Source: Candidatus Bathyarchaeota archaeon (GTDB lineage: Archaea; Thermoproteota; Bathyarchaeia; RBG-16-48-13; JAGTRE01). Taken from it: a stretch of DNA of 56,193 nt. Under the pieces are notes generated by a model, which did no database searches, was not told where the DNA came from, and saw nothing but the letters and a program-made list of their open reading frames with translations. Within the stretch, counting starts at the first letter, position 1. Each line of letters starts with the position of its first letter. The stretch covers positions 1 through 56,193 of the forward strand of contig JAGTRE010000009.1 of assembly GCA_018396415.1 (NCBI GenBank), given 5' to 3'. The translations under genes and the position numbers were made by a program. Positions 1 to 56,193 of the stretch are shown here, piece after piece.

Positions 1-469
1 TGGTTTGGGTTTATCAGGCCGAACAAGAGGCAGCTTGAATTGGGATTAGAAAAGAACGTGTGGGAAGGCGTTAGAGAGGAGTTTAATGGGCATTTAGGGC
101 GGGTATTTGAAGAGGTTCCTCGAGGTTTTGGTTAAAATGGCTAAGAGAAACTTGCTTCCGATACAGGTGGAGAAGATTGGAAAGTGGTGGCGGAAAGAAA
201 TAGAAATAGACTTAGTAGGCCTAAAAAGGAAGGAAAGAAGAGCGTTGGCTGTGGAAGCGAAATGGACCGAGCTGGACTATCAGGAAGCAAAAAGATTGCT
301 GTCAAAGCTGACGGCAAAGGCTCAACAAATACGCGATGTAAAAGAAACAATTGTCAGAATAATAGCCAAGAAAATAGTAAACAAAGAAAAGACACGAAAC
401 GAGAGTTTCATAGCCCTTGACCTCCAAGACATAGGAGACCTAAGCAGATGTCAGCTACTCCACGACTAA
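1..469 (+). pseudogene. C-terminal part of an archaeal DUF234-type AAA ATPase, frameshifted
   Basis: The window opens inside a reading frame (frame 1) that reads WFGFIRPNKRQ...GRVFEEV and ends at a stop at 124. The homologous continuation, RFLEVLVKM...IGKWWRKEIEIDLVGL...ALAVEAKWTEL, lies one base over in frame 2 and runs to 469. Spliced together they match the C-terminal DUF234 region of archaeal ATPases of the COG1672 type, including the EIDLVGL...EAKW nuclease-like core. A single-base shift near 107-118 splits the two halves. The ATPase domain itself would lie left of the window. These ATPases are common, often decaying, repeated genes in archaea. A sequencing error cannot be excluded. Confidence 0.6.
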
Positions 470-558
470 AGTCAGGAGTTTCCTTGAGTGATTTTTATGA
501 GTTTGAAACATATGGAATCTAAAGCTTAGTGCCTTCAGTATTCAGAAACTAGATGTTG

Positions 559-2163
559 TTAGCCGAGTGAGCCTCTGAGTTTTCCCATGTCTAGGATGAG
601 TTTGCTGAGGTTTTCTTGTGCTGAGCCGTTGAGGTATTCGGCTACTTCGTTTGGGTATATTTGGATGGCGAGTTTCCAGATGTCGGGTTTTTTTCCTTCA
701 AGTAGGTTTTTGATGTAGGTTGTTGCGACTTGGTTGAGGATCATGTATCCGCTGTCGGGTTCTTCAAATTGGACATAGGGTTTTAGGTTTTCGATGCTTT
801 GCAAAATTCTGCTTGTAAGGAGGAGGTTTTCATTTGGGTTTGAGTTTAGGAATTTTGAGGCATATTTTAGGTCTTTTTTGAAGAGTGGATAGATTTCTTC
901 CAAGAATTTTTCAAGGCATTCTTGTCCCAGTTTTTCTTTGATTTCTTTAAACGCGTTTCCGGTGCCTATGAACTCGGGGGGCATTCCACAGGTATAGAGG
1001 GCTGCGGTGAATTTGATTACTCTTGGAAGCTTCTGAAGCTTAGCTTGGTCTAGGCTGAGTAGCGTCTGTCTAATTTCGTTATCTGCGCAGAAGTTGGCTA
1101 GAGGCACCACGTTTTTTAGATCTCGGTAGTAAGCCACTTGTTCGGAGGTAAGTACCCTATCCCGCTGATTTGGAATAAAGGTTGCAATTTTTGAAACTTT
1201 TTCAGCTATCTCTGAAAGTTCTAGTAGATAATTCTTAGCGAAGATCGTTATCAGTTGTATGATTAACCTTCTTTCGTCCTCATCAAATTCGAGGAAATTT
1301 TTATTACTAGCAGATTTAATCCTATCAATTAACTTCACAGTTTTTTCTGGGCCATGGTCGTATCTCATTCCGGATTGCACGGTATAGGTTTTGGCACCTT
1401 GATACTCCTCTAATACGCAGTCAATGTTTTCCAAAGTAATGTGCCCTCGAAATGGCAGGGCACCCCCGCCGAATATGGGAAAAATCTCCACCCCTGACTC
1501 TTCTTGGACTTGATAACAATCTGCAATGGCTATTTTAGCAGACAAAGCTGAGGCTGGATGACCGTAAAGCAGGGCTGTCTCTGACTTTCCGATGAAGACT
1601 CTCAGATAATCCTTTATACCTACTTGGCTGATGAAATCAGGCACCATCTCCCTAACTGAGAGTTGCTCCGGAACCCCTTCGTAAAGCGGGATAATCCGTA
1701 ACTCCTTACCTTCCAGTCCTAAGTTGAGTTCTTTTTTCACAAGGGCAAAGATATCATTAACTCTTTCCTTACATTTTATTGGTACCTCGTACGCCTTAAT
1801 CATTCCATATACTACCTCAAGGATACCTTGATCACCGTAAGACTCTAGGGAGTTGTAAATCCCCTCCATAATGGATAAAATTGTCATCAGTTGTCTGAAT
1901 GGTTCCTCACGAAAACCGCTGACCATCCGCGGGGTGATGAAAACATCTCTTCCTAAAACCAAGTTGGTTTCTTGGACGAGCTTTTTGATTATCCAAGCAA
2001 CTTGGTGATAGGGAGTGAGCTTACTCATATAATCAACTAAGTATTCTTCGCAGCCCAAGTTTTTAAAAGAGAAAACCGCTTCATCAGGCTCTTCAGTAAC
2101 CGGAACATATTTGCTAGCTGAGTCTGGATGTTGGGTAGCCATAGTGGCTGGGATTTTTCGCAT
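559..2163 (-). CDS. ppcA: Archaeal-type phosphoenolpyruvate carboxylase
   Basis: Fixes bicarbonate onto PEP to give oxaloacetate, in the cytoplasm. The 534-residue length and the N-terminus MRKIPATMATQHPDSAS match the short archaeal PEPC family, which is about half the size of the bacterial enzyme. Conserved stretches include MVSGFREEPFRQ, FGGGALPFRGHI, QSGMRYDHGPE and the C-terminal RILQSIENLKPYVQFEEPD region. ATG is the start. It lies 38 bases downstream of the PEPCK/HprK-like gene on the same strand, so the two probably share one transcript. It feeds C4 acids for biosynthesis, next to another carboxylase (RuBisCO) on the opposite strand. Nothing looks broken. Confidence 0.95.
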   Translation of the reverse strand: MRKIPATMATQHPDSASKYVPVTEEPDEAVFSFKNLGCEEYLVDYMSKLTPYHQVAWIIKKLVQETNLVLGRDVFITPRMVSGFREEPFRQLMTILSIMEGIYNSLESYGDQGILEVVYGMIKAYEVPIKCKERVNDIFALVKKELNLGLEGKELRIIPLYEGVPEQLSVREMVPDFISQVGIKDYLRVFIGKSETALLYGHPASALSAKIAIADCYQVQEESGVEIFPIFGGGALPFRGHITLENIDCVLEEYQGAKTYTVQSGMRYDHGPEKTVKLIDRIKSASNKNFLEFDEDERRLIIQLITIFAKNYLLELSEIAEKVSKIATFIPNQRDRVLTSEQVAYYRDLKNVVPLANFCADNEIRQTLLSLDQAKLQKLPRVIKFTAALYTCGMPPEFIGTGNAFKEIKEKLGQECLEKFLEEIYPLFKKDLKYASKFLNSNPNENLLLTSRILQSIENLKPYVQFEEPDSGYMILNQVATTYIKNLLEGKKPDIWKLAIQIYPNEVAEYLNGSAQENLSKLILDMGKLRGSLG

Positions 2164-2201
2164 GAAGTCATCCTCCTTAAAGTAAGAACATAAAAACGTG
2201 A

Positions 2202-3278
2202 CTAGCTTTCCACAATTTTAATAATGATATTTCTTACCTTTTCTACGCTTGCTATTGTGTTGATCAGGTAGGGTTCAGTCACTTCAAAAAGTTTCTTAAA
2301 CAGTTCGGCTCTTCTCTTTTCTTTCCTTTCTCCGAAGCTAATTAAGTAATTGTTATACCATTGCTCCGGCGCAGTTCTAAGGATTTCCACGGCTTCTTCC
2401 GGCTCTAGGGATTTGGCTATTGTTTTGTCGTTATAATCTCTCTTTAACAGAAATGCCTTATATAACCTGATCTCGTTCGCAACTTTTTCGGGTTTTACGA
2501 TGAATTTTGGGTCTATCATTACTCTGGGATATGAAAGTAGGAATTTTTCTTTTGGATCGTCTGGGTTTACATTTTCGAGTTTGCATTCTCGGAAAATAGG
2601 CTCCAACCATGGGAAATTTTCAATTGAGTTTGTTCGCATATAGAACACTTTTTCTGAGGCGTAGCCCATTGCTTTTCCATCGGTGAATCTTACAAAAATC
2701 CAGTCGTCTTGATGGAATTCACCTGTGGGATGGTAGATTGCGGGTCCGTAGGAGTGAGTAGTTTTTCCCGCGTTTGTCGGTGCGATTAAAATGAAGCCTT
2801 TGCCGCCTACGGCACCGGAGGCTCCGTGAACTGATAGTATTCCAAATTGATCTTCTAAGATATCCGCGGCTAGTCCAAGAGCTGTAGATTTTGTTTGTCC
2901 ATAATAGTCGGTATTCAAAATTATTGCGGTTCTCGTTTCTGGATTGTAAACTCCACCCGCATTTATCTCTGGTTTGGGTACGGGTCTTTCATAGATTTCT
3001 TGGGAGGTAATTTTTCCTCCATCATCTATTACATAAACTAAGCCATGGGGCATAACTTGAGATGAATAGAGCCACCAGTTATCCAGCCAGAAGTCGTGCA
3101 CATGTTCTATGTTGGTAAGGAGTCTAATGTTTAGTCCATTGAAGTAGGCGTCGTCCACGTATTTTACGAATGGCTCACAATAAGCTACAAGTTCATCTCT
3201 TCTTTTAATGGAAATTTGCATATCTTCGGAGTACTCTCTTACTCTCGCGGGGAATTTTGTTTTATATCCTAGGTGCAT
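2202..3278 (-). CDS. PEPCK/HprK-superfamily P-loop kinase-like protein
   Basis: A 358-residue soluble protein with a phosphate-binding loop of the PEP carboxykinase/HPr kinase type, APTNAGKTTHSYG, at about residues 171-183, preceded by LSVHGASGAVGGKG. A probable metal-binding acidic motif, FHQDDWIFVRF, follows at about 194-204. It is shorter than classical ATP-PEPCK (about 530) or GTP-PEPCK (about 600). It is first in a two-gene operon with PEP carboxylase, which suggests a role at the PEP/oxaloacetate node or in regulating it, but the reaction cannot be read from sequence. Alternatives are a small-molecule or protein kinase of the HprK fold. The start is ATG, with a TATA box about 29 bases upstream. 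Confidence 0.6.
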   Translation of the reverse strand: MHLGYKTKFPARVREYSEDMQISIKRRDELVAYCEPFVKYVDDAYFNGLNIRLLTNIEHVHDFWLDNWWLYSSQVMPHGLVYVIDDGGKITSQEIYERPVPKPEINAGGVYNPETRTAIILNTDYYGQTKSTALGLAADILEDQFGILSVHGASGAVGGKGFILIAPTNAGKTTHSYGPAIYHPTGEFHQDDWIFVRFTDGKAMGYASEKVFYMRTNSIENFPWLEPIFRECKLENVNPDDPKEKFLLSYPRVMIDPKFIVKPEKVANEIRLYKAFLLKRDYNDKTIAKSLEPEEAVEILRTAPEQWYNNYLISFGERKEKRRAELFKKLFEVTEPYLINTIASVEKVRNIIIKIVES

Positions 3279-3300
3279 AGTTCTTTAAAGGTCTGTTAAG

Positions 3301-3314
3301 TATTATTTATATTT
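3301..3314 (-). promoter_or_regulatory. TATA box for the PEPCK-like/PEPC operon
   Basis: On the minus strand this reads AAATATAAATAATA, a strong archaeal TATA element centred about 29 bases before the ATG at 3278. That spacing implies a very short or absent 5' leader. No Shine-Dalgarno sequence precedes the ATG, which agrees with this. Confidence 0.55.
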
Positions 3315-3427
3315 CATCATTGAAAAATTAGCGGATTTTTTACAAAGATAATGATAATTTTGCAATGATGAAATTAGGGTGCCGATCCTACTGAATTGTG
3401 AACGCTAACTCTAATAGTCGGAAGGCA

Positions 3428-3437
3428 TTTTTATTTA
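3428..3437 (+). promoter_or_regulatory. TATA box for the AMP-pathway operon
   Basis: The T/A-rich TTTTTATTTA lies 20-29 bases before the TTG start at 3457, the usual TATA-to-transcription-start distance in archaea. No ribosome-binding site sits between it and the TTG, so a leaderless mRNA is inferred. Confidence 0.4.
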
Positions 3438-3456
3438 GGCACGGGTGTTTCACTAA

Positions 3457-4971
3457 TTGGAATATCGCTCTAAGGTCATCGATATTTACGGAGGCATGCC
3501 AAGTATTGTTCTTAATGAGTTGGATGCCGAGTCAGCTGGAGTTCGAGTGCATGATCGCGTTAAGGTAAGCTTTAGCGGGAAAACCGTAATTGCCCTCGTT
3601 AAAACAACTGAAACATACATTAACCGAGGCGAGGTTGGAATTTTCAGTGAAGTTAAACAAAGGTTGAACTTGAAAGACGGTGACCTGATTTCTATCACTC
3701 CCACCTCACCTCCAGAATCGCTGAATTATATCAAGAAGAAGATGAGTGGAGCATCGTTAAGCAAAGATGAAATTTTTAGCATAATTAAAGATGTCGTCGG
3801 TTACAATCTAAGTGATGTTGAGATAGCGGCATTTATGCTATGCCACCACTTTCAGGGAATGAGCATGGATGAGATTGAAGCTTTAACCCGTGCTTTAGTT
3901 GAAACCGGTGAAATCATAGACTTCGATCAGACAGTTTACGATAAACACAGCGTGGGAGGAGTTCCGGGGAACAAGGTAAGTTTATTGATTGTCCCAATTA
4001 TCAGTGCTTCTAATTTGTTAATTCCAAAAACTTCTAGCAAGGCGATAACTAGTCCCAGTGGAACTGCGGATACGATGAGCGTGTTGGCGCCTGTGGAGTT
4101 TTCACCGCAGGAGTTTAAACAAATTGCATTGAAAGCCGGTGGAGCCATTGTGTGGGGCGGGAGATTAGGATTGGCTCCCGCCGATGACATTTTAATAAAG
4201 AAAGTTGAATATCCACTTGAACTTGACCCGTACAGTCAAATGCTTGCCAGCATTATGGCAAAGAAGATGGCAGTTGGAACCAGTTGCGTAGTTATCGATA
4301 TCCCGACTGGACGCGGTTCCAAGGTAGCAGACGAAAAAGAAGCGAGAAGATTGTCGGCTGATTTCATGGAACTGGGTCGAAGAGTTGGAATCCGAGTTGT
4401 TTGCGGCATCACCTATGGGGGACAGCCTGTCGGACATACCGTTGGACCAGCGCTTGAAGCTAAGGAAGCACTTGAAACGTTAATGGGTAAGGGTCCAACA
4501 AGTTTGGTTGAGAAGTCAACGGCATTAGCCGGTTTATTGCTTGAGGCTGCAGGAGTTGCGGCGCCCAGATTAGGGCAAGAATATGCCAAAAAAGTGCTTG
4601 AAAGCGGAAAAGCGCTTGAAAAGATGCGCCAGATCATTGAAGCGCAGGGAGGAGACCCAAATGTTAAACCTGAAGACCTCCAAGTTGGACAACATAAGAT
4701 TTCAATTTATTCCCCCTGCGATGGTTATGTCACTGAAGTAGACAATTCAGCTATCTCGGCGATTGCACGTATGGCTGGAGCACCTGTAGATAAGGGCGCT
4801 GGGCTTGTTTTATATGGCAAGCGAGGAAGGTATGTCAAAAAAGATGATGTAATACTGGAGATCTATGCTGAGAGGTCAACTAAACTTTCAGAAGCTTACA
4901 ATTTAGCCGTTCAAAAAAAGCCAATAACAATCGAAGGCATGCTTCTACATCGGGTACCCGACTACACATAA
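3457..4971 (+). CDS. deoA: AMP phosphorylase
   Basis: Cleaves nucleoside 5'-monophosphates with phosphate to give the free base and ribose-1,5-bisphosphate, the first step of the archaeal AMP (pentose bisphosphate) pathway. The 504 residues match the archaeal AMP phosphorylase subclass of the thymidine phosphorylase family, which has an extra N-terminal domain (about 1-85) before the catalytic region. Seen: DKHSVGGVPGNK (about 162-173), the phosphate-site stretch PKTSSKAITSPSGTADTM (about 190-207) and GGRLGLAPADD. The start is TTG, with a TATA box about 25 bases before it. First gene of the intact operon with R15P isomerase and RuBisCO, 70 bases before the next gene. Confidence 0.95.
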   Translation: MEYRSKVIDIYGGMPSIVLNELDAESAGVRVHDRVKVSFSGKTVIALVKTTETYINRGEVGIFSEVKQRLNLKDGDLISITPTSPPESLNYIKKKMSGASLSKDEIFSIIKDVVGYNLSDVEIAAFMLCHHFQGMSMDEIEALTRALVETGEIIDFDQTVYDKHSVGGVPGNKVSLLIVPIISASNLLIPKTSSKAITSPSGTADTMSVLAPVEFSPQEFKQIALKAGGAIVWGGRLGLAPADDILIKKVEYPLELDPYSQMLASIMAKKMAVGTSCVVIDIPTGRGSKVADEKEARRLSADFMELGRRVGIRVVCGITYGGQPVGHTVGPALEAKEALETLMGKGPTSLVEKSTALAGLLLEAAGVAAPRLGQEYAKKVLESGKALEKMRQIIEAQGGDPNVKPEDLQVGQHKISIYSPCDGYVTEVDNSAISAIARMAGAPVDKGAGLVLYGKRGRYVKKDDVILEIYAERSTKLSEAYNLAVQKKPITIEGMLLHRVPDYT

Positions 4972-5041
4972 AATATCACTTTATGATGGTCACCTTATCT
5001 TAAAAGCGTAGATCAACCTTCTTTAAGTGAGGTTTAATTTC

Positions 5042-6034
5042 ATGACCCAGTTCCCAAAGATTTTCGAGCAGATAGTTGAAGGCATAAAGACTATGGAGAT
5101 CAGAGGGGCAGCGGAGATCGCGAGGTCAGCTGCAGAGGCACTCCTATCAGTAGCAGAGTCGTCAAAAGCGGAGACGGTGGCTGAATTCGTTAACGATCTA
5201 GATCAAGCTGCCAGAATTCTCTTAAAAACTAGACCTACAGCGGTCTCCTTACCGAACAGCGTGAGATACATCATGAAGAGAGTTCTTGACGCGAAGTTCT
5301 CCAATTTAAAAATCGATGAATTACGAAATGTCACAATTGATGCCGCAAGAAAATTCATCGAAAACTCAAAAAATGCCGTAAAGCGAATTGGAGAAATCGG
5401 TTCCAAACGAATTCAAGATGGAGATCTTCTTTTAACGCATTGCAACAGCACCGCGGCCCTATCCATAATTCTCCGTGCGTGGGAAGAAGGAAAACAGATT
5501 AAGGTGTTTGCAACAGAAACACGACCCCTTTTTCAAGGTCGAACCACAGCGAAAATACTAGCGCGTGCGGGGATACCCGTAACCTTGATCGTCGATAGCG
5601 CAGTTCGGTATTTCATGCCCAAAATTGATAAAGTGGTTGTCGGAGCTGATGCCATAGCTGCTAACGGAGCGGTAGTTAATAAAATTGGGACTTCCATGGT
5701 AGCTTTAGCAGCCCATGAGGCGCGAGTTCTCTTCTTTGTAGCCGCTGAAACATATAAGTTCAGCCCTGAAACTATGTTTGGCGAGTTAGTCTTAATCGAA
5801 GAACGAAATGCGACTGAGGTCGTCCCATCTAAAATCCTTAAAACTTATAGGAAAATTACCGTCCGCAATCCCTCGTTTGACGTTACACCAGCAGAGTATG
5901 TGGATTTGATAGTAACGGAGCGAGGAATTATCCCGCCTCAAGGCGCCATCTCCATCTTACAATCTGAATTTGGTTGGATGAGTTTGGAGGAGCTGCACCA
6001 ATACCAAACCTATGCAAAATTAGAGGAAGAGTGA
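5042..6034 (+). CDS. Ribose-1,5-bisphosphate isomerase
   Basis: Isomerises ribose-1,5-bisphosphate to ribulose-1,5-bisphosphate, the second step of the AMP pathway. It belongs to the eIF2B alpha/beta/delta-like family; about 330 residues is normal. Seen: the early MEIRGAAEIARSAAEAL helix, LLTHCNSTAALSI with the catalytic-site cysteine region, ETRPLFQGRTTA, VVGADAIAANGAVVNKIGT and the C-terminal FDVTPAEYVDLIVTERG. The ATG at 5042 is preferred because GAGGT at 5029-5033 sits at ribosome-binding distance; an in-frame GTG at 5027 would overlap that site. The RuBisCO gene begins four bases after the stop, so the two are translated together. Confidence 0.93.
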   Translation: MTQFPKIFEQIVEGIKTMEIRGAAEIARSAAEALLSVAESSKAETVAEFVNDLDQAARILLKTRPTAVSLPNSVRYIMKRVLDAKFSNLKIDELRNVTIDAARKFIENSKNAVKRIGEIGSKRIQDGDLLLTHCNSTAALSIILRAWEEGKQIKVFATETRPLFQGRTTAKILARAGIPVTLIVDSAVRYFMPKIDKVVVGADAIAANGAVVNKIGTSMVALAAHEARVLFFVAAETYKFSPETMFGELVLIEERNATEVVPSKILKTYRKITVRNPSFDVTPAEYVDLIVTERGIIPPQGAISILQSEFGWMSLEELHQYQTYAKLEEE

Positions 6035-6037
6035 GCC

Positions 6038-7309
6038 ATGGTAAGCATAGAGTTTTTTGCTAAACCTGAAGATATCGATCCAGAAAAATTTCTTTTAGCA
6101 ACTTACTATATTGAAAGTGATCTCACCCTTCGTGAAGCAGGCGTCAGGATCGCGAGGGAGGAATCAATAGGTACTTGGACAGAAGTGACAACTACAACAA
6201 CATGGATAAAGAGAAAACTTCCAGCAAAAGTCTTTAAATTTGGAAAGGGAAAAATTGGAAACGTAAGTATAGCTTATCCAATAGAATTATTCGACCTCGA
6301 ATCGGGTGGAATCCCAAATATCCTGAGTATTGTAGCAGGCAATCTTTTTGGATTAACTGAATTGTCAAACGTTCGGCTTCTCGACGTTCAATTTCCCAAA
6401 CAAGCGGTTTCGTACTTCCCAGGACCCAAGTTCGGGATAGAGGGTATAAGAAGGATAGCTGGCACTCTGAAGCAACGTAGACCTCATCTTGGAACCATAA
6501 TTAAGCCTAAGGTTGGATTAAGTCCGAAACAGACAGCACAGGTTGCCTATGAAGCCGCGGTTGGAGGGGTTGACTTCATAAAAGACGATGAAACCTTAAC
6601 AAATCAGAAATTTTGTCCTCTTGTTGAAAGAGTCTCGGAGGTTATGGAGGCTCTTGATAAGGCAAAAGAGGAAACTGACCGAAGCGTCTTTTATGCGGTT
6701 AATGTAACTGCCACACATAACAAACTAGTCGAACTAGCTGAGCAAGCCCTAGTACACGGAGCCAACATGTTAATGATCGATGTTCTAACCGCTGGCTTCT
6801 CTGCAATTCAAACACTCGCACAAGACCCCTCCATAAAAGTCCCACTACATATACATAGAACCATGCATGCAGCGATAACTCGAAATCCGAGGCATGGCAT
6901 CCACATGATGTTCCTGGCTAAATTAGTGAGATTGGCTGGGGGAGATCAACTTCACATAGGTTCAGCGGCGGGAAAGATGGAGCGAGAGGTTAAAGGACTA
7001 AAGGAAATCAATAACTTTCTAAAAACCTCATGGTTCGAGTTAAAGCCAATGTTTCCAGTTGCCTCCGGCGGGATCCATCCCGGCATAGTAGCTCATAATA
7101 TCGAAGTACTAGGAGTTGATTGTGTGATTAACGCAGGAGGAGGAATTCATGGGCATCCATTAGGCACAAGAGCCGGTGCGATTGCGATGCGGCAGGCAAT
7201 AGATGCGGCATTAAAGCAAATCCCAGTAAAAGAATACGCAAAAACGCATCAAGAATTAAAATTAGCTATAGAAAAGTGGGGCACAAAATACGCTGAAAAG
7301 CTAAATTGA
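6038..7309 (+). CDS. rbcL: Form III ribulose-1,5-bisphosphate carboxylase/oxygenase, large chain
   Basis: Carboxylates ribulose-1,5-bisphosphate to two 3-phosphoglycerates, the last step of the AMP pathway. The 423 residues are typical of form III. Active-site motifs are all present: SIGTWT (about 44-49), GNLFG, KPKVG, GGVDFIKDDE with the lysine that becomes carbamylated, HIHRTMHAA, loop 6 GSAAGKMERE with its lysine, ASGGIHPG and GGGIHGHP. This separates it from form IV RuBisCO-like proteins, which lose several of these residues. The position behind R15P isomerase argues for nucleotide salvage rather than a Calvin cycle; no phosphoribulokinase is seen in the window. Confidence 0.96.
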   Translation: MVSIEFFAKPEDIDPEKFLLATYYIESDLTLREAGVRIAREESIGTWTEVTTTTTWIKRKLPAKVFKFGKGKIGNVSIAYPIELFDLESGGIPNILSIVAGNLFGLTELSNVRLLDVQFPKQAVSYFPGPKFGIEGIRRIAGTLKQRRPHLGTIIKPKVGLSPKQTAQVAYEAAVGGVDFIKDDETLTNQKFCPLVERVSEVMEALDKAKEETDRSVFYAVNVTATHNKLVELAEQALVHGANMLMIDVLTAGFSAIQTLAQDPSIKVPLHIHRTMHAAITRNPRHGIHMMFLAKLVRLAGGDQLHIGSAAGKMEREVKGLKEINNFLKTSWFELKPMFPVASGGIHPGIVAHNIEVLGVDCVINAGGGIHGHPLGTRAGAIAMRQAIDAALKQIPVKEYAKTHQELKLAIEKWGTKYAEKLN

Positions 7310-7456
7310 AAACCCTCCCACATTTTGTCCCATGAACAACATATCTTAGCGAGATCGCCCGGAAACCAATTTTCCGCTTAATCTTCCGTAACATTCAAAC
7401 CTTTCTAAAATTCTTCTATCTCTTCGCTATGTTATTCTGGAAAACCAAAAAGTTAG

Positions 7457-8432
7457 GGTTCTGTTGCATTAACAAGATTTATATTGCAACTTGAGGGTTT
7501 GAGCTTTGTGGATTAGAGCTTCCTCGTTCCACTTCACAGCTACATTTACCCTCCGAGTCCACCCTGAACCGCAGGGTTTCATCTTGAGTTTTAAGTAGGT
7601 TTAATGCAGCGTTTATGTGGCGGTTTATCCCGCAACACTTTAGAACCTTTGCTTTCGGATCTTCTATTAGACACCCACATATTGCGCAGATTCTGGAAGT
7701 GTTGCGGGCTTTAACGTAGATGACTTTAACACCTTCCCATTTCGCCTTGTATTCAATGTAGTTTTGGAGTTTTCGGAAGCTCCATGAGTTTAAGCGTCTC
7801 TTAAGCTTCTTTGAGTGTTTGCTTATTCGCTGGAGTTTTCCGTTAAACTTGTTAATTGCTAACACTTTACGGTTGATTGCCTTCTGTATATGCGTTAAAT
7901 CCTCCAGAATTATGGCTTGTCTGTTTAGTTCGGCTTGTTTAACAATTTCAGAGCTAACTTTATGGAGTATAGCATTAACTCTGTTGTTCTGTTTTACAAA
8001 CAACTTCCCTTCAATTTTTGTAACAACACGCCTATCTTTAGCACATCTAATTTGAACTCTGCGAGCGCGTTCAAAGTATCCATGTCTGATTCTGCAAATA
8101 TCTGAAAGGTCATAGCTTTTGACGGTTAGTCTTCCGTTACTTAGGCTTGCCTCGTCAATTGACTTCTCGTTAACGTCGTATGCCACGTATCCCTTAGGTT
8201 CTATAACCTCAGCGGTTTTTGAGAAAGCCACTGAAACCGTGCGAGCGGTTAAGGTTACAGAACCTAACTTGAGCGTGGAATCCGACAGGAACACCAAAGC
8301 TCTCTTATGAAGTGGAACATATAAGTATTTTTTTGGCTTTATTGGTATTCTAAGTTTACCATCGACTATTTTGTATGCTTGATTTCCAAGCTTAGCCATA
8401 AGCCTTTTCGCACGAGGATATGCAACAGAACC
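7457..8432. mobile_element. 976-bp TIR-bounded element carrying only a TnpB fragment
   Basis: The left end GGTTCTGTTGCAT (7457-7469) and the right end ATGCAACAGAACC (8420-8432) are perfect 13-bp inverted repeats. Directly outside them AAAAAGTTAG occurs at 7447-7456 and again at 8433-8442, a perfect 10-bp direct repeat that looks like a target-site duplication. Counting AACC on the outer side, 14 bases match (7443-7456 and 8429-8442). The ends resemble IS6/IS240/IS257-type termini as I remember them (GGTTCTGTTGCAAAG). No DDE transposase lies inside, so it would be a non-autonomous, MITE-like unit moved in trans. IS200/IS605 elements, the usual carriers of TnpB, have neither inverted repeats nor target duplications. 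Confidence 0.7.
7479..8399 (-). CDS. Truncated, probably nuclease-dead TnpB (IS605 OrfB-like)
   Basis: A 306-residue protein matching the middle and C-terminal parts of archaeal TnpB RNA-guided nucleases. The RuvC residues D75 (AYDVNEKS) and E166 (ILEDLTHI) are present. The usual final motif CG...DRDxNAA reads [11 protein letters not shown], so the third catalytic acid is His261. The zinc finger is also damaged: CAIC (238-241) is intact, but the second pair is collapsed to adjacent cysteines 255-256. About 100 N-terminal residues are missing. The frame stays open upstream into the inverted repeat and keeps TnpB-like sequence there ([17 protein letters not shown]), so the element boundary appears to have cut the gene. 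It fills the TIR-bounded unit almost end to end. No clear ribosome-binding site. Confidence 0.8.
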
Positions 8433-8506
8433 AAAAAGTTAGAAAGGCTTATATGTTTCCTCTAATACTGACTGAAGTCTACCTGAAAGAAATTAGGGTG
8501 ATTTAA

Positions 8507-8599
8507 ATGAGATGCCCTTACTGCAACGCAAAAAACACTATTCGCATTAGGAGAGGCTTAATGCAGTGCGGTGAGTGTAAACGGAAGTTCCAAATATAG
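8507..8599 (+). CDS. 30-residue zinc-ribbon miniprotein
   Basis: ATG at 8507 to TAG at 8599 encodes MRCPYCNAKN...MQCGECKRKFQI. Two CxxC knuckles (residues 3-6 and 21-24) make a complete small zinc ribbon. A GGTGA lies 7 bases before the ATG, and TTATATG about 55 bases upstream could be a TATA box. Such ribbons begin some transposases (IS1, IS6 and IS1595 relatives), so it may be the leftover N-terminus of a lost transposase. A free-standing zinc-ribbon protein is equally possible. It lies just outside the right direct repeat of the TnpB element. Confidence 0.45.
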   Translation: MRCPYCNAKNTIRIRRGLMQCGECKRKFQI

Positions 8600-9124
8600 G
8601 CCTGATCTAGTTATTATTCTTTATCTTTTGATTGCATTACACCCCCAATAGTTCAGTCGACTTGTTCTCTCACTGCTTTACTGATTATCTACATTTGTTT
8701 AACTCATTTAAAGAAAGCATTCAGAGTATGGAACCCGCGGAAACGCATTTGAAAAATAGCGTATATTAGGGGAGAGGAAAGAGGGACAGCGCTCCGCGGG
8801 CTACTATTATTTGATTGTTACCGATTTTTCTGTATTATTTAAGAAATTTTGTTAAAAACAGTTTGAGGAAGTAGGTGTTTCATAATTTTCATGTATTTAG
8901 ATACCAATGAAAATCTGTCAAATATTGCAGAATCGCCTAATTTGGCGGTTTTACTTTAAAGGGAATATTGTCCGAGCGGGTATTGTAGGGCTGACTCGAA
9001 GAAAAAAGAGATTTTAGGATAAGGATACGCTAATCTTCAGCTTTTCTGAGAGACGATAAAACTACTGCTGTATTCAGCGAATAAACAGTAAGCCTTAAGA
9101 TACTACAAAAATGTGAGCGGAAGA
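8600..9124. other. Gene-free spacer in the mobile-element scar zone
   Basis: No reading frame of note on either strand. Apart from the hairpin-forming stretch at 8734-8800 I see no repeats or recognisable RNA genes. It is bounded by the zinc-ribbon ORF and a decayed TnpB relic, so it is probably remnant mobile DNA. Confidence 0.4.
8734..8800. ncRNA. Possible structured RNA with an 8-bp GC-rich closing stem
   Basis: CCCGCGGA (8734-8741) pairs perfectly with TCCGCGGG (8793-8800). After a small internal loop CGC (8744-8746) pairs with GCG (8789-8791). The enclosed part is purine-rich (AGGGGAGAGGAAAGAGGGA). A TTTAAAG about 24 bases upstream on the plus strand would place a transcript start at the stem, and T-rich sequence follows. 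The GC-rich stem stands out in AT-rich surroundings, as RNA stems do in thermophiles. It is not a tRNA and I see no C/D boxes. It could equally be a hairpin end of a lost element. Confidence 0.25.
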
Positions 9125-9362
9125 AGGCCGCTTAGCTTAAGAAATGACCTAATCAACTTAAGGAAGGCCAAGGCTTTCCCGGTTTTAAAAATCTAGTGCA
9201 TGGCGTTAGAAGTAGAATCAAAGTTCCAGTTAAGCCTCACAGAGGGAGTTTCCAGACGGTAAGCTACATGAAAGCAAAATTGTAAAAAAGGAAGACAAGT
9301 ATATCGCCATGTATAACCCCTTCGAGTTTGAAGCCCCTCATAAGTGTTGGATAGTTCACTAA
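9125..9362 (+). pseudogene. Frameshifted TnpB relic
   Basis: Three frames in succession give pieces that join into one TnpB-like stretch: PLSLRNDLINLRKAK from 9125, then FKNLVHGVRSRIKVPVKPHRGS...VSYMKAK, then IVKKEDKYIAMYNPFEFE to a stop at 9360-9362. SLRNDLI and the VPVKPHR type of motif followed by KxxKxDKY are typical of the region just before RuvC in archaeal TnpB. At least two frameshifts are needed, and no RuvC or zinc-finger part remains. It ends on the stop of the convergent kinase gene. It is a separate relic from the TIR-bounded TnpB, which is on the other strand. Confidence 0.45.
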
Positions 9363-9985
9363 ATCTTAAGTTCTTCCCTTCTCTTCTGAATTGCCGCGAG
9401 AATTTCTTCGGCTAGTTCGCCTTGAGGTCTGGTGGCGTTCACTCTAATGACTGGAATATCATTCTCAACTAGGTTGTGGATGTAATCGAGATGTCGGGTC
9501 ACATTTTCTAATATATCCAAGCTGAGAGTGGTTAATATCTCATCATTTCGAATTAATTGTCTTTTCACCGAGATAGTTGCTGGTATCTCCATGAAAATGT
9601 AAAGGTCGGGTTTAGGTACACTACCCTCCATTACAGCGTTAATATAATAATTAAGCAACGTTGGGTAGCATGTTGATTGATGCCGTCTAAACCTAGCATA
9701 AGCAAAGGATAAGTCAGTGGGAAGATAGCCGTCTATAACAACATCTTCACCGTTTGAAATGAGTTTCTCAATTTCTGCTATTCTACGGATTTCTTCATTA
9801 AAAATCATAAAGTCAGTTAGGGTTGTTCCTCGATCTCCAATGGGTATTTTATCTTTTCCTAGTACTGTTGCTATTTCTGGAAAGTAGATCCAGCCCTGAG
9901 ATGCTAACAGTTGCCCGATTGTAGTCTTTCCAGATCCGGGAAGCCCTTCAAGTACGAGGAAAAAACCTGGTTTCTTCCTCGCCAT
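9359..9985 (-). CDS. Thymidylate/deoxynucleoside kinase-like P-loop kinase
   Basis: A nucleotide-kinase-fold protein with Walker A GLPGSGKTT close to the N-terminus, VVIDGYLPTDLSFAYARF (in the place of the DRY-type substrate loop of thymidylate kinases) and a lid-like segment SVKRQLIRNDE. Probably phosphorylates a nucleotide or nucleoside. Canonical dTMP kinases keep an Arg in DRY, so the substrate is open. ATG at 9985 (MARKKPG) is preferred; a TTG at 10006 would add seven residues. The stop overlaps the end of the TnpB relic on the other strand. It lies 64 bases downstream of the AAA-associated-domain gene on the same strand. Confidence 0.6.
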   Translation of the reverse strand: MARKKPGFFLVLEGLPGSGKTTIGQLLASQGWIYFPEIATVLGKDKIPIGDRGTTLTDFMIFNEEIRRIAEIEKLISNGEDVVIDGYLPTDLSFAYARFRRHQSTCYPTLLNYYINAVMEGSVPKPDLYIFMEIPATISVKRQLIRNDEILTTLSLDILENVTRHLDYIHNLVENDIPVIRVNATRPQGELAEEILAAIQKRREELKI

Positions 9986-10049
9986 AACAGGGTTTACTCC
10001 AAGCAAGGTTTCAGAGTATATAGAGATACTTAATGAGTGGGTAGATACT

Positions 10050-10556
10050 TTACCCAGTGCCTACAACCTGTGGATGACGTGGAATCCTACGTGGGAGAAT
10101 TTCACCAGTTGTACCATCATACTCAAAGAGTAAGCCGAAGCACCCCCACTGAATAATGTTCTGAAGAGTTTCCTCAACATTTCCATATATCTCAACCTTA
10201 GATCTCACTAATTTCAAAACTTCATCTTTATCCAACTTCTTACCCTTGTGTAAAATGTTAAGAATCGACACGTATGGTTCAATACGTTTAAGTTGCTCCC
10301 CAAGTATCTTCCTACGTTCTTTACGATGCGATTTCGCAAACTGATGACCGATCTCAGTAAGTTCAATCTCACTATCTTCAACAATTACGAAGTCAAGCAG
10401 TTCAGCCAACCGGAGAGGGGGGAGAAAACGATCCACCCCAACTTCCATAGCGATGATAAGGTTAGAGGCAGTGGTTTTTCCACCGAGCGAATTTAAAATT
10501 TCAATAAAGCCATGGAATTCAGCAAAAGAAACATGCGGAAAGATCAATTTTTTCAA
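10050..10556 (-). CDS. Free-standing AAA-associated C-terminal domain protein
   Basis: This 168-residue protein resembles the AAA_assoc_C domain that normally follows the ATPase domain in nitrate/taurine-type ABC transporter ATPases. Seen: FHGFIEILNSLGGKTTASNLI, DRFLPPLRLAELLDFV, ELTEIGHQFA, then a second helix-turn-helix-like half ending QNIIQWGCFGLLFEYD. Here no ATPase domain or transporter gene is attached. It may act as a DNA-binding or ligand-sensing protein by itself. It sits between the lipoate ligase and the nucleotide kinase, all on the minus strand. ATG start; family assignment moderately sure, function unknown. Confidence 0.55.
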   Translation of the reverse strand: MKKLIFPHVSFAEFHGFIEILNSLGGKTTASNLIIAMEVGVDRFLPPLRLAELLDFVIVEDSEIELTEIGHQFAKSHRKERRKILGEQLKRIEPYVSILNILHKGKKLDKDEVLKLVRSKVEIYGNVEETLQNIIQWGCFGLLFEYDGTTGEILPRRIPRHPQVVGTG

Positions 10557-10636
10557 CCCATATCACCACATTAACGATATTCTCTATGGTCTAATGCTAA
10601 ATAGTTGCCGCCCTTGAATAAAACAACACGCCTAAC

Positions 10637-11728
10637 TTAGGTTTGGATCGCTGTAAGAATAGCTGTAACAAAATCTTCTGGAGAAACCCCGGGTGTTTCA
10701 ATTTTATTTGTTTTATAAAAGTTTTCTACAGCACTTAAGAGCTCTACTCTATCTGCCTTAACACCTTTAATCATGCTTTCGAGATCAAGCAATTTCTCTT
10801 TGGGAATGAAAAAGAAGTCTCCAGTGATCATTATGTCGTTTATTCTATCACCCTCTAATTCAAGTGTGGTTCGAATTAAACCACCCTTAGCCTTATAGCA
10901 TGCTTCAACAATTTTTATGTCACCGGTGATCTTTACTTCGCTTCTCCCCGTAAGATGCGGATGAGACTGCTCCGGGGCGAATAACCATTCCTTAGAATGG
11001 TACTTAGATCGTACCATCTCTAAGAGGGCTTTTTCCTTTTCCGTTATTTTTCCATACTCGAAGGTTATGCCCAACGCCTTTTCAAATCCCCTTTTCAGTG
11101 CTTTCGTCGCTTCTTCCATGCTTACCGCTCTACCCAATTCCCTATTTGCTGTGGTGAGCCATTCCTCCATTGTCTTAACGATTTTATCTCTGAATTTCTC
11201 AGATGGAACTTTAAGTGTCTTCCCCATCAGTTCGTAATTGAAATCTAGAATTATGTTTCCTGTTAGGATGAGGGTGTCGTCAAGTACGGTAGCCCCATTA
11301 CCCGAGATCTTCCTCCCATGAACTTGAATATCATTAACTGCACGGTATTCCGCAGGTATTCCGAGCTCCCTGCACGCCTCTACAGGACCTTTTAAAAGGA
11401 CCTGGTAAGCCTCTTCAATACTTAACGGAATGATTGGGTTATTACGACTGGCTATTATTTGATAGAAAATTTGATTGCCATCTAGTAAAACAGCACCACC
11501 ACCGAGAATACGTCTAACAACTGGAATACCATGTTTTTCGCAGAAGTTTAAATCAATGTCTTTTTCAATAGCTTGATGATAACCGACGCAAACTATAGGG
11601 TATGATGGATAGCAGAAGATAATGGTGTCAGGAACATATCCGCCACTCCTTGCTAATCCGACGGCCTCGTATATGGCTTGAGTGTCAAAGGAATCTATTT
11701 TCCCTAGGTTCAATAGGCGAAATAACAT
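10637..11728 (-). CDS. lplA: Lipoate-protein ligase A family protein
   Basis: Attaches lipoate, or a related cofactor such as octanoate or biotin, to a carrier lysine. The N-terminal 250 residues form the biotin/lipoate ligase fold: VCVGYHQAIEKDID, RRILGGGAVLLDGNQIFY (about 71-88) and the lysine-bearing GRKISGNGATVLDDT. The last 110 residues, with HPHLTGRSEVKITGDIKIVEACYKAKG, match the C-terminal accessory domain of bacterial-type LplA, which in other archaea is often a separate protein (LplB). At 363 residues both halves are fused, so it should be self-sufficient. Carrier proteins (GcvH, E2) are not in the window. Confidence 0.82.
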   Translation of the reverse strand: MLFRLLNLGKIDSFDTQAIYEAVGLARSGGYVPDTIIFCYPSYPIVCVGYHQAIEKDIDLNFCEKHGIPVVRRILGGGAVLLDGNQIFYQIIASRNNPIIPLSIEEAYQVLLKGPVEACRELGIPAEYRAVNDIQVHGRKISGNGATVLDDTLILTGNIILDFNYELMGKTLKVPSEKFRDKIVKTMEEWLTTANRELGRAVSMEEATKALKRGFEKALGITFEYGKITEKEKALLEMVRSKYHSKEWLFAPEQSHPHLTGRSEVKITGDIKIVEACYKAKGGLIRTTLELEGDRINDIMITGDFFFIPKEKLLDLESMIKGVKADRVELLSAVENFYKTNKIETPGVSPEDFVTAILTAIQT

Positions 11729-11773
11729 ATCAACACCAGGCCCCTGGCAATCAAAGAGGATAATTTAACGTTT

Positions 11774-13024
11774 TCATCGTCTAATTAATTCTTCGTAGAT
11801 GGCCAAGGTATTCCGTGCAGCTTTATCCCATGTAAAGTATTCTAAAACACGTTTCCGACCATTTTCACCCCATCGCTTAGCCCTCGTTGCATCTTTAAGA
11901 ACTTCCTTTACTCCCCAAGCAATGTCAGCTGGGTCCTCACCATTTACATGTATTCCACATTGAGCTTGACCGCTTGGAACTACTTGCTCCCTAAACCCAC
12001 TCAGCCCTCTAGCCCCGACGACGACCGGGCGCTCCATGGACATGGCTTCCAATGAAACTATCCCAAATGGCTCGGAAAGTGATGGAAAGACGCAGACATC
12101 CGCCATTGCATAGTGAAGAATTCGCTCCTCCTCTGAAACCCATTCAGATCGAAAAATCACCTTATCAACAATATTCAGGCGTTGCGTGAGTTGAACCAAG
12201 TCTTGATACTCCTCGCCCTTTCCTAAGATTACGAGCTTCGTTTTTGGAAATTCCGTAAGAATTATTGGCATAGCTTGAATAAGATTTTGAATTCCTTTAA
12301 CCCAGGTGAGGCGCCCAATAAATAAAATTACTTTCTCATCAGATTCAAGTTTGTAAGATGCTTTAATAATTTCGAGGTTCTTGGAGTCCACTTTAGCGGG
12401 ATCATACTTTTCAGGAGAACACCCATTCCAACAGACGCGAATCTTATCAACTGGATAACCTAGCGATATAAGGTGATCTCTCATCGCATAGGAAACCGTT
12501 ACAACTCTCGTAGCCTTTTCAGCCATAGCTCTTTCAAAATGCCTTACAACTTCGGACCCGACCCCGCCCGACCTTTGTTCCTCTGTGGAGTGTAAATGAA
12601 AAACCACTGGAATCTTATCTTTCATCTCCTTTGCGATCATTAGTCCAGCAGGAGCGGAAAGCCAGTCGTGAACCGCGACAAGGTCGTAACTCTCCCCTAC
12701 CTTCTTAACCAACTCGTTAACAAACTTACTGGCGGACAAATGGTTGTAGGAGAACACATCGCAGAAAAACTTGATGTTTGTTCCCCAACGGCGTAGATCC
12801 TCGGTTACAACAATTGGAAAGACGTCGTAGGTGTCAACAATCATAGGTCGATGAATCATTATTCCATTCCAAAGTTCGTGCGTGAGAAGATCCCCAGGGT
12901 TAAGGGTGAATACAACCACTTCGTGACCAAGTTCAACAAACTTGCATGTGATTTCAATGGCATAAGTACCAAGTCCACCAACAAGGCGAGGGTAGTATTC
13001 CCAGACAAAAAATGCTATCCGCAT
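11774..13024 (-). CDS. GT4 glycosyltransferase, glycogen-synthase-like
   Basis: A 416-residue GT-B enzyme. N-terminal acceptor domain: MRIAFFVWEYYPRLVGGLGTY with the glycine loop, HDWLSAPAGL, HLHSTEEQRSGG. C-terminal donor domain: LFIGRLTWVKGIQNLI and FPSLSEPFGIVSLEAM, whose E-x7-E motif holds the catalytic glutamates. It is a close paralogue of the gene at 24919: both share RRWG, FF-DV, YN-LSA-K and the REQVVPSG segment. Probably transfers glucose or another sugar from a nucleotide donor to a glucan, trehalose-like or lipid acceptor. It stands outside the main glucan cluster, between lipoate ligase and an ion transporter. ATG start. Confidence 0.8.
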   Translation of the reverse strand: MRIAFFVWEYYPRLVGGLGTYAIEITCKFVELGHEVVVFTLNPGDLLTHELWNGIMIHRPMIVDTYDVFPIVVTEDLRRWGTNIKFFCDVFSYNHLSASKFVNELVKKVGESYDLVAVHDWLSAPAGLMIAKEMKDKIPVVFHLHSTEEQRSGGVGSEVVRHFERAMAEKATRVVTVSYAMRDHLISLGYPVDKIRVCWNGCSPEKYDPAKVDSKNLEIIKASYKLESDEKVILFIGRLTWVKGIQNLIQAMPIILTEFPKTKLVILGKGEEYQDLVQLTQRLNIVDKVIFRSEWVSEEERILHYAMADVCVFPSLSEPFGIVSLEAMSMERPVVVGARGLSGFREQVVPSGQAQCGIHVNGEDPADIAWGVKEVLKDATRAKRWGENGRKRVLEYFTWDKAARNTLAIYEELIRR

Positions 13025-13126
13025 TCCTCATACTCCTAGAGTGACCATAATTGAAGTATAACATATCCCGGTTAAGGTAATAATGATTCTGCTCCCATCT
13101 TCAAATTTCATTTAGGAATATTCATG

Positions 13127-14593
13127 TTAAGGCATCAAAGGCGATTGAATAAAGATCAAAAGCCATGCTAATCCAATAGTAACAAGAACAGATATAACAC
13201 CTATTCTAAACCACTTTAAGAAGTTCATAAAGTAGTTTTTACGTCTCTCAAGAATTCCCAGGGCAACAATGTTCGCTGTGGAGCCTACCATAGTTAAATT
13301 TCCACCGAGGCAGCCTCCGAGCACCAATGCCCACCATAACGGGTAAACGTTAACACCCATGTTGTTAAGGGAGTAGACTACAGGTATTAACGCTGCAATT
13401 ATAGGTACATTGTCGATTGTGCCCGAGAGAAGCCCGGATGCCCATATCATTATGGTTAAAATTAGGCTAAAATTGCCATCTGTGACGCCTACAATTACAT
13501 CCGCGAACTTGGTTGTCACCCCAGTGTATTGAAGAGCGCCAGCCTTAGCAAAAAGGAACATGAAGAAGAGTAAAGTCCACCAGTCTACTCCGGTATCCAC
13601 GATTTCTTTAGCCCTTTGCCTCTCCATAAGTAAAACTCCCCCAGCCCCTATGAGAGGCCCGGCTAATAGAATTGTACTTTTTTGCATACCAAGAGCCAAT
13701 TCAATTCTGTGATGAAGGACGATTAAAATTATAACAAATAGAAAGAGTATAACAACCTGTTTGAATCTCCTACTGTCCTTAATTACACTCAATTCGTCGA
13801 GTACAATCTCATGTCTTTTTAGTTTATCATTAACTTTCTCATCAAATTGTTTAAGAGCTCCCCTAAAATAGAGTAGACAAATTGGCATCAGTGAGAGTAC
13901 GCATATTAGCGAGATTGGCGTGGCCCACCGGAGGTATTCTTCGAAGGTTATTCCAGCTCGAAGGGCCACCAATATGCCGACAGGGTTCCCAAGAACCGTC
14001 GCCGCACTACCAATATTTGTCGCTAGTACCGCAGCAATGATGTAGGGTACCGGATCCAGATCTAAATAATCGCAGAGATCAAGAACCATGGTCGCTATAA
14101 ACAATATAGAGGTAACCTCATCTACACAAGCAGCGGCGAACATCGAAAGTGCAATAAACATAATCATAAGCTTCTGGGAGCCAAAACCTGTTAACCTAAT
14201 CATTTTGATCATTAACCATCTAAAAAAGCCAACACTCTCAAGTTCTTCAACAATAATCATCATACTTACCAAGAAAATGATGACATCTAGACTCATGAAG
14301 TGTAAGGTAGTTTCAAGGTCTAACGTCTGAGTGAAGAGAAGAATCGCTATGCCAAAAATAGCTACGGCAAGCCGAAATCTCCAAAACATCAACGTTCCAA
14401 GAACTGTAGCAGCAAAGACTGTTGTCGCAACATTTTGCGCTATATTAAAGCCAACCAACCTAAGAAACAGAGCTATACCAACACAGAATACGGTAAAAAA
14501 AGCGAAATCAAATGTAGTTCTCTTTCTCTTTATGATCAACGGTAGGTGCTTGATGCATACGTGTCCCCATCCACATTTTTCAGGCTCGGTCAT
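13127..14593 (-). CDS. ArsB/NhaD/SLC13-superfamily membrane transporter
   Basis: A polytopic membrane protein (488 residues, roughly 11-12 hydrophobic helices) of the ion-transporter superfamily. Signature pairs are present: GNPVGILVALRAGITFEEYLRW in the first half, and GLLSGTIDNVPIIAALIPV with GGCLGGNLTMVGSTANIVALGI in the second. These are the re-entrant loops that form the substrate and sodium sites in ArsB, NhaD and citrate transporters. A cytosolic loop of about 45 charged residues (about 235-280) separates the halves. The substrate (sodium/proton exchange, a dicarboxylate, or arsenite) cannot be read. The neighbouring cation/proton antiporter is broken, so this could be the working ion exchanger here. 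Confidence 0.8.
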   Translation of the reverse strand: MTEPEKCGWGHVCIKHLPLIIKRKRTTFDFAFFTVFCVGIALFLRLVGFNIAQNVATTVFAATVLGTLMFWRFRLAVAIFGIAILLFTQTLDLETTLHFMSLDVIIFLVSMMIIVEELESVGFFRWLMIKMIRLTGFGSQKLMIMFIALSMFAAACVDEVTSILFIATMVLDLCDYLDLDPVPYIIAAVLATNIGSAATVLGNPVGILVALRAGITFEEYLRWATPISLICVLSLMPICLLYFRGALKQFDEKVNDKLKRHEIVLDELSVIKDSRRFKQVVILFLFVIILIVLHHRIELALGMQKSTILLAGPLIGAGGVLLMERQRAKEIVDTGVDWWTLLFFMFLFAKAGALQYTGVTTKFADVIVGVTDGNFSLILTIMIWASGLLSGTIDNVPIIAALIPVVYSLNNMGVNVYPLWWALVLGGCLGGNLTMVGSTANIVALGILERRKNYFMNFLKWFRIGVISVLVTIGLAWLLIFIQSPLMP

Positions 14594-14821
14594 TTGCTAT
14601 CGCTTTCCATTCAAGCAACGACTAAACATCGCCGATCCACGTTGATAAATTTCTAGGACAAAATTTCAGCAAAAAGAGAAAGCAGTTAATACTTAGATTA
14701 AATAGCCTCTTTAAGAAAACACAGCGGAGATGTCAAGATCATATTTATTTACGTAATACTTCAACCACTTTGGAATTAAATAATGAAATTAAAACATAAT
14801 CGCTACACAAGGATAGCTTAT

Positions 14822-15580
14822 CTAAGCAGCGTTTTTAACATAAGCTCGTTTAGCTTTATACACCCCATATGTACAATCAACGCAGTTGTAATAACAACGA
14901 AGGTGATATCGGTATACAATCCCTAAAACAAGTCCAAAAATTAGAGCAGATAAAGGTCCGCTTCCTCCACATTCTTCGGTAACCGTGTAAGCGACGAAAA
15001 GAAAAGCCAGTAAAACCAGTAAAAGCGCATACTGATATTGAAAATCTTTCTTCTTTAGGTAGAGGTACAACCACAGAAAACCAACAACGAAGCCGACAGC
15101 CATGCCGACGATAAATTGTTTTAAGATAATCCAGCCTAACGAACTTATACTCTAGTGCCCAAAATACCCTAGTCTACTGCCTCCCAAAACGCAGCCAAGA
15201 AAGATGCTTAACAAAATGTTCAACGCGAGGGCATAGGTAGCCACTAGGAAAATAACGCATACGCTAAGAAAAAATCCAAGTGAAGCTAAAAGTAGGGCTC
15301 TTGGGCTCTGTGTAATAACAGTTCTCACATTCATGCTGGCTCCGCCATCAAACAGAATCGTAATCAATGCCAGTGCCCTAAACAGAGGGGCAATCAACAT
15401 CAAATAAGAAGTATCAATAATTTGGAGAAACCAAGTAGTCCAAATGACATTAAAAAATCATGTCGGGTACGCCAGTTTTAATGAATAGCTACTGCCCAAC
15501 ACCCCTAACAAAACAGTCGACATCCCAATCGTGAATATATCCAAAACCATTTCCATCTCTAATCCGCCAGTTTCGCCCAT
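14822..15580 (-). pseudogene. Decayed CPA-type cation/proton antiporter
   Basis: One minus-strand frame from ATG 15580 gives an antiporter N-terminus (VLDIFTIGMSTVLLGVLGS), an in-frame TGA at about 15462, then IIDTSYLMLIAPLFRALALI, ILFDGGASMNVR and SPRALLLASLGF, an in-frame TAG at 15152-15154, and then ILKQFIVGMAVGFVVGFLWL and EECGGSGPLSALIFGLVLG. Order and motifs match NhaP/KefB-like exchangers. The two stops, the loss of some 50 residues around GGSRLG, and the absence of the rest of the protein after helix 9 or so show decay. The original protein would have been about 400 residues or more. Confidence 0.75.
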
Positions 15581-15612
15581 GATGCTAATGTCGTATAAAT
15601 ATAAATTGTACA

Positions 15613-16692
15613 CTAGAAACTCCAAAAGTTAGACAAGATGTTTTTGACTTCCCGTATAGTTTTATCAGCCTCGTTTTTTACCTGCTGAGGAGATTTGCAT
15701 TGATTATCTTTTAGTTCAAAGGGTGCTTTTGCCATCTCCATAATTATCGCTGCAACCGTTTTTGACAACGCCTCTAAGTTATAGCCGCCTTCTAAGACAG
15801 CCAAGAGACGTCCATCGCAAACTTTTGAGGCTATGCCCATAATTATTTGAAATGCTTGGAGATATCCGAGACTTGACATTGCCATATTTGCAATCGGGTC
15901 AGCGTAGTGAGCGTCAAACCCGGCTGATATAATAATAAATTCTGGATTGAATTGTGTGGTTACAGGGATAACAATCTCCTTCATTGCTTTTAGATAAATT
16001 TCATCGTTTGAATACGGAGGAAGAGGAATATTTACCTTAAACCCTTTCCCCTCACCCTCACCCATCTCATCCAAAAAACCTGTTCCTGGATACAAAGTCC
16101 TCCCATCTTGATGTAAGCTGACATAAAGGACATGCGATGTCGTGTTAAAGATTTTCTGAGTTCCGTTTCCATGATGCGCGTCTACATCTATGATTGCAAC
16201 CTTTCCAAGATTATATTTTTTAATCAAATATTTTGCTGCAATTGCGACATTATTAAAGATGCAAAAACCAGCGGAGCTCGGTGGAAAAGTTGGACCGCTG
16301 GGTCCAGCGTGGTGTCCAGGCGGACGAACTAATGCAAATGCATTAGCAATGTCGCTTGAGATAATTAGGTCACATGCTTTCAAGACACCTCCAACCGCAA
16401 GGAGGGCAACTTCATAGCTCTCTGCGCATACAGGTGTATCGCTATCTAAGTAACCACCACCCGCTTGACATATGGATGCTACATTTTTCACATAAGTCAA
16501 GTCGTGAACTAGTGTTACTTCCTGTATTGTTGCCTTTTGCGGTACAATTTCTTGGAAGCGTCTATCTTTAAAAATTCCAGTCTTTTCGAGGGTGTTTATA
16601 ATACTGGATAATCTTAATGGAGACTCTGGATGTGAGGGCCCAGGATTATGCTTTAGATAATAAGGACTATAGATTATCCCTGTTGTGGGCAA
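15613..16692 (-). CDS. Histone deacetylase/acetoin-utilisation family hydrolase
   Basis: Zinc-dependent deacetylase of the arginase-deacetylase fold, 359 residues. Catalytic and metal motifs are intact: RPPGHHAG with the His pair (about 123-130), DVDAHHGNGTQ with zinc-binding Asp and His, ISAGFDAHYADP with the second Asp, and LEGGYNLEAL with the catalytic-site tyrosine. In archaea and bacteria these enzymes act on acetylated polyamines or protein lysines; which one here cannot be told. It lies 33 bases upstream of the broken antiporter on the same strand. Confidence 0.88.
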   Translation of the reverse strand: MPTTGIIYSPYYLKHNPGPSHPESPLRLSSIINTLEKTGIFKDRRFQEIVPQKATIQEVTLVHDLTYVKNVASICQAGGGYLDSDTPVCAESYEVALLAVGGVLKACDLIISSDIANAFALVRPPGHHAGPSGPTFPPSSAGFCIFNNVAIAAKYLIKKYNLGKVAIIDVDAHHGNGTQKIFNTTSHVLYVSLHQDGRTLYPGTGFLDEMGEGEGKGFKVNIPLPPYSNDEIYLKAMKEIVIPVTTQFNPEFIIISAGFDAHYADPIANMAMSSLGYLQAFQIIMGIASKVCDGRLLAVLEGGYNLEALSKTVAAIIMEMAKAPFELKDNQCKSPQQVKNEADKTIREVKNILSNFWSF

Positions 16693-16769
16693 GTTTGCTT
16701 CACAAAAGTAATTATTATAGGATGTTTAATAAAAGGCGAATTACAAAACCCACGAAGAAACTTCAGCAT

Positions 16770-17015
16770 TTACTTCCTCTGTTCATTTCGCTTCCTGAGT
16801 TGAATCTTTTGGAGATAATTCCGATATTTTGGGTTATAAATGCATGAAAATGCAAATGTGCTAATAATACCGACACCAATGCAAATAGCCCCGATAGGTT
16901 GCATTAATAGAATGATGAAAATGATCCCGCCTAACCAACTGATAGATGATATAATCACACAAGTGACAGCGATATAGTCAAAACGTGTCCATGTTTTAAC
17001 TTTTCTCATACTCAA
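16770..17015 (-). CDS. Small two-helix membrane protein
   Basis: An 81-residue protein with two hydrophobic segments (about 14-37 and 40-59), a short loop between them and a strongly basic tail (KIQLRKRNEQRK), so both ends should face the cytoplasm. No known family recognised. ATG at 17015, with a second in-frame ATG two codons later. It stands alone between the deacetylase and the small-protein pair, all on the minus strand. Confidence 0.4.
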   Translation of the reverse strand: MSMRKVKTWTRFDYIAVTCVIISSISWLGGIIFIILLMQPIGAICIGVGIISTFAFSCIYNPKYRNYLQKIQLRKRNEQRK

Positions 17016-17141
17016 ACACTGCCAAAATATTATGGTCTTACGTTTATTGTATTTTCGCCTTAATCCAAGAAGCTGTTATTTTGATGCTCGAAACTTTGGC
17101 AACAAACAAAAATAAATATAGATCATCGTTATCCTCGAAGA

Positions 17142-17303
17142 TTACCATTCAAGATCCGATCTTGCAACCTCCTCCCAACACCTTCTACAGAGAGGAGCCA
17201 TGTTCTCGGTAATATATACAATAGCTGAATTAATATGGCATTTAGAGCAGGTGTCTTCAGGAAGCGCCTCAGTTAAATTATAAATTGACATTTTCTTAGC
17301 CAT
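17142..17303 (-). CDS. Small four-cysteine zinc-finger protein
   Basis: 53 residues from the ATG at 17303 (MAKKMSIYNL). CSKCH and CRRCW are separated by 23 residues, and the sequence between (AIVYITENMAPL) looks like a treble-clef or zinc-ribbon core. ATGs further upstream (17315, 17327) are possible. The 17303 start is favoured because GGTGG sits five bases before it. It follows the 96-residue gene directly; the 17327 start would overlap that gene's stop. Function unknown; archaea use such miniproteins in protein or RNA binding. Confidence 0.5.
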   Translation of the reverse strand: MAKKMSIYNLTEALPEDTCSKCHINSAIVYITENMAPLCRRCWEEVARSDLEW

Positions 17304-17317
17304 GTTAACCACCATCG

Positions 17318-17608
17318 TTATGCCCAAAACTCATTAAGAAGGACAAAGCTGGTAATCATCCGATAGATTGCGTTTTCATCTAGGAAACCCTGAGGGCCGA
17401 GCCAATCTGCGTACACAAATTTCCGACCGAGATTACCATAGTAATAGACGCAGATAGATTCATGGTCCTTACTTTCACGCGGTCCATCAAATGGACAACC
17501 CAATGTTTGGGCAGCTTTTTTCGCCGCTGTTTCTACAACTCTGAGGCGACTCAAATCGGAACTAGCTTCATGTGGAACGTATAAGACGAGTTTTTTAGGA
17601 AGATTCAT
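17318..17608 (-). CDS. Uncharacterised 96-residue protein
   Basis: Starts MNLPKKLVLYVPHEASSDL, with GGTGG five bases upstream of the ATG at 17608 (an ATG at 17620 is also in frame). It contains GCPFDGPRESKDHESICVYYY and ends YRMITSFVLLNEFWA. I recognise no family. No membrane segment or cysteine cluster. Its stop lies 14 bases before the zinc-finger gene's preferred start, so the two are probably made together. Upstream (17683-17703) CGGAAAA and TTTTCCG can form a 7-bp hairpin in the promoter region. Confidence 0.45.
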   Translation of the reverse strand: MNLPKKLVLYVPHEASSDLSRLRVVETAAKKAAQTLGCPFDGPRESKDHESICVYYYGNLGRKFVYADWLGPQGFLDENAIYRMITSFVLLNEFWA

Positions 17609-17899
17609 ATTTTCCACCATTTGCGTTTTTTAACAGTTATTTGCAAAAATAAGAATGAAATTAACTCGTATTTAAAATCGGACGGAAAAATACGTCTTTT
17701 CCGAGGGGGTAAAAATCCTAGAGAGAGTGAAATGAAAGTATTAGACATTCACTAGAAATTTTAAAGAACCTTAAAGAAAAAAATAATTAGGCGTAAAGCG
17801 AATATCTACCAATCAGAAAAATAAGTTAGCCAAACGGTTCAAACAAATATCGAACAACTTCAATAATGGGTTATATTATGGGAAGGCGGAAATCGCCGT

Positions 17900-18208
17900 T
17901 TGGAGTTGTGTGCTATCTTGTCTGAATCAGTTAGATATTGTTCCCCTAAATGCGAATTTTTCCAATGCGGACAACGGGCAAAGTACTTTAAAGGAGGAAG
18001 AGTGTTTTGCCGCTGGGCTGACGATGAGTGCCATGGAACAAAATGTAACTATGCTTCATGCGCTCGTGGTCGGCTACTTGCTAACGGGATTTGCGGGTTA
18101 ACCATACGCCGAAAGACTATAGAAAAAGAGGCACCAGAAGAAATTCTTCCTGCCGTAAAGTTGAGAAGTCGAGTACTTCGCCGAATCGATGAGATGGATT
18201 TATATTAA
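17900..18208 (+). CDS. Cysteine-rich uncharacterised protein
   Basis: 102 residues from the TTG at 17900; a TTG at 17918 is an alternative. About nine cysteines are grouped as C-x3-C-x4-C (CSPKCEFFQC) and then FCRW, DECHGTKCNYASCARG and GICG, followed by a charged tail without cysteines. The spacing suggests one or two zinc sites or a small Fe-S cluster. No family recognised. It stands alone, with a possible hairpin (AATCAG/CTGATT, 18250-18269) about 40 bases after the stop. Confidence 0.45.
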   Translation: MELCAILSESVRYCSPKCEFFQCGQRAKYFKGGRVFCRWADDECHGTKCNYASCARGRLLANGICGLTIRRKTIEKEAPEEILPAVKLRSRVLRRIDEMDLY

Positions 18209-18420
18209 CTTCCTCGAACCGATGCAAAAACCAACGATACTTTTTACAAAATCAGATTCTGAGCTGATTCACGCATGGATTCGAACAAGCAATATTGGTA
18301 AAGAAAGATGTCCAATAGCTGTTTAGAGAAATTAGGATGATCGTAGATGAAGTTATCAACTGGGAAAATATCATAAAAACAACGCACCAGTCTAAACCAC
18401 TTTAAATTAAATCTAAAAAT

Positions 18421-19068
18421 TCAAATGAAGCTACGGTTATATTTTTGTAGAACCCTTGTTAAATTCTTGATGAATCTTTTTGATTCGTCTTTAACCGTGC
18501 TGATATCGTAAGCGCCGTCAATCCAGTTGCAAACTAACTGAAAAAATATGTCGCTAACATCCTTTTTCATATAAACAAGAAAGCAGTTGACATCTGGAAT
18601 GAATTGTTTTAGAATTGCGAATGAAGCCATTGCAGTCTTTAATCGTGATGCATCGATCTCGACTTTACAGTCTACAACTACTGTTGGGCAAATAGAATCA
18701 TATTTTCCAGGTCGACCGATAGAAATATCGACTTCCATATTGTAAGCCCGATCTTTTTCTAGCAGAACTTGCACTTCTTCACCCCAAAAAACATCAAAGC
18801 CTCTAGGTAAGGGAATTTTACTTTTTATCAGTCGGTACACATATTCTTCAAAAGCATAAGCTCTAAACTTTCCGAAAAACTGAGCGAGACCTATCTTTTC
18901 TTTATGCCTTTGGATGGTACTCAGAAAAACCTCGAAATCATGTAATTTGAGATTCGTTGTCCATATTCTATAATTTCTTTTGAGTAGAAAGCCAATTTGA
19001 CGTGTTTGCACATCTTGACTTGCACAAAGATCTTCAATATAATTGATTGGCTTCTTCAAGCGTGCCAA
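18421..19068 (-). CDS. Uncharacterised protein with possible PD-(D/E)xK nuclease core
   Basis: 215 residues. The middle holds MEVDISIGRPGKYDSICPTVVVDCKVEIDASRL in overlapping order: an Asp in a beta strand, a loop, then a V-V-D-C-K strand, which is the Asp...(D/E)-x-K layout of restriction-endonuclease-like folds. Helical segments on both sides fit that fold. No wider family is recognised and no partner methylase or ATPase is adjacent. It stands alone on the minus strand. ATG start. The nuclease reading is inference; the ORF itself looks real from its length and its composition. Confidence 0.5.
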   Translation of the reverse strand: MARLKKPINYIEDLCASQDVQTRQIGFLLKRNYRIWTTNLKLHDFEVFLSTIQRHKEKIGLAQFFGKFRAYAFEEYVYRLIKSKIPLPRGFDVFWGEEVQVLLEKDRAYNMEVDISIGRPGKYDSICPTVVVDCKVEIDASRLKTAMASFAILKQFIPDVNCFLVYMKKDVSDIFFQLVCNWIDGAYDISTVKDESKRFIKNLTRVLQKYNRSFI

Positions 19069-19232
19069 TTTTATGCGATCCCTTTACTTGCTACTATTGA
19101 AGCTTCACTCATAATTGAGTTATCTTCTTGAGATTAGCCTAACGCCGAAAAGTTCGCTTCCCGAAATGAGCATAGGAAGGTTTAAATGAAATCCATTAAG
19201 CAGTGATGGTTTACACTGGAGGCTGACATTTA

Positions 19233-19382
19233 TTGGAAATTCAAGAAAAACGTGTTGTCGCCTCACTTATCTTCCTTGTTGGATTAACGTTGTTGGTATT
19301 GGGATTTCATTTTGGACAGGTTACCGATATAGTGAGGTTTTTAAAGACAACTTTTGAGGCGACTACAGCGGGGATACCCTGA
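19233..19382 (+). CDS. Small single-helix membrane protein upstream of the NapH-like gene
   Basis: TTG at 19233 to TGA at 19380-19382, 49 residues: MEIQEKRVVAS, a hydrophobic helix LIFLVGLTLLVLGFHFG, then a short polar tail. GGAGG at 19218-19222 lies about ten bases before the TTG, a good ribosome-binding site. It ends 16 bases before the Fe-S membrane protein and so probably shares its transcript. It may be a small subunit of a membrane redox complex, but this rests on position only. Confidence 0.5.
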   Translation: MEIQEKRVVASLIFLVGLTLLVLGFHFGQVTDIVRFLKTTFEATTAGIP

Positions 19383-19398
19383 AAGAGGTTGAGTATCA

Positions 19399-20379
19399 GT
19401 GAGTAAAAGTGGCAAGAAGCCTCAGCAAAAAGTAGCAGAAGAGATGCAGGAAACTGAAATACATAAGAAAATAAAAGTTTGGTGGATTCGACGAACAGTC
19501 CAGCTTATTTGCTTTACTCTCTTTAACGCAGGTATTTGGGGTTTTGGACCTTGGCCAATCGTACTGCCTATATTAGTTTATTTCGATAGCTCCACAAAAA
19601 CTGTAGCCGGGTCTTTTGAATTACTTGAATATATGCTTTCAGAGGCAGTTATGCCTTGGGTTGCATTAGCCTCGATTTTTCTTTTCGCCGTTCTCATCGG
19701 TAGAGTGACTTGTGGGTGGGTATGTCCACTGGGATTTATTCAAGACATGTTGACTCATCTTAAGATAGGACGTTGGAAACCCTCGTTAAGAACTCATAAT
19801 TTTCTGAAAACCATGAAGTATGGCGTTTTGTTGATTGTTTTGCTGATTATTGGTTCTATTGCGCTCACTACAGTTTCCAACCCTGCTTCCGGACAACAAC
19901 TCAAGGATTCACTCGGCAAAGTAGGTCAAGGTCCTTATAGTTCAGTGTGCCCTTTAGGAACACTATTTGTGGTAATACCAAAACTTCCCTTAGCTTGGGA
20001 GAGGATTTTACCTCCTGCAAGCGACCTAACCTATGATTCGTTTACCAAAATCTTGCCAGCGCTTTTACCTCCAATCCTCATTTTCCGCTTGATAGTGTTG
20101 TTGGCATTCCTCCTCGGTTCAATTTACTTGCCCAGATTTTGGTGCCTATACATCTGCCCCCTAGGCGCATTTATGGCATTAATAAATCGGTTTAGTTTTC
20201 TTGGATTAAGGAGAGACCCAGTTAGATGTACAAAATGCCGAGAGTGTGTTGAGCGATGCCCTATGAAAGTACGTATCCTAGACTTACCATTTGAGAAATT
20301 CAACGATCCGGAGTGTACGTTATGCCTCGATTGCCGAGATTCCTGTCGATTTGACGCAATTAAACTTAAGGCTCCATGA
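19399..20379 (+). CDS. NapH/NosR-like 4Fe-4S polyferredoxin membrane protein
   Basis: 326 residues, GTG start. Five or so hydrophobic helices alternate with cysteine motifs: TCGWVCPLGFIQD (about 104-116), SVCPLG (about 180), and CLYICPLGAF (about 250), as in NapH/CcoG-like electron carriers. The C-terminal cytoplasmic part has two 4Fe-4S sites, CTKCRECVERCPM and CTLCLDCRDSC; the last lacks the usual CP ending. Such proteins pass electrons between the quinone pool or ferredoxins and a partner oxidoreductase. No terminal reductase is adjacent, so the partner is unknown. Confidence 0.75.
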   Translation: MSKSGKKPQQKVAEEMQETEIHKKIKVWWIRRTVQLICFTLFNAGIWGFGPWPIVLPILVYFDSSTKTVAGSFELLEYMLSEAVMPWVALASIFLFAVLIGRVTCGWVCPLGFIQDMLTHLKIGRWKPSLRTHNFLKTMKYGVLLIVLLIIGSIALTTVSNPASGQQLKDSLGKVGQGPYSSVCPLGTLFVVIPKLPLAWERILPPASDLTYDSFTKILPALLPPILIFRLIVLLAFLLGSIYLPRFWCLYICPLGAFMALINRFSFLGLRRDPVRCTKCRECVERCPMKVRILDLPFEKFNDPECTLCLDCRDSCRFDAIKLKAP

Positions 20380-20479
20380 AAGACATTGATAAACTGAAAA
20401 AGGTAGATTTGATATCAACCTCGAAAAGGCGATATTTTATCTCAGTATTTGGTTAATGATCAAGTGAGCGTGCAACTAA

Positions 20480-21856
20480 TTGCGTCTAAGGGAGATTCCA
20501 TGTGCTTTAACGATAGCCGGCTCAGATAGTGGAGGAGGCGCGGGAATCGAAGCTGACCTTAAAACTTTTGCTACACTTCAAGTTTACGGAACATGTGCCA
20601 TCACAGCCATAACCGCCCAAGATACCCGTGAGGTTCATGCAATATTTCCGATACCAGCTGATCTAGTTAAAAAGCAAGTTGAGACAATCTTCGCCGACTT
20701 TCAAGTTAATGCATTAAAAACTGGGATGCTTTATACGCAAGAGAACGTTCACGTCGTTGCCGATTTAATTGGCAAAAGCCGATTGAAACCTGTTATTGAT
20801 ACAGTTTTTGCCGCTGGATCTGGGAAGAACCTGATTCTCGACGATGCTCTAGATGCTTTGATTCATCGATTGATTCCTAAGGCGTTAGTAGTAACACCAA
20901 ACATCCCGGAGGCCGAAGTAATTACCGGTATAAAGATCAATACCGTCGAAGATATGAAGGATGCCGCGGCAAGGATTGCGAAATTAGGACCCAAAGCCGT
21001 AGTTATTAAGGGCGGGCATCTAAAAGGAAGAATTGTTACTGATATTTTCTTCTTTAAAAACAAGTTTCAGAGCTATAGTAGACCAAGAATTGAAGTTAAG
21101 GCTCATGGAAGCGGCTGCGCGTTTTCCGCGGCTATCACCGCTTACCTTGCCAAAAAGTTGGGAGTACCGCAGGCGGTTGCACTGGCTGAACAGTTCATAG
21201 AAAACGCATTGACCTCCCATTTGAAAGTTGGAAAGGGCAGACCATCGGTCAATCCGCTGGCTATTCTCTATAATGAGGCGGAGAAATTCAGGGTGATCGA
21301 GGAGACTTCGACTGCTGTCAGAATTATTGAGGATCATCCTGAATTCACTCCACATATTCCTGAGGTAGGCATGCAGGTGGCAATGGCATTACCATTTGCG
21401 ACTAGCCCTCAAGAGGTCGCTGCCATTGAGGGAAGAATAATTAGGTTCGCCAACCGTCCCAAAGCAGTCGGTGGAATTAAGTTCGGAGCGTCAAGTCACA
21501 TCGCTAGAGTGATCCTGACCGCAATGCGCTATAACCCTAATTTTAGGGCAGCGATGAATATTCGCTATGCCCCAGAACTAATCGATGCATTCAAGAAACT
21601 TAATTTTAACATCTCAAGTTTCGATCGCGCGCTGGAGAAGCCCGAGGTCAAACTCGTTGAGGGGGGTACATTAGTCTGGGGAATTGAGCAAGCTATTAGG
21701 ATGGCAAAAGAAATGCCGAACGTCATCTTCGACCTTGGAGAGATTGGTAAGGAACCTATGATTCGAGTGCTGGGCAAAACAGCAACGGAAGTTGTCTTAA
21801 AAACTCTCTCCGCAATTAATGCTTTAAAGAAAACATCCAGAAAAAGGCAAGGCTAA
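20480..21856 (+). CDS. thiDN: Bifunctional HMP-phosphate kinase / thiamine-phosphate synthase (ThiD-ThiN)
   Basis: Thiamin biosynthesis. Residues 1-265 are ThiD, phosphorylating hydroxymethylpyrimidine (phosphate): ALTIAGSDSGGGAGIEADLK, TGMLYT, VTPNIPEAE, VIKGGH and the catalytic GSGCAFSAAI. Residues 275-455 are ThiN, the archaeal type that joins pyrimidine and thiazole: PEVGMQVAMALPFA, EGRI, GGIKFGASSH, DLGEIGKEP. The fusion is common in archaea that lack ThiE. The start is TTG. Its last four bases overlap the end of the convergent AOR gene. Confidence 0.93.
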   Translation: MRLREIPCALTIAGSDSGGGAGIEADLKTFATLQVYGTCAITAITAQDTREVHAIFPIPADLVKKQVETIFADFQVNALKTGMLYTQENVHVVADLIGKSRLKPVIDTVFAAGSGKNLILDDALDALIHRLIPKALVVTPNIPEAEVITGIKINTVEDMKDAAARIAKLGPKAVVIKGGHLKGRIVTDIFFFKNKFQSYSRPRIEVKAHGSGCAFSAAITAYLAKKLGVPQAVALAEQFIENALTSHLKVGKGRPSVNPLAILYNEAEKFRVIEETSTAVRIIEDHPEFTPHIPEVGMQVAMALPFATSPQEVAAIEGRIIRFANRPKAVGGIKFGASSHIARVILTAMRYNPNFRAAMNIRYAPELIDAFKKLNFNISSFDRALEKPEVKLVEGGTLVWGIEQAIRMAKEMPNVIFDLGEIGKEPMIRVLGKTATEVVLKTLSAINALKKTSRKRQG

Positions 21857-23592
21857 GCAAATAACCCTGTCTTCTCAACATAGAGTTTTAGCATCGACTG
21901 AACTGTTTTCTCTTCGATTTTTCCACTGGCGCAAGCAGTTTCAAAAAACCGCTTCGGAATTCTAAGATCAGATAATTTAAAGCCTTCCCGCATCTTAAAG
22001 GCGTATTTCTCATTAAAGATCTGCTTACCGAGTTTTTTAAGTTCCTCGGGCGTTCGCTCGATATCGAAACATTTCAACGCTTCAACCACGACTGACTCGT
22101 TGTAAACTCCTCTAGCAAACAAGCAAATTACGAGAGTAGTAAGGAGACACCTCCAGTAATCCTCAGAAACAATGAGATCGACCATTTGTTTAAGAGATAG
22201 AGGGGTTCTCAATGCTTTTTCATCTACACTATAACCAGCGTTATCTAAATGTGAATGACGTGGACCGACAAGTTGACCGACGATTGTAGCCGGTCCAACC
22301 ATGTAACCAGCGACCTCATTTCCCCCTAGCGCCATGGCATAATTGAAACCCCCAAACCTACTAGCTAGCGCCTCAACCCCATTCGTGAATGTCGAGTAAA
22401 ATTCATTAGATTTCTGAACTGCCAGGTCTATCGCCCGTAAATAGTTGTCGACGTTCCCCCAACTCAAAGGAACACCCAAAGTATCCTTAGCCGAGATTAA
22501 ATTACGCTCGTAAGCCTCAGTCGCCCAACCCAATATAACACCAGTGCTTATCGCATCCAAACCATATCGATCACAACGCTCAATCAACCTTAAAATACCC
22601 TCAGGGCTGTTCACCCCGAGATTTGAGCCTAATGCGTATATGGGCTCATAATCGTAAGGAACCAGCATAGTCTGAAACTCGTGACCAAGCGCAAATGGAA
22701 GTCGAAGCGCTGCAATGTGAATACAACCGATTGGACATGCGGGGCAGGCAATCTTCCTAGCTAGGTAAGTGCTAGCAAAATTCTCGCCGGAAATATTATC
22801 CGCATTCTCGAACTGAGCTTGATTAAAATTCCTTGTTGGAAGTGCTTTAATCTCGTTCAGGACACTTACGTTAGCAGCGGTTCCCATGTCATGGTATTTC
22901 ATCATCTTCTCTGTTTGAACTACATCGTTGTAAATCGACTCGTAGAGCTTCCGATACTGGGATAAATTTTTAATCGGTATATCATGGCTACCTCTCACAA
23001 CAATTGCTTTAAGCATCTTACTCCCAAACACAGCCCCAAGTCCAAGTCTACCAAAGTGTCGATAAGTATCTACATTCACATTAGCAAATCGTATGAGTTG
23101 CTCTCCCGCGGGTCCTATTCTAATAATACTGCGACGCCCAGCACCAACTTCAACTTCTCTCAAAATCCGACCGACAGCGTATGGCGATAACCCCCAAAGG
23201 AGGGTGGCATCCTTTATCAAAACCTTATCGTTGTGAATGGCTAAGTATACAGGAGAACTTGCCCTACCTTTTATTATGATGGCGTCATAACCCGCAAGCC
23301 GGATTGTCATGCCCAGTCGGCCACCGGCATGCGTTTCACCTAAATTGCCGGTAAGTGGGGACTTAAACATGCATACAGCTTTAGTACAACATGGAAAGAA
23401 AGCATTAAGTGGTCCAATTGTAAAAATAATGGGCGCTTCGGGGTCAAGTGGATCAATGCCCCTAGGACAGTATTCTTGAAGAAGCTTGATTGCAGCACCA
23501 TCCCCACCGAGATAGCGATCAAATAGGTCTTCACGCTCAATAACCTCAACCTTCCCATCTGTAAGATCAACTTGTAGCGTACGCCCAACCAT
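21853..23592 (-). CDS. aor: Tungsten-containing aldehyde:ferredoxin oxidoreductase
   Basis: Oxidises aldehydes to acids and reduces ferredoxin, in the cytoplasm, using a tungstopterin and a 4Fe-4S cluster. From the ATG at 23592 (MVGRTLQVDLTDGKVEV) the protein has 579 residues. Seen: RYLGGDGAAIKLL, AFFPCCTKAV, GNLGETHAGGRLG (pterin-binding region), NVNVDTYRHFGRLGLGAVFGSK, ACPACPIGC (cluster ligands), and DAISTGVILGWATEA. An upstream extension to 23676 is open but overlaps the ferredoxin gene and is not AOR-like, so the start three bases after that gene's stop is preferred. It works with the ferredoxin subunit just upstream. Confidence 0.92.
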   Translation of the reverse strand: MVGRTLQVDLTDGKVEVIEREDLFDRYLGGDGAAIKLLQEYCPRGIDPLDPEAPIIFTIGPLNAFFPCCTKAVCMFKSPLTGNLGETHAGGRLGMTIRLAGYDAIIIKGRASSPVYLAIHNDKVLIKDATLLWGLSPYAVGRILREVEVGAGRRSIIRIGPAGEQLIRFANVNVDTYRHFGRLGLGAVFGSKMLKAIVVRGSHDIPIKNLSQYRKLYESIYNDVVQTEKMMKYHDMGTAANVSVLNEIKALPTRNFNQAQFENADNISGENFASTYLARKIACPACPIGCIHIAALRLPFALGHEFQTMLVPYDYEPIYALGSNLGVNSPEGILRLIERCDRYGLDAISTGVILGWATEAYERNLISAKDTLGVPLSWGNVDNYLRAIDLAVQKSNEFYSTFTNGVEALASRFGGFNYAMALGGNEVAGYMVGPATIVGQLVGPRHSHLDNAGYSVDEKALRTPLSLKQMVDLIVSEDYWRCLLTTLVICLFARGVYNESVVVEALKCFDIERTPEELKKLGKQIFNEKYAFKMREGFKLSDLRIPKRFFETACASGKIEEKTVQSMLKLYVEKTGLFA

Positions 23593-23593
23593 G

Positions 23594-24010
23594 CTACACC
23601 AGCACCTCCACTTTCTCCAATGAAAGAACATTATGTGGGCAGAAACGGGTACACGCACCACAGTGTACACAAACAATAGGTTTCTTGGTCTCAGGATCCA
23701 TGGTTATGGCACCGATTAAACAGGCAACAGAGCATTCGCCGCAACCGGTGCATTTCTCTTTATCTAAAAGCACCCCGCCTCCCTTGCGTGGTTTTAACGC
23801 GCCAACCTTACAGGCTTTTGCACATTGCGGGTCTAAGCATCCACGACAAGTAACAACTATAAAGTTACCTTCAATCCCACCCTGAGTCCTTATCTGTATT
23901 GCACTTTTTCCGATAGAGAGAACTCCATAAAGAGTGCGTGCACACGCAAACATACAATTGTAGCAGCCTATGCAACGTCCCATCTCGACCACGTGAAGCC
24001 GAACAGGCAA
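23594..24010 (-). CDS. Four-cluster ferredoxin subunit paired with AOR
   Basis: 138 residues with four ferredoxin-type motifs: CIGCYNCMFAC, CRGCLDPQCAKAC, CTGCGECSVAC and CVHCGACTRFC, enough for four 4Fe-4S clusters. This is the HycB/DMSO-reductase electron-transfer-subunit pattern. The AOR ATG follows its stop within three bases, so the two are translationally linked. It probably carries electrons from the AOR active site to free ferredoxin or a membrane partner. Confidence 0.88.
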   Translation of the reverse strand: MPVRLHVVEMGRCIGCYNCMFACARTLYGVLSIGKSAIQIRTQGGIEGNFIVVTCRGCLDPQCAKACKVGALKPRKGGGVLLDKEKCTGCGECSVACLIGAITMDPETKKPIVCVHCGACTRFCPHNVLSLEKVEVLV

Positions 24011-24059
24011 TTTTATTCCTCCACCACATCAACTAATGTAAATGAAAACGAAACCTCAA

Positions 24060-24623
24060 TTATGCTTGCACAACTCGAGATAATTCGTCATACCTAGCCT
24101 TAACTGTTTCATAAAGTTTCTTTCGAAGCTCCTCGCCTTTAAGCCCGAGTTTTTTAATCTCTACAATTTTGGCAGAGAGTTCGATGTCAGAAAGAACCTC
24201 TTTTATCCATTTTTCAAAGTCACCCCGTGGAAGATGGAATTCAATTGACCTAACGTCAATTGTTTTGAGAAAGTCGCAAAATTCTGCCAGGCTTTTAGCC
24301 GCTTGACCAGTGCTCTGCCCAATTGCGATATAAAAGTGGAATGCATGATGCGGAGCAACGTATTTAAGAATTCTTGCAGCTGCATCTTTTGAATTAGCAA
24401 GTTTTATCGTTAGCTCCTTGCCCTTTTCAGTGATCAGGTATTTGGCTGGTTTTCCAACCGCTTGAACATATCCAGCTTTAATGAGACCTCGCAGCAGGCC
24501 AAGAATTTGGGCTCGTCCTAAACCAGCCTTTTCTTCTATAACTTTCAAACTTAAGGGTTGAGCCAACTCTTCAAGGGCCCGCAATATTCTCGCTCTTTGA
24601 ATTTCCTTCTCAGCCAAGCTCAA
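24060..24623 (-). CDS. Winged-helix regulator with a DUF5752-like C-terminal domain
   Basis: 187 residues, TTG start. Residues 1-75 form a winged helix: ILRALEELAQPLSLKVIEEKAGLGRAQILGLLRGLIKAGYV is its helix-turn-helix part, followed by the wing KYLITEKGKEL. Residues 85-187 (FHFYIAIG..., SLAEFCDFLKTIDVRSIEFH, RGDFEKWIKEVL, LKGEELRKKL, RYDELSRV) align with the last 110 residues of the GH57 protein at 31774. The domain resembles DUF5752. It is divergent from the GT4/GalT/debranching operon at 24919, so it is a good candidate for that operon's regulator, perhaps sensing a sugar or glucan through the shared domain. Confidence 0.7.
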   Translation of the reverse strand: MSLAEKEIQRARILRALEELAQPLSLKVIEEKAGLGRAQILGLLRGLIKAGYVQAVGKPAKYLITEKGKELTIKLANSKDAAARILKYVAPHHAFHFYIAIGQSTGQAAKSLAEFCDFLKTIDVRSIEFHLPRGDFEKWIKEVLSDIELSAKIVEIKKLGLKGEELRKKLYETVKARYDELSRVVQA

Positions 24624-24918
24624 TTAAACTCCTTTAAATACGGTTTCTCACGCTATAGACCAGTAATCAGTATTTAAACTTTAACGCCATTCATTCCACG
24701 ACTAAAGCCATTGGCCTCCTGGCTATTGGGCTAACACGCTATAATTTTTCATTGACCCAGATGAAAACCTCAGTAAGCTCTTGAGGATGCATTGAGGGCA
24801 ACTATTGTAAGGCTACCAATTAACGAGGGAAAAACCCAATTAAAAAAGCTTTTAGCTAAAGCACCTTATTACGATGTAGCCATAATCCGACGTTTTATCA
24901 CATCTCGGGGAATAGTTC

Positions 24919-26166
24919 ATGGATATAGCAGAAATGGTCTATGAGTTCCCGCCGAAAATTGTCGGGGGACTCGGTACCTACGCCATGGAAATAACCCAAC
25001 AACTCGTTAAAATAGGATGTAACGTCACAGTTTTCACCATGAATAATGGCAAGCTCCCTACAAGGGAGCTATGGCATGGAGTGGAAGTTCATCGCCCTAT
25101 GCACACAGACATTTCAGACCTGATCCCAACAATTGTTGCTGAAGATGTGAGAAGATGGGGTAGTGGACTGAAATTTTTTGCAGATGTGACTGCTTACAAT
25201 GTTCTTTCAGCAACAAAGCTAGTACATGAATTAGTTAAAAAAGAAGAGCGTAAATTCGATGTTGTTGCTGCCCATGATTGGTTATCAATAATGGGCGGTG
25301 CAGCAGTCAAAAAGGAGCTAGGGATCCCGCTGGTTTTCCATGTGCATTCAACTGAAAGAGGTAGGACCATGGGAGGAGGTTCAACTGTTGTAAGTTCGAT
25401 GGAGTATCAAGGTGGTCAAACCGCGGATCTGATTGTCACAGTTTCGCAGGCAATGCGTGATGAATTAATAAGCCTAGGTTTCCCTGAGGCAAAAATTAGA
25501 GTTTGCTATAATGGAGTTGATGAAGAAAAATATAACCCTGAAAGGGTGAAGCCGGAAGAAGTACGAAGGGTTCGGGAATTTTATGGCATTAAAGAGAATG
25601 ACTTAATGATTTTCTTTATCGGGAGACTTATTTCTGTAAAGGGTGTAGACCGCCTTATTTTGGCGATGCCACATATTCTTCGGAAGATTCCAAACGCGAA
25701 GCTAGTTATAATTGGGGTCGGGGACATGCAGCCATATCTATTGAACTTAGTAAATGCGATGAAGTTGGAAAGCTCGGTTAAGTTTCAATTTGAGTTCATA
25801 CCGGAAGAAGAAAGGATTCGCCACTATGCTGCATGTGACGTAGCCGTTTTCCCAAGCCTCTATGAACCCTTCGGGATTGTTAGCCTAGAGGCAATGAGCA
25901 TGGGCAAGCCAGTCGTAGTCGGAGCCTCTGGCATAAGTGGAATGAGGGAGCAGGTAGTCCCAAGCGGACCGGACCAATGTGGATTTCACGTTAACCCACA
26001 TGAACCAGTTGACATCGCCTGGGGAATAATCAGCGTGCTCGCAGATCCCTTAGCTGCCCAGAAGTATGGTGAAAATGCACGAAGACGAGTCTTACAGTAT
26101 TTCACTTGGAGTATAGCGGCGAAGAATACCCTTAGTATTTATGAATCAGTCCTAAGAAAAGCCTAG
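24919..26166 (+). CDS. GT4 glycosyltransferase, glycogen-synthase-like
   Basis: 415 residues, ATG start. GT-B fold: acceptor domain with PPKIVGGLGTYAMEI and AAHDWLSIMGG, HVHSTERGR; donor domain with FFIGRLISVKGVDRLI, GVGDMQPYLLN and FPSLYEPFGIVSLEAMSMGKPVV (E-x7-E). It is the closest relative in the window of the gene at 11774. First in a run of glucan genes, eight bases before GalT. In archaea such proteins serve as glycogen or trehalose synthases with ADP- or UDP-glucose; the acceptor is not certain. The divergent DUF5752-like regulator shares the upstream region. Confidence 0.82.
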   Translation: MDIAEMVYEFPPKIVGGLGTYAMEITQQLVKIGCNVTVFTMNNGKLPTRELWHGVEVHRPMHTDISDLIPTIVAEDVRRWGSGLKFFADVTAYNVLSATKLVHELVKKEERKFDVVAAHDWLSIMGGAAVKKELGIPLVFHVHSTERGRTMGGGSTVVSSMEYQGGQTADLIVTVSQAMRDELISLGFPEAKIRVCYNGVDEEKYNPERVKPEEVRRVREFYGIKENDLMIFFIGRLISVKGVDRLILAMPHILRKIPNAKLVIIGVGDMQPYLLNLVNAMKLESSVKFQFEFIPEEERIRHYAACDVAVFPSLYEPFGIVSLEAMSMGKPVVVGASGISGMREQVVPSGPDQCGFHVNPHEPVDIAWGIISVLADPLAAQKYGENARRRVLQYFTWSIAAKNTLSIYESVLRKA

Positions 26167-26174
26167 AACAGAGG

Positions 26175-27248
26175 ATGAGCTCACAGTTGCCTAATGAAAT
26201 TAGAAGGGATTATTTGCTTAATCGCTGGGTTATAATCGCTGCCGAAAGGTCAAGACGTCCTTCTGATTTCGCAATCGAACGGGTAGAAAAGGCGGACACA
26301 AAGGCTTGCCCCTTCTGCCCCGGAAATGAGAACATGACTCCCCCAGCGGTTCTTTTATACTTGCCAAGTGATGGCGAAATTCAAAAAACTAAAGACTCAG
26401 ATGGACATAGGCCCAAAGGATGGCTTGTCCGTTGTGTCCCAAACCTATACCCTGCTCTACATCCCTTAGGGAAGGCTCAAACTTCTATAAAAGCAGACTA
26501 CTACAAAATGATGGTTGGAACAGGCTATCATGAAGTGATCATAGAATCTCCAATCCATGATGAACATCCACACATAGCACGAATTCAACAAATCCGCCTT
26601 ACACTTGATCTTTGTATCGACCGATTAAAGGAAATCTCAAGTCATGACTATATACAATATATCTCAATCTTTAGAAACCATGGACGGGAAGCAGGTGCAT
26701 CTTTATCCCATGCTCACTCCCAATTAATTGCGACACCAATTGTTCCGGCACAAATTTCCGAGGAAGTTGAAGCTTCTAAAAATTATTATGAACAACAAAG
26801 TGGATGCATATACTGTAAACTTCTGAGAGAGGAAATGCTTGGACCACGTAAAATCTATGAAGAAGATGCGTTTGCTGTCTTTGCTCCTTGGGCAAGCGTA
26901 TATCCCTTTGAATTCTGGATAATACCAAAGAGGCATCAAGTTAGTCTAATAAACATGACCGAAACCGAGAAAACCTCTCTAGCAAGAACTATTAGGATCT
27001 GTTTCGGCGGCTTGGCGAGGTTACTTAACGATCCCCCATATAGTTATGGATTCCATATAGCTCCAAACGGAATGGAAAGCAATCATTTCCACTGGCACCT
27101 TGAGGTTTACCCGAAACTTGGAATCCTAGCCGGATTTGAAAAGAGCACTGGAATGTACATAAACGTTGTACCGCCTGAAACTGCAGCTACACATCTCAAA
27201 GAATCTGTGGAAAAAGAAAAACTAGCAATTCAAAGCAACCTTCGATAA
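26175..27248 (+). CDS. galT: Galactose-1-phosphate uridylyltransferase
   Basis: Exchanges UMP between UDP-glucose and galactose-1-phosphate or other hexose-1-phosphates. The 357 residues match the family. Seen: EIRRDYLLNRWVIIA at the N-terminus, CPFCPGNE with the zinc-site cysteines, IFRNHGREAGASLSHAHSQLIATP carrying the catalytic HxHxQ (about 178-182), a second Cys pair CIYCKLL, and FHWHLEVYP near the C-terminus. It lies between a GT4 synthase and the debranching enzyme, so it probably interconverts sugar nucleotides and sugar phosphates released from glucan. ATG start. Confidence 0.92.
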   Translation: MSSQLPNEIRRDYLLNRWVIIAAERSRRPSDFAIERVEKADTKACPFCPGNENMTPPAVLLYLPSDGEIQKTKDSDGHRPKGWLVRCVPNLYPALHPLGKAQTSIKADYYKMMVGTGYHEVIIESPIHDEHPHIARIQQIRLTLDLCIDRLKEISSHDYIQYISIFRNHGREAGASLSHAHSQLIATPIVPAQISEEVEASKNYYEQQSGCIYCKLLREEMLGPRKIYEEDAFAVFAPWASVYPFEFWIIPKRHQVSLINMTETEKTSLARTIRICFGGLARLLNDPPYSYGFHIAPNGMESNHFHWHLEVYPKLGILAGFEKSTGMYINVVPPETAATHLKESVEKEKLAIQSNLR

Positions 27249-27283
27249 AAGGCGACCCTTGTGTTGCATGTACAAACTTTCTG

Positions 27284-29584
27284 TTGGCTGATCAGATGTT
27301 AAACCTCGAGAATAACTTAGGCTGGAGTAAAACTAGTAACCTAAAAGATCCTTTCTATGTCGCTGGGAAACGTGTCTTCATTCAAGGGCGCCAAGATGAT
27401 ACTCCGCGTGATAAGTGGGATGGCATCTGGGATCCGCCCATCAAACTCGCAGACTACATAAGGTTTGGAATCCTACGCCCAGGTGAAAGAGTTGAGTGGA
27501 GTAAAAATTGCCTATGTTTCAAAGTTCAACCTGAATGCGTAGAACATTTATTCTCGTTTACGACATCACCAACGCTGGAAATTTTAAGGAGAACATCTGT
27601 CCCATTGGAAAAGGAAGGAGCACTTACATGCTTTTACCTAACAAACAAAGGAGACACCCCCTTAAACTTCAAACTTTTCATCGAAATTGCTGTAAATATG
27701 AGGCCGAGAGAACGGGACGAAAATCCTCAAGATTACGCTGTTACCTATGACCCGAACAATGGTATAGTTATCACGCGTAGCATTTGGAATGGATGGGCTG
27801 CAGTATTTGGTGGCGATCCAATCCCTAATTATTGCTACCCCGGAAGTTTCAAAGACGAACTTTTGGTTGACGGTACCCTATTGGGAAAACACCCAGATAA
27901 ATTGAGCTTCGTTCCAGGAAGATCATGCTTAGAGTATCATCTTCAACTATCACCAGATGAAGAGAAGAAGTTAATCGTTGCAGTTGCCGGAAGTCTGATT
28001 TCAGAGGAAGATGCGGTTAGGACATTTAGCGAGTTGATTAGGGATTATTCCTTGCATTTTAAGGAAACCAAACAAAGACGTTCCTGGATAATCAATGAAA
28101 CTATGAACATAGAAACTCCGGATAAAAACTTAGATAAAGCCTTCGCTTGGGCGAAAGTTGACCTTGATCTACTACTCCACGAGCAGCCTAGCATTGGTTT
28201 AGGTTTCTTCGCTGGTCTTCCATGGTTTACCATGTTTTGGGGACGAGATTCGGGATGGATTCTCCCGGCAGTTGATAACTATGGTGATTTTGAATCAGTC
28301 TATAAAGCATTGTTAACTTTGGCTAAGTACCAGGCGACGACCAAGGGCCAATTTTACGGTCATAAGTTCTATCCTGGAGAGATTCCCAACGAGATTCGAA
28401 TGGATGGAACTGTAACTTACTACAGCGCAGATGCCACTCCCCTCTTTATTATTGCTGCACATCATCATCTCATGTGGTCAGGAGACCTAAAATTCCTCAA
28501 TCTAATCTATCCTAATATCGTGAAAGCTGTGGAGTGGGGATTCCAAGCCGACGAAGACAAAGACGGATTAATCGAACATTTTGGAGATGGAAAGTCAAGT
28601 GCAACGTGGATGGATAGCTATTATCGAGCCAAATCAGCTATTGAAGTTGAAGCTCTCTGGTCCCACGCTCTCAAATGCGCTTCGTTATGCGCATTAATAA
28701 TGGGTGATGTAGCGCTGAGTCAGCACTGGCAGAAAGCCGCAGTTCAAGTTCAAGAGAAGTTAAAAAACAGTTACTGGAATGCAGCTGACAAGTATTTTTA
28801 TGATACAATTACTCCTGAAGGAAAACCTGATCCAAGCATAACAGTAAACCCAATTGTTCCAGTTATTTTTAATATAGTTGACAAAGAAGAAGCTGAAGCT
28901 GTTATCGCGAAGTTAGAAGGCCCTGAATTCACCACAAAATGGGGAGTTCGAACTCGAGCCAAAAACGATCCACAATACCACCCGCAGGCATATCACAAGG
29001 GAAGTATTTGGGGATTAACTACGGGCTGGGCAGCCCTTGCAGAATACGCCCTTAATAAACCGGAGGGAATACGTTACCTGCGAATCCTCTCAGAGCTTAT
29101 GACAATAGGTTGCCTTGGGGCAATTCCGGAAATTCTCAACGGAGACGGAGGAGCACCTGCCGGTTGCCCACTACAAGGTTGGTCTTCTTCGATGCTTATC
29201 CAGGGAGTCGTTGAAGGACTGTTTGGAGTACACCCAAATGCGCTGTCAAGGTCCATAACAATTAACCCGACGCTCCCGAAGGAATGGCAAACCGCCCAAA
29301 TAAAACAACTACATATCGGAGATGCAATCATTAAAGCTAAATATACTCATAAGGAAAGCACCCAAACCCTTTCAATAATTGCTAACAAACAATGTAACCT
29401 AATAGCTGGCTTTAAGCTTCCCAGCAACGGAAAAATAACGTCGATAGAAAAAAACGGGACACAAATTGCTGAAACGGATAGAAAAATCCAAATATTTACT
29501 GAACGAAGACATTTACAATTAAATGTTGATACACTTCTCCCACAGAACCAGTTATTAGTTATAAAGGTAACCTACGCCACGTAA
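27284..29584 (+). CDS. Amylo-alpha-1,6-glucosidase/glycogen-debranching-like enzyme
   Basis: 766 residues. The N-terminal beta-rich part (1-270) is followed by an (alpha/alpha)6 barrel of the GDE C-terminal type: FFAGLPWFTMFWGRDSGWIL, YYSADATPLFI, DEDKDGLIEHFGDG, ATWMDSYYR, PQAYHKGSIWGL and the hallmark NGDGGAPAGCPLQGWSSSM. A C-terminal beta domain ends it. These enzymes remove 1,6-linked glucose stubs or act on related glucans, so with the GT4 genes and GH57 it completes a glucan cycle. The start may be TTG 27284 or ATG 27296; neither has a clear ribosome-binding site. Confidence 0.82.
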   Translation: MADQMLNLENNLGWSKTSNLKDPFYVAGKRVFIQGRQDDTPRDKWDGIWDPPIKLADYIRFGILRPGERVEWSKNCLCFKVQPECVEHLFSFTTSPTLEILRRTSVPLEKEGALTCFYLTNKGDTPLNFKLFIEIAVNMRPRERDENPQDYAVTYDPNNGIVITRSIWNGWAAVFGGDPIPNYCYPGSFKDELLVDGTLLGKHPDKLSFVPGRSCLEYHLQLSPDEEKKLIVAVAGSLISEEDAVRTFSELIRDYSLHFKETKQRRSWIINETMNIETPDKNLDKAFAWAKVDLDLLLHEQPSIGLGFFAGLPWFTMFWGRDSGWILPAVDNYGDFESVYKALLTLAKYQATTKGQFYGHKFYPGEIPNEIRMDGTVTYYSADATPLFIIAAHHHLMWSGDLKFLNLIYPNIVKAVEWGFQADEDKDGLIEHFGDGKSSATWMDSYYRAKSAIEVEALWSHALKCASLCALIMGDVALSQHWQKAAVQVQEKLKNSYWNAADKYFYDTITPEGKPDPSITVNPIVPVIFNIVDKEEAEAVIAKLEGPEFTTKWGVRTRAKNDPQYHPQAYHKGSIWGLTTGWAALAEYALNKPEGIRYLRILSELMTIGCLGAIPEILNGDGGAPAGCPLQGWSSSMLIQGVVEGLFGVHPNALSRSITINPTLPKEWQTAQIKQLHIGDAIIKAKYTHKESTQTLSIIANKQCNLIAGFKLPSNGKITSIEKNGTQIAETDRKIQIFTERRHLQLNVDTLLPQNQLLVIKVTYAT

Positions 29585-29665
29585 ATAACGGGAAAATCTA
29601 CATTTATTGCATTTAAATCTCTTTAAGAATAAATTAGTAGCTTACAATAAGTTAGGAGATTGAAC

Positions 29666-29917
29666 ATGTGCCATTCAGAAGGGCCATTGGATAAAATCCT
29701 TTTAGCTCTCCATAATTTATGCGCAGTTCGCACAGAGTTTGCGAAGACTTTAGAAGAACTCGCTAAGAATGTCGGCATGGATGTAACTCAATTACAAGCC
29801 CTACTGAAAGAACTGGTTTTAAATGGATATGTCGCTTGGTTTTCAGATTCTAAGGGTGAGAGACGGTATTACATTACAGGTAGTGGGATCGTTCGAGTTT
29901 GTTCCGCATTCACGTGA
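29666..29917 (+). CDS. Small winged-helix protein (paralogue of 37837)
   Basis: 83 residues from the ATG at 29666, with TAGGAG seven bases before it. A helix-turn-helix (AKTLEELAKNVGMDVTQLQALLKELVLNGYV) plus a wing (RRYYITGSGIVRVCSAFT). It is clearly related to the protein at 37837: both have LCAVR, TxEELAxNV, L-EL--GYV, RYYxTGxGI and VCSxFT at the very end. The 3' end precedes the lone GT4 domain gene by 28 bases. Probably a DNA-binding regulator; target unknown. Confidence 0.65.
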   Translation: MCHSEGPLDKILLALHNLCAVRTEFAKTLEELAKNVGMDVTQLQALLKELVLNGYVAWFSDSKGERRYYITGSGIVRVCSAFT

Positions 29918-29945
29918 AAGCTTGGGTTGCAAAGAGGACAATTGG

Positions 29946-30566
29946 TTGAGAGCGATCATCTTAACATGGGAGTACCCACCTAGAATAATCGGTGAAATGG
30001 CGAACCGAGTTAAAGCCTTAGCTGAAGCACTTGTTGAAAGGAACGTGGAAGTACACGTTGTCGCCTTTGACGACTGGAGGGTCGGATCAGAAGTAGAGAA
30101 TAATGTAATAGTACATCGTATATCGAACCCGGTGAAAACGCATACTAGCATACTAACTTGGGCGCTTACCCTTAACATCGAAATGGAGCGGGTCGCTGCT
30201 GATATTTATTACAATACCCGGGGCAAAGTAGACGTTGTACATGCCCACGATTGGTTATGCGTTCCTGCAGCCCTAGGTTTGAAACATGCCTTGCAAATAC
30301 CTTTTGTCTTGACTATTCATAGTACAGAAGACTACAGAAGTCACGGGTCTGCTACACCATTTAATCTCGCAATTAAGAGCATTGAGTGGAGGGGGTTATA
30401 CGAGGCGGCAAAAGTCATTGTACATTCGCAAGAGATGATGAATGAGGTTCAGTTGAGGTATCAGGTTCCTGAAACTAAAATTGTAGTAGTTCCAATTACT
30501 GCACCTCTATGGATTGACAAGACACTTGATGTTTACTCAAGTGCTAGAGGCGGGAAGAATGAGTGA
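29946..30566 (+). CDS. Lone GT4 N-terminal (acceptor) domain
   Basis: 206 residues from the TTG at 29946 (MRAIILTWEYPPRIIG); AAAGAGGA lies about eight bases before it. It matches the first half of a GT4 GT-B enzyme: VVHAHDWLCVPAALG, LTIHSTEDYRSHGS, AAKVIVHSQEMMNEV. It ends where the donor domain should begin, with no E-x7-E motif. The glycine loop GGL is GEM here. The next gene, a complete GT4, starts eight bases before this stop (ATG inside ATGAGTGA). It may be a non-catalytic partner of that enzyme or a duplicated gene that has lost its second half. Confidence 0.65.
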   Translation: MRAIILTWEYPPRIIGEMANRVKALAEALVERNVEVHVVAFDDWRVGSEVENNVIVHRISNPVKTHTSILTWALTLNIEMERVAADIYYNTRGKVDVVHAHDWLCVPAALGLKHALQIPFVLTIHSTEDYRSHGSATPFNLAIKSIEWRGLYEAAKVIVHSQEMMNEVQLRYQVPETKIVVVPITAPLWIDKTLDVYSSARGGKNE

Positions 30567-31767
30567 CCTACATGTGTTAATGCTTTCTTGGGAGTTTCCT
30601 CCAAGGGTTATCGGAGGCTTAGCAGCGCATGTATATGACTTATCCCGCGCTCTTGTACGAAGAGGGCTACGAGTTGATGTAGTGACCTGCGATTTCCCAG
30701 GTGCACTAAATTATGAGGAAATTGAAGGCGTTCACGTTTATAGAGCGGATGCCTACACCATTCCCTCGCCGGATTTTGCCTCCTGGGCTCTTCTTATGAA
30801 TTTAAGCCTTCAAAGGCAAGCAACAGAAACCATGAAAAAAGAAGAAACTGAAATAGATCTAATCCATGCTCACGATTGGTTATCAGCGCCAGCGGGCATC
30901 GCTATTAAACACATAACTAGAAAACCACTAGTTGCGACGATTCACTCAACCGAGAGCGGAAGACGTAGTGGACTACATAGTGACTATCAGAGAATGATAC
31001 ATGAAATTGAATGGTGGCTGACTTTTGAAGCGTGGCGGATTATCTGTTGCAGCGTTTTTATGCGAAACCAAGTTCACCATCTCTTCAGTACACCTGTGGG
31101 AAAAATCGATGTAATTCCGAATGGTGTTGATGGACAGAAACTTGCGCTATCATTTAACAGAGAGGAGGTAAGAAGTCGATTCGCTGCACCCTGGGAGAAA
31201 ATCGTCTTATTTGTTGGGAGACTAGTCCCTGAGAAAGGGGTTAACATTCTAGTGGGAGCGGTTCCCAAAGTTTTGAAAGCATATCCTAACGTTAAATTTG
31301 TGATTGTCGGGGATGGATACATGAGAAAAGCACTTATGGACGACGCGCATATGCTTGGAGTTTACCATAAGATATATTTCACTGGCTTTCTCGACGACCA
31401 GATGTTAAGAATGTTGTATAGATCGGCTGACCTCGCAGTATTTCCATCCCTTTATGAACCATTCGGGATTGTTGCTTTAGAAGCTATGGCTGCAGGGTTG
31501 CCAGTTATCGTTTCAGATACCGGTGGATTCTCTGAAATTGTCGATCACGAAGTTAATGGAATTAAAGTTCCGCCAAATAATTCCGATGCCCTCGCATGGT
31601 GGATTATCCGGGTGCTCAGCGACCCAAGCTATTCGGATTGGTTGAAGCATAATGCGCTCAAGAAAATTTCAGACATCTATGAGTGGGACAAAATTGCTGA
31701 AAAGACTAAACTCGTATATGAGAGGATATTAAAGGAATACGACGAGAGTGCTTGGAAAAGGGTTTAA
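30559..31767 (+). CDS. GT4 glycosyltransferase, complete
   Basis: 402 residues from the ATG at 30559, chosen because SDLHVLMLSWEFPPRVIGGL fits the family N-terminus; an ORF extension to 30514 is not family-like. Acceptor domain: HAHDWLSAPAG, TIHSTESGRRSG. Donor domain: LFVGRLVPEKGVNILV, VGDGYMRKAL, FPSLYEPFGIVALEAMAAGLPVIV (E-x7-E). Overlaps the preceding lone acceptor domain by eight bases, so the two are co-translated. It ends six bases before the convergent GH57 gene. Nucleotide-sugar donor and acceptor unknown. Confidence 0.82.
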   Translation: MSDLHVLMLSWEFPPRVIGGLAAHVYDLSRALVRRGLRVDVVTCDFPGALNYEEIEGVHVYRADAYTIPSPDFASWALLMNLSLQRQATETMKKEETEIDLIHAHDWLSAPAGIAIKHITRKPLVATIHSTESGRRSGLHSDYQRMIHEIEWWLTFEAWRIICCSVFMRNQVHHLFSTPVGKIDVIPNGVDGQKLALSFNREEVRSRFAAPWEKIVLFVGRLVPEKGVNILVGAVPKVLKAYPNVKFVIVGDGYMRKALMDDAHMLGVYHKIYFTGFLDDQMLRMLYRSADLAVFPSLYEPFGIVALEAMAAGLPVIVSDTGGFSEIVDHEVNGIKVPPNNSDALAWWIIRVLSDPSYSDWLKHNALKKISDIYEWDKIAEKTKLVYERILKEYDESAWKRV

Positions 31768-31773
31768 ACCCGT

Positions 31774-33312
31774 CTAAACGATGTAAAGCCCATCCTGTAA
31801 CCTGCTTAATTCCTCATACCTTTTCTCAATCACTTTGCTGAGCTTGCGTCGGAGCTCTTCACCAGCCAGTTTCTCCTGCATAAGTTGCTTCAATTCATCT
31901 GCCAGTAACGAGTCATGCAGTGAATCCCTCACCCAGTTTATAAAGTCGCCACGGTGCATATGAAACTCTAAGGACTTAATATCAACCGTCTTAACCCTCT
32001 CAACGAAGCCTTTAAGACTGTATACGGTTACGCCGATTGGTTGATCAACATCTCTGTAAAAGATGAATGATTTTTCGGCAGGGACTACATTTAACCTAAC
32101 CCGACATTCAAACTCAGCGAGAATACTTGAAAGCGTAATATAGGCATCATAGGGGCTACTATAAGGGCTAAAATAGCTATGAACCTCGCCTGGACCGCCG
32201 CCTGCGGTAAATATGTAATAAAGATGATCGCTTAACTGAAGAAGACGCCAAATCCTTAACAAGTTTTCATCCATGCTCTCTTTAACCAACGGTTCAAGCT
32301 CTTTAATGGTTAAATAACATGCCCACTGCATTGGATTACCAAGCCAACAACTAACATCTCTCTCGATGTCAGCCCATGAAACTGTTCCACCAAGTTCGAA
32401 AACATCAATTTCGCCCACTGGAGTATGCTTTTTGACAATTTCAGAAGGAGTTGCAAATTCTAAATGCTCATATTTTAGAATATGGCCGGGAAGATGTCGG
32501 AGGAACTCATGTATCCCTGTTTCGGGCCATTGATGTTCGCCGAACGTTTCGTAATCTGGAAAAATGTTTATACAATCCCCAGGGGTAGCTGCCAGCCAAG
32601 CAGCATACTTCTCAGCAGTAAGAGGATGTTTTTCCCAAGAAGGTGAGGAAAATCTGAAGCCTATATCATCTGTTAGGCGATAGTTCCGGAGGATGACCTT
32701 AATTTTATCGCAGCCCTTAGGCTTGTAAACGTGGTTTGGAGACCTCCCGCCTAATATTCGCTCGATTCCCTCGGTGTAAATTCCATCATAACCAAGATTT
32801 TCAGCTATTTTTGCAATCACATTATTGTAAAGTAGTTCAGTGTTTTCAAAAACCTTAGGCTCATATTTGAAGAGGTCTCTCATTAACTGGCGATGTAGCT
32901 TTACTTGCTCGATAAACTCCGTTTTTTCTGGGTATAAACCCGCTAAGGAGTGATAGTAAGTTTGAGCTAGTAGTTCAACGCATCCGGTTTCCACAAGCTG
33001 CCTAAAAGATTCAAGAACATCTCTATTAAACATCTCACATTGCTCAATAAATACGCCAGATAAACTAAAAGAAAATTTCACCCTTCTAGAATCCCTTTTA
33101 TGTCGATCGATTAACTCAAGTAAGATGTTGTTCGTTGGGAGGTAACATTTTCGAGCGACACGATTTAAGATCTCCCGATTCTTCTCATTGTCGAAGTAGT
33201 GATCAAAGAGCTTTTCTTTTTTCACGCGGGTGAACATCATCCGCTCCCAAAAGAAATTTCTCTTCAGCCGAAAAGGTTGATGAACTTCAAAGCAGAGGCA
33301 AATATCAGTCAC
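31774..33312 (-). CDS. GH57 glycoside hydrolase with C-terminal DUF5752-like domain
   Basis: 512 residues. Residues 1-390 are GH57 (alpha-amylase/4-alpha-glucanotransferase type): FEVHQPFR, QTYYHSLAGLYP, FENTELLYNN with the nucleophile Glu (about 156), and DYETFGEHQ with the acid Asp (about 254). ELGGTVSWADIERDVSCWLGN and QLSDHLYYIFTAGG follow. Residues 400-510 (FIFYRDVDQPIG, SLKGFVERVKTVDIKSLEFH, RGDFINWVRDSL, GEELRRKL, RYEELSRL) match the C-terminus of the winged-helix regulator at 24060. The appended domain may bind glucan or respond to sugar. Convergent with the GT4 gene. Confidence 0.88.
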   Translation of the reverse strand: MTDICLCFEVHQPFRLKRNFFWERMMFTRVKKEKLFDHYFDNEKNREILNRVARKCYLPTNNILLELIDRHKRDSRRVKFSFSLSGVFIEQCEMFNRDVLESFRQLVETGCVELLAQTYYHSLAGLYPEKTEFIEQVKLHRQLMRDLFKYEPKVFENTELLYNNVIAKIAENLGYDGIYTEGIERILGGRSPNHVYKPKGCDKIKVILRNYRLTDDIGFRFSSPSWEKHPLTAEKYAAWLAATPGDCINIFPDYETFGEHQWPETGIHEFLRHLPGHILKYEHLEFATPSEIVKKHTPVGEIDVFELGGTVSWADIERDVSCWLGNPMQWACYLTIKELEPLVKESMDENLLRIWRLLQLSDHLYYIFTAGGGPGEVHSYFSPYSSPYDAYITLSSILAEFECRVRLNVVPAEKSFIFYRDVDQPIGVTVYSLKGFVERVKTVDIKSLEFHMHRGDFINWVRDSLHDSLLADELKQLMQEKLAGEELRRKLSKVIEKRYEELSRLQDGLYIV

Positions 33313-33349
33313 AGCACGTTCATCCCTAACTTCTCATTTTTGCCGGATA

Positions 33350-35851
33350 TCAGTCTATCATCCCACGGATTTTGTTGGCATATTGATGAACTAGCATCTC
33401 AGCCTCTTCTTTTGACACCGCTTCTGCATAGATGTTAAACACGGGTTCCTCTGGACTGGGAAGGAGAAGAATCCAACTCGAGTCGTAAAAGATTTTTATT
33501 CCATCCATAGTATCGACTTGGCGGTCGCGAACTTCTTCAAGAAGATCCCGCATAATTTTCCCACGAAATTCCCAAGGACACTGCACCTTTTCTTGGGTTA
33601 TAAAGAAGCGGGGCAATTGCGCGACCAATTCAGAGAGATCAGCCCCACTTGTAGCTAAAGTTTCCAGGAGTTTACCAGCAGAAATTATCCCGTCATAACC
33701 CAACATAAAGTCCGGGAAGACTAGACCGCCACCCTCTTCACCGCCGAAAATCGCCTTTTCTCTCAGAATCGCGTCTAGAAGTGGATACGCCCCAACCTTC
33801 GTCCTATAAACTTCGCCTCCAAGTGTTTTTGCCACGTGATCTACGATTCGCGACGCAGTAACTGGAATAACGATTTTCCCGCCTTTCGCCTTTTCTAAAA
33901 TCGATTTTGTGAAAAGGGCAAGTGTAGTGTCACCTGAAATCGTATTTCCGTTTTCGTCAACTAGTAGAATACGGTCGCCATGACCGTCAATAGCGATTCC
34001 CACGTTAGCCCCCACGGCCCGTACAACACTTGCGATGCGAGATAGCGTTTTCGGCATTCCCTCGAAAGAGGTTGGTCCAAGCTGTTCGTCCATCCGTGCG
34101 TTGAGAGTGGTCACCTTACAGCCAAGCATTTCAAGAATGGAAGGAGCAATTAGTGAAGAAGACCCATTGGCACAGTCTAGGACTACCTCTAACTTTGCAC
34201 CCTCAATTACTCGCCGATTAATGAATTTTAATGCCATATCTCGATAGTATTCAACCGCTCCAACGGGGTAGGTTATTTCTCCAACTTCATCGGGGAAGAC
34301 TCTACGTATGTCTTCCTTGAAAAATATATCCTCTATTTTTTTCTCGGATTTTCGATCAAGATTAATCCCCCAGGAGTCAAAGAATTGGATGTTAACCGAG
34401 CTTGGATCAATTTGCGGAACTCGGACAGAAATACCTCCATCTGCTCCATAAGACCTCACCGCACAACGGATAAGTGGAGCTGGCATTATCCTAAGGTTAT
34501 ACACGCTAACTCCAACCGAGTTAAGTCCAGCTATGAGGGCACGTTTAATCATTCGAGATACGGTGTGGGTATCCCTTCCAATAACTACCCTCGTTTTCTT
34601 CCCTAAGAAGGTTCCATAAGCTGCTCCAAGCTTAGCGGCAAATTCAGGAGTTATTTCGATGTTCGAAAGCCCTGTTAGCCCCCATGACCCGAAGAGGTTT
34701 TTCATCCAGCGCATACCCCACCGAAGGTCGGTACTCACAGTGGAGCCAACTTCTATCATTTTTCCCGGCCAAATTCTGATACCCGGCTTAACCATGCTCC
34801 CTTGACCTAAAATACATTCATCCGCAACGACGGCATTTTCCAAAACTGCCACATTTGCACTGAGGTTGCATCTTTCGCCTATAATGCAGCCTACTAAATC
34901 TGACGAAGACCCAATGAAGGCATTGTTCCAAATAATGGAGCGCTTAATACTAGCATTCTCATCTATGAGTACGTCGTTGCCGATCACTGAAAATTCTTTA
35001 ACTTTCACTCCTCCACGGATCCGACTTGTCCTGCCTATTACTGCGGGTGCTTTAATAAAGACATCATCTTCAAGCAGCGCCCCTTCTCCGACCCATAAAG
35101 AGTTCTCGATCTCCTTGCCAGGGATCTTCAATTTTACTTTTTTAGATAAAATGTCTCGATGAGCCTGAAGGTATTGTTGTACACTTCCTATATCACACCA
35201 ATAACCAGTGGAAGTATACCCATACAGGGCTTCCCCTTGCTTTAAAAGAAGAGGAAAGAGTTGCCTTGAAAAGTCGAACTCTTGCCCAGGTTTGACATAC
35301 CTTAAGGCTTCAGGCTCTAAAACGTATATTCCAGCGTTTACAGTGTCGCTGAAAACCTCCCCCCAACCAGGCTTCTCAAGGAAGTTCTCGATTTGTCCCT
35401 CTGCATTAGTAATAACAATACCATATTCCAATGGATTTGGAACCCGAGAAAGGGTGATTGTCGCAATAGCCCCCCTTTTCTTATGAAATTTCACAATTTC
35501 ACTAAGGTTGATATCTGTAAGCACATCTCCGCTAATTACAAGAAAGGTCCCTTCCAAAAGTTGTTCAAGTCGCTTCACGCCTCCAGCTGTACCCAGAGGT
35601 TTTTCTTCAATTGAATACGTAATCTTAGCCCCGAAGTCTGTCCCATCCCCGAAGTAGTTGCGGACTGCATCTGGAAGATAATGAAGAGTAACAAATAATT
35701 CATTAAATCGATGTGCCAAAAGAAGTTCCAAGACATGCTCCATCATTGGCTTATTAACAACTGGAACCATCGGCTTTGGGCGGGCGGTAGTTAATGGACG
35801 TAATCTTGTCCCTTCACCGCCAGCCATAACCACTGCCTGCATTACTTTCAC
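33350..35851 (-). CDS. Sugar nucleotidyltransferase fused to a degenerate phosphomannomutase domain
   Basis: 833 residues in three parts. 1-235: nucleotidyltransferase, [42 protein letters not shown]. 245-375: left-handed beta-helix repeats. 385-833: phosphohexomutase fold. In the last part the catalytic TASHNP loop is replaced by [11 protein letters not shown] (about 472-482), so the phosphoserine is absent. The metal loop DGDGD reads DGHGD (about 622-626), and GEQSGH reads GGEEGGG. The first part probably makes GDP-mannose, ADP-/UDP-glucose or similar; the mutase part is probably regulatory or inactive. Similar fusions called Mpg occur in bacteria. ATG start. Confidence 0.85.
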
Positions 35852-35932
35852 CGATTATACCTTCTTATACGAGACTAATATTCTATTGTTTTAACTAATG
35901 TCTCAAAATAATAGTACTCCAAGGGAAGAGTA

Positions 35933-36733
35933 ATGTCTTGTTCTAAAATTGAAAGGCTTTCAACTGGGATACCCGAGCTTGATAACACCATCGCAGGAGG
36001 AATACCAAGAGGCTTCTTTATAGCGGCTACGGGCGAACCCGGAACCGGCAAAACCATTTTCTGTCTACATTTCATTGCTCAAGGAATCAAGGAAGGAGAC
36101 CGTTGCATCTACGTCACCACAGAAGAGAGCCGTGAATCAATACTGAGCCAAGCCGCTCAGTTTGGACTCGATTTCAAAAAAGCAATTGATGAGAAGCAAC
36201 TTATCGTCATCGACGCTCTGATGGGGCTCGAAGACGTTTGGTCTCTAAAAAGTTTAGAAGTTGAAGAATTAGTTAACAAAGTGATTGAAGCTAAAAGAAA
36301 CCTTGGATACGGACGAGCGAGATTGGTGATAGACTCGCTCTCGGCATTTTGGTTAGATAAACCAGCAATGGCTAGGCGTTACTCTTACTTTGTGAAGAAG
36401 GTCTTGGCGAAATGGGACTTCACTATAGTAGCCACCAGCCAATATGCCATTTCGACCTCGGACGCCTTCGGCTTCGGAGTCGAACATATAGCCGATGGTA
36501 TCCTTAGATTCCGTCGTATTGTCCGTAAAGGAGTGTTAAGACGGTATCTATTAGTGGAAAAAATGCGCCAAACCCCCCATAGCTTGGTTATGCACGAGCT
36601 CACCATCGTTGATGGCCGTGGCCTCATTATTTTTGGCCCAGTAGAAGAAAGAAGAGAAGACCATGTTTTACCAAGGCATGTTATGAGGAAAATGCTCGCT
36701 GCAAGGAAAGCTAAGGAAGCCGAAGTTGAATGA
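35933..36733 (+). CDS. KaiC-like RecA-superfamily ATPase
   Basis: 266 residues, ATG start. One RecA/KaiC domain: RLSTGIPELDNTIAGGIPRGFF, Walker A ATGEPGTGKTIFCLHF (about 33-48), YVTTEESRES and Walker B RLVIDSLSAFW, then the SQYA-type loop and a KaiC-like C-terminus VLRRYLLVEKMRQTPHS. Its last four bases contain the ATG of the next gene (ATGA overlap), a primase-like protein, so the two are co-translated. The single domain and lack of a kinase motif make a clock role unlikely; a RadA/RadB-like or signalling ATPase is more plausible. Confidence 0.85.
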   Translation: MSCSKIERLSTGIPELDNTIAGGIPRGFFIAATGEPGTGKTIFCLHFIAQGIKEGDRCIYVTTEESRESILSQAAQFGLDFKKAIDEKQLIVIDALMGLEDVWSLKSLEVEELVNKVIEAKRNLGYGRARLVIDSLSAFWLDKPAMARRYSYFVKKVLAKWDFTIVATSQYAISTSDAFGFGVEHIADGILRFRRIVRKGVLRRYLLVEKMRQTPHSLVMHELTIVDGRGLIIFGPVEERREDHVLPRHVMRKMLAARKAKEAEVE

Positions 36734-37632
36734 GCGAAGATGTAGTTTTACGCCATTATAGTAATCCAAGGGTACAGGAGGAGATCGTCCGTTTCTCTCA
36801 AGATCGATGGATTGGAATACACTGCGCAAGAAAGGACACTCAGGGAAGACCACATTTAGTTAGATATCTTGGTCGTGCAAAACTCCCCTTACGGATTTCC
36901 AAACCCGAAGACGTACCAAAACTTTTGAAAATATTCCGTTTTCTACAGCCTAGAACGTTTTATGGAACCGCAAACGTATATAAGAAACTTTCAAGGCCCG
37001 AGGATTTATTTGATCTTACCAATATCAAGGCGTGTACGCCTACTTGGGATATCGATAATACGGTTGAGAAGTGGGCTGCAACAGTAGAAGCAGCACTAGA
37101 AATAATCTCCTTTCTCGAGTCAAGCGGAATACGCCGCTCAATTTTCGTAAAATTTAGCGGTCGCGGAGCGCACATCCATGTTCATCAAGAAGCTATCTCT
37201 CCAGCATTACGGGAAAGAATAAATCCGTTAGATCTAGCCTACGCCCTAGTAGAGTACACCCGACTGAAGTTGCAGAATAAGTTTAATGATATTATGCTTA
37301 GGTATAGCGCCGACTCACTCCGAGTGGATAATGAGATAGATGTGCAACGTCTCTTCACCTCTCCGCTTAGTTTACATAAGGAGTTGGATCGAGTTTGCGT
37401 CTGCATTCCAATAAATGAACTTAACAATTTCACTCTTGCATGGAGTAGAGTAGATGATTTCAAGCATTACTGGGGCTGGGATATTCATATCCCAGGGGAA
37501 GCAGACGAATTAGCGCAAAAGGCATACGAGATAGTTGGCCCATGTCCGACACTGCCACGGTTTAGAAGAAGAAGGCATCCCCCATTGGACAAGCAAATTA
37601 CCAAATTCTTGCAACCGAGTTGGGTATTCTAA
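36730..37632 (+). CDS. PriS-like archaeo-eukaryotic primase (AEP) domain protein
   Basis: 300 residues. Three AEP motifs are in order: TWDIDN with the DxD pair (D107, D109), KFSGRGAHIHVH (141-152, the sGrRGxH type) and EIDVQRLFTSPLSLHKE (202-218), which resembles the third-Asp and R-x-P-x-SLH motif of PriS. The zinc-binding cysteine group of true PriS is missing. It begins within the stop of the KaiC-like gene, so the products are made together and may form one complex. It could be the only small primase subunit of this organism, a second copy, or a primase-like repair/tolerance enzyme; this window cannot decide. Confidence 0.75.
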   Translation: MSEDVVLRHYSNPRVQEEIVRFSQDRWIGIHCARKDTQGRPHLVRYLGRAKLPLRISKPEDVPKLLKIFRFLQPRTFYGTANVYKKLSRPEDLFDLTNIKACTPTWDIDNTVEKWAATVEAALEIISFLESSGIRRSIFVKFSGRGAHIHVHQEAISPALRERINPLDLAYALVEYTRLKLQNKFNDIMLRYSADSLRVDNEIDVQRLFTSPLSLHKELDRVCVCIPINELNNFTLAWSRVDDFKHYWGWDIHIPGEADELAQKAYEIVGPCPTLPRFRRRRHPPLDKQITKFLQPSWVF

Positions 37633-37836
37633 TTGCGTTTATGAGGACACGTAGTTACATTAAAATTTACTTATGAAATTGCCTACCAGAAATCGTTTGA
37701 ATCGTTTGTAATGATCAACATGTATAAAAGCCAGTAAATTTTGATCCAACTATTATCCATAAACTGGATCTAAGGGAAAAATAAAAGGTTAAATCATAAT
37801 GTATAGCACAGAGTTAGAACATTCGTGATATAATCC

Positions 37837-38103
37837 ATGACTAATATTGAAGATGTTCTCAAACGCATGCCTGAATATTGGCTACTTATGTTAATGCACA
37901 GCCTTTGTGCTGTCCGTCCGGAAGTAGCGAGGACAGCGGAGGAGTTAGCTGAAAACGTGGCAATGACCATTGAGTATGTCCGTTCAACTCTTAGCGAGTT
38001 GTGCCGTGGTGGATATGTTACGACCGTCAAGGATGAACGAGGTAGCCCAAGGTACTATGTCACAGGTCTAGGAATAATCAAAGTGTGCTCACTTTTCACA
38101 TAG
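37837..38103 (+). CDS. Small winged-helix protein (paralogue of 29666)
   Basis: 88 residues, ATG start. LLMLMHSLCAVRPEVARTAEELAENVAMTIEYV (as separate helices) leads to STLSELCRGGYV and a wing with PRYYVTGLGIIKVCSLFT. Its paralogue at 29666 shares the LCAVR, EELAxNV and VCSxFT features. It lies between the primase-like gene and TIP49 with gaps on both sides, so it is probably transcribed alone. A DNA-binding regulator is the likely role. Confidence 0.65.
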   Translation: MTNIEDVLKRMPEYWLLMLMHSLCAVRPEVARTAEELAENVAMTIEYVRSTLSELCRGGYVTTVKDERGSPRYYVTGLGIIKVCSLFT

Positions 38104-38203
38104 GAGAAACGTCGTACCTTAAGTGTTTCATTTACATTTGAAATAGGTTTAGTAAGATTTTTTATCGAGTCTATATTTTGACCGTTAGATGGAGGTTCAG
38201 TAA

Positions 38204-39568
38204 TTGTCAAATGAGGAAAAACCGAAAGGACCAATTACTCCAGCTAGGCGATTTGAGCGGGTTGGCGCTCATAGTCATATTAAGGGACTCGGTTTAGATG
38301 GATTGAAAGCCTTAACTGTTGCGGATGGCATGGTCGGGCAAAACGAAGCTCGAGAGGCAGCTGGACTCGTAGTTAAGATGATTAAAGAAGGAAAGATGGC
38401 TGGACGGGCGATTCTATTTGCTGGTCCACCTGGAACAGGTAAGACTGCAATCGCTCTGGGACTCACGAAGGAGTTGGGAAACGTCCCATTCGTCATGCTT
38501 AGTGGGTCTGAAATTTATTCAACGGAGCTCAAGAAAACTGAGGTCCTCATGCAAGCTATGCGGAAAGCAATTGGAGTTCGATTACATGAAATGAGGCGGA
38601 TTTACGAAGGGGAAGTTGAAAACTTTGACGTAAAAATGACCAAACACCCATATAATCCCTACCAGCAAGTCCCAGAATCAGCGCGCCTCACACTCTCAAC
38701 CAAGAACGAAACAAAAACTTTCAGCGTGGGGGGATCGATAACAAACTCGATGTTGCAACAAGGAATCACCGTCGGCGACGTAATTCAGATCGACGCTGAA
38801 TCTGGGAGAGTAATAAAACTTGGAAGATCAGAATCTGCTGCGGAGAAATTTGAAATCGAAGCCGAAAAACCAATTCCAAAACCGTCTGGCACAATAGAAA
38901 AGGAAAAAGAGTTCATTTATCTCGTTACCTTAAACGACTTAGACCAAATGCAAGCCCAATCACGGGGTGGGTTGCTAAGTATGTTCTTCGGCGGAACCTC
39001 AACAGGAGAGATTGAACCAGAGATCCGTCAAAGAGTTGATGAAACTGTCAAGGAACGGGTAGAAGAAGGAACTGCCGAGATTATCCCAGGCGTCTTATTC
39101 ATCGACGACGTCCATATGCTGGACATCGAGGCGTACTCTTTTATTAGCCGCGCCATGGAAAGCGAGCTCGCTCCAATTATTATTTTAGCCAGCAACCGTG
39201 GAATAACAACGATCCGTGGAACTGAACTACAATCCCCGCATGGAATGCCCCTCGACCTATTGGACCGCCTACTCATCATTAATACACGCCCGTACACCGC
39301 AGATGAAATCCGTGAAATCCTAAAGATCCGCGCAAAAGAGGAAGGAGTTGAATTTACCGATGACGCCTTGGAATACTTAACGCAGCTCGGCGTAGAATCC
39401 TCTCTGAGGTATGCTGTACAACTCCTCTCTCCGGCTGGAGAGGTCGCAAAAGCCAACGGCCGCCAGAGAGTTGACAAACCCGACATAGAGCAGGTGAAAG
39501 GCTTATTCTCAGATATCAAAAAATCAGTAGAACAACTGAAACAGTTCGAGAAACTGATGATGGGCTAA
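38204..39568 (+). CDS. RuvB-like (TIP49/RuvBL) AAA+ ATPase
   Basis: 454 residues, TTG start with GGAGGT seven bases upstream. Homologue of eukaryotic RuvBL1/2 and their archaeal relatives. N-terminus RVGAHSHIKGLGL, then GMVGQNEAREAAG, Walker A AGPPGTGKTAIALGL (about 68-82), a domain II insertion of about 170 residues (about 120-290), Walker B LFIDDVHMLDIEAY, sensor 1 ASNRG, and arginine-finger region DLLDRLLII. Walker B reads DDVH where eukaryotes have DEVH. Eukaryotic RuvBLs act in chromatin remodelling, snoRNP and kinase-complex assembly; the archaeal role is unknown. Confidence 0.92.
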   Translation: MSNEEKPKGPITPARRFERVGAHSHIKGLGLDGLKALTVADGMVGQNEAREAAGLVVKMIKEGKMAGRAILFAGPPGTGKTAIALGLTKELGNVPFVMLSGSEIYSTELKKTEVLMQAMRKAIGVRLHEMRRIYEGEVENFDVKMTKHPYNPYQQVPESARLTLSTKNETKTFSVGGSITNSMLQQGITVGDVIQIDAESGRVIKLGRSESAAEKFEIEAEKPIPKPSGTIEKEKEFIYLVTLNDLDQMQAQSRGGLLSMFFGGTSTGEIEPEIRQRVDETVKERVEEGTAEIIPGVLFIDDVHMLDIEAYSFISRAMESELAPIIILASNRGITTIRGTELQSPHGMPLDLLDRLLIINTRPYTADEIREILKIRAKEEGVEFTDDALEYLTQLGVESSLRYAVQLLSPAGEVAKANGRQRVDKPDIEQVKGLFSDIKKSVEQLKQFEKLMMG

Positions 39569-39827
39569 TATTACTAACTTATTTGATGATATTATCGTAC
39601 TCGTGTTGGATCCTGTCGCCTAAACATAAAAGGAAGTTAAGTTTAGGAATAGAAGTTTCATGAGCATCCAAAAGATAGAGCATAGAAACCGCTCGTTTAT
39701 GGAAACTCTCATTACATAATCTTCGAACTCTAACATATGTTGACGTACCGAGTTGCCGACGGGACTTCAGCTACCTCAACCCTGTGGAGAGCCTATGCAA
39801 CCGTGGTAAAACAGCGAGCATTAACCT

Positions 39828-40511
39828 TTACAAATTCCTACGTTTAGATTTTTCTACCTCTTTCATCACCGCGACAATTTGATCCCTTAAACTACCGTTG
39901 GGTACGAACTTTTTATCAAATATTGCTCCGCCAATTGTGAAACCCCAGGCTCCCAGTTCCACTACTCGGTTGACCCTTTCAAAGCTGTTTATGCTACCAG
40001 CTATAATCACTGGGATGTTGACGACTTGCAGCACAGAGGTAATAAGGCGGTCGACATCCCCATCGTAGCGGTAGGCTAACAAGTTTATTCCAGCCACTCC
40101 CAAAGCCTCCACATTTTTGGCATCTTCTGAAATCTCACTTATTGTGCCTCGGAGTAAACATGGGTGCCCAACCACCTTACCAATGTACGGGCAATATTTG
40201 ATACCAGTCCCTTTCAACAACTGAAGGGTGGGTTTGACGTATGTACCCCCGATTAGATAGTCTACCCCTAATTCAATGGCTCTTTTAGCAGATCGTATGT
40301 TAGCTTCCTCGGTTTCACTTACAACTTCAAGAAAAATGGTCCGCTTTTCCTTCCTCAGAATGTTGACTAAAGTCTTTAATTTCTCGACCGGTAGCCCAAT
40401 ATCTTTAAAGCCGACGTATTTGATTCCACTATCTTTAACCTCTTCAAATACCTCAATGGCATTGGGAACCGTTACATCATTGTAAGTTAACATGAAAATA
40501 AAATTGCTCAA
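39828..40511 (-). CDS. TIM-barrel protein of a sugar-utilisation unit
   Basis: 227 residues from a TTG at 40511 (MSNFIFMLTYNDVTVPN); GCGGGGA precedes it and the minus-strand TTAAATATT about 27 bases upstream could be a TATA box. The open frame extends to 40604, but that would leave almost no room for the divergent promoters. Repeating beta-alpha units: GIKYVGFKDIGLP, IFLEVVSETEEA, GVDYLIGGTYVKP, YIGKVVGHPCLLRGT, GVAGINLLAYRYDGD, VIIAGSINSFERV, GAWGFTIGGAIFD. Resembles HisA/TrpF-like barrels. Homologues beside FGGY kinases are familiar, but I cannot name the reaction. Confidence 0.6.
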   Translation of the reverse strand: MSNFIFMLTYNDVTVPNAIEVFEEVKDSGIKYVGFKDIGLPVEKLKTLVNILRKEKRTIFLEVVSETEEANIRSAKRAIELGVDYLIGGTYVKPTLQLLKGTGIKYCPYIGKVVGHPCLLRGTISEISEDAKNVEALGVAGINLLAYRYDGDVDRLITSVLQVVNIPVIIAGSINSFERVNRVVELGAWGFTIGGAIFDKKFVPNGSLRDQIVAVMKEVEKSKRRNL

Positions 40512-40632
40512 TACGGATCCCCGCCCTGAATATTTAATATTCATCAAAGTATTATTTAACGCGATACAAAAATGTTCGACCTCTAAATCGTTAAAACTTT
40601 TCATTTCACAAATTTATTTTGGCTGAGGGAAC

Positions 40633-42186
40633 ATGACTAATGGACCGTATCTGTTAGGAATCGATGTAGGAACCACCGCAGTTAAGACGTTGCTCTGCGA
40701 TATAAATGGTAAGGTGATTTCAAAAATTACCTCGGAAAGTTATCCGGTGGTGCATCCAAAGCCGGGATGGGCAGAGCAAAACCCCGGAGACTGGTGGGAA
40801 GCTGTCAAGTTCACTGTGAAAGGTATCCTAAAAGCTTCTCGCATAAAAGCAGATGAAATAGCCGGCATAGGATTTGGAAGCCATACAGATGGTTGCACCC
40901 CCGTAACAAAGAATGGAAAGCCGTTGCGCCCCTCGATGATTTGGATGGATAGAAGGGCGATAGTTGAATGTAAAGAGTTAAAGGAAAAACTTGGCACGAA
41001 AATTTTTGAAATCACCGGACTTGCCTGCGACCCATACCACGTGGCCCCTAAAATTCTCTGGTTTAGAAAAAATCAACCAACTCTCTATGACGCTACCTAC
41101 AAGTTTCTCAATCCAGGAGACTTTATAGTCTATAAATTCACTGGCAATTTTATGACAGATTATACTCTAGCATCTTGCACGATGCTTTTTGATATCAAGC
41201 GAAAGAAATGGTCCGAAGAATTATCAGAGCTCATGGAAATTCCAATCGATAAATTACCAAATGTCGGTCCATCAGCGTCTATCGCTGGTGAAGTTCTGAA
41301 AGAAGTAGCTGAAGAAACTGGTTTGAAAAAGGGAACCCCGGTTGTCATTGGTGGTGGAGACGAAGAAATCGGTGTTATAGGAGCGGGAGCGACTGAGCCA
41401 GGATATATTTGCGATATAACTGGAATGGCTGAGCCTATTCTAGTCACGGTAGATAAACCAATTTTCGATCCAAAACAAGTAATTGAATTGCATGGTCATG
41501 GAGCCCCAGATAAGTGGATTTTAGAAAGCCCGGGAATAGTTTCGGGCGGGAATTATCGATGGTTTAGAGATCAGTTAGGTAGTTTGGAAGTGCAAACCGC
41601 AAAGAAACTACGTGTGGATTCCTACAGTATCCTAGATGCAAAAGCAGCAACCATTTCTGCTGGGTCAAACGGCTTAATATTCCTGCCCTTCACTATGGGA
41701 TCTATAACCCCCGAATGGAATCCTCATGCCAGAGGAGTTTTCATAGGATTGACGCTTAGTCATACCAGAGAATATTTGGCACGTGCGATATTGGAAGGCT
41801 CCGCATATTATTTGCGCGATGTCATAGAACGCGTAGAAGAGCTGGGAATGAGGATTAAAGAAATAAGAGCTGCAGGCGGAGGCGCTAAAAGCAAACTTTG
41901 GAGACAAATAAAAGCAGATGTCACCAATAAACCAGTGGCTTTGCCGGAGGTTGAGGATGTCTCGGCTTTCGCGGGCGTAATCCTCGCAGGAGTTGGAACT
42001 AAGCTCTACAAGGATATAGAAGGTACGGCAAGAGAGTTAGTTAAGGTTAGGGAACTTAGTAAACCAAGGAAGAAAACTCATGAAATTTACGACCAACTTT
42101 ATGAAATTTATAAACAATCATATTGGAACCTTAAAGACGTCTTCAAAGAAATCGCGAGATTTCAGGAAAAACGCAAACCGTCCTAA
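40633..42186 (+). CDS. FGGY-family carbohydrate kinase
   Basis: 517 residues, xylulokinase-like. ATP- and sugar-binding motifs: LGIDVGTTAVKTLLCD, WAEQNPGDWWEA, SMIWMDRRA, GGGDEEIGVIGAGATEPG, and the C-terminal EIRAAGGGAKSKLWRQIKADV. Phosphorylates a sugar, polyol or sugar derivative. Divergent from the TIM-barrel gene and followed 46 bases later by a hydroxyacid dehydrogenase, so the three look like one utilisation unit; the substrate is unknown. ATG start. Confidence 0.88.
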   Translation: MTNGPYLLGIDVGTTAVKTLLCDINGKVISKITSESYPVVHPKPGWAEQNPGDWWEAVKFTVKGILKASRIKADEIAGIGFGSHTDGCTPVTKNGKPLRPSMIWMDRRAIVECKELKEKLGTKIFEITGLACDPYHVAPKILWFRKNQPTLYDATYKFLNPGDFIVYKFTGNFMTDYTLASCTMLFDIKRKKWSEELSELMEIPIDKLPNVGPSASIAGEVLKEVAEETGLKKGTPVVIGGGDEEIGVIGAGATEPGYICDITGMAEPILVTVDKPIFDPKQVIELHGHGAPDKWILESPGIVSGGNYRWFRDQLGSLEVQTAKKLRVDSYSILDAKAATISAGSNGLIFLPFTMGSITPEWNPHARGVFIGLTLSHTREYLARAILEGSAYYLRDVIERVEELGMRIKEIRAAGGGAKSKLWRQIKADVTNKPVALPEVEDVSAFAGVILAGVGTKLYKDIEGTARELVKVRELSKPRKKTHEIYDQLYEIYKQSYWNLKDVFKEIARFQEKRKPS

Positions 42187-42232
42187 CGAATCATTAAATT
42201 GCAAACCTAGTTTAAGACTTAAGTGATGTGAT

Positions 42233-43285
42233 ATGAAAATTCTAATCGCAGGCGATGATTTCATTCCAGCCGCCTTATTTCAAAAATGCTTGGAAGAGTG
42301 CTTAGGTAAAATAGCAAAGGATTTGGAGTTCTGCACGTTTGACATTGGATTGGAGGGCAGGCCGAGGAAAAAGCTCCCGGACGTTAATGAATACTGGGGG
42401 AGACCTCAGGATCTTATTAAAAGGATTAAAGACGTTGAAATTCTAATAGTATCTTTCGCCCCGGTTACAAAGCAAGTCATAGCAGCTGGTAAGAGGCTTC
42501 GCCTCATCGGATGTTCTAGAGGCGGCCCAGTTAACGTCAATATAGAAGCGGCGACAAACAGGGGAATACCGGTCCTCAACACTCCAGGAAGGAACGCAGA
42601 CGCGGTTGCAGACTTCACTTTCGGGCTTATCCTCGCATTGGTTAGAAATATTCCAAAAGCTGAGTTTTTTGTTAGAAGTGGTAGATGGAAGAGTCCTAAA
42701 GAAGATACCTTCGAAAAACCAACCGGACCTGAGTTAACTGGGCGAACAATAGGCATAATCGGCTTTGGAGAAGTAGGCTCAAGAGTTGGTATGAGAGCAA
42801 CGGGATTTAAAATGAACATCCTCGTTTACGACCCATATATTCCTCGAGAAAAAGTGGAAAGCATCGGGGGTAAGATAGTTGACCTCAAGACTCTGCTGTC
42901 AGAATCAGACATTGTCACTTTACATCTAAGATTGCCAGCTGGAGTAAAGGGATTCATAGGAGCTGAACAGCTTTCTTGGATGAAGAAGACGGCTTACTTA
43001 ATCAACACATCTCGAGGAGCTGCCATAGACGAAAAGGCTCTCTACAACGCTTTGAAAAAGAAGCAAATTGCTGGAGCTGCTCTTGACGTGTATGAAAAAG
43101 AACCTATTAGCTCTAACAATCCACTTCTCAAGCTGGATAATATTATTTTAACACCACATGTCGCAGGAATCTCTACAGATGTACCAGTTCGGTCGTGCCG
43201 CATGTTAGCTGAGGATATCAAAAGGTTCTTAAAGGGAGAGAAACCACAACACGTCGTCAATCCCAGTGTTTTAGAAAAATTATGA
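42233..43285 (+). CDS. D-isomer-specific 2-hydroxyacid dehydrogenase
   Basis: 350 residues. NAD-binding Rossmann motif IGIIGFGEVGSRVG (about 178-191) and the catalytic triad: Arg in INTSRGAAID, Glu in DVYEKEP, and His in ILTPHVAG. Family members include phosphoglycerate, glyoxylate and phosphonate dehydrogenases. No ACT regulatory domain is present, so it is not a standard SerA. Following the FGGY kinase, it may oxidise or reduce the sugar-acid intermediate. Ends four bases before the convergent F420-type gene. Confidence 0.85.
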   Translation: MKILIAGDDFIPAALFQKCLEECLGKIAKDLEFCTFDIGLEGRPRKKLPDVNEYWGRPQDLIKRIKDVEILIVSFAPVTKQVIAAGKRLRLIGCSRGGPVNVNIEAATNRGIPVLNTPGRNADAVADFTFGLILALVRNIPKAEFFVRSGRWKSPKEDTFEKPTGPELTGRTIGIIGFGEVGSRVGMRATGFKMNILVYDPYIPREKVESIGGKIVDLKTLLSESDIVTLHLRLPAGVKGFIGAEQLSWMKKTAYLINTSRGAAIDEKALYNALKKKQIAGAALDVYEKEPISSNNPLLKLDNIILTPHVAGISTDVPVRSCRMLAEDIKRFLKGEKPQHVVNPSVLEKL

Positions 43286-43288
43286 AAT

Positions 43289-44329
43289 TTACGCATATGT
43301 TTCCTTTAGGTATGGCACTATCTTCGTAGCATATATGTAAAACGCGGAGCGTGCATCTGGACCAATTGTAGCCATAAGGAAATGACGTGCACCAACCTTA
43401 ACGTATCTCTCAAGTTTACCTATGCACTCGTCAGGCGTGCCGAAAATGAAGCATTTTTCAACTGCTTCGAAGGGCACTTCCTTCACAACTTCCATAAGTT
43501 GCTCCATAAATTCAGGGGTTACCACAAATTTATCCAAAACATTTGAGTACCCCGTAGGATTTTTGAAGCCCAATCGTTCGAGATTCCTTGGAAAAGCTGC
43601 TAGAAAGATCTTGGCAGGAAGCTCGATCGCCTTACGTGCCGCCTCTCCGTCGTTTGAAACCGCCATGAGACTAAAATAGGCAGGTTCAATTGCTTCAGGA
43701 GAACGTTCAGTTTTTTTCGCCCAATTTCTGATGTCTTCAAGATCTTCCCTATACATTTCAGGGCTTAGATCAAAATCTAGCCATCCATCAGCCAATCGTC
43801 CTACTAACTCCCTTGTCCTCGGAGAGTTCGCGGCGATCCAAATTGGAGGGTGTGGCTTCTGAATCGGTTTTGGTAACAATGTAGCCCTATCTAATTTAAA
43901 ATAAACTCCGTTATAGTTTACATTCTCCTCTGTCCAAAGCTTCTTGATCACTTCCACCGCTTCTTTAAGCCTCGTGACTGGACGATCCCATGCTACTCCA
44001 AAGGGATTAAGATTCATAGCTTCGCCTGCACCGATTCCAAGAATTAACCGCCCATTTGAAACTATGTCCAAAGTTGTAGCGGTCTGCGCAAGTGAAGCGG
44101 GATGTCTCCTATGCGGGTCGGTTACGGCGGTTCCAAGCTTCAAGCGTTTAGTTTGTGTCGCAATAACTGCCAGGGTCAACCAAGGGTCGAGGGCTTCGGG
44201 TCGGCTAGGTGGATTGGGAACCAGATGGTCAGCCATCCATAGCGAATCCAACTGCGTTTTCTCCGCGAAAGTAGCTGCTAAATTGCATGCTTCCAGTGGA
44301 TAGTATGGAATAAAGGCTCCAAATTTCAC
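43289..44329 (-). CDS. Luciferase-like (Mer-type) F420-dependent oxidoreductase
   Basis: 346 residues from the GTG at 44329 (MKFGAFIPYYPLEA); an open TTG at 44368 would add 13 residues with no family match. Bacterial-luciferase barrel: SLWMADHLVPNPP, KLGTAVTDPHRRHPASLAQ, LGIGAGEAMNLNPFG, PPIWIAANSPRTRELVGRLADGW. The GAGEAMNL and PHPPIWI parts match the F420 branch of the family (Mer, Adf). Substrate unknown. It has a paralogue at 49750. Confidence 0.8.
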   Translation of the reverse strand: MKFGAFIPYYPLEACNLAATFAEKTQLDSLWMADHLVPNPPSRPEALDPWLTLAVIATQTKRLKLGTAVTDPHRRHPASLAQTATTLDIVSNGRLILGIGAGEAMNLNPFGVAWDRPVTRLKEAVEVIKKLWTEENVNYNGVYFKLDRATLLPKPIQKPHPPIWIAANSPRTRELVGRLADGWLDFDLSPEMYREDLEDIRNWAKKTERSPEAIEPAYFSLMAVSNDGEAARKAIELPAKIFLAAFPRNLERLGFKNPTGYSNVLDKFVVTPEFMEQLMEVVKEVPFEAVEKCFIFGTPDECIGKLERYVKVGARHFLMATIGPDARSAFYIYATKIVPYLKETYA

Positions 44330-44475
44330 TTTAGATTCAGCGCGGCTACCACTAATTAAACGCTTCAAAAAATTAGACGTGAAACGAATCCCCCAACTTG
44401 ACAGATTATTCTTAAATGTTTTTATAACCCCATAGATAAAATCTGTAGCCTAATTAAGCTTACGAGATGTAAGCA

Positions 44476-45969
44476 TTGCGACCGATTAAGCAAACACGAA
44501 GCCTCTGTCCAATCTGCCTCAAAGTAGTCGATGCTACCATATATGAAGAGGGTGGACGGGTTTTAATTAAGAAACAATGTGAACAACACGGATCATTTGA
44601 AGATGTTTACTGGTCGGATTATGAACAATACGTGAGAGCCCAGCGTTATGAGCATGTTGGCAATGGCATTGAAAATCCGAGAACCAAAATTGAGATGGGT
44701 TGTCCGTATGACTGTGGAATTTGCCCTAATCATTCCTCAACTACAATTCTAGCAATTGTCGACATAACAAATCGATGTAATTTACGATGCCCAGTCTGTT
44801 TTGCCCACGCTGGTGCGGCAGGCTATGTCTACGAGCCGACTAAAGAAGAAATCTTCAGAATACTGGAAAACTTTCGACAAACCTTACCTGTTCCACCTAA
44901 AGCCTTACAATTCAGTGGAGGAGAACCCACCCTTAGAAAGGACCTACCAGAACTTATAACCTACGCCAAAAAAATTGGATTCAACCATGTGGAGGTCAAT
45001 TCCAACGGAGTCCGATTTGCAGAAAACGTGGAATACATTAAAGAGTTAATGCAAGCCGGAATGGATACAGTTTACCTCCAATTTGATGGAGTTACCCCTG
45101 AGCCATACCACTTTACTAGGGGCTGCAACCTCTTTCCCACAAAGTTAAAGGCACTCGAAAATTTTCGGAAGGCTGGGTTGGGAAGCGTAGTTTTGGTGCC
45201 GACACTAGTGAAGGGGGTGAACGACCATCAAGTTGGAGAAATAATAAGATTCGGAGCTAAAAATTTCGATATTGTTCGTGCAGTGAACTTCCAACCCGTT
45301 TCAATTACCGGCCGTATCGACAGGTCCAAGCTACGGGAAATGCGCATAACTATACCTGACTTCATGAAGCTGTGTGAGGAGCAGACCGGAGGGGAAATTA
45401 AGGTTTCAGACTTCTTCCCAGTTCCGACCGTCGTACCAATCTCGATGGCGGTTGGAGCCATAAAGGGGAGCCGTTTTCCAGAGTTAACCACCCACCCCCA
45501 TTGTGGAGTGGCTACATTTATTTTCGTACAAAAAGACAAAATTACACCGATCACCCGTTATGCGAACATCGACGGTTTCATGAAGACCTTAGAGAAAACG
45601 TATGAAGATGCAAAAAACGGTGCAAAAATCAAAGCCAAAATGAGATTAATCAGCTCACTACGGCATGTCAAACTATCCCTTTTACGCGAATTAGTTTCAA
45701 CAATATTAACAACTGGAACCTTTGAGTCACTTGCCCGTTTCACGTACAAAACTATTTTGATCGGATGCATGCATTTCATGGACCCATATAACTTTGATCT
45801 GGAACGCGTCCAACGATGCTGCATTCACTACGGCGTTCCAGGCGGCCGAATTATCCCGTTTTGCACGATGAACAGCATACACCGTCCAGCAATAGAAAAA
45901 GATCTCAGCATTTCAATTGAAGATTGGAAAAGTAAAAACCCAGGCAAGTCAGTAGCGTCAGTTGCATAA
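44476..45969 (+). CDS. tes: Radical SAM tetraether-lipid synthase (Tes/GDGT-MAS-like)
   Basis: 497 residues. The N-terminus has the extra cysteine sites of this family, LCPICLKVVDA and CEQHGSFEDVYWSD, MGCPYDCGICPNH, then the radical SAM motif CNLRCPVC (about 98-105), SGGEPTLR (SAM), and late cysteines in RCCIHYGVPGGRIIPFCTMN. Length and multiple Fe-S sites match the enzyme that couples two archaeol tails into a membrane-spanning GDGT lipid. That points to a tetraether-membrane, probably thermophilic, archaeon. ATG start; no operon partner. Confidence 0.82.
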   Translation: MRPIKQTRSLCPICLKVVDATIYEEGGRVLIKKQCEQHGSFEDVYWSDYEQYVRAQRYEHVGNGIENPRTKIEMGCPYDCGICPNHSSTTILAIVDITNRCNLRCPVCFAHAGAAGYVYEPTKEEIFRILENFRQTLPVPPKALQFSGGEPTLRKDLPELITYAKKIGFNHVEVNSNGVRFAENVEYIKELMQAGMDTVYLQFDGVTPEPYHFTRGCNLFPTKLKALENFRKAGLGSVVLVPTLVKGVNDHQVGEIIRFGAKNFDIVRAVNFQPVSITGRIDRSKLREMRITIPDFMKLCEEQTGGEIKVSDFFPVPTVVPISMAVGAIKGSRFPELTTHPHCGVATFIFVQKDKITPITRYANIDGFMKTLEKTYEDAKNGAKIKAKMRLISSLRHVKLSLLRELVSTILTTGTFESLARFTYKTILIGCMHFMDPYNFDLERVQRCCIHYGVPGGRIIPFCTMNSIHRPAIEKDLSISIEDWKSKNPGKSVASVA

Positions 45970-46227
45970 AATCATCCAATAAATTCGAAACGCGTTATAA
46001 ATCCTGGCATGCGTGCGTTTAAAATATAAACCTCTCAACTTTTTCCAGTTGGGGCGTCAGAGATCATATTCGCCATTTCAAGCGTTAAAAACCAAACAAT
46101 TATGTTTTCATCTAACTCGTTTTTCTTCAGCATTTCCATAGCTGCATTCGACTGCCAAATTCCCAACGCAGGTTAACGATACCCATAAAGATAAAACTAT
46201 CCTTACTAGTTTAATAGGGAAGGCTGA

Positions 46228-46449
46228 ATGAATAAGCGGAAGATAGTTAATGCCAATGTATTTCCCGCTCCACTTGCACCTGAAAAACCTTCTCGACCGA
46301 CAACTTCGAGAGAGGTTTGGCCCTATACCCTTATCTTGCCAGAGGGGGAGGAGACCCGAAAAACTTTGAGAGAAATATTAACTCGATTAGACTCGATTGA
46401 GAAACGCTTAGACAGAATTGAGAAGCTCCTCTCAGGAAGAAGTGGCTGA
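46228..46449 (+). CDS. Small protein with C-terminal coiled coil
   Basis: 73 residues. A proline-rich N-terminal half (FPAPLAPEKPSRPTT) and a helical C-terminus with leucine/isoleucine heptads (LREILTRLDSIEKRLDRIEKLL) that would form a short coiled coil. No family recognised. ATG start. The heptad repeat makes a real gene likely, though composition alone could mislead. It ends 15 bases before the convergent GT2 gene. Confidence 0.45.
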   Translation: MNKRKIVNANVFPAPLAPEKPSRPTTSREVWPYTLILPEGEETRKTLREILTRLDSIEKRLDRIEKLLSGRSG

Positions 46450-46464
46450 CTAAGCTAAGCAAAA

Positions 46465-47202
46465 TTAGGAGAGCACATTCTTAAGGCGGGTTAACAATAG
46501 GCGAAACGTTGCGCCTGCAAACCGTACCACTTCTTTTCTGTTAAGTTTTGATCTCCCAATCTTGCGATCGATGAAAATAATTGGCTCCTCGCCAACTTTA
46601 AAGCCCGCCTTCTGGCAAAGATAAATCATCTCAATTTGAAACGCGTAGCCTTCAGACTTAACAGATTGATAATTAATACTGCGTAGAAGATCCGCCTTGA
46701 ATGCCCGATAGCCGCTAGTTACGTCGTGGATTTTTATTCCGACAAGAAGACGAGCAAGAAAATTTGCTCCACTACTCACCAGACGCCGATAAAAACTCCA
46801 ACCCTCGATACCTCCACCTGGAATATAACGCGATCCAACCACAACATCGTAGCCTTCGGCTAATTTTCGAATAAAACCAGGAATAAACTCCGGATTATGT
46901 GAGAGATCGGCATCCATTTCAAAAATAACTCTGGCACCGAACTCATCCAGAGCTATGCGGAAACCTTCTTTATATGCGCTACCGATGCCAGATTTTCTAG
47001 GACGATGTAGAACCTTAATGTTCCCATATTGCTCAGCCAGTTGATCTGCCAGTTGCCCTGTACCGTCTGGGCTGTTATCATCGACAATTACTATAAAATT
47101 AGATAGATTGTTTTTTTGGCATACTTCCTCAATTTTAGGAATAAGCCTTAGGATATTCTCTCGTTCGTTATATGTTGGTAACACGATACAAATTTGGACC
47201 AT
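46465..47202 (-). CDS. Dolichol-phosphate-mannose-synthase-like GT2 glycosyltransferase
   Basis: 245 residues. GT-A fold: VLPTYNERENILRLI, IVDDNSPDGTGQLAD, HRPRKSGIGSAYKEG, EMDADLSHNPEFIPGF (the DxD) and GSRYIPGG. The C-terminus RSKLNRKEVVRFAG matches DPM1-type enzymes without membrane anchors. Likely transfers mannose or glucose from a nucleotide sugar to dolichyl phosphate on the cytoplasmic face, for N-glycan or lipid work. ATG start. Confidence 0.87.
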   Translation of the reverse strand: MVQICIVLPTYNERENILRLIPKIEEVCQKNNLSNFIVIVDDNSPDGTGQLADQLAEQYGNIKVLHRPRKSGIGSAYKEGFRIALDEFGARVIFEMDADLSHNPEFIPGFIRKLAEGYDVVVGSRYIPGGGIEGWSFYRRLVSSGANFLARLLVGIKIHDVTSGYRAFKADLLRSINYQSVKSEGYAFQIEMIYLCQKAGFKVGEEPIIFIDRKIGRSKLNRKEVVRFAGATFRLLLTRLKNVLS

Positions 47203-47330
47203 TATACGGCATCCTAAATGATATTTGTCTGCTTTAAGTCCGTAAATCTTCTCTGGAATTTCTCTTTTATCCCAACCAAGAAACCGAAGAGCAAATCCGT
47301 AAGTGCACGTTTCTTCTTAAATGACGAAAA

Positions 47331-48389
47331 ATGCAGGTAACCGATCTACTAAACTATCCAAATGTTCATGAAGCGGTTCTTTACCGAATCCTTCCCCACA
47401 GGAAAGTTGAATGCGGAACATGCGAACGCCGCTGCATGATTGCAGAAGATCAACTCGGGTTTTGTAAGACTCGCCAAAACATTGACGGAAGGCTTTACAC
47501 CTTAGTTTATGGGGATATATCATCAAGCTCAGCTAACCCAATCGAGAAAAAACCTTTCTTTCATTTCTGGCCGGGTAGTTACGCGCTTACAATTGGTACG
47601 TGGAGTTGCAATTTCACTTGCTTGTGGTGTCAAAATTTTGATATAACTAAGTTTCCGCCAAATCCACGTAAAGCTACCTACATAAGCCCGAAAAAACTAA
47701 TTGACATTACTTTAAGGAAACAATGCCAAGGAACATCAATTTCTTTTAACGAGCCAACTTTACTGTTTGAGTACAGCCTTGATGTCTTTCGTTTGGCACG
47801 TTCGAAGAGCTTGTACAACACATATGTTTCAAATGGGTATCTGACGCTTGAGGCATTGCGGATGTTAAAAGATGCAGGATTAGATGCGATTAAATTTGAT
47901 ATTAAAGGTGACAAGGAGGTTTATCGGAAGTACTGTGCCGCAGATGTCAGCATCGTCTGGAGAAATATAGCTGAGGCAAAGAGGTTGGGGCTTCACGTAG
48001 AAATCGTGACACTTATTATCCCCGGGGTAAACGACGATGAAGATTGCATCAAAGAAATTGTTCATAACCATCTCAAAGCCGTCGGACCGCAAACTCCATT
48101 ACATTTCACCCAATATTATCCGGCATACAAATTCTCCGCCCCCCGAACACCCGTAAAAACTCTAGAAAACGCTCATGCAATTGCAAAACGTGAGGGAGTA
48201 CAATACGTTTACGTAGGTAATGTTCCCGGCCATAAGTGGGAAAACACCTATTGCCATAACTGCGGAGAGTTACTTATTGAACGATATATTTTCTCAGTAA
48301 CCCGCTATCGATTGACATCCGGAAACAGATGTCCCAACTGTGGAATCGAGATTCCTATCATAGGAAACTACGTCAAATCCCCCCTATAG
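47331..48389 (+). CDS. amrS: AmmeMemoRadiSam-system radical SAM enzyme (AmrS)
   Basis: 352 residues. Upstream cysteines CERRCMIAEDQLGFCKTR, then IGTWSCNFTCLWCQNFDI with the CxxxCxxC cluster motif (about 85-92) and SFNEPTLLFEY. A C-terminal CHNCGELL ... CPNCG zinc ribbon closes it. The family (once annotated as PflA-like) accompanies AMMECR1 and Memo proteins, neither of which lies here. The chemistry of the family is not known. ATG start. Confidence 0.85.
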   Translation: MQVTDLLNYPNVHEAVLYRILPHRKVECGTCERRCMIAEDQLGFCKTRQNIDGRLYTLVYGDISSSSANPIEKKPFFHFWPGSYALTIGTWSCNFTCLWCQNFDITKFPPNPRKATYISPKKLIDITLRKQCQGTSISFNEPTLLFEYSLDVFRLARSKSLYNTYVSNGYLTLEALRMLKDAGLDAIKFDIKGDKEVYRKYCAADVSIVWRNIAEAKRLGLHVEIVTLIIPGVNDDEDCIKEIVHNHLKAVGPQTPLHFTQYYPAYKFSAPRTPVKTLENAHAIAKREGVQYVYVGNVPGHKWENTYCHNCGELLIERYIFSVTRYRLTSGNRCPNCGIEIPIIGNYVKSPL

Positions 48390-48510
48390 TTAACTTTTAC
48401 AATCAGAAACTTGCAACGTCGAGATCGAAGCCCCACAACTTTTGATCAATGTTTTTTACACTCCTCCAATTAAATTTCAGCCTAATGGCATGCTAACTTG
48501 AGGCTTGGAA

Positions 48511-49716
48511 ATGAATCGCCAATACGAATTAGAACTTCTCTCGAAACTCGTTGAAATAGATACAAATGCTCAGACCAAGACAGGATACGTTGCTTGCTCA
48601 GAAGCGATTCGCACCGAAGCAGAAAAACTGGGGCTTAAAGTTCGAGTTTATGATAGCGCTAAACTCGCTTCGGATAAGATGAGCCGCCCAAACTTAGTAA
48701 TCGATTTAGACGTTGATGCCAGCGAACGAATAATTTTTTCAACACATTATGATGTTGTTCCAGCTGGGCAAGGTTGGATCCACGAGCCATTTAAGCTTAC
48801 GGTAGAGGGAAACCGGGCATATGGACGAGGGGCCAGTGACAACAAGGCTGGAATAGCTGCAGCCCTCGGTGCGCTACGCGAACTCAAAGCAATAGGAAAC
48901 TCGCAAGTAAACGTATCGCTCCTGGTTTCACCAGATGAAGAAGTGGGCGGAGAGCTTGGTGTAGGATATTTAGTGGAAAAAGTTAAGATTAGGGCAGATG
49001 GTGCGATAATTCTTGACTCAGGTCCAGACATTGTCAGCATTGGCGCCAGTGGAGCTGTCTGGGGTAAAGTAACTGTACGAGGGCTCCAAGGACATGCTGG
49101 ATATCCCCATTTAGCGAAGAATGCGATTGAACTGGCCCTACCACTTTTAAACGATCTAGCCCGATATGCCAAGATTCGGGAGAAGGTTAGGTCAAAGTTG
49201 CCAGCTCCACCAACTGCTCCAAAGAAACGGATATGGGGAAGGTTTTCTATTACGATGCTTCGTGCTGGTGAAAAAGAAAATGTAATCCCCGGTGAATGTG
49301 AAGCTCGCTTTGATCTTCGGATATGCCCAGATGAAGACGACGAGAAAGCAAGACAAGCATTGTTAAATTATTTTGAAAAGATTCGTGAAAAACACAAATG
49401 TGATGCACAACTCGAATTTATGTCTAAGCGGGCATCCAATTATTATACGGATCAGAAACATCCTCTTGTGAGGGGCTTGTCGCTTGCAGTGAAGCAGGTT
49501 GTGGGTAAAGTTCCTGTTGCCGCTGATCTTGGAGGCAATGATGGCCATTATTTTGCGAGAGCTGGTATCCCGGTTGTTTCTTATGGTCCCATTAGAAATG
49601 ACTGCAATGTTCATGGAAAAGACGAATTCGTTTACATAAGCGACCTTGAGCTTGTAAAAAATGTTCTAGTTCAATTATGTAGTAACTGGACTTATTTAAC
49701 AAGAGAATCCACATGA
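48511..49716 (+). CDS. M20-family metallohydrolase (ArgE/DapE-like)
   Basis: 401 residues from the ATG at 48511, GAGG about seven bases upstream; a TTG at 48505 is also open. Metal and catalytic residues: FSTHYDVVPAG (His, Asp), GRGASDNKAGIAAAL (Asp), PDEEVGGELG (Glu-Glu), DSGPD, and NDGHYFARAGIPVV (His). Between lies the dimerisation domain (GLQGHAGYPHLAKNA). Hydrolyses an N-acyl amino acid, peptide or succinyl-diaminopimelate; substrate open. Stands between AmrS and an F420-type gene. Confidence 0.85.
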   Translation: MNRQYELELLSKLVEIDTNAQTKTGYVACSEAIRTEAEKLGLKVRVYDSAKLASDKMSRPNLVIDLDVDASERIIFSTHYDVVPAGQGWIHEPFKLTVEGNRAYGRGASDNKAGIAAALGALRELKAIGNSQVNVSLLVSPDEEVGGELGVGYLVEKVKIRADGAIILDSGPDIVSIGASGAVWGKVTVRGLQGHAGYPHLAKNAIELALPLLNDLARYAKIREKVRSKLPAPPTAPKKRIWGRFSITMLRAGEKENVIPGECEARFDLRICPDEDDEKARQALLNYFEKIREKHKCDAQLEFMSKRASNYYTDQKHPLVRGLSLAVKQVVGKVPVAADLGGNDGHYFARAGIPVVSYGPIRNDCNVHGKDEFVYISDLELVKNVLVQLCSNWTYLTREST

Positions 49717-49749
49717 GTAAAAAAATTGTGATGAGATTTGAGGGTCAGC

Positions 49750-50841
49750 CTATTTTCCTTTAAAGTACGGTATGATTTTCTCTCCGAAAATCTTGATTTG
49801 CTCATTAAGCTTCTTGATATCTGAGGTTACGTATATGCCGATGAGATCTTTCATGACTATGTGTGTGGCTCCGGCTTTCACGAATTCTTCAAGTTTGCCG
49901 ATTACCTCATCAACTGTGCCTACCGCTACCCATTTCTCAACGATTTCATCAGGCATGGCTTCAGCAGCTTTGCGTGGATGCGCAACAATTTCCTCTGTCG
50001 GTGGCGCTCTCTGGTACGCGTAATCAATAGTCGGTGCAATTGGCACTTCGAATCCCATTTCCTTGAGAAGTTTTCTGTGAGTTAGCATAATGATCTCAGG
50101 CTTTATAGCATCAATCGCTTGCTTTCGCATCGCCGGGTCCTCAGTAACGCCAGTATATTCAAAGGCGACTTTTTCTATGGCTTCAAAATCTCTGCCAGCT
50201 TCTAAGGCAGCCTTCCTAATTATCTCAAGTCTTCGCCTATACGTTTCAGGCGTGTTAATCCAAGGCTTCCAGCCATCAGCAACCTCTCCTACGAGCCTTA
50301 ACGATCGTGGCGAGCCTAGCGCACCTATGTAAATGGGTGGAGCAGGCTGTTGCACGCATTTTTGATCAAGCCAAGCATTATCAAGACTATAAAATTTACC
50401 TTTAAAGCTAACCGGGCTCGCTCTGCTGGATTTCCACATAAGCCTTATTACTTCGATTGCCTCTTTTAGCCTCGCAATTCTCGTATCCGGATCCTCCCAA
50501 GGAAGTCCATAAGCTCTGAGGTTCATTGCCTCCCCAGCGCCAAGCCCCAATATAGTTCGCCCACCTGTCAACTCTTCAAGAGTTGCTACAATGTGAGCTA
50601 TTTTAGTGGGGTGAGTCCTTAAGACATCGGTTACATCCGAAGCAAGAATTAGACGCTTTGTCTGGGCTCCGATTGCTGCGAAGACAATCCATGGATCAAC
50701 CTTATCTCCTGAGGGTGGCATGTCAGTGTAATGGTCAGGAACCCAAATGGAGTCAAACCCATACTTCTCTGCCAGAATTCCTGCACTTACTAGGTCGGCG
50801 ACAGGCAAGACAGTCGCATGTAGACCAAACCTTATGGCCAA
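49750..50841 (-). CDS. Luciferase-like (Mer-type) F420-dependent oxidoreductase
   Basis: 363 residues, ATG start with GGAGGA upstream. Barrel motifs: IWVPDHYTDMP, ILASDVTDVLRTHPTKIAH, LGLGAGEAMNLRAYG, PPIYIGALGSPRSLRLVGEVADGW. Paralogue of the protein at 43289. An insertion of about 15 residues near the C-terminus carries DYAYQRAPPTEEIVAHPRKA. The specific substrate is unknown. Confidence 0.82.
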   Translation of the reverse strand: MAIRFGLHATVLPVADLVSAGILAEKYGFDSIWVPDHYTDMPPSGDKVDPWIVFAAIGAQTKRLILASDVTDVLRTHPTKIAHIVATLEELTGGRTILGLGAGEAMNLRAYGLPWEDPDTRIARLKEAIEVIRLMWKSSRASPVSFKGKFYSLDNAWLDQKCVQQPAPPIYIGALGSPRSLRLVGEVADGWKPWINTPETYRRRLEIIRKAALEAGRDFEAIEKVAFEYTGVTEDPAMRKQAIDAIKPEIIMLTHRKLLKEMGFEVPIAPTIDYAYQRAPPTEEIVAHPRKAAEAMPDEIVEKWVAVGTVDEVIGKLEEFVKAGATHIVMKDLIGIYVTSDIKKLNEQIKIFGEKIIPYFKGK

Positions 50842-51123
50842 TGTAAATTTCCTCCTCCAGATATGCTTTTCTTAAAAACATCCATTATAAACTTTTTGAG
50901 ATATACGAATGTCTGTACCGTAAGCCAAGTTGATGGCTATTTCTACGGCAAAGCTAGGGGTTTGCAGAGAAAATTATCTCAAAAGAACGATGTTGGCAAT
51001 CCCTCCAATTATTCTGTAGGTCCTAACAGATGTTCACATTTTCTATTTAAATCAAATTCAGAAAAATTCACAAAATTTTTGTATGAATATATTTAAACTT
51101 CATAGTGGAGGAGGAAACATTCT

Positions 51124-52560
51124 ATGGCGGTACCACCGGAGGAAGAAAACTGGGAACAACTTGTTGAATTGGATAAAAAGTATTTCTTACGACCAATAGC
51201 CACATCCGAGGAATATTCACCGTTTCCAATAGCTAGAGCTGAAGGAGCATACCTAGTAACCCCTGAGGGAGTAAAAATCCTGGACTTTATGTCGACTTTG
51301 CATTGCGCAAACCTAGGACCCTACCACCCGAAAATCGCAGAAACCATGAAGAAATACTTAGACTACTTTGGTTACCTCTATGAAGGTGGCTTTGTTGCGT
51401 CTTTGAGACCTAAAGTGGCAAAGATACTAATGGAAGACGCCTTTAAGGGAGACATGGCGAAAATTGGCTTCGTAAGCACTGGGAGCGAAGCAGTTGAATA
51501 TGCTTTGTTGATAGCTAGGATCTATAAACAGAAACCGTACATACTCACGAGAGATTACGCGTATCACGGATGGACTCATGCAGCGGTAGGCGGTACCCGT
51601 GTACCGTATTTGCGGAATATCGCCATAAAACCGGCTCTTAAGCCAGGCGAAGTACCTGAAATAATAATACCCCCGGGCACAGGCATGTTCTTCCAACTTG
51701 CTCCACCCCCATTCTGTTATCGGTGCCCACTTGGACACGAGTACCCGGACTGCAAGGACAGGACAGGTATGTTGGCATGTGTCCGCCGCACCAAGGACAT
51801 AATTGAAACATTGCAGCCGGAGATCGCTGCTATAATTATGGAGGTTGTATTTGGTAGCTGTGGTGTCTTCGCCCCACCACCTGAGTATATTCCCCAGATG
51901 GCGAAAGTAACCAAAGATACCGGAATACTCTGGATAGACGATGAAGTCATATGTGGCTTCGGCAGAACTGGAAAATGGTTTGGCTACCAACACTATGACG
52001 TGAAGCCTGACATAGTCGATTTTGCGAAGGGTGTGACAGGCGCGCATTTCCCAGTAGGCGGTGTGGCGATAAATAAAGAGATAGCAAAGTGGTTTGATGA
52101 TAAACGCTGGTGGCATGCCAGCACCTATGCTTGTCACCCAGTCGGTATGGCTGCGGCCTATGGCGCTCTAACAACTTACAAAGAAGAGAAGCTCATGGAA
52201 CATGCGGAGAAAATGGGCAAATACTTAGAAGAAAAACTAAAAGGACTTGAGGAGAGGCATAAATCCATCGGCAACGTCAGCGGACTAGGTCTCATTTGGG
52301 GAATCGAATTCGTTAAGAACAAGGAAACAAAAGAACCCTTCGTGCCAGAAGACAAACGCAAATTCTGGTATGATGACTACATGAAGTATCCCTGTAAGAT
52401 TATTGGAGCCAAGTGCTTCGAACGTCGGTTACTTGTCTCAACATTTGCAGCGAATAACGTGACTCTTATGCCGCCGGTAATCGTGACAGAGAAAGACATA
52501 GACCTCGCAATAGACATTTTGGATGATGCAATTAAAGAAATCGACAAAATGGCCTCTTAA
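51124..52560 (+). CDS. Class III pyridoxal-phosphate aminotransferase
   Basis: 478 residues, ATG start with GGAGGAGG nine bases upstream. Family motifs: FVSTGSEAVEYALLIAR, YAYHGWTHAA, LWIDDEVICGFGRTGKWFGYQHY, and KGVTGAHFPVGG, whose Lys holds the cofactor. A cysteine-bearing loop, FCYRCPLGHEYPDC, is known in the pyruvate- and omega-amino-acid-linked branch of the family. Likely moves the amino group of an omega-amine, beta-amino acid or glutamate-1-semialdehyde-like substrate. First of four genes in one direction that look catabolic. Confidence 0.87.
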   Translation: MAVPPEEENWEQLVELDKKYFLRPIATSEEYSPFPIARAEGAYLVTPEGVKILDFMSTLHCANLGPYHPKIAETMKKYLDYFGYLYEGGFVASLRPKVAKILMEDAFKGDMAKIGFVSTGSEAVEYALLIARIYKQKPYILTRDYAYHGWTHAAVGGTRVPYLRNIAIKPALKPGEVPEIIIPPGTGMFFQLAPPPFCYRCPLGHEYPDCKDRTGMLACVRRTKDIIETLQPEIAAIIMEVVFGSCGVFAPPPEYIPQMAKVTKDTGILWIDDEVICGFGRTGKWFGYQHYDVKPDIVDFAKGVTGAHFPVGGVAINKEIAKWFDDKRWWHASTYACHPVGMAAAYGALTTYKEEKLMEHAEKMGKYLEEKLKGLEERHKSIGNVSGLGLIWGIEFVKNKETKEPFVPEDKRKFWYDDYMKYPCKIIGAKCFERRLLVSTFAANNVTLMPPVIVTEKDIDLAIDILDDAIKEIDKMAS

Positions 52561-52612
52561 ATCTATAATTCCCCTGATTTTTTTCCTTTTAAATCCTGTT
52601 GGGAAATTTGAG

Positions 52613-53536
52613 ATGAGAGTTGCCACTATTCAAGCAAGACCGATCGACGGGTTGCATTCCGAGAAAAATGTTCCACGTGCGTTAAAACTTCTAGAGGAAG
52701 CTGCGGAGAAAAACATAGACCTAGCCTGTTTTCCTGACGGATACCCTTCCACAGGTGAAAAGAAAATCTGTAAAAAGGCGCAGGATCTGAATATATATGT
52801 AATTGCATCTATTCTAACAAAATGTAAAAACGGAAAATATTGCAACGAAGGTGTATTAATCAGCCCATCTGGGGAGATTTTGGGAAGACACGAAAAAACA
52901 GTTTTACTTTGGGCGTTTGAAGAAGACATAATTCGACGGGGTAAAGAATTAAATGTATTTAAAACGAAGCTAGGCAACATTGGCGTATTAAAATGCTCAG
53001 AAACGCTTTATCCTGAGCCTGCAGCCAATCTAACTTTGAAAGGTGCTGATATAATTTTCGTGCAAGCAAATTTTCTATCGAATTTACTTGAGTTCTGGCA
53101 TCGTATATTGATGGTGAGATCCTGGGAAAATTGGATGCCGATAGTCGCGGTAAACACAGCGAAGTGGAAGAAAGAAAGCATCATTTACAAGAATTTTGAA
53201 TTGAGTCCCTCATATGGCGGCAAAAGTGTCGTATTTGTACCAGAGAATTTTCAGACCCTCGATGAGTTTATGGTAAGGCCTTTTAACGGTGGAATTTTCT
53301 ACACCAAGAAAAGAATGTGTAAAGCCATGGCTGGTTATGGAGAAGAAATAATTCTTGCTAATATAGACTTGAGTATTTACCGGCGATTTAGGGAAGTTTT
53401 TTTCAAAAATAGAAAAATGCAATTTTTCAGTTATGGCGATGTTAAACAGATAGGTTCAGGACAAGACGATTTGAGAGGACGAGACTATGATGATCCGCCC
53501 CTCGTTAAAGCCGTATCCGATAGTTCCCTTTTTTAA
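52613..53536 (+). CDS. Nitrilase/carbon-nitrogen-hydrolase family protein with altered triad
   Basis: 307 residues from the ATG at 52613; the frame stays open upstream into the aminotransferase gene, but this start gives the family N-terminus MRVATIQARP. The three catalytic positions can be placed: usual Glu is Asp42 (LACFPDGYP), Lys95 (GRHEKTVLL) and Cys128 (GVLKCSETLYPE). Asp for Glu is rare and may lower or change activity. Predicted to hydrolyse or condense an amide. Its last 50 bases overlap the next gene's start. Confidence 0.75.
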   Translation: MRVATIQARPIDGLHSEKNVPRALKLLEEAAEKNIDLACFPDGYPSTGEKKICKKAQDLNIYVIASILTKCKNGKYCNEGVLISPSGEILGRHEKTVLLWAFEEDIIRRGKELNVFKTKLGNIGVLKCSETLYPEPAANLTLKGADIIFVQANFLSNLLEFWHRILMVRSWENWMPIVAVNTAKWKKESIIYKNFELSPSYGGKSVVFVPENFQTLDEFMVRPFNGGIFYTKKRMCKAMAGYGEEIILANIDLSIYRRFREVFFKNRKMQFFSYGDVKQIGSGQDDLRGRDYDDPPLVKAVSDSSLF

Positions 53537-55076
53537 GCCGCTGCAAAGAAGTGCGATGAAGTACGGGGATAAAGTTGCTGTAATACAAGCAGTGGAAGGC
53601 AAGATAAGGGAGCTAACGTTCCGGACGCTTAACGCTCTTTCTGACAGGCTGGCTCTCGGACTAATTGATTTCGGGATAAAGAAAGACGACGTAGTAGCAC
53701 TTCTCGAATATAATAGCCCTGAGTACATAATTAGCGTGTATGGCATAACAAAGGCAGGTGCGATCGTAACTCCCTTAAACACAATGGTAAAAGGAGATGA
53801 AGCGGAATACCAGCTTAAAGACTCAGAAGCTAAGATTATTATTGTTAATAAAGACCTATCCAATGTTGTGGCTTCAATAAGAAACAGGACGAGACTTGAA
53901 AAAGTGATTGTGATAGGCGAAAATGTACCCTCGGAAACCATATCTTTCGATATTTTGTTAAAAAGGGAATGCACTTTAAGGGAATGCAAGATGCTTCACC
54001 AACTAGAAAGAATAATCAGTCCAAAAGAGGATTTGGCGATCTTACAATACACTGCGGGTACCACAGGTCTCCCGAAAGGAGTTATGCTTACACATTATAA
54101 TCTGACAGTGCATCAAATTCAGGCGACTAACGTCATGCGGATAACAGAAAGCGATGTTTTACTGAATCATCTCCCCTTTTTCCATATATATGGATTAAAT
54201 ACGTGTATGGCTACCGCGATACACGCCGGGGCATTACAAGTAGTGATGCCTCGCTTTAATTTGAAAGAAGCGCTGAAACTAATCGAAAGATACAAAGTTA
54301 CAACATGGCTTACAGTTCCGGTGGTATTAACAATGATGGTTAACAATTCAGATTTAGTTAAAAAATACGATTTGTCATCCTTGCGTTTCATAGTTAGCGG
54401 TGGCTCGCCTTTACCAACTGAAACTATTAAAAAAGTGCTAGATACCTTTCATTTAGTCGTACAGCAAGGTTACGGCCTCACCGAGGCTTCGCCTGGCGTT
54501 GCCCACAACCTGCCTGAAAAAATAAAGATCGACTCAGTTGGGATACCGTATCCTGACACTGAGTGTAAAATCGTCGATACTGAAACTGGAGCTTTTAAAC
54601 ATAAACCTCTCCAAATAGGCGAACTCATTGTTAAGGGACCACAGGTTATGAAGGGATATTGGAAAAACCCAAGTGAAACTGCAGAAACCGTTAAAGATGG
54701 ATGGTTATATACAGGCGACTTAGCCTACATGGACGAAGAAGGGTACATATACTTAGTTGACCGAAAAAAAGAGGTAATAAAATACAAAGGCTTCAATATT
54801 ATCCCTGCAGAACTTGAATCCTTGTTGGCTCAGCATCCAGCAGTTGCAGATTGTGCTGTAATAGGTAAACCAGATACCCTTGCAGGTGAAGTCCCCAAAG
54901 CCTATGTGGTTTTAAAACCAAATGCTGTCGCGACAGCCAGCGACCTCCTAAACTAAGAAAAAACAAAAGTTGCTTCATATAAAGCTATCAAAGAAGTTAA
55001 ATTCATCGAGTCAATCCCAAGGAGTGCATCTGGAAAGATTTTAAGAAGAATATTAATAGAAAAAGAAAGTCTCTAG
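53487..55076 (+). pseudogene. Acyl-CoA synthetase (AMP-forming) with internal TAA stop
   Basis: The ANL-family body is complete to residue 489: LQYTAGTTGLPKGVMLTH (the P-loop, Ala for the usual Ser), LPFFHIYGL, GYGLTEASPG, GWLYTGDLAYMDEEGYIYLVDRKKEVIK. A TAA at 54954-54956 then stops it. The same frame continues for 39 codons (KVASYKAIKEVKFIESIPRS, ASGKILRR, ending at TAG 55074-55076), which carry the catalytic lysine. The stop falls where relatives have about one ordinary residue, so length is unchanged. It may be a pseudogene, a read error, or a readthrough case. Pyrrolysine would need TAG, so it is excluded. ATG at 53487 lies inside the preceding gene. Confidence 0.75.
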
Positions 55077-55316
55077 TTTTACCGACCGTTGAAGTGTAAT
55101 GTAAGAGCTAGTGTAATCAAAAAAGAGCTTTTGATTAAGCTTCAATTATCTTGGGTAAACCGAGGAAGCGAAGGAAAAATCAGCCATTTTTTCCGCGCTT
55201 AAGGCTGCAGATGATTACGCGGATATTTAAAGAAAATACAGTTTCGTCACGTTAATCCAAGGTTTATAACATATATTACGCACATAGTAAACGTGTAGGA
55301 TATTGGAGGGATTAAC

Positions 55317-56193
55317 ATGCGAGTATTAGTCCTCGGCGGAGTTGGGGAGATAGGAAGTGAAATAGTCAGAGAGGTAGCAGAAGCCGACGACGTTACGGAA
55401 GTTCATATCGGTGATATACTGATAGATAAAGCCAAGAAACTAGCTGAGGACATAGGTGAAAAGGCATCCGCAATTTATGTAGATGTAACCAATCATGGAA
55501 AACTCGTTGAGATAATGAAAAATTTTGACGTCGTAACTAGTTGTGTTGGCCCGTTCTATAGATTTGGTGTGCCTGTAGTGAGGGCAGCCGTGGAAGCTGG
55601 AGTGAATTACATTGACATAATGGACGATCCTGATCCAACTCTGGAAATTCTTAACGATGCAAAGCTCAACGAGACTGCTAGCGACGCTGGAGTAACTGTT
55701 ATCATTGGTTTGGGATCAACACCGGGGCTTGTGAATGTGCTCGCTAAATATGGAGCTAGTAAACTGGATGAAGTTAATGAAATAAGCGTGGCTTGGGCAT
55801 ATACTACCGCGTCTGGCGGAGCATCACTATCGGTAATGGCTCACATGTTTCATGTGACCTGCGGAGAAGCGTTAACTTATAAGGATGGCAAATGGATAAA
55901 AGTGACCCCTTTGGTAAATGGTAAGGAGACCCTAGACTTCCATGAATTAGGCAACATCGATGTCTATCATGTTGGACATCCGGAGCCAGTAACCATTCCG
56001 AGATATATAAAATGCAAAGTTGCATCTTGCAAAATGGGAGTTATACCACAGGACGTTATCACGGTATACCGAGTTTTAGCGCAACTTGGGCTCACATCAA
56101 GAGATCCCATTAAATTTAAAGACTCGCTTATTGCACCTAGAGATTTTATAATGACGGCCCTCGCTCAACTCCCCCTTGAAACTCATAGAAAGA
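55317..56193 (+). CDS. Saccharopine-dehydrogenase-like NAD(P) protein (partial)
   Basis: ATG at 55317 with GGAGG at 55305-55309; the frame is open to the window end (292 codons), so the C-terminus is missing. Rossmann start MRVLVLGGVGEIGSEIVREV, then DVVTSCVGPFYRFGVPVVRAA and GVNYIDIMDDP, and VIIGLGSTPGLVNVLAKY. These are typical of the family that includes saccharopine dehydrogenase and carboxynorspermidine synthase. It follows the ligase by 240 bases that I could not assign. A role in lysine-, polyamine- or amino-acid turnover would fit the aminotransferase and amidase nearby. Confidence 0.82.
   Translation, partial: MRVLVLGGVGEIGSEIVREVAEADDVTEVHIGDILIDKAKKLAEDIGEKASAIYVDVTNHGKLVEIMKNFDVVTSCVGPFYRFGVPVVRAAVEAGVNYIDIMDDPDPTLEILNDAKLNETASDAGVTVIIGLGSTPGLVNVLAKYGASKLDEVNEISVAWAYTTASGGASLSVMAHMFHVTCGEALTYKDGKWIKVTPLVNGKETLDFHELGNIDVYHVGHPEPVTIPRYIKCKVASCKMGVIPQDVITVYRVLAQLGLTSRDPIKFKDSLIAPRDFIMTALAQLPLETHRK

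Follow-up and report, generated by a model that had tools for sequence, protein, structure and literature searches.

The glucan gene cluster

The window, that is, the whole stretch of 56,193 nucleotides of Candidatus Bathyarchaeota DNA analysed here, carries a glucan gene cluster which includes the genes for a small winged-helix (wHTH) protein and for a GH57 glycoside hydrolase (Table 1). The GDE_C gene suggests that the substrate of the cluster may have alpha-1,6 branches. The half GT4 is possibly an accessory subunit; half GT4s of about 210-250 aa lying directly upstream of a full GT4, overlapping or nearly touching it, are seen in several genomes (relatives at L032 9200-9829, L038 7518-8153, L043 9765-10397 and L047 7464-8129). 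The fusion protein encoded upstream of the GH57 gene has 833 residues, with hexapeptide repeats in its nucleotidyltransferase part. Elsewhere in the window, a second GlgA-like GT4 (11774-13024, minus strand) shares 55% identity with the GT4 at 24919, and the translations of 3457-7309 (plus strand) give a row of genes like those for thymidine/AMP phosphorylase, ribose-1,5-bisphosphate isomerase and Rubisco, which we take to resemble the archaeal AMP pathway.

Table 1. Features of the cluster (positions in the window)
Feature	Position	Strand	Basis
wHTH-DUF5752 protein, 187 aa, TTG start, candidate one-component regulator	24060..24623	-	HTH_IclR and DUF5752 matches
DUF5752 domain of the regulator, residues 86-184; conserved F95, F97, H130, R133, D135, W139	24072..24368	-	
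Winged helix of the regulator, about residues 1-80, IclR/TrmB-like	24384..24623	-	PF09339; Foldseek matches mostly winged-helix proteins
Divergent intergenic region, probable control region	24624..24918		
GlgA-like GT4, divergent from the wHTH-DUF5752 gene, 295 bp between	24919..26166	+	
GalT-like uridylyltransferase	26175..27248	+	
GDE_C (amylo-alpha-1,6-glucosidase, GH133-type) protein	27284..29584	+	
Half GT4, acceptor-side domain only, beside the full GT4	29823..30566	+	
Full GT4, GlgA-like, end 6 bp from the 3' end of the GH57 gene	30514..31767	+	
GH57-DUF5752 protein, 512 aa, GTG start	31774..33312	-	
DUF5752 domain of the GH57 protein, residues 407-505	31798..32094	-	
GH57 catalytic domain, residues 6-304; E159, D253	32401..33297	-	PF03065
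Sugar nucleotidyltransferase-phosphohexomutase fusion, 37 bp upstream of the GH57 gene, same strand	33350..35851	-	

The wHTH protein resembles the IclR and TrmB sugar regulators in its N-terminal winged helix, residues 12-55 of which match HTH_IclR (PF09339) with 29.6 bits (cut-off 22). It differs from TrmB in that its match to the TrmB winged helix falls below the cut-off (18.4 against 25.6 bits) and that no match to the TrmB sugar-binding domain was found, and from the IclR regulators in having no IclR effector domain, DUF5752 standing in the effector position.

The GH57 domain is clearly recognizable (PF03065, E=2.4e-87), with E159 (in an NTE motif) and D253 (in a DYETFGEH motif) invariant across 16 relatives; these are presumably the nucleophile and the acid/base, as in other members of the family. 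In these respects the protein is like both the alpha-amylase-type GH57 enzymes (Methanocaldococcus jannaschii type) and the GH57 branching enzymes, and Foldseek matches to its model include a 4-alpha-glucanotransferase (1K1X) and branching enzymes (3N8T, 3P0B and 5WU7); unlike in those amylases and branching enzymes, however, the C-terminal parts are replaced by the DUF5752 tail. It is the only GH57 protein found in the genome (96% complete), in which no GH13 gene was found but which has several GlgA-like GT4s, with the debranching-type GDE_C gene close by. The question of which enzyme makes branches in archaea has been posed previously (PMC11046441). With a sole GH57, no GH13 and yet a GH133-type debranching gene, the window GH57 protein is the candidate that most readily suggests itself for the 'missing' branching enzyme of archaea, provided that a branched glucan is made, although it is possible that a branching gene is missing from, or went undetected in, this incomplete genome.

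A domain common to regulator and hydrolase

A sequence-only reading of the locus had proposed that the two proteins end in the same domain, and this proves correct. Residues 86-184 of the regulator align without gaps to residues 407-505 of the GH57 protein (39% identical, 64% similar, 79 bits, E=1e-21 in BLASTP), and every motif listed in that reading is found in both proteins. Both copies have the F-x-F ... FH..RxDF..W core, in which H451, R454, D456 and W460 of the GH57 tail are the counterparts of H130, R133, D135 and W139 of the regulator. In local alignment the two tails score 199; shuffled sequences (n=2000) average 28.5 and reach 56 at most, and the winged helix aligned with the GH57 tail scores 32. 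Both tails exceed the curated 23-bit cut-off of Pfam PF19027 (DUF5752), by which we assigned membership, with 33.8 bits for the regulator and 36.8 for the GH57 protein. In the AlphaFold2 models (mean pLDDT 95.6 and 87.8, respectively) the elements of both tails follow one order, namely two strands, four helices and one long final helix. No other DUF5752 copies were found in the 1.39 Mb genome than these two, which lie 7.7 kb apart.

DUF5752 is a modular domain common in Thermoproteota archaea: within the window's class it is present in 90 of 120 good genomes, and across the phylum in 170 of 349. The named relatives are mostly from Candidatus Bathyarchaeota, others being labelled Nitrososphaeria, Methanomethylicota, Baldrarchaeota, Archaeoglobaceae and Hydrothermarchaeota, and the GH57 fusion is also found outside the window's class. 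Among 120 non-redundant domains in the fetched loci, 55 are stand-alone, 30 are on GH57 and 26 on wHTH proteins, 2 are on sugar nucleotidyltransferases (at the C-terminus of a third enzyme type, L033 5744-7219 and L065 8193-9668, both minus strand) and 7 are of other kinds, zinc-ribbon and helix-hairpin-helix (HhH) fusions among them. Across 139 domains of every architecture, Phe95, Phe97, His130, Asp135 and Trp139 (regulator numbering) are kept in 96-100% of cases (His 99%, Asp 96%, Trp 100%) and Arg133 in 87%. These residues may be structural.

A profile built from 15 relatives matches a single PDB entry, OrfY of Thermoproteus tenax (4CSO, E=2.5e-12), its further matches being at background. 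This relationship was found by sequence comparison only; among the Foldseek matches listed, those to the regulator model are mostly winged-helix proteins and those to the GH57 model mostly glycoside hydrolases. The motif H, D, F and W are kept in the OrfY-like tandem proteins, but OrfY has two copies with longer loops and no winged helix, whereas the window proteins have one copy each and are not of the OrfY type. The PF19027 model itself (208 positions) is apparently made of two tandem copies, since a match covers one half or the other (about positions 1-110 or 100-208), so that each window protein carries one copy where the model has two.

The depositors of 4CSO labelled OrfY a 'transcription factor', and as this protein consists of two DUF5752 copies and little else, the domain could itself bind nucleic acid. 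OrfY would then bind DNA with nothing but this domain, and the GH57 enzyme would touch DNA as well. Fusions to wHTH, HhH and zinc-ribbon parts would fit this idea. However, the wHTH fusions already have a DNA-binding part, fusions to GH57 and nucleotidyltransferase proteins would make little sense, and the literature searched has no mention of DUF5752, PF19027, OrfY or 4CSO from which the origin of the label could be traced. We regard nucleic acid binding by DUF5752 as very unlikely.

Gene neighbourhood and descent

Genes for wHTH-DUF5752 and GH57-DUF5752 proteins occur in one locus in 13 cases (L042, L048, L052, L056, L071, L076, L077, L085, L096, L131, L132, L212 and the window). One and the same GlgA-like GT4 gene is oriented divergently to the regulator gene in nine loci (the window, L031, L064, L067, L068, L076, L077, L131 and L132); its versions in the other eight are about 61-63% identical to that of the window, and a small ORF lies between the two genes in L031 and L131. 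A locus from Thermoproteota family f28 (L203) has wHTH-DUF5752, maltokinase-like and GH57-DUF5752 genes in an operon-like row, and the same gene order is found in L204, where the DUF5752 match in the regulator is weak. Three genomes have both genes on one chromosome-sized contig at a distance of 5-10 kb in 1.5-2.2 Mb, a closeness expected by chance in about 1% of cases per genome, related genomes not being independent; in other single-contig genomes the two genes are apart. Another glucan gene is present within 8 kb of 28 of the 30 GH57-DUF5752 genes, and stand-alone copies in another lineage adjoin GT5, GH13 and GH15 genes. No shared operator motif scored above shuffles in the divergent promoter regions.

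The sequence-only reading had also held that one ligand, a glucan or a sugar, is recognized by both regulator and enzyme. The part of this claim that stands is the functional tie between the two through DUF5752, which is well supported by the proximity of their genes in many distant lineages and by the divergence of the regulator gene from a glycogen-synthase-like gene. A single glucan or sugar ligand for the domain in both proteins is only a hypothesis.

OrfY points to a further context. OrfY-like tandem genes overlap the downstream treT gene (TreT, trehalose synthase) by 4 bases in all five genomes examined (L198-L202, Thermoproteota families f41 and f35), the first repeat in L201 being on a separate, broken reading frame. 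This gives OrfY a trehalose context, its relatives being tied to treT and not to glycogen genes.

The shared domain is not the product of a recent duplication between the two window genes. At the level of coding DNA the two domains agree in only 50% of positions, and in 30% of third codon positions, which indicates that their kinship is old; in the tree, the copy of the regulator falls with those of other wHTH proteins (22 rows, 98/92). A single clade of all GH57 tails is likewise rejected (p-AU 0.008, on 96 columns only). The window GH57 tail is placed with wHTH and other copies in a group of nine rows (97/88), and the catalytic part of the protein groups with those of L047, L032, L038, L129 and L137; holding the tail with the relatives of the catalytic part is not rejected (p-AU 0.415). 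The tree suggests that the tail of the window GH57 protein could have been replaced by a regulator-type copy, and a domain of this type may have become joined to this type of enzyme on more than one occasion.

Given such different partners, zinc-ribbon and HhH proteins included, DUF5752 might be a plain dimerization or stability domain that carries no signal, its clustering with glucan genes reflecting only its abundance in archaea. wHTH regulators commonly need a dimerization part, and the conserved residues could be structural. Yet a neutral dimerizer would not be expected to recur specifically on GH57 enzymes, nucleotidyltransferases, a glucan regulator and the treT-linked OrfY, and the invariant His and Asp in all architectures are more than a dimer interface usually keeps. 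A domain of this kind seems unlikely.

A possible control module of alpha-glucose metabolism

We favour, with a probability of roughly 0.4, the reading of DUF5752 as a shared regulatory module of archaeal alpha-glucose metabolism, placed on regulators and enzymes that respond to the same signal. As a one-component regulator, the wHTH-DUF5752 protein would control the divergent glycogen-synthase-like gene and probably the cluster as a whole; the GH57-DUF5752 protein would be a glucan-remodelling enzyme (amylase and/or branching). We infer that DUF5752 is the sensing part. Through it, both proteins would answer one signal from inside the cell, the simplest candidate being a small metabolite that binds at the conserved site of His, Arg, Asp and Trp, and gene expression would thereby be adjusted in step with enzyme activity. 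This reading is favoured by the two copies 7.7 kb apart, the recurring pair, the divergent GlgA-like gene and the glucan neighbours, as well as by the nucleotidyltransferase tails, the link of OrfY with treT and the residues kept across architectures.

Counted against it are the copies associated with Lrp/AsnC genes, the lone GH57 copies, the lack of a common operator in the divergent promoter regions and the possibly structural nature of the conserved residues. About half of the stand-alone copies (27/55) come after an Lrp/AsnC gene, in the same direction and often overlapping it. This Lrp/AsnC-DUF5752 pair is conserved in L080, L075, L087 and about 24 other loci. The neighbours are NadA, NikR and thioredoxin genes in L080 and peptide ABC transporters in L089, a Bathyarchaeota contig that also encodes a cohesin plus dockerin protein (7128-7820, minus strand). 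With half of the stand-alone copies beside Lrp/AsnC and away from glucan genes in the two loci inspected, a glucan ligand cannot be general, and the association of DUF5752 with regulators is at least as broad as that with glucans.

These Lrp/AsnC copies, overlapping the regulator genes as partner subunits might, also bear on the main rival to a control module, which explains much of the same evidence: DUF5752 could be a homotypic or heterotypic contact domain, by which the GH57 enzyme (or another DUF5752 protein) would bind the regulator and hold it off DNA or stabilize it. The enzyme would then report glucan status to the promoter, by analogy with MalK and MalY acting on MalT. The tandem copies of OrfY suggest a built-in domain pair, both models have a long C-terminal helix, and the recurrence of regulator/GH57 pairs is as expected of contact partners. 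In several Thermoproteota genomes, however, the sole DUF5752 copy is that on GH57, so that there the enzyme tail must function without a DUF5752 partner. We consider direct contact rather unlikely, if by no means negligible.

A broader version of the favoured control module would make DUF5752 the effector-sensing domain of archaeal alpha-glucan and trehalose control, common to the regulator, GH57, nucleotidyltransferase and OrfY proteins, with GH57-DUF5752 as the missing branching enzyme; this combination is doubtful as a whole. Since the genome has a sole GH57 and no GH13, and the tail of this enzyme is shared with a likely regulator, the questions of control and branching can both be tested on two small proteins. 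If DUF5752 is indeed a control module, a domain serving both a transcription factor and its enzyme would provide a molecular handle on the control of storage sugars in archaea, and this control would also connect to trehalose synthesis via OrfY and TreT.
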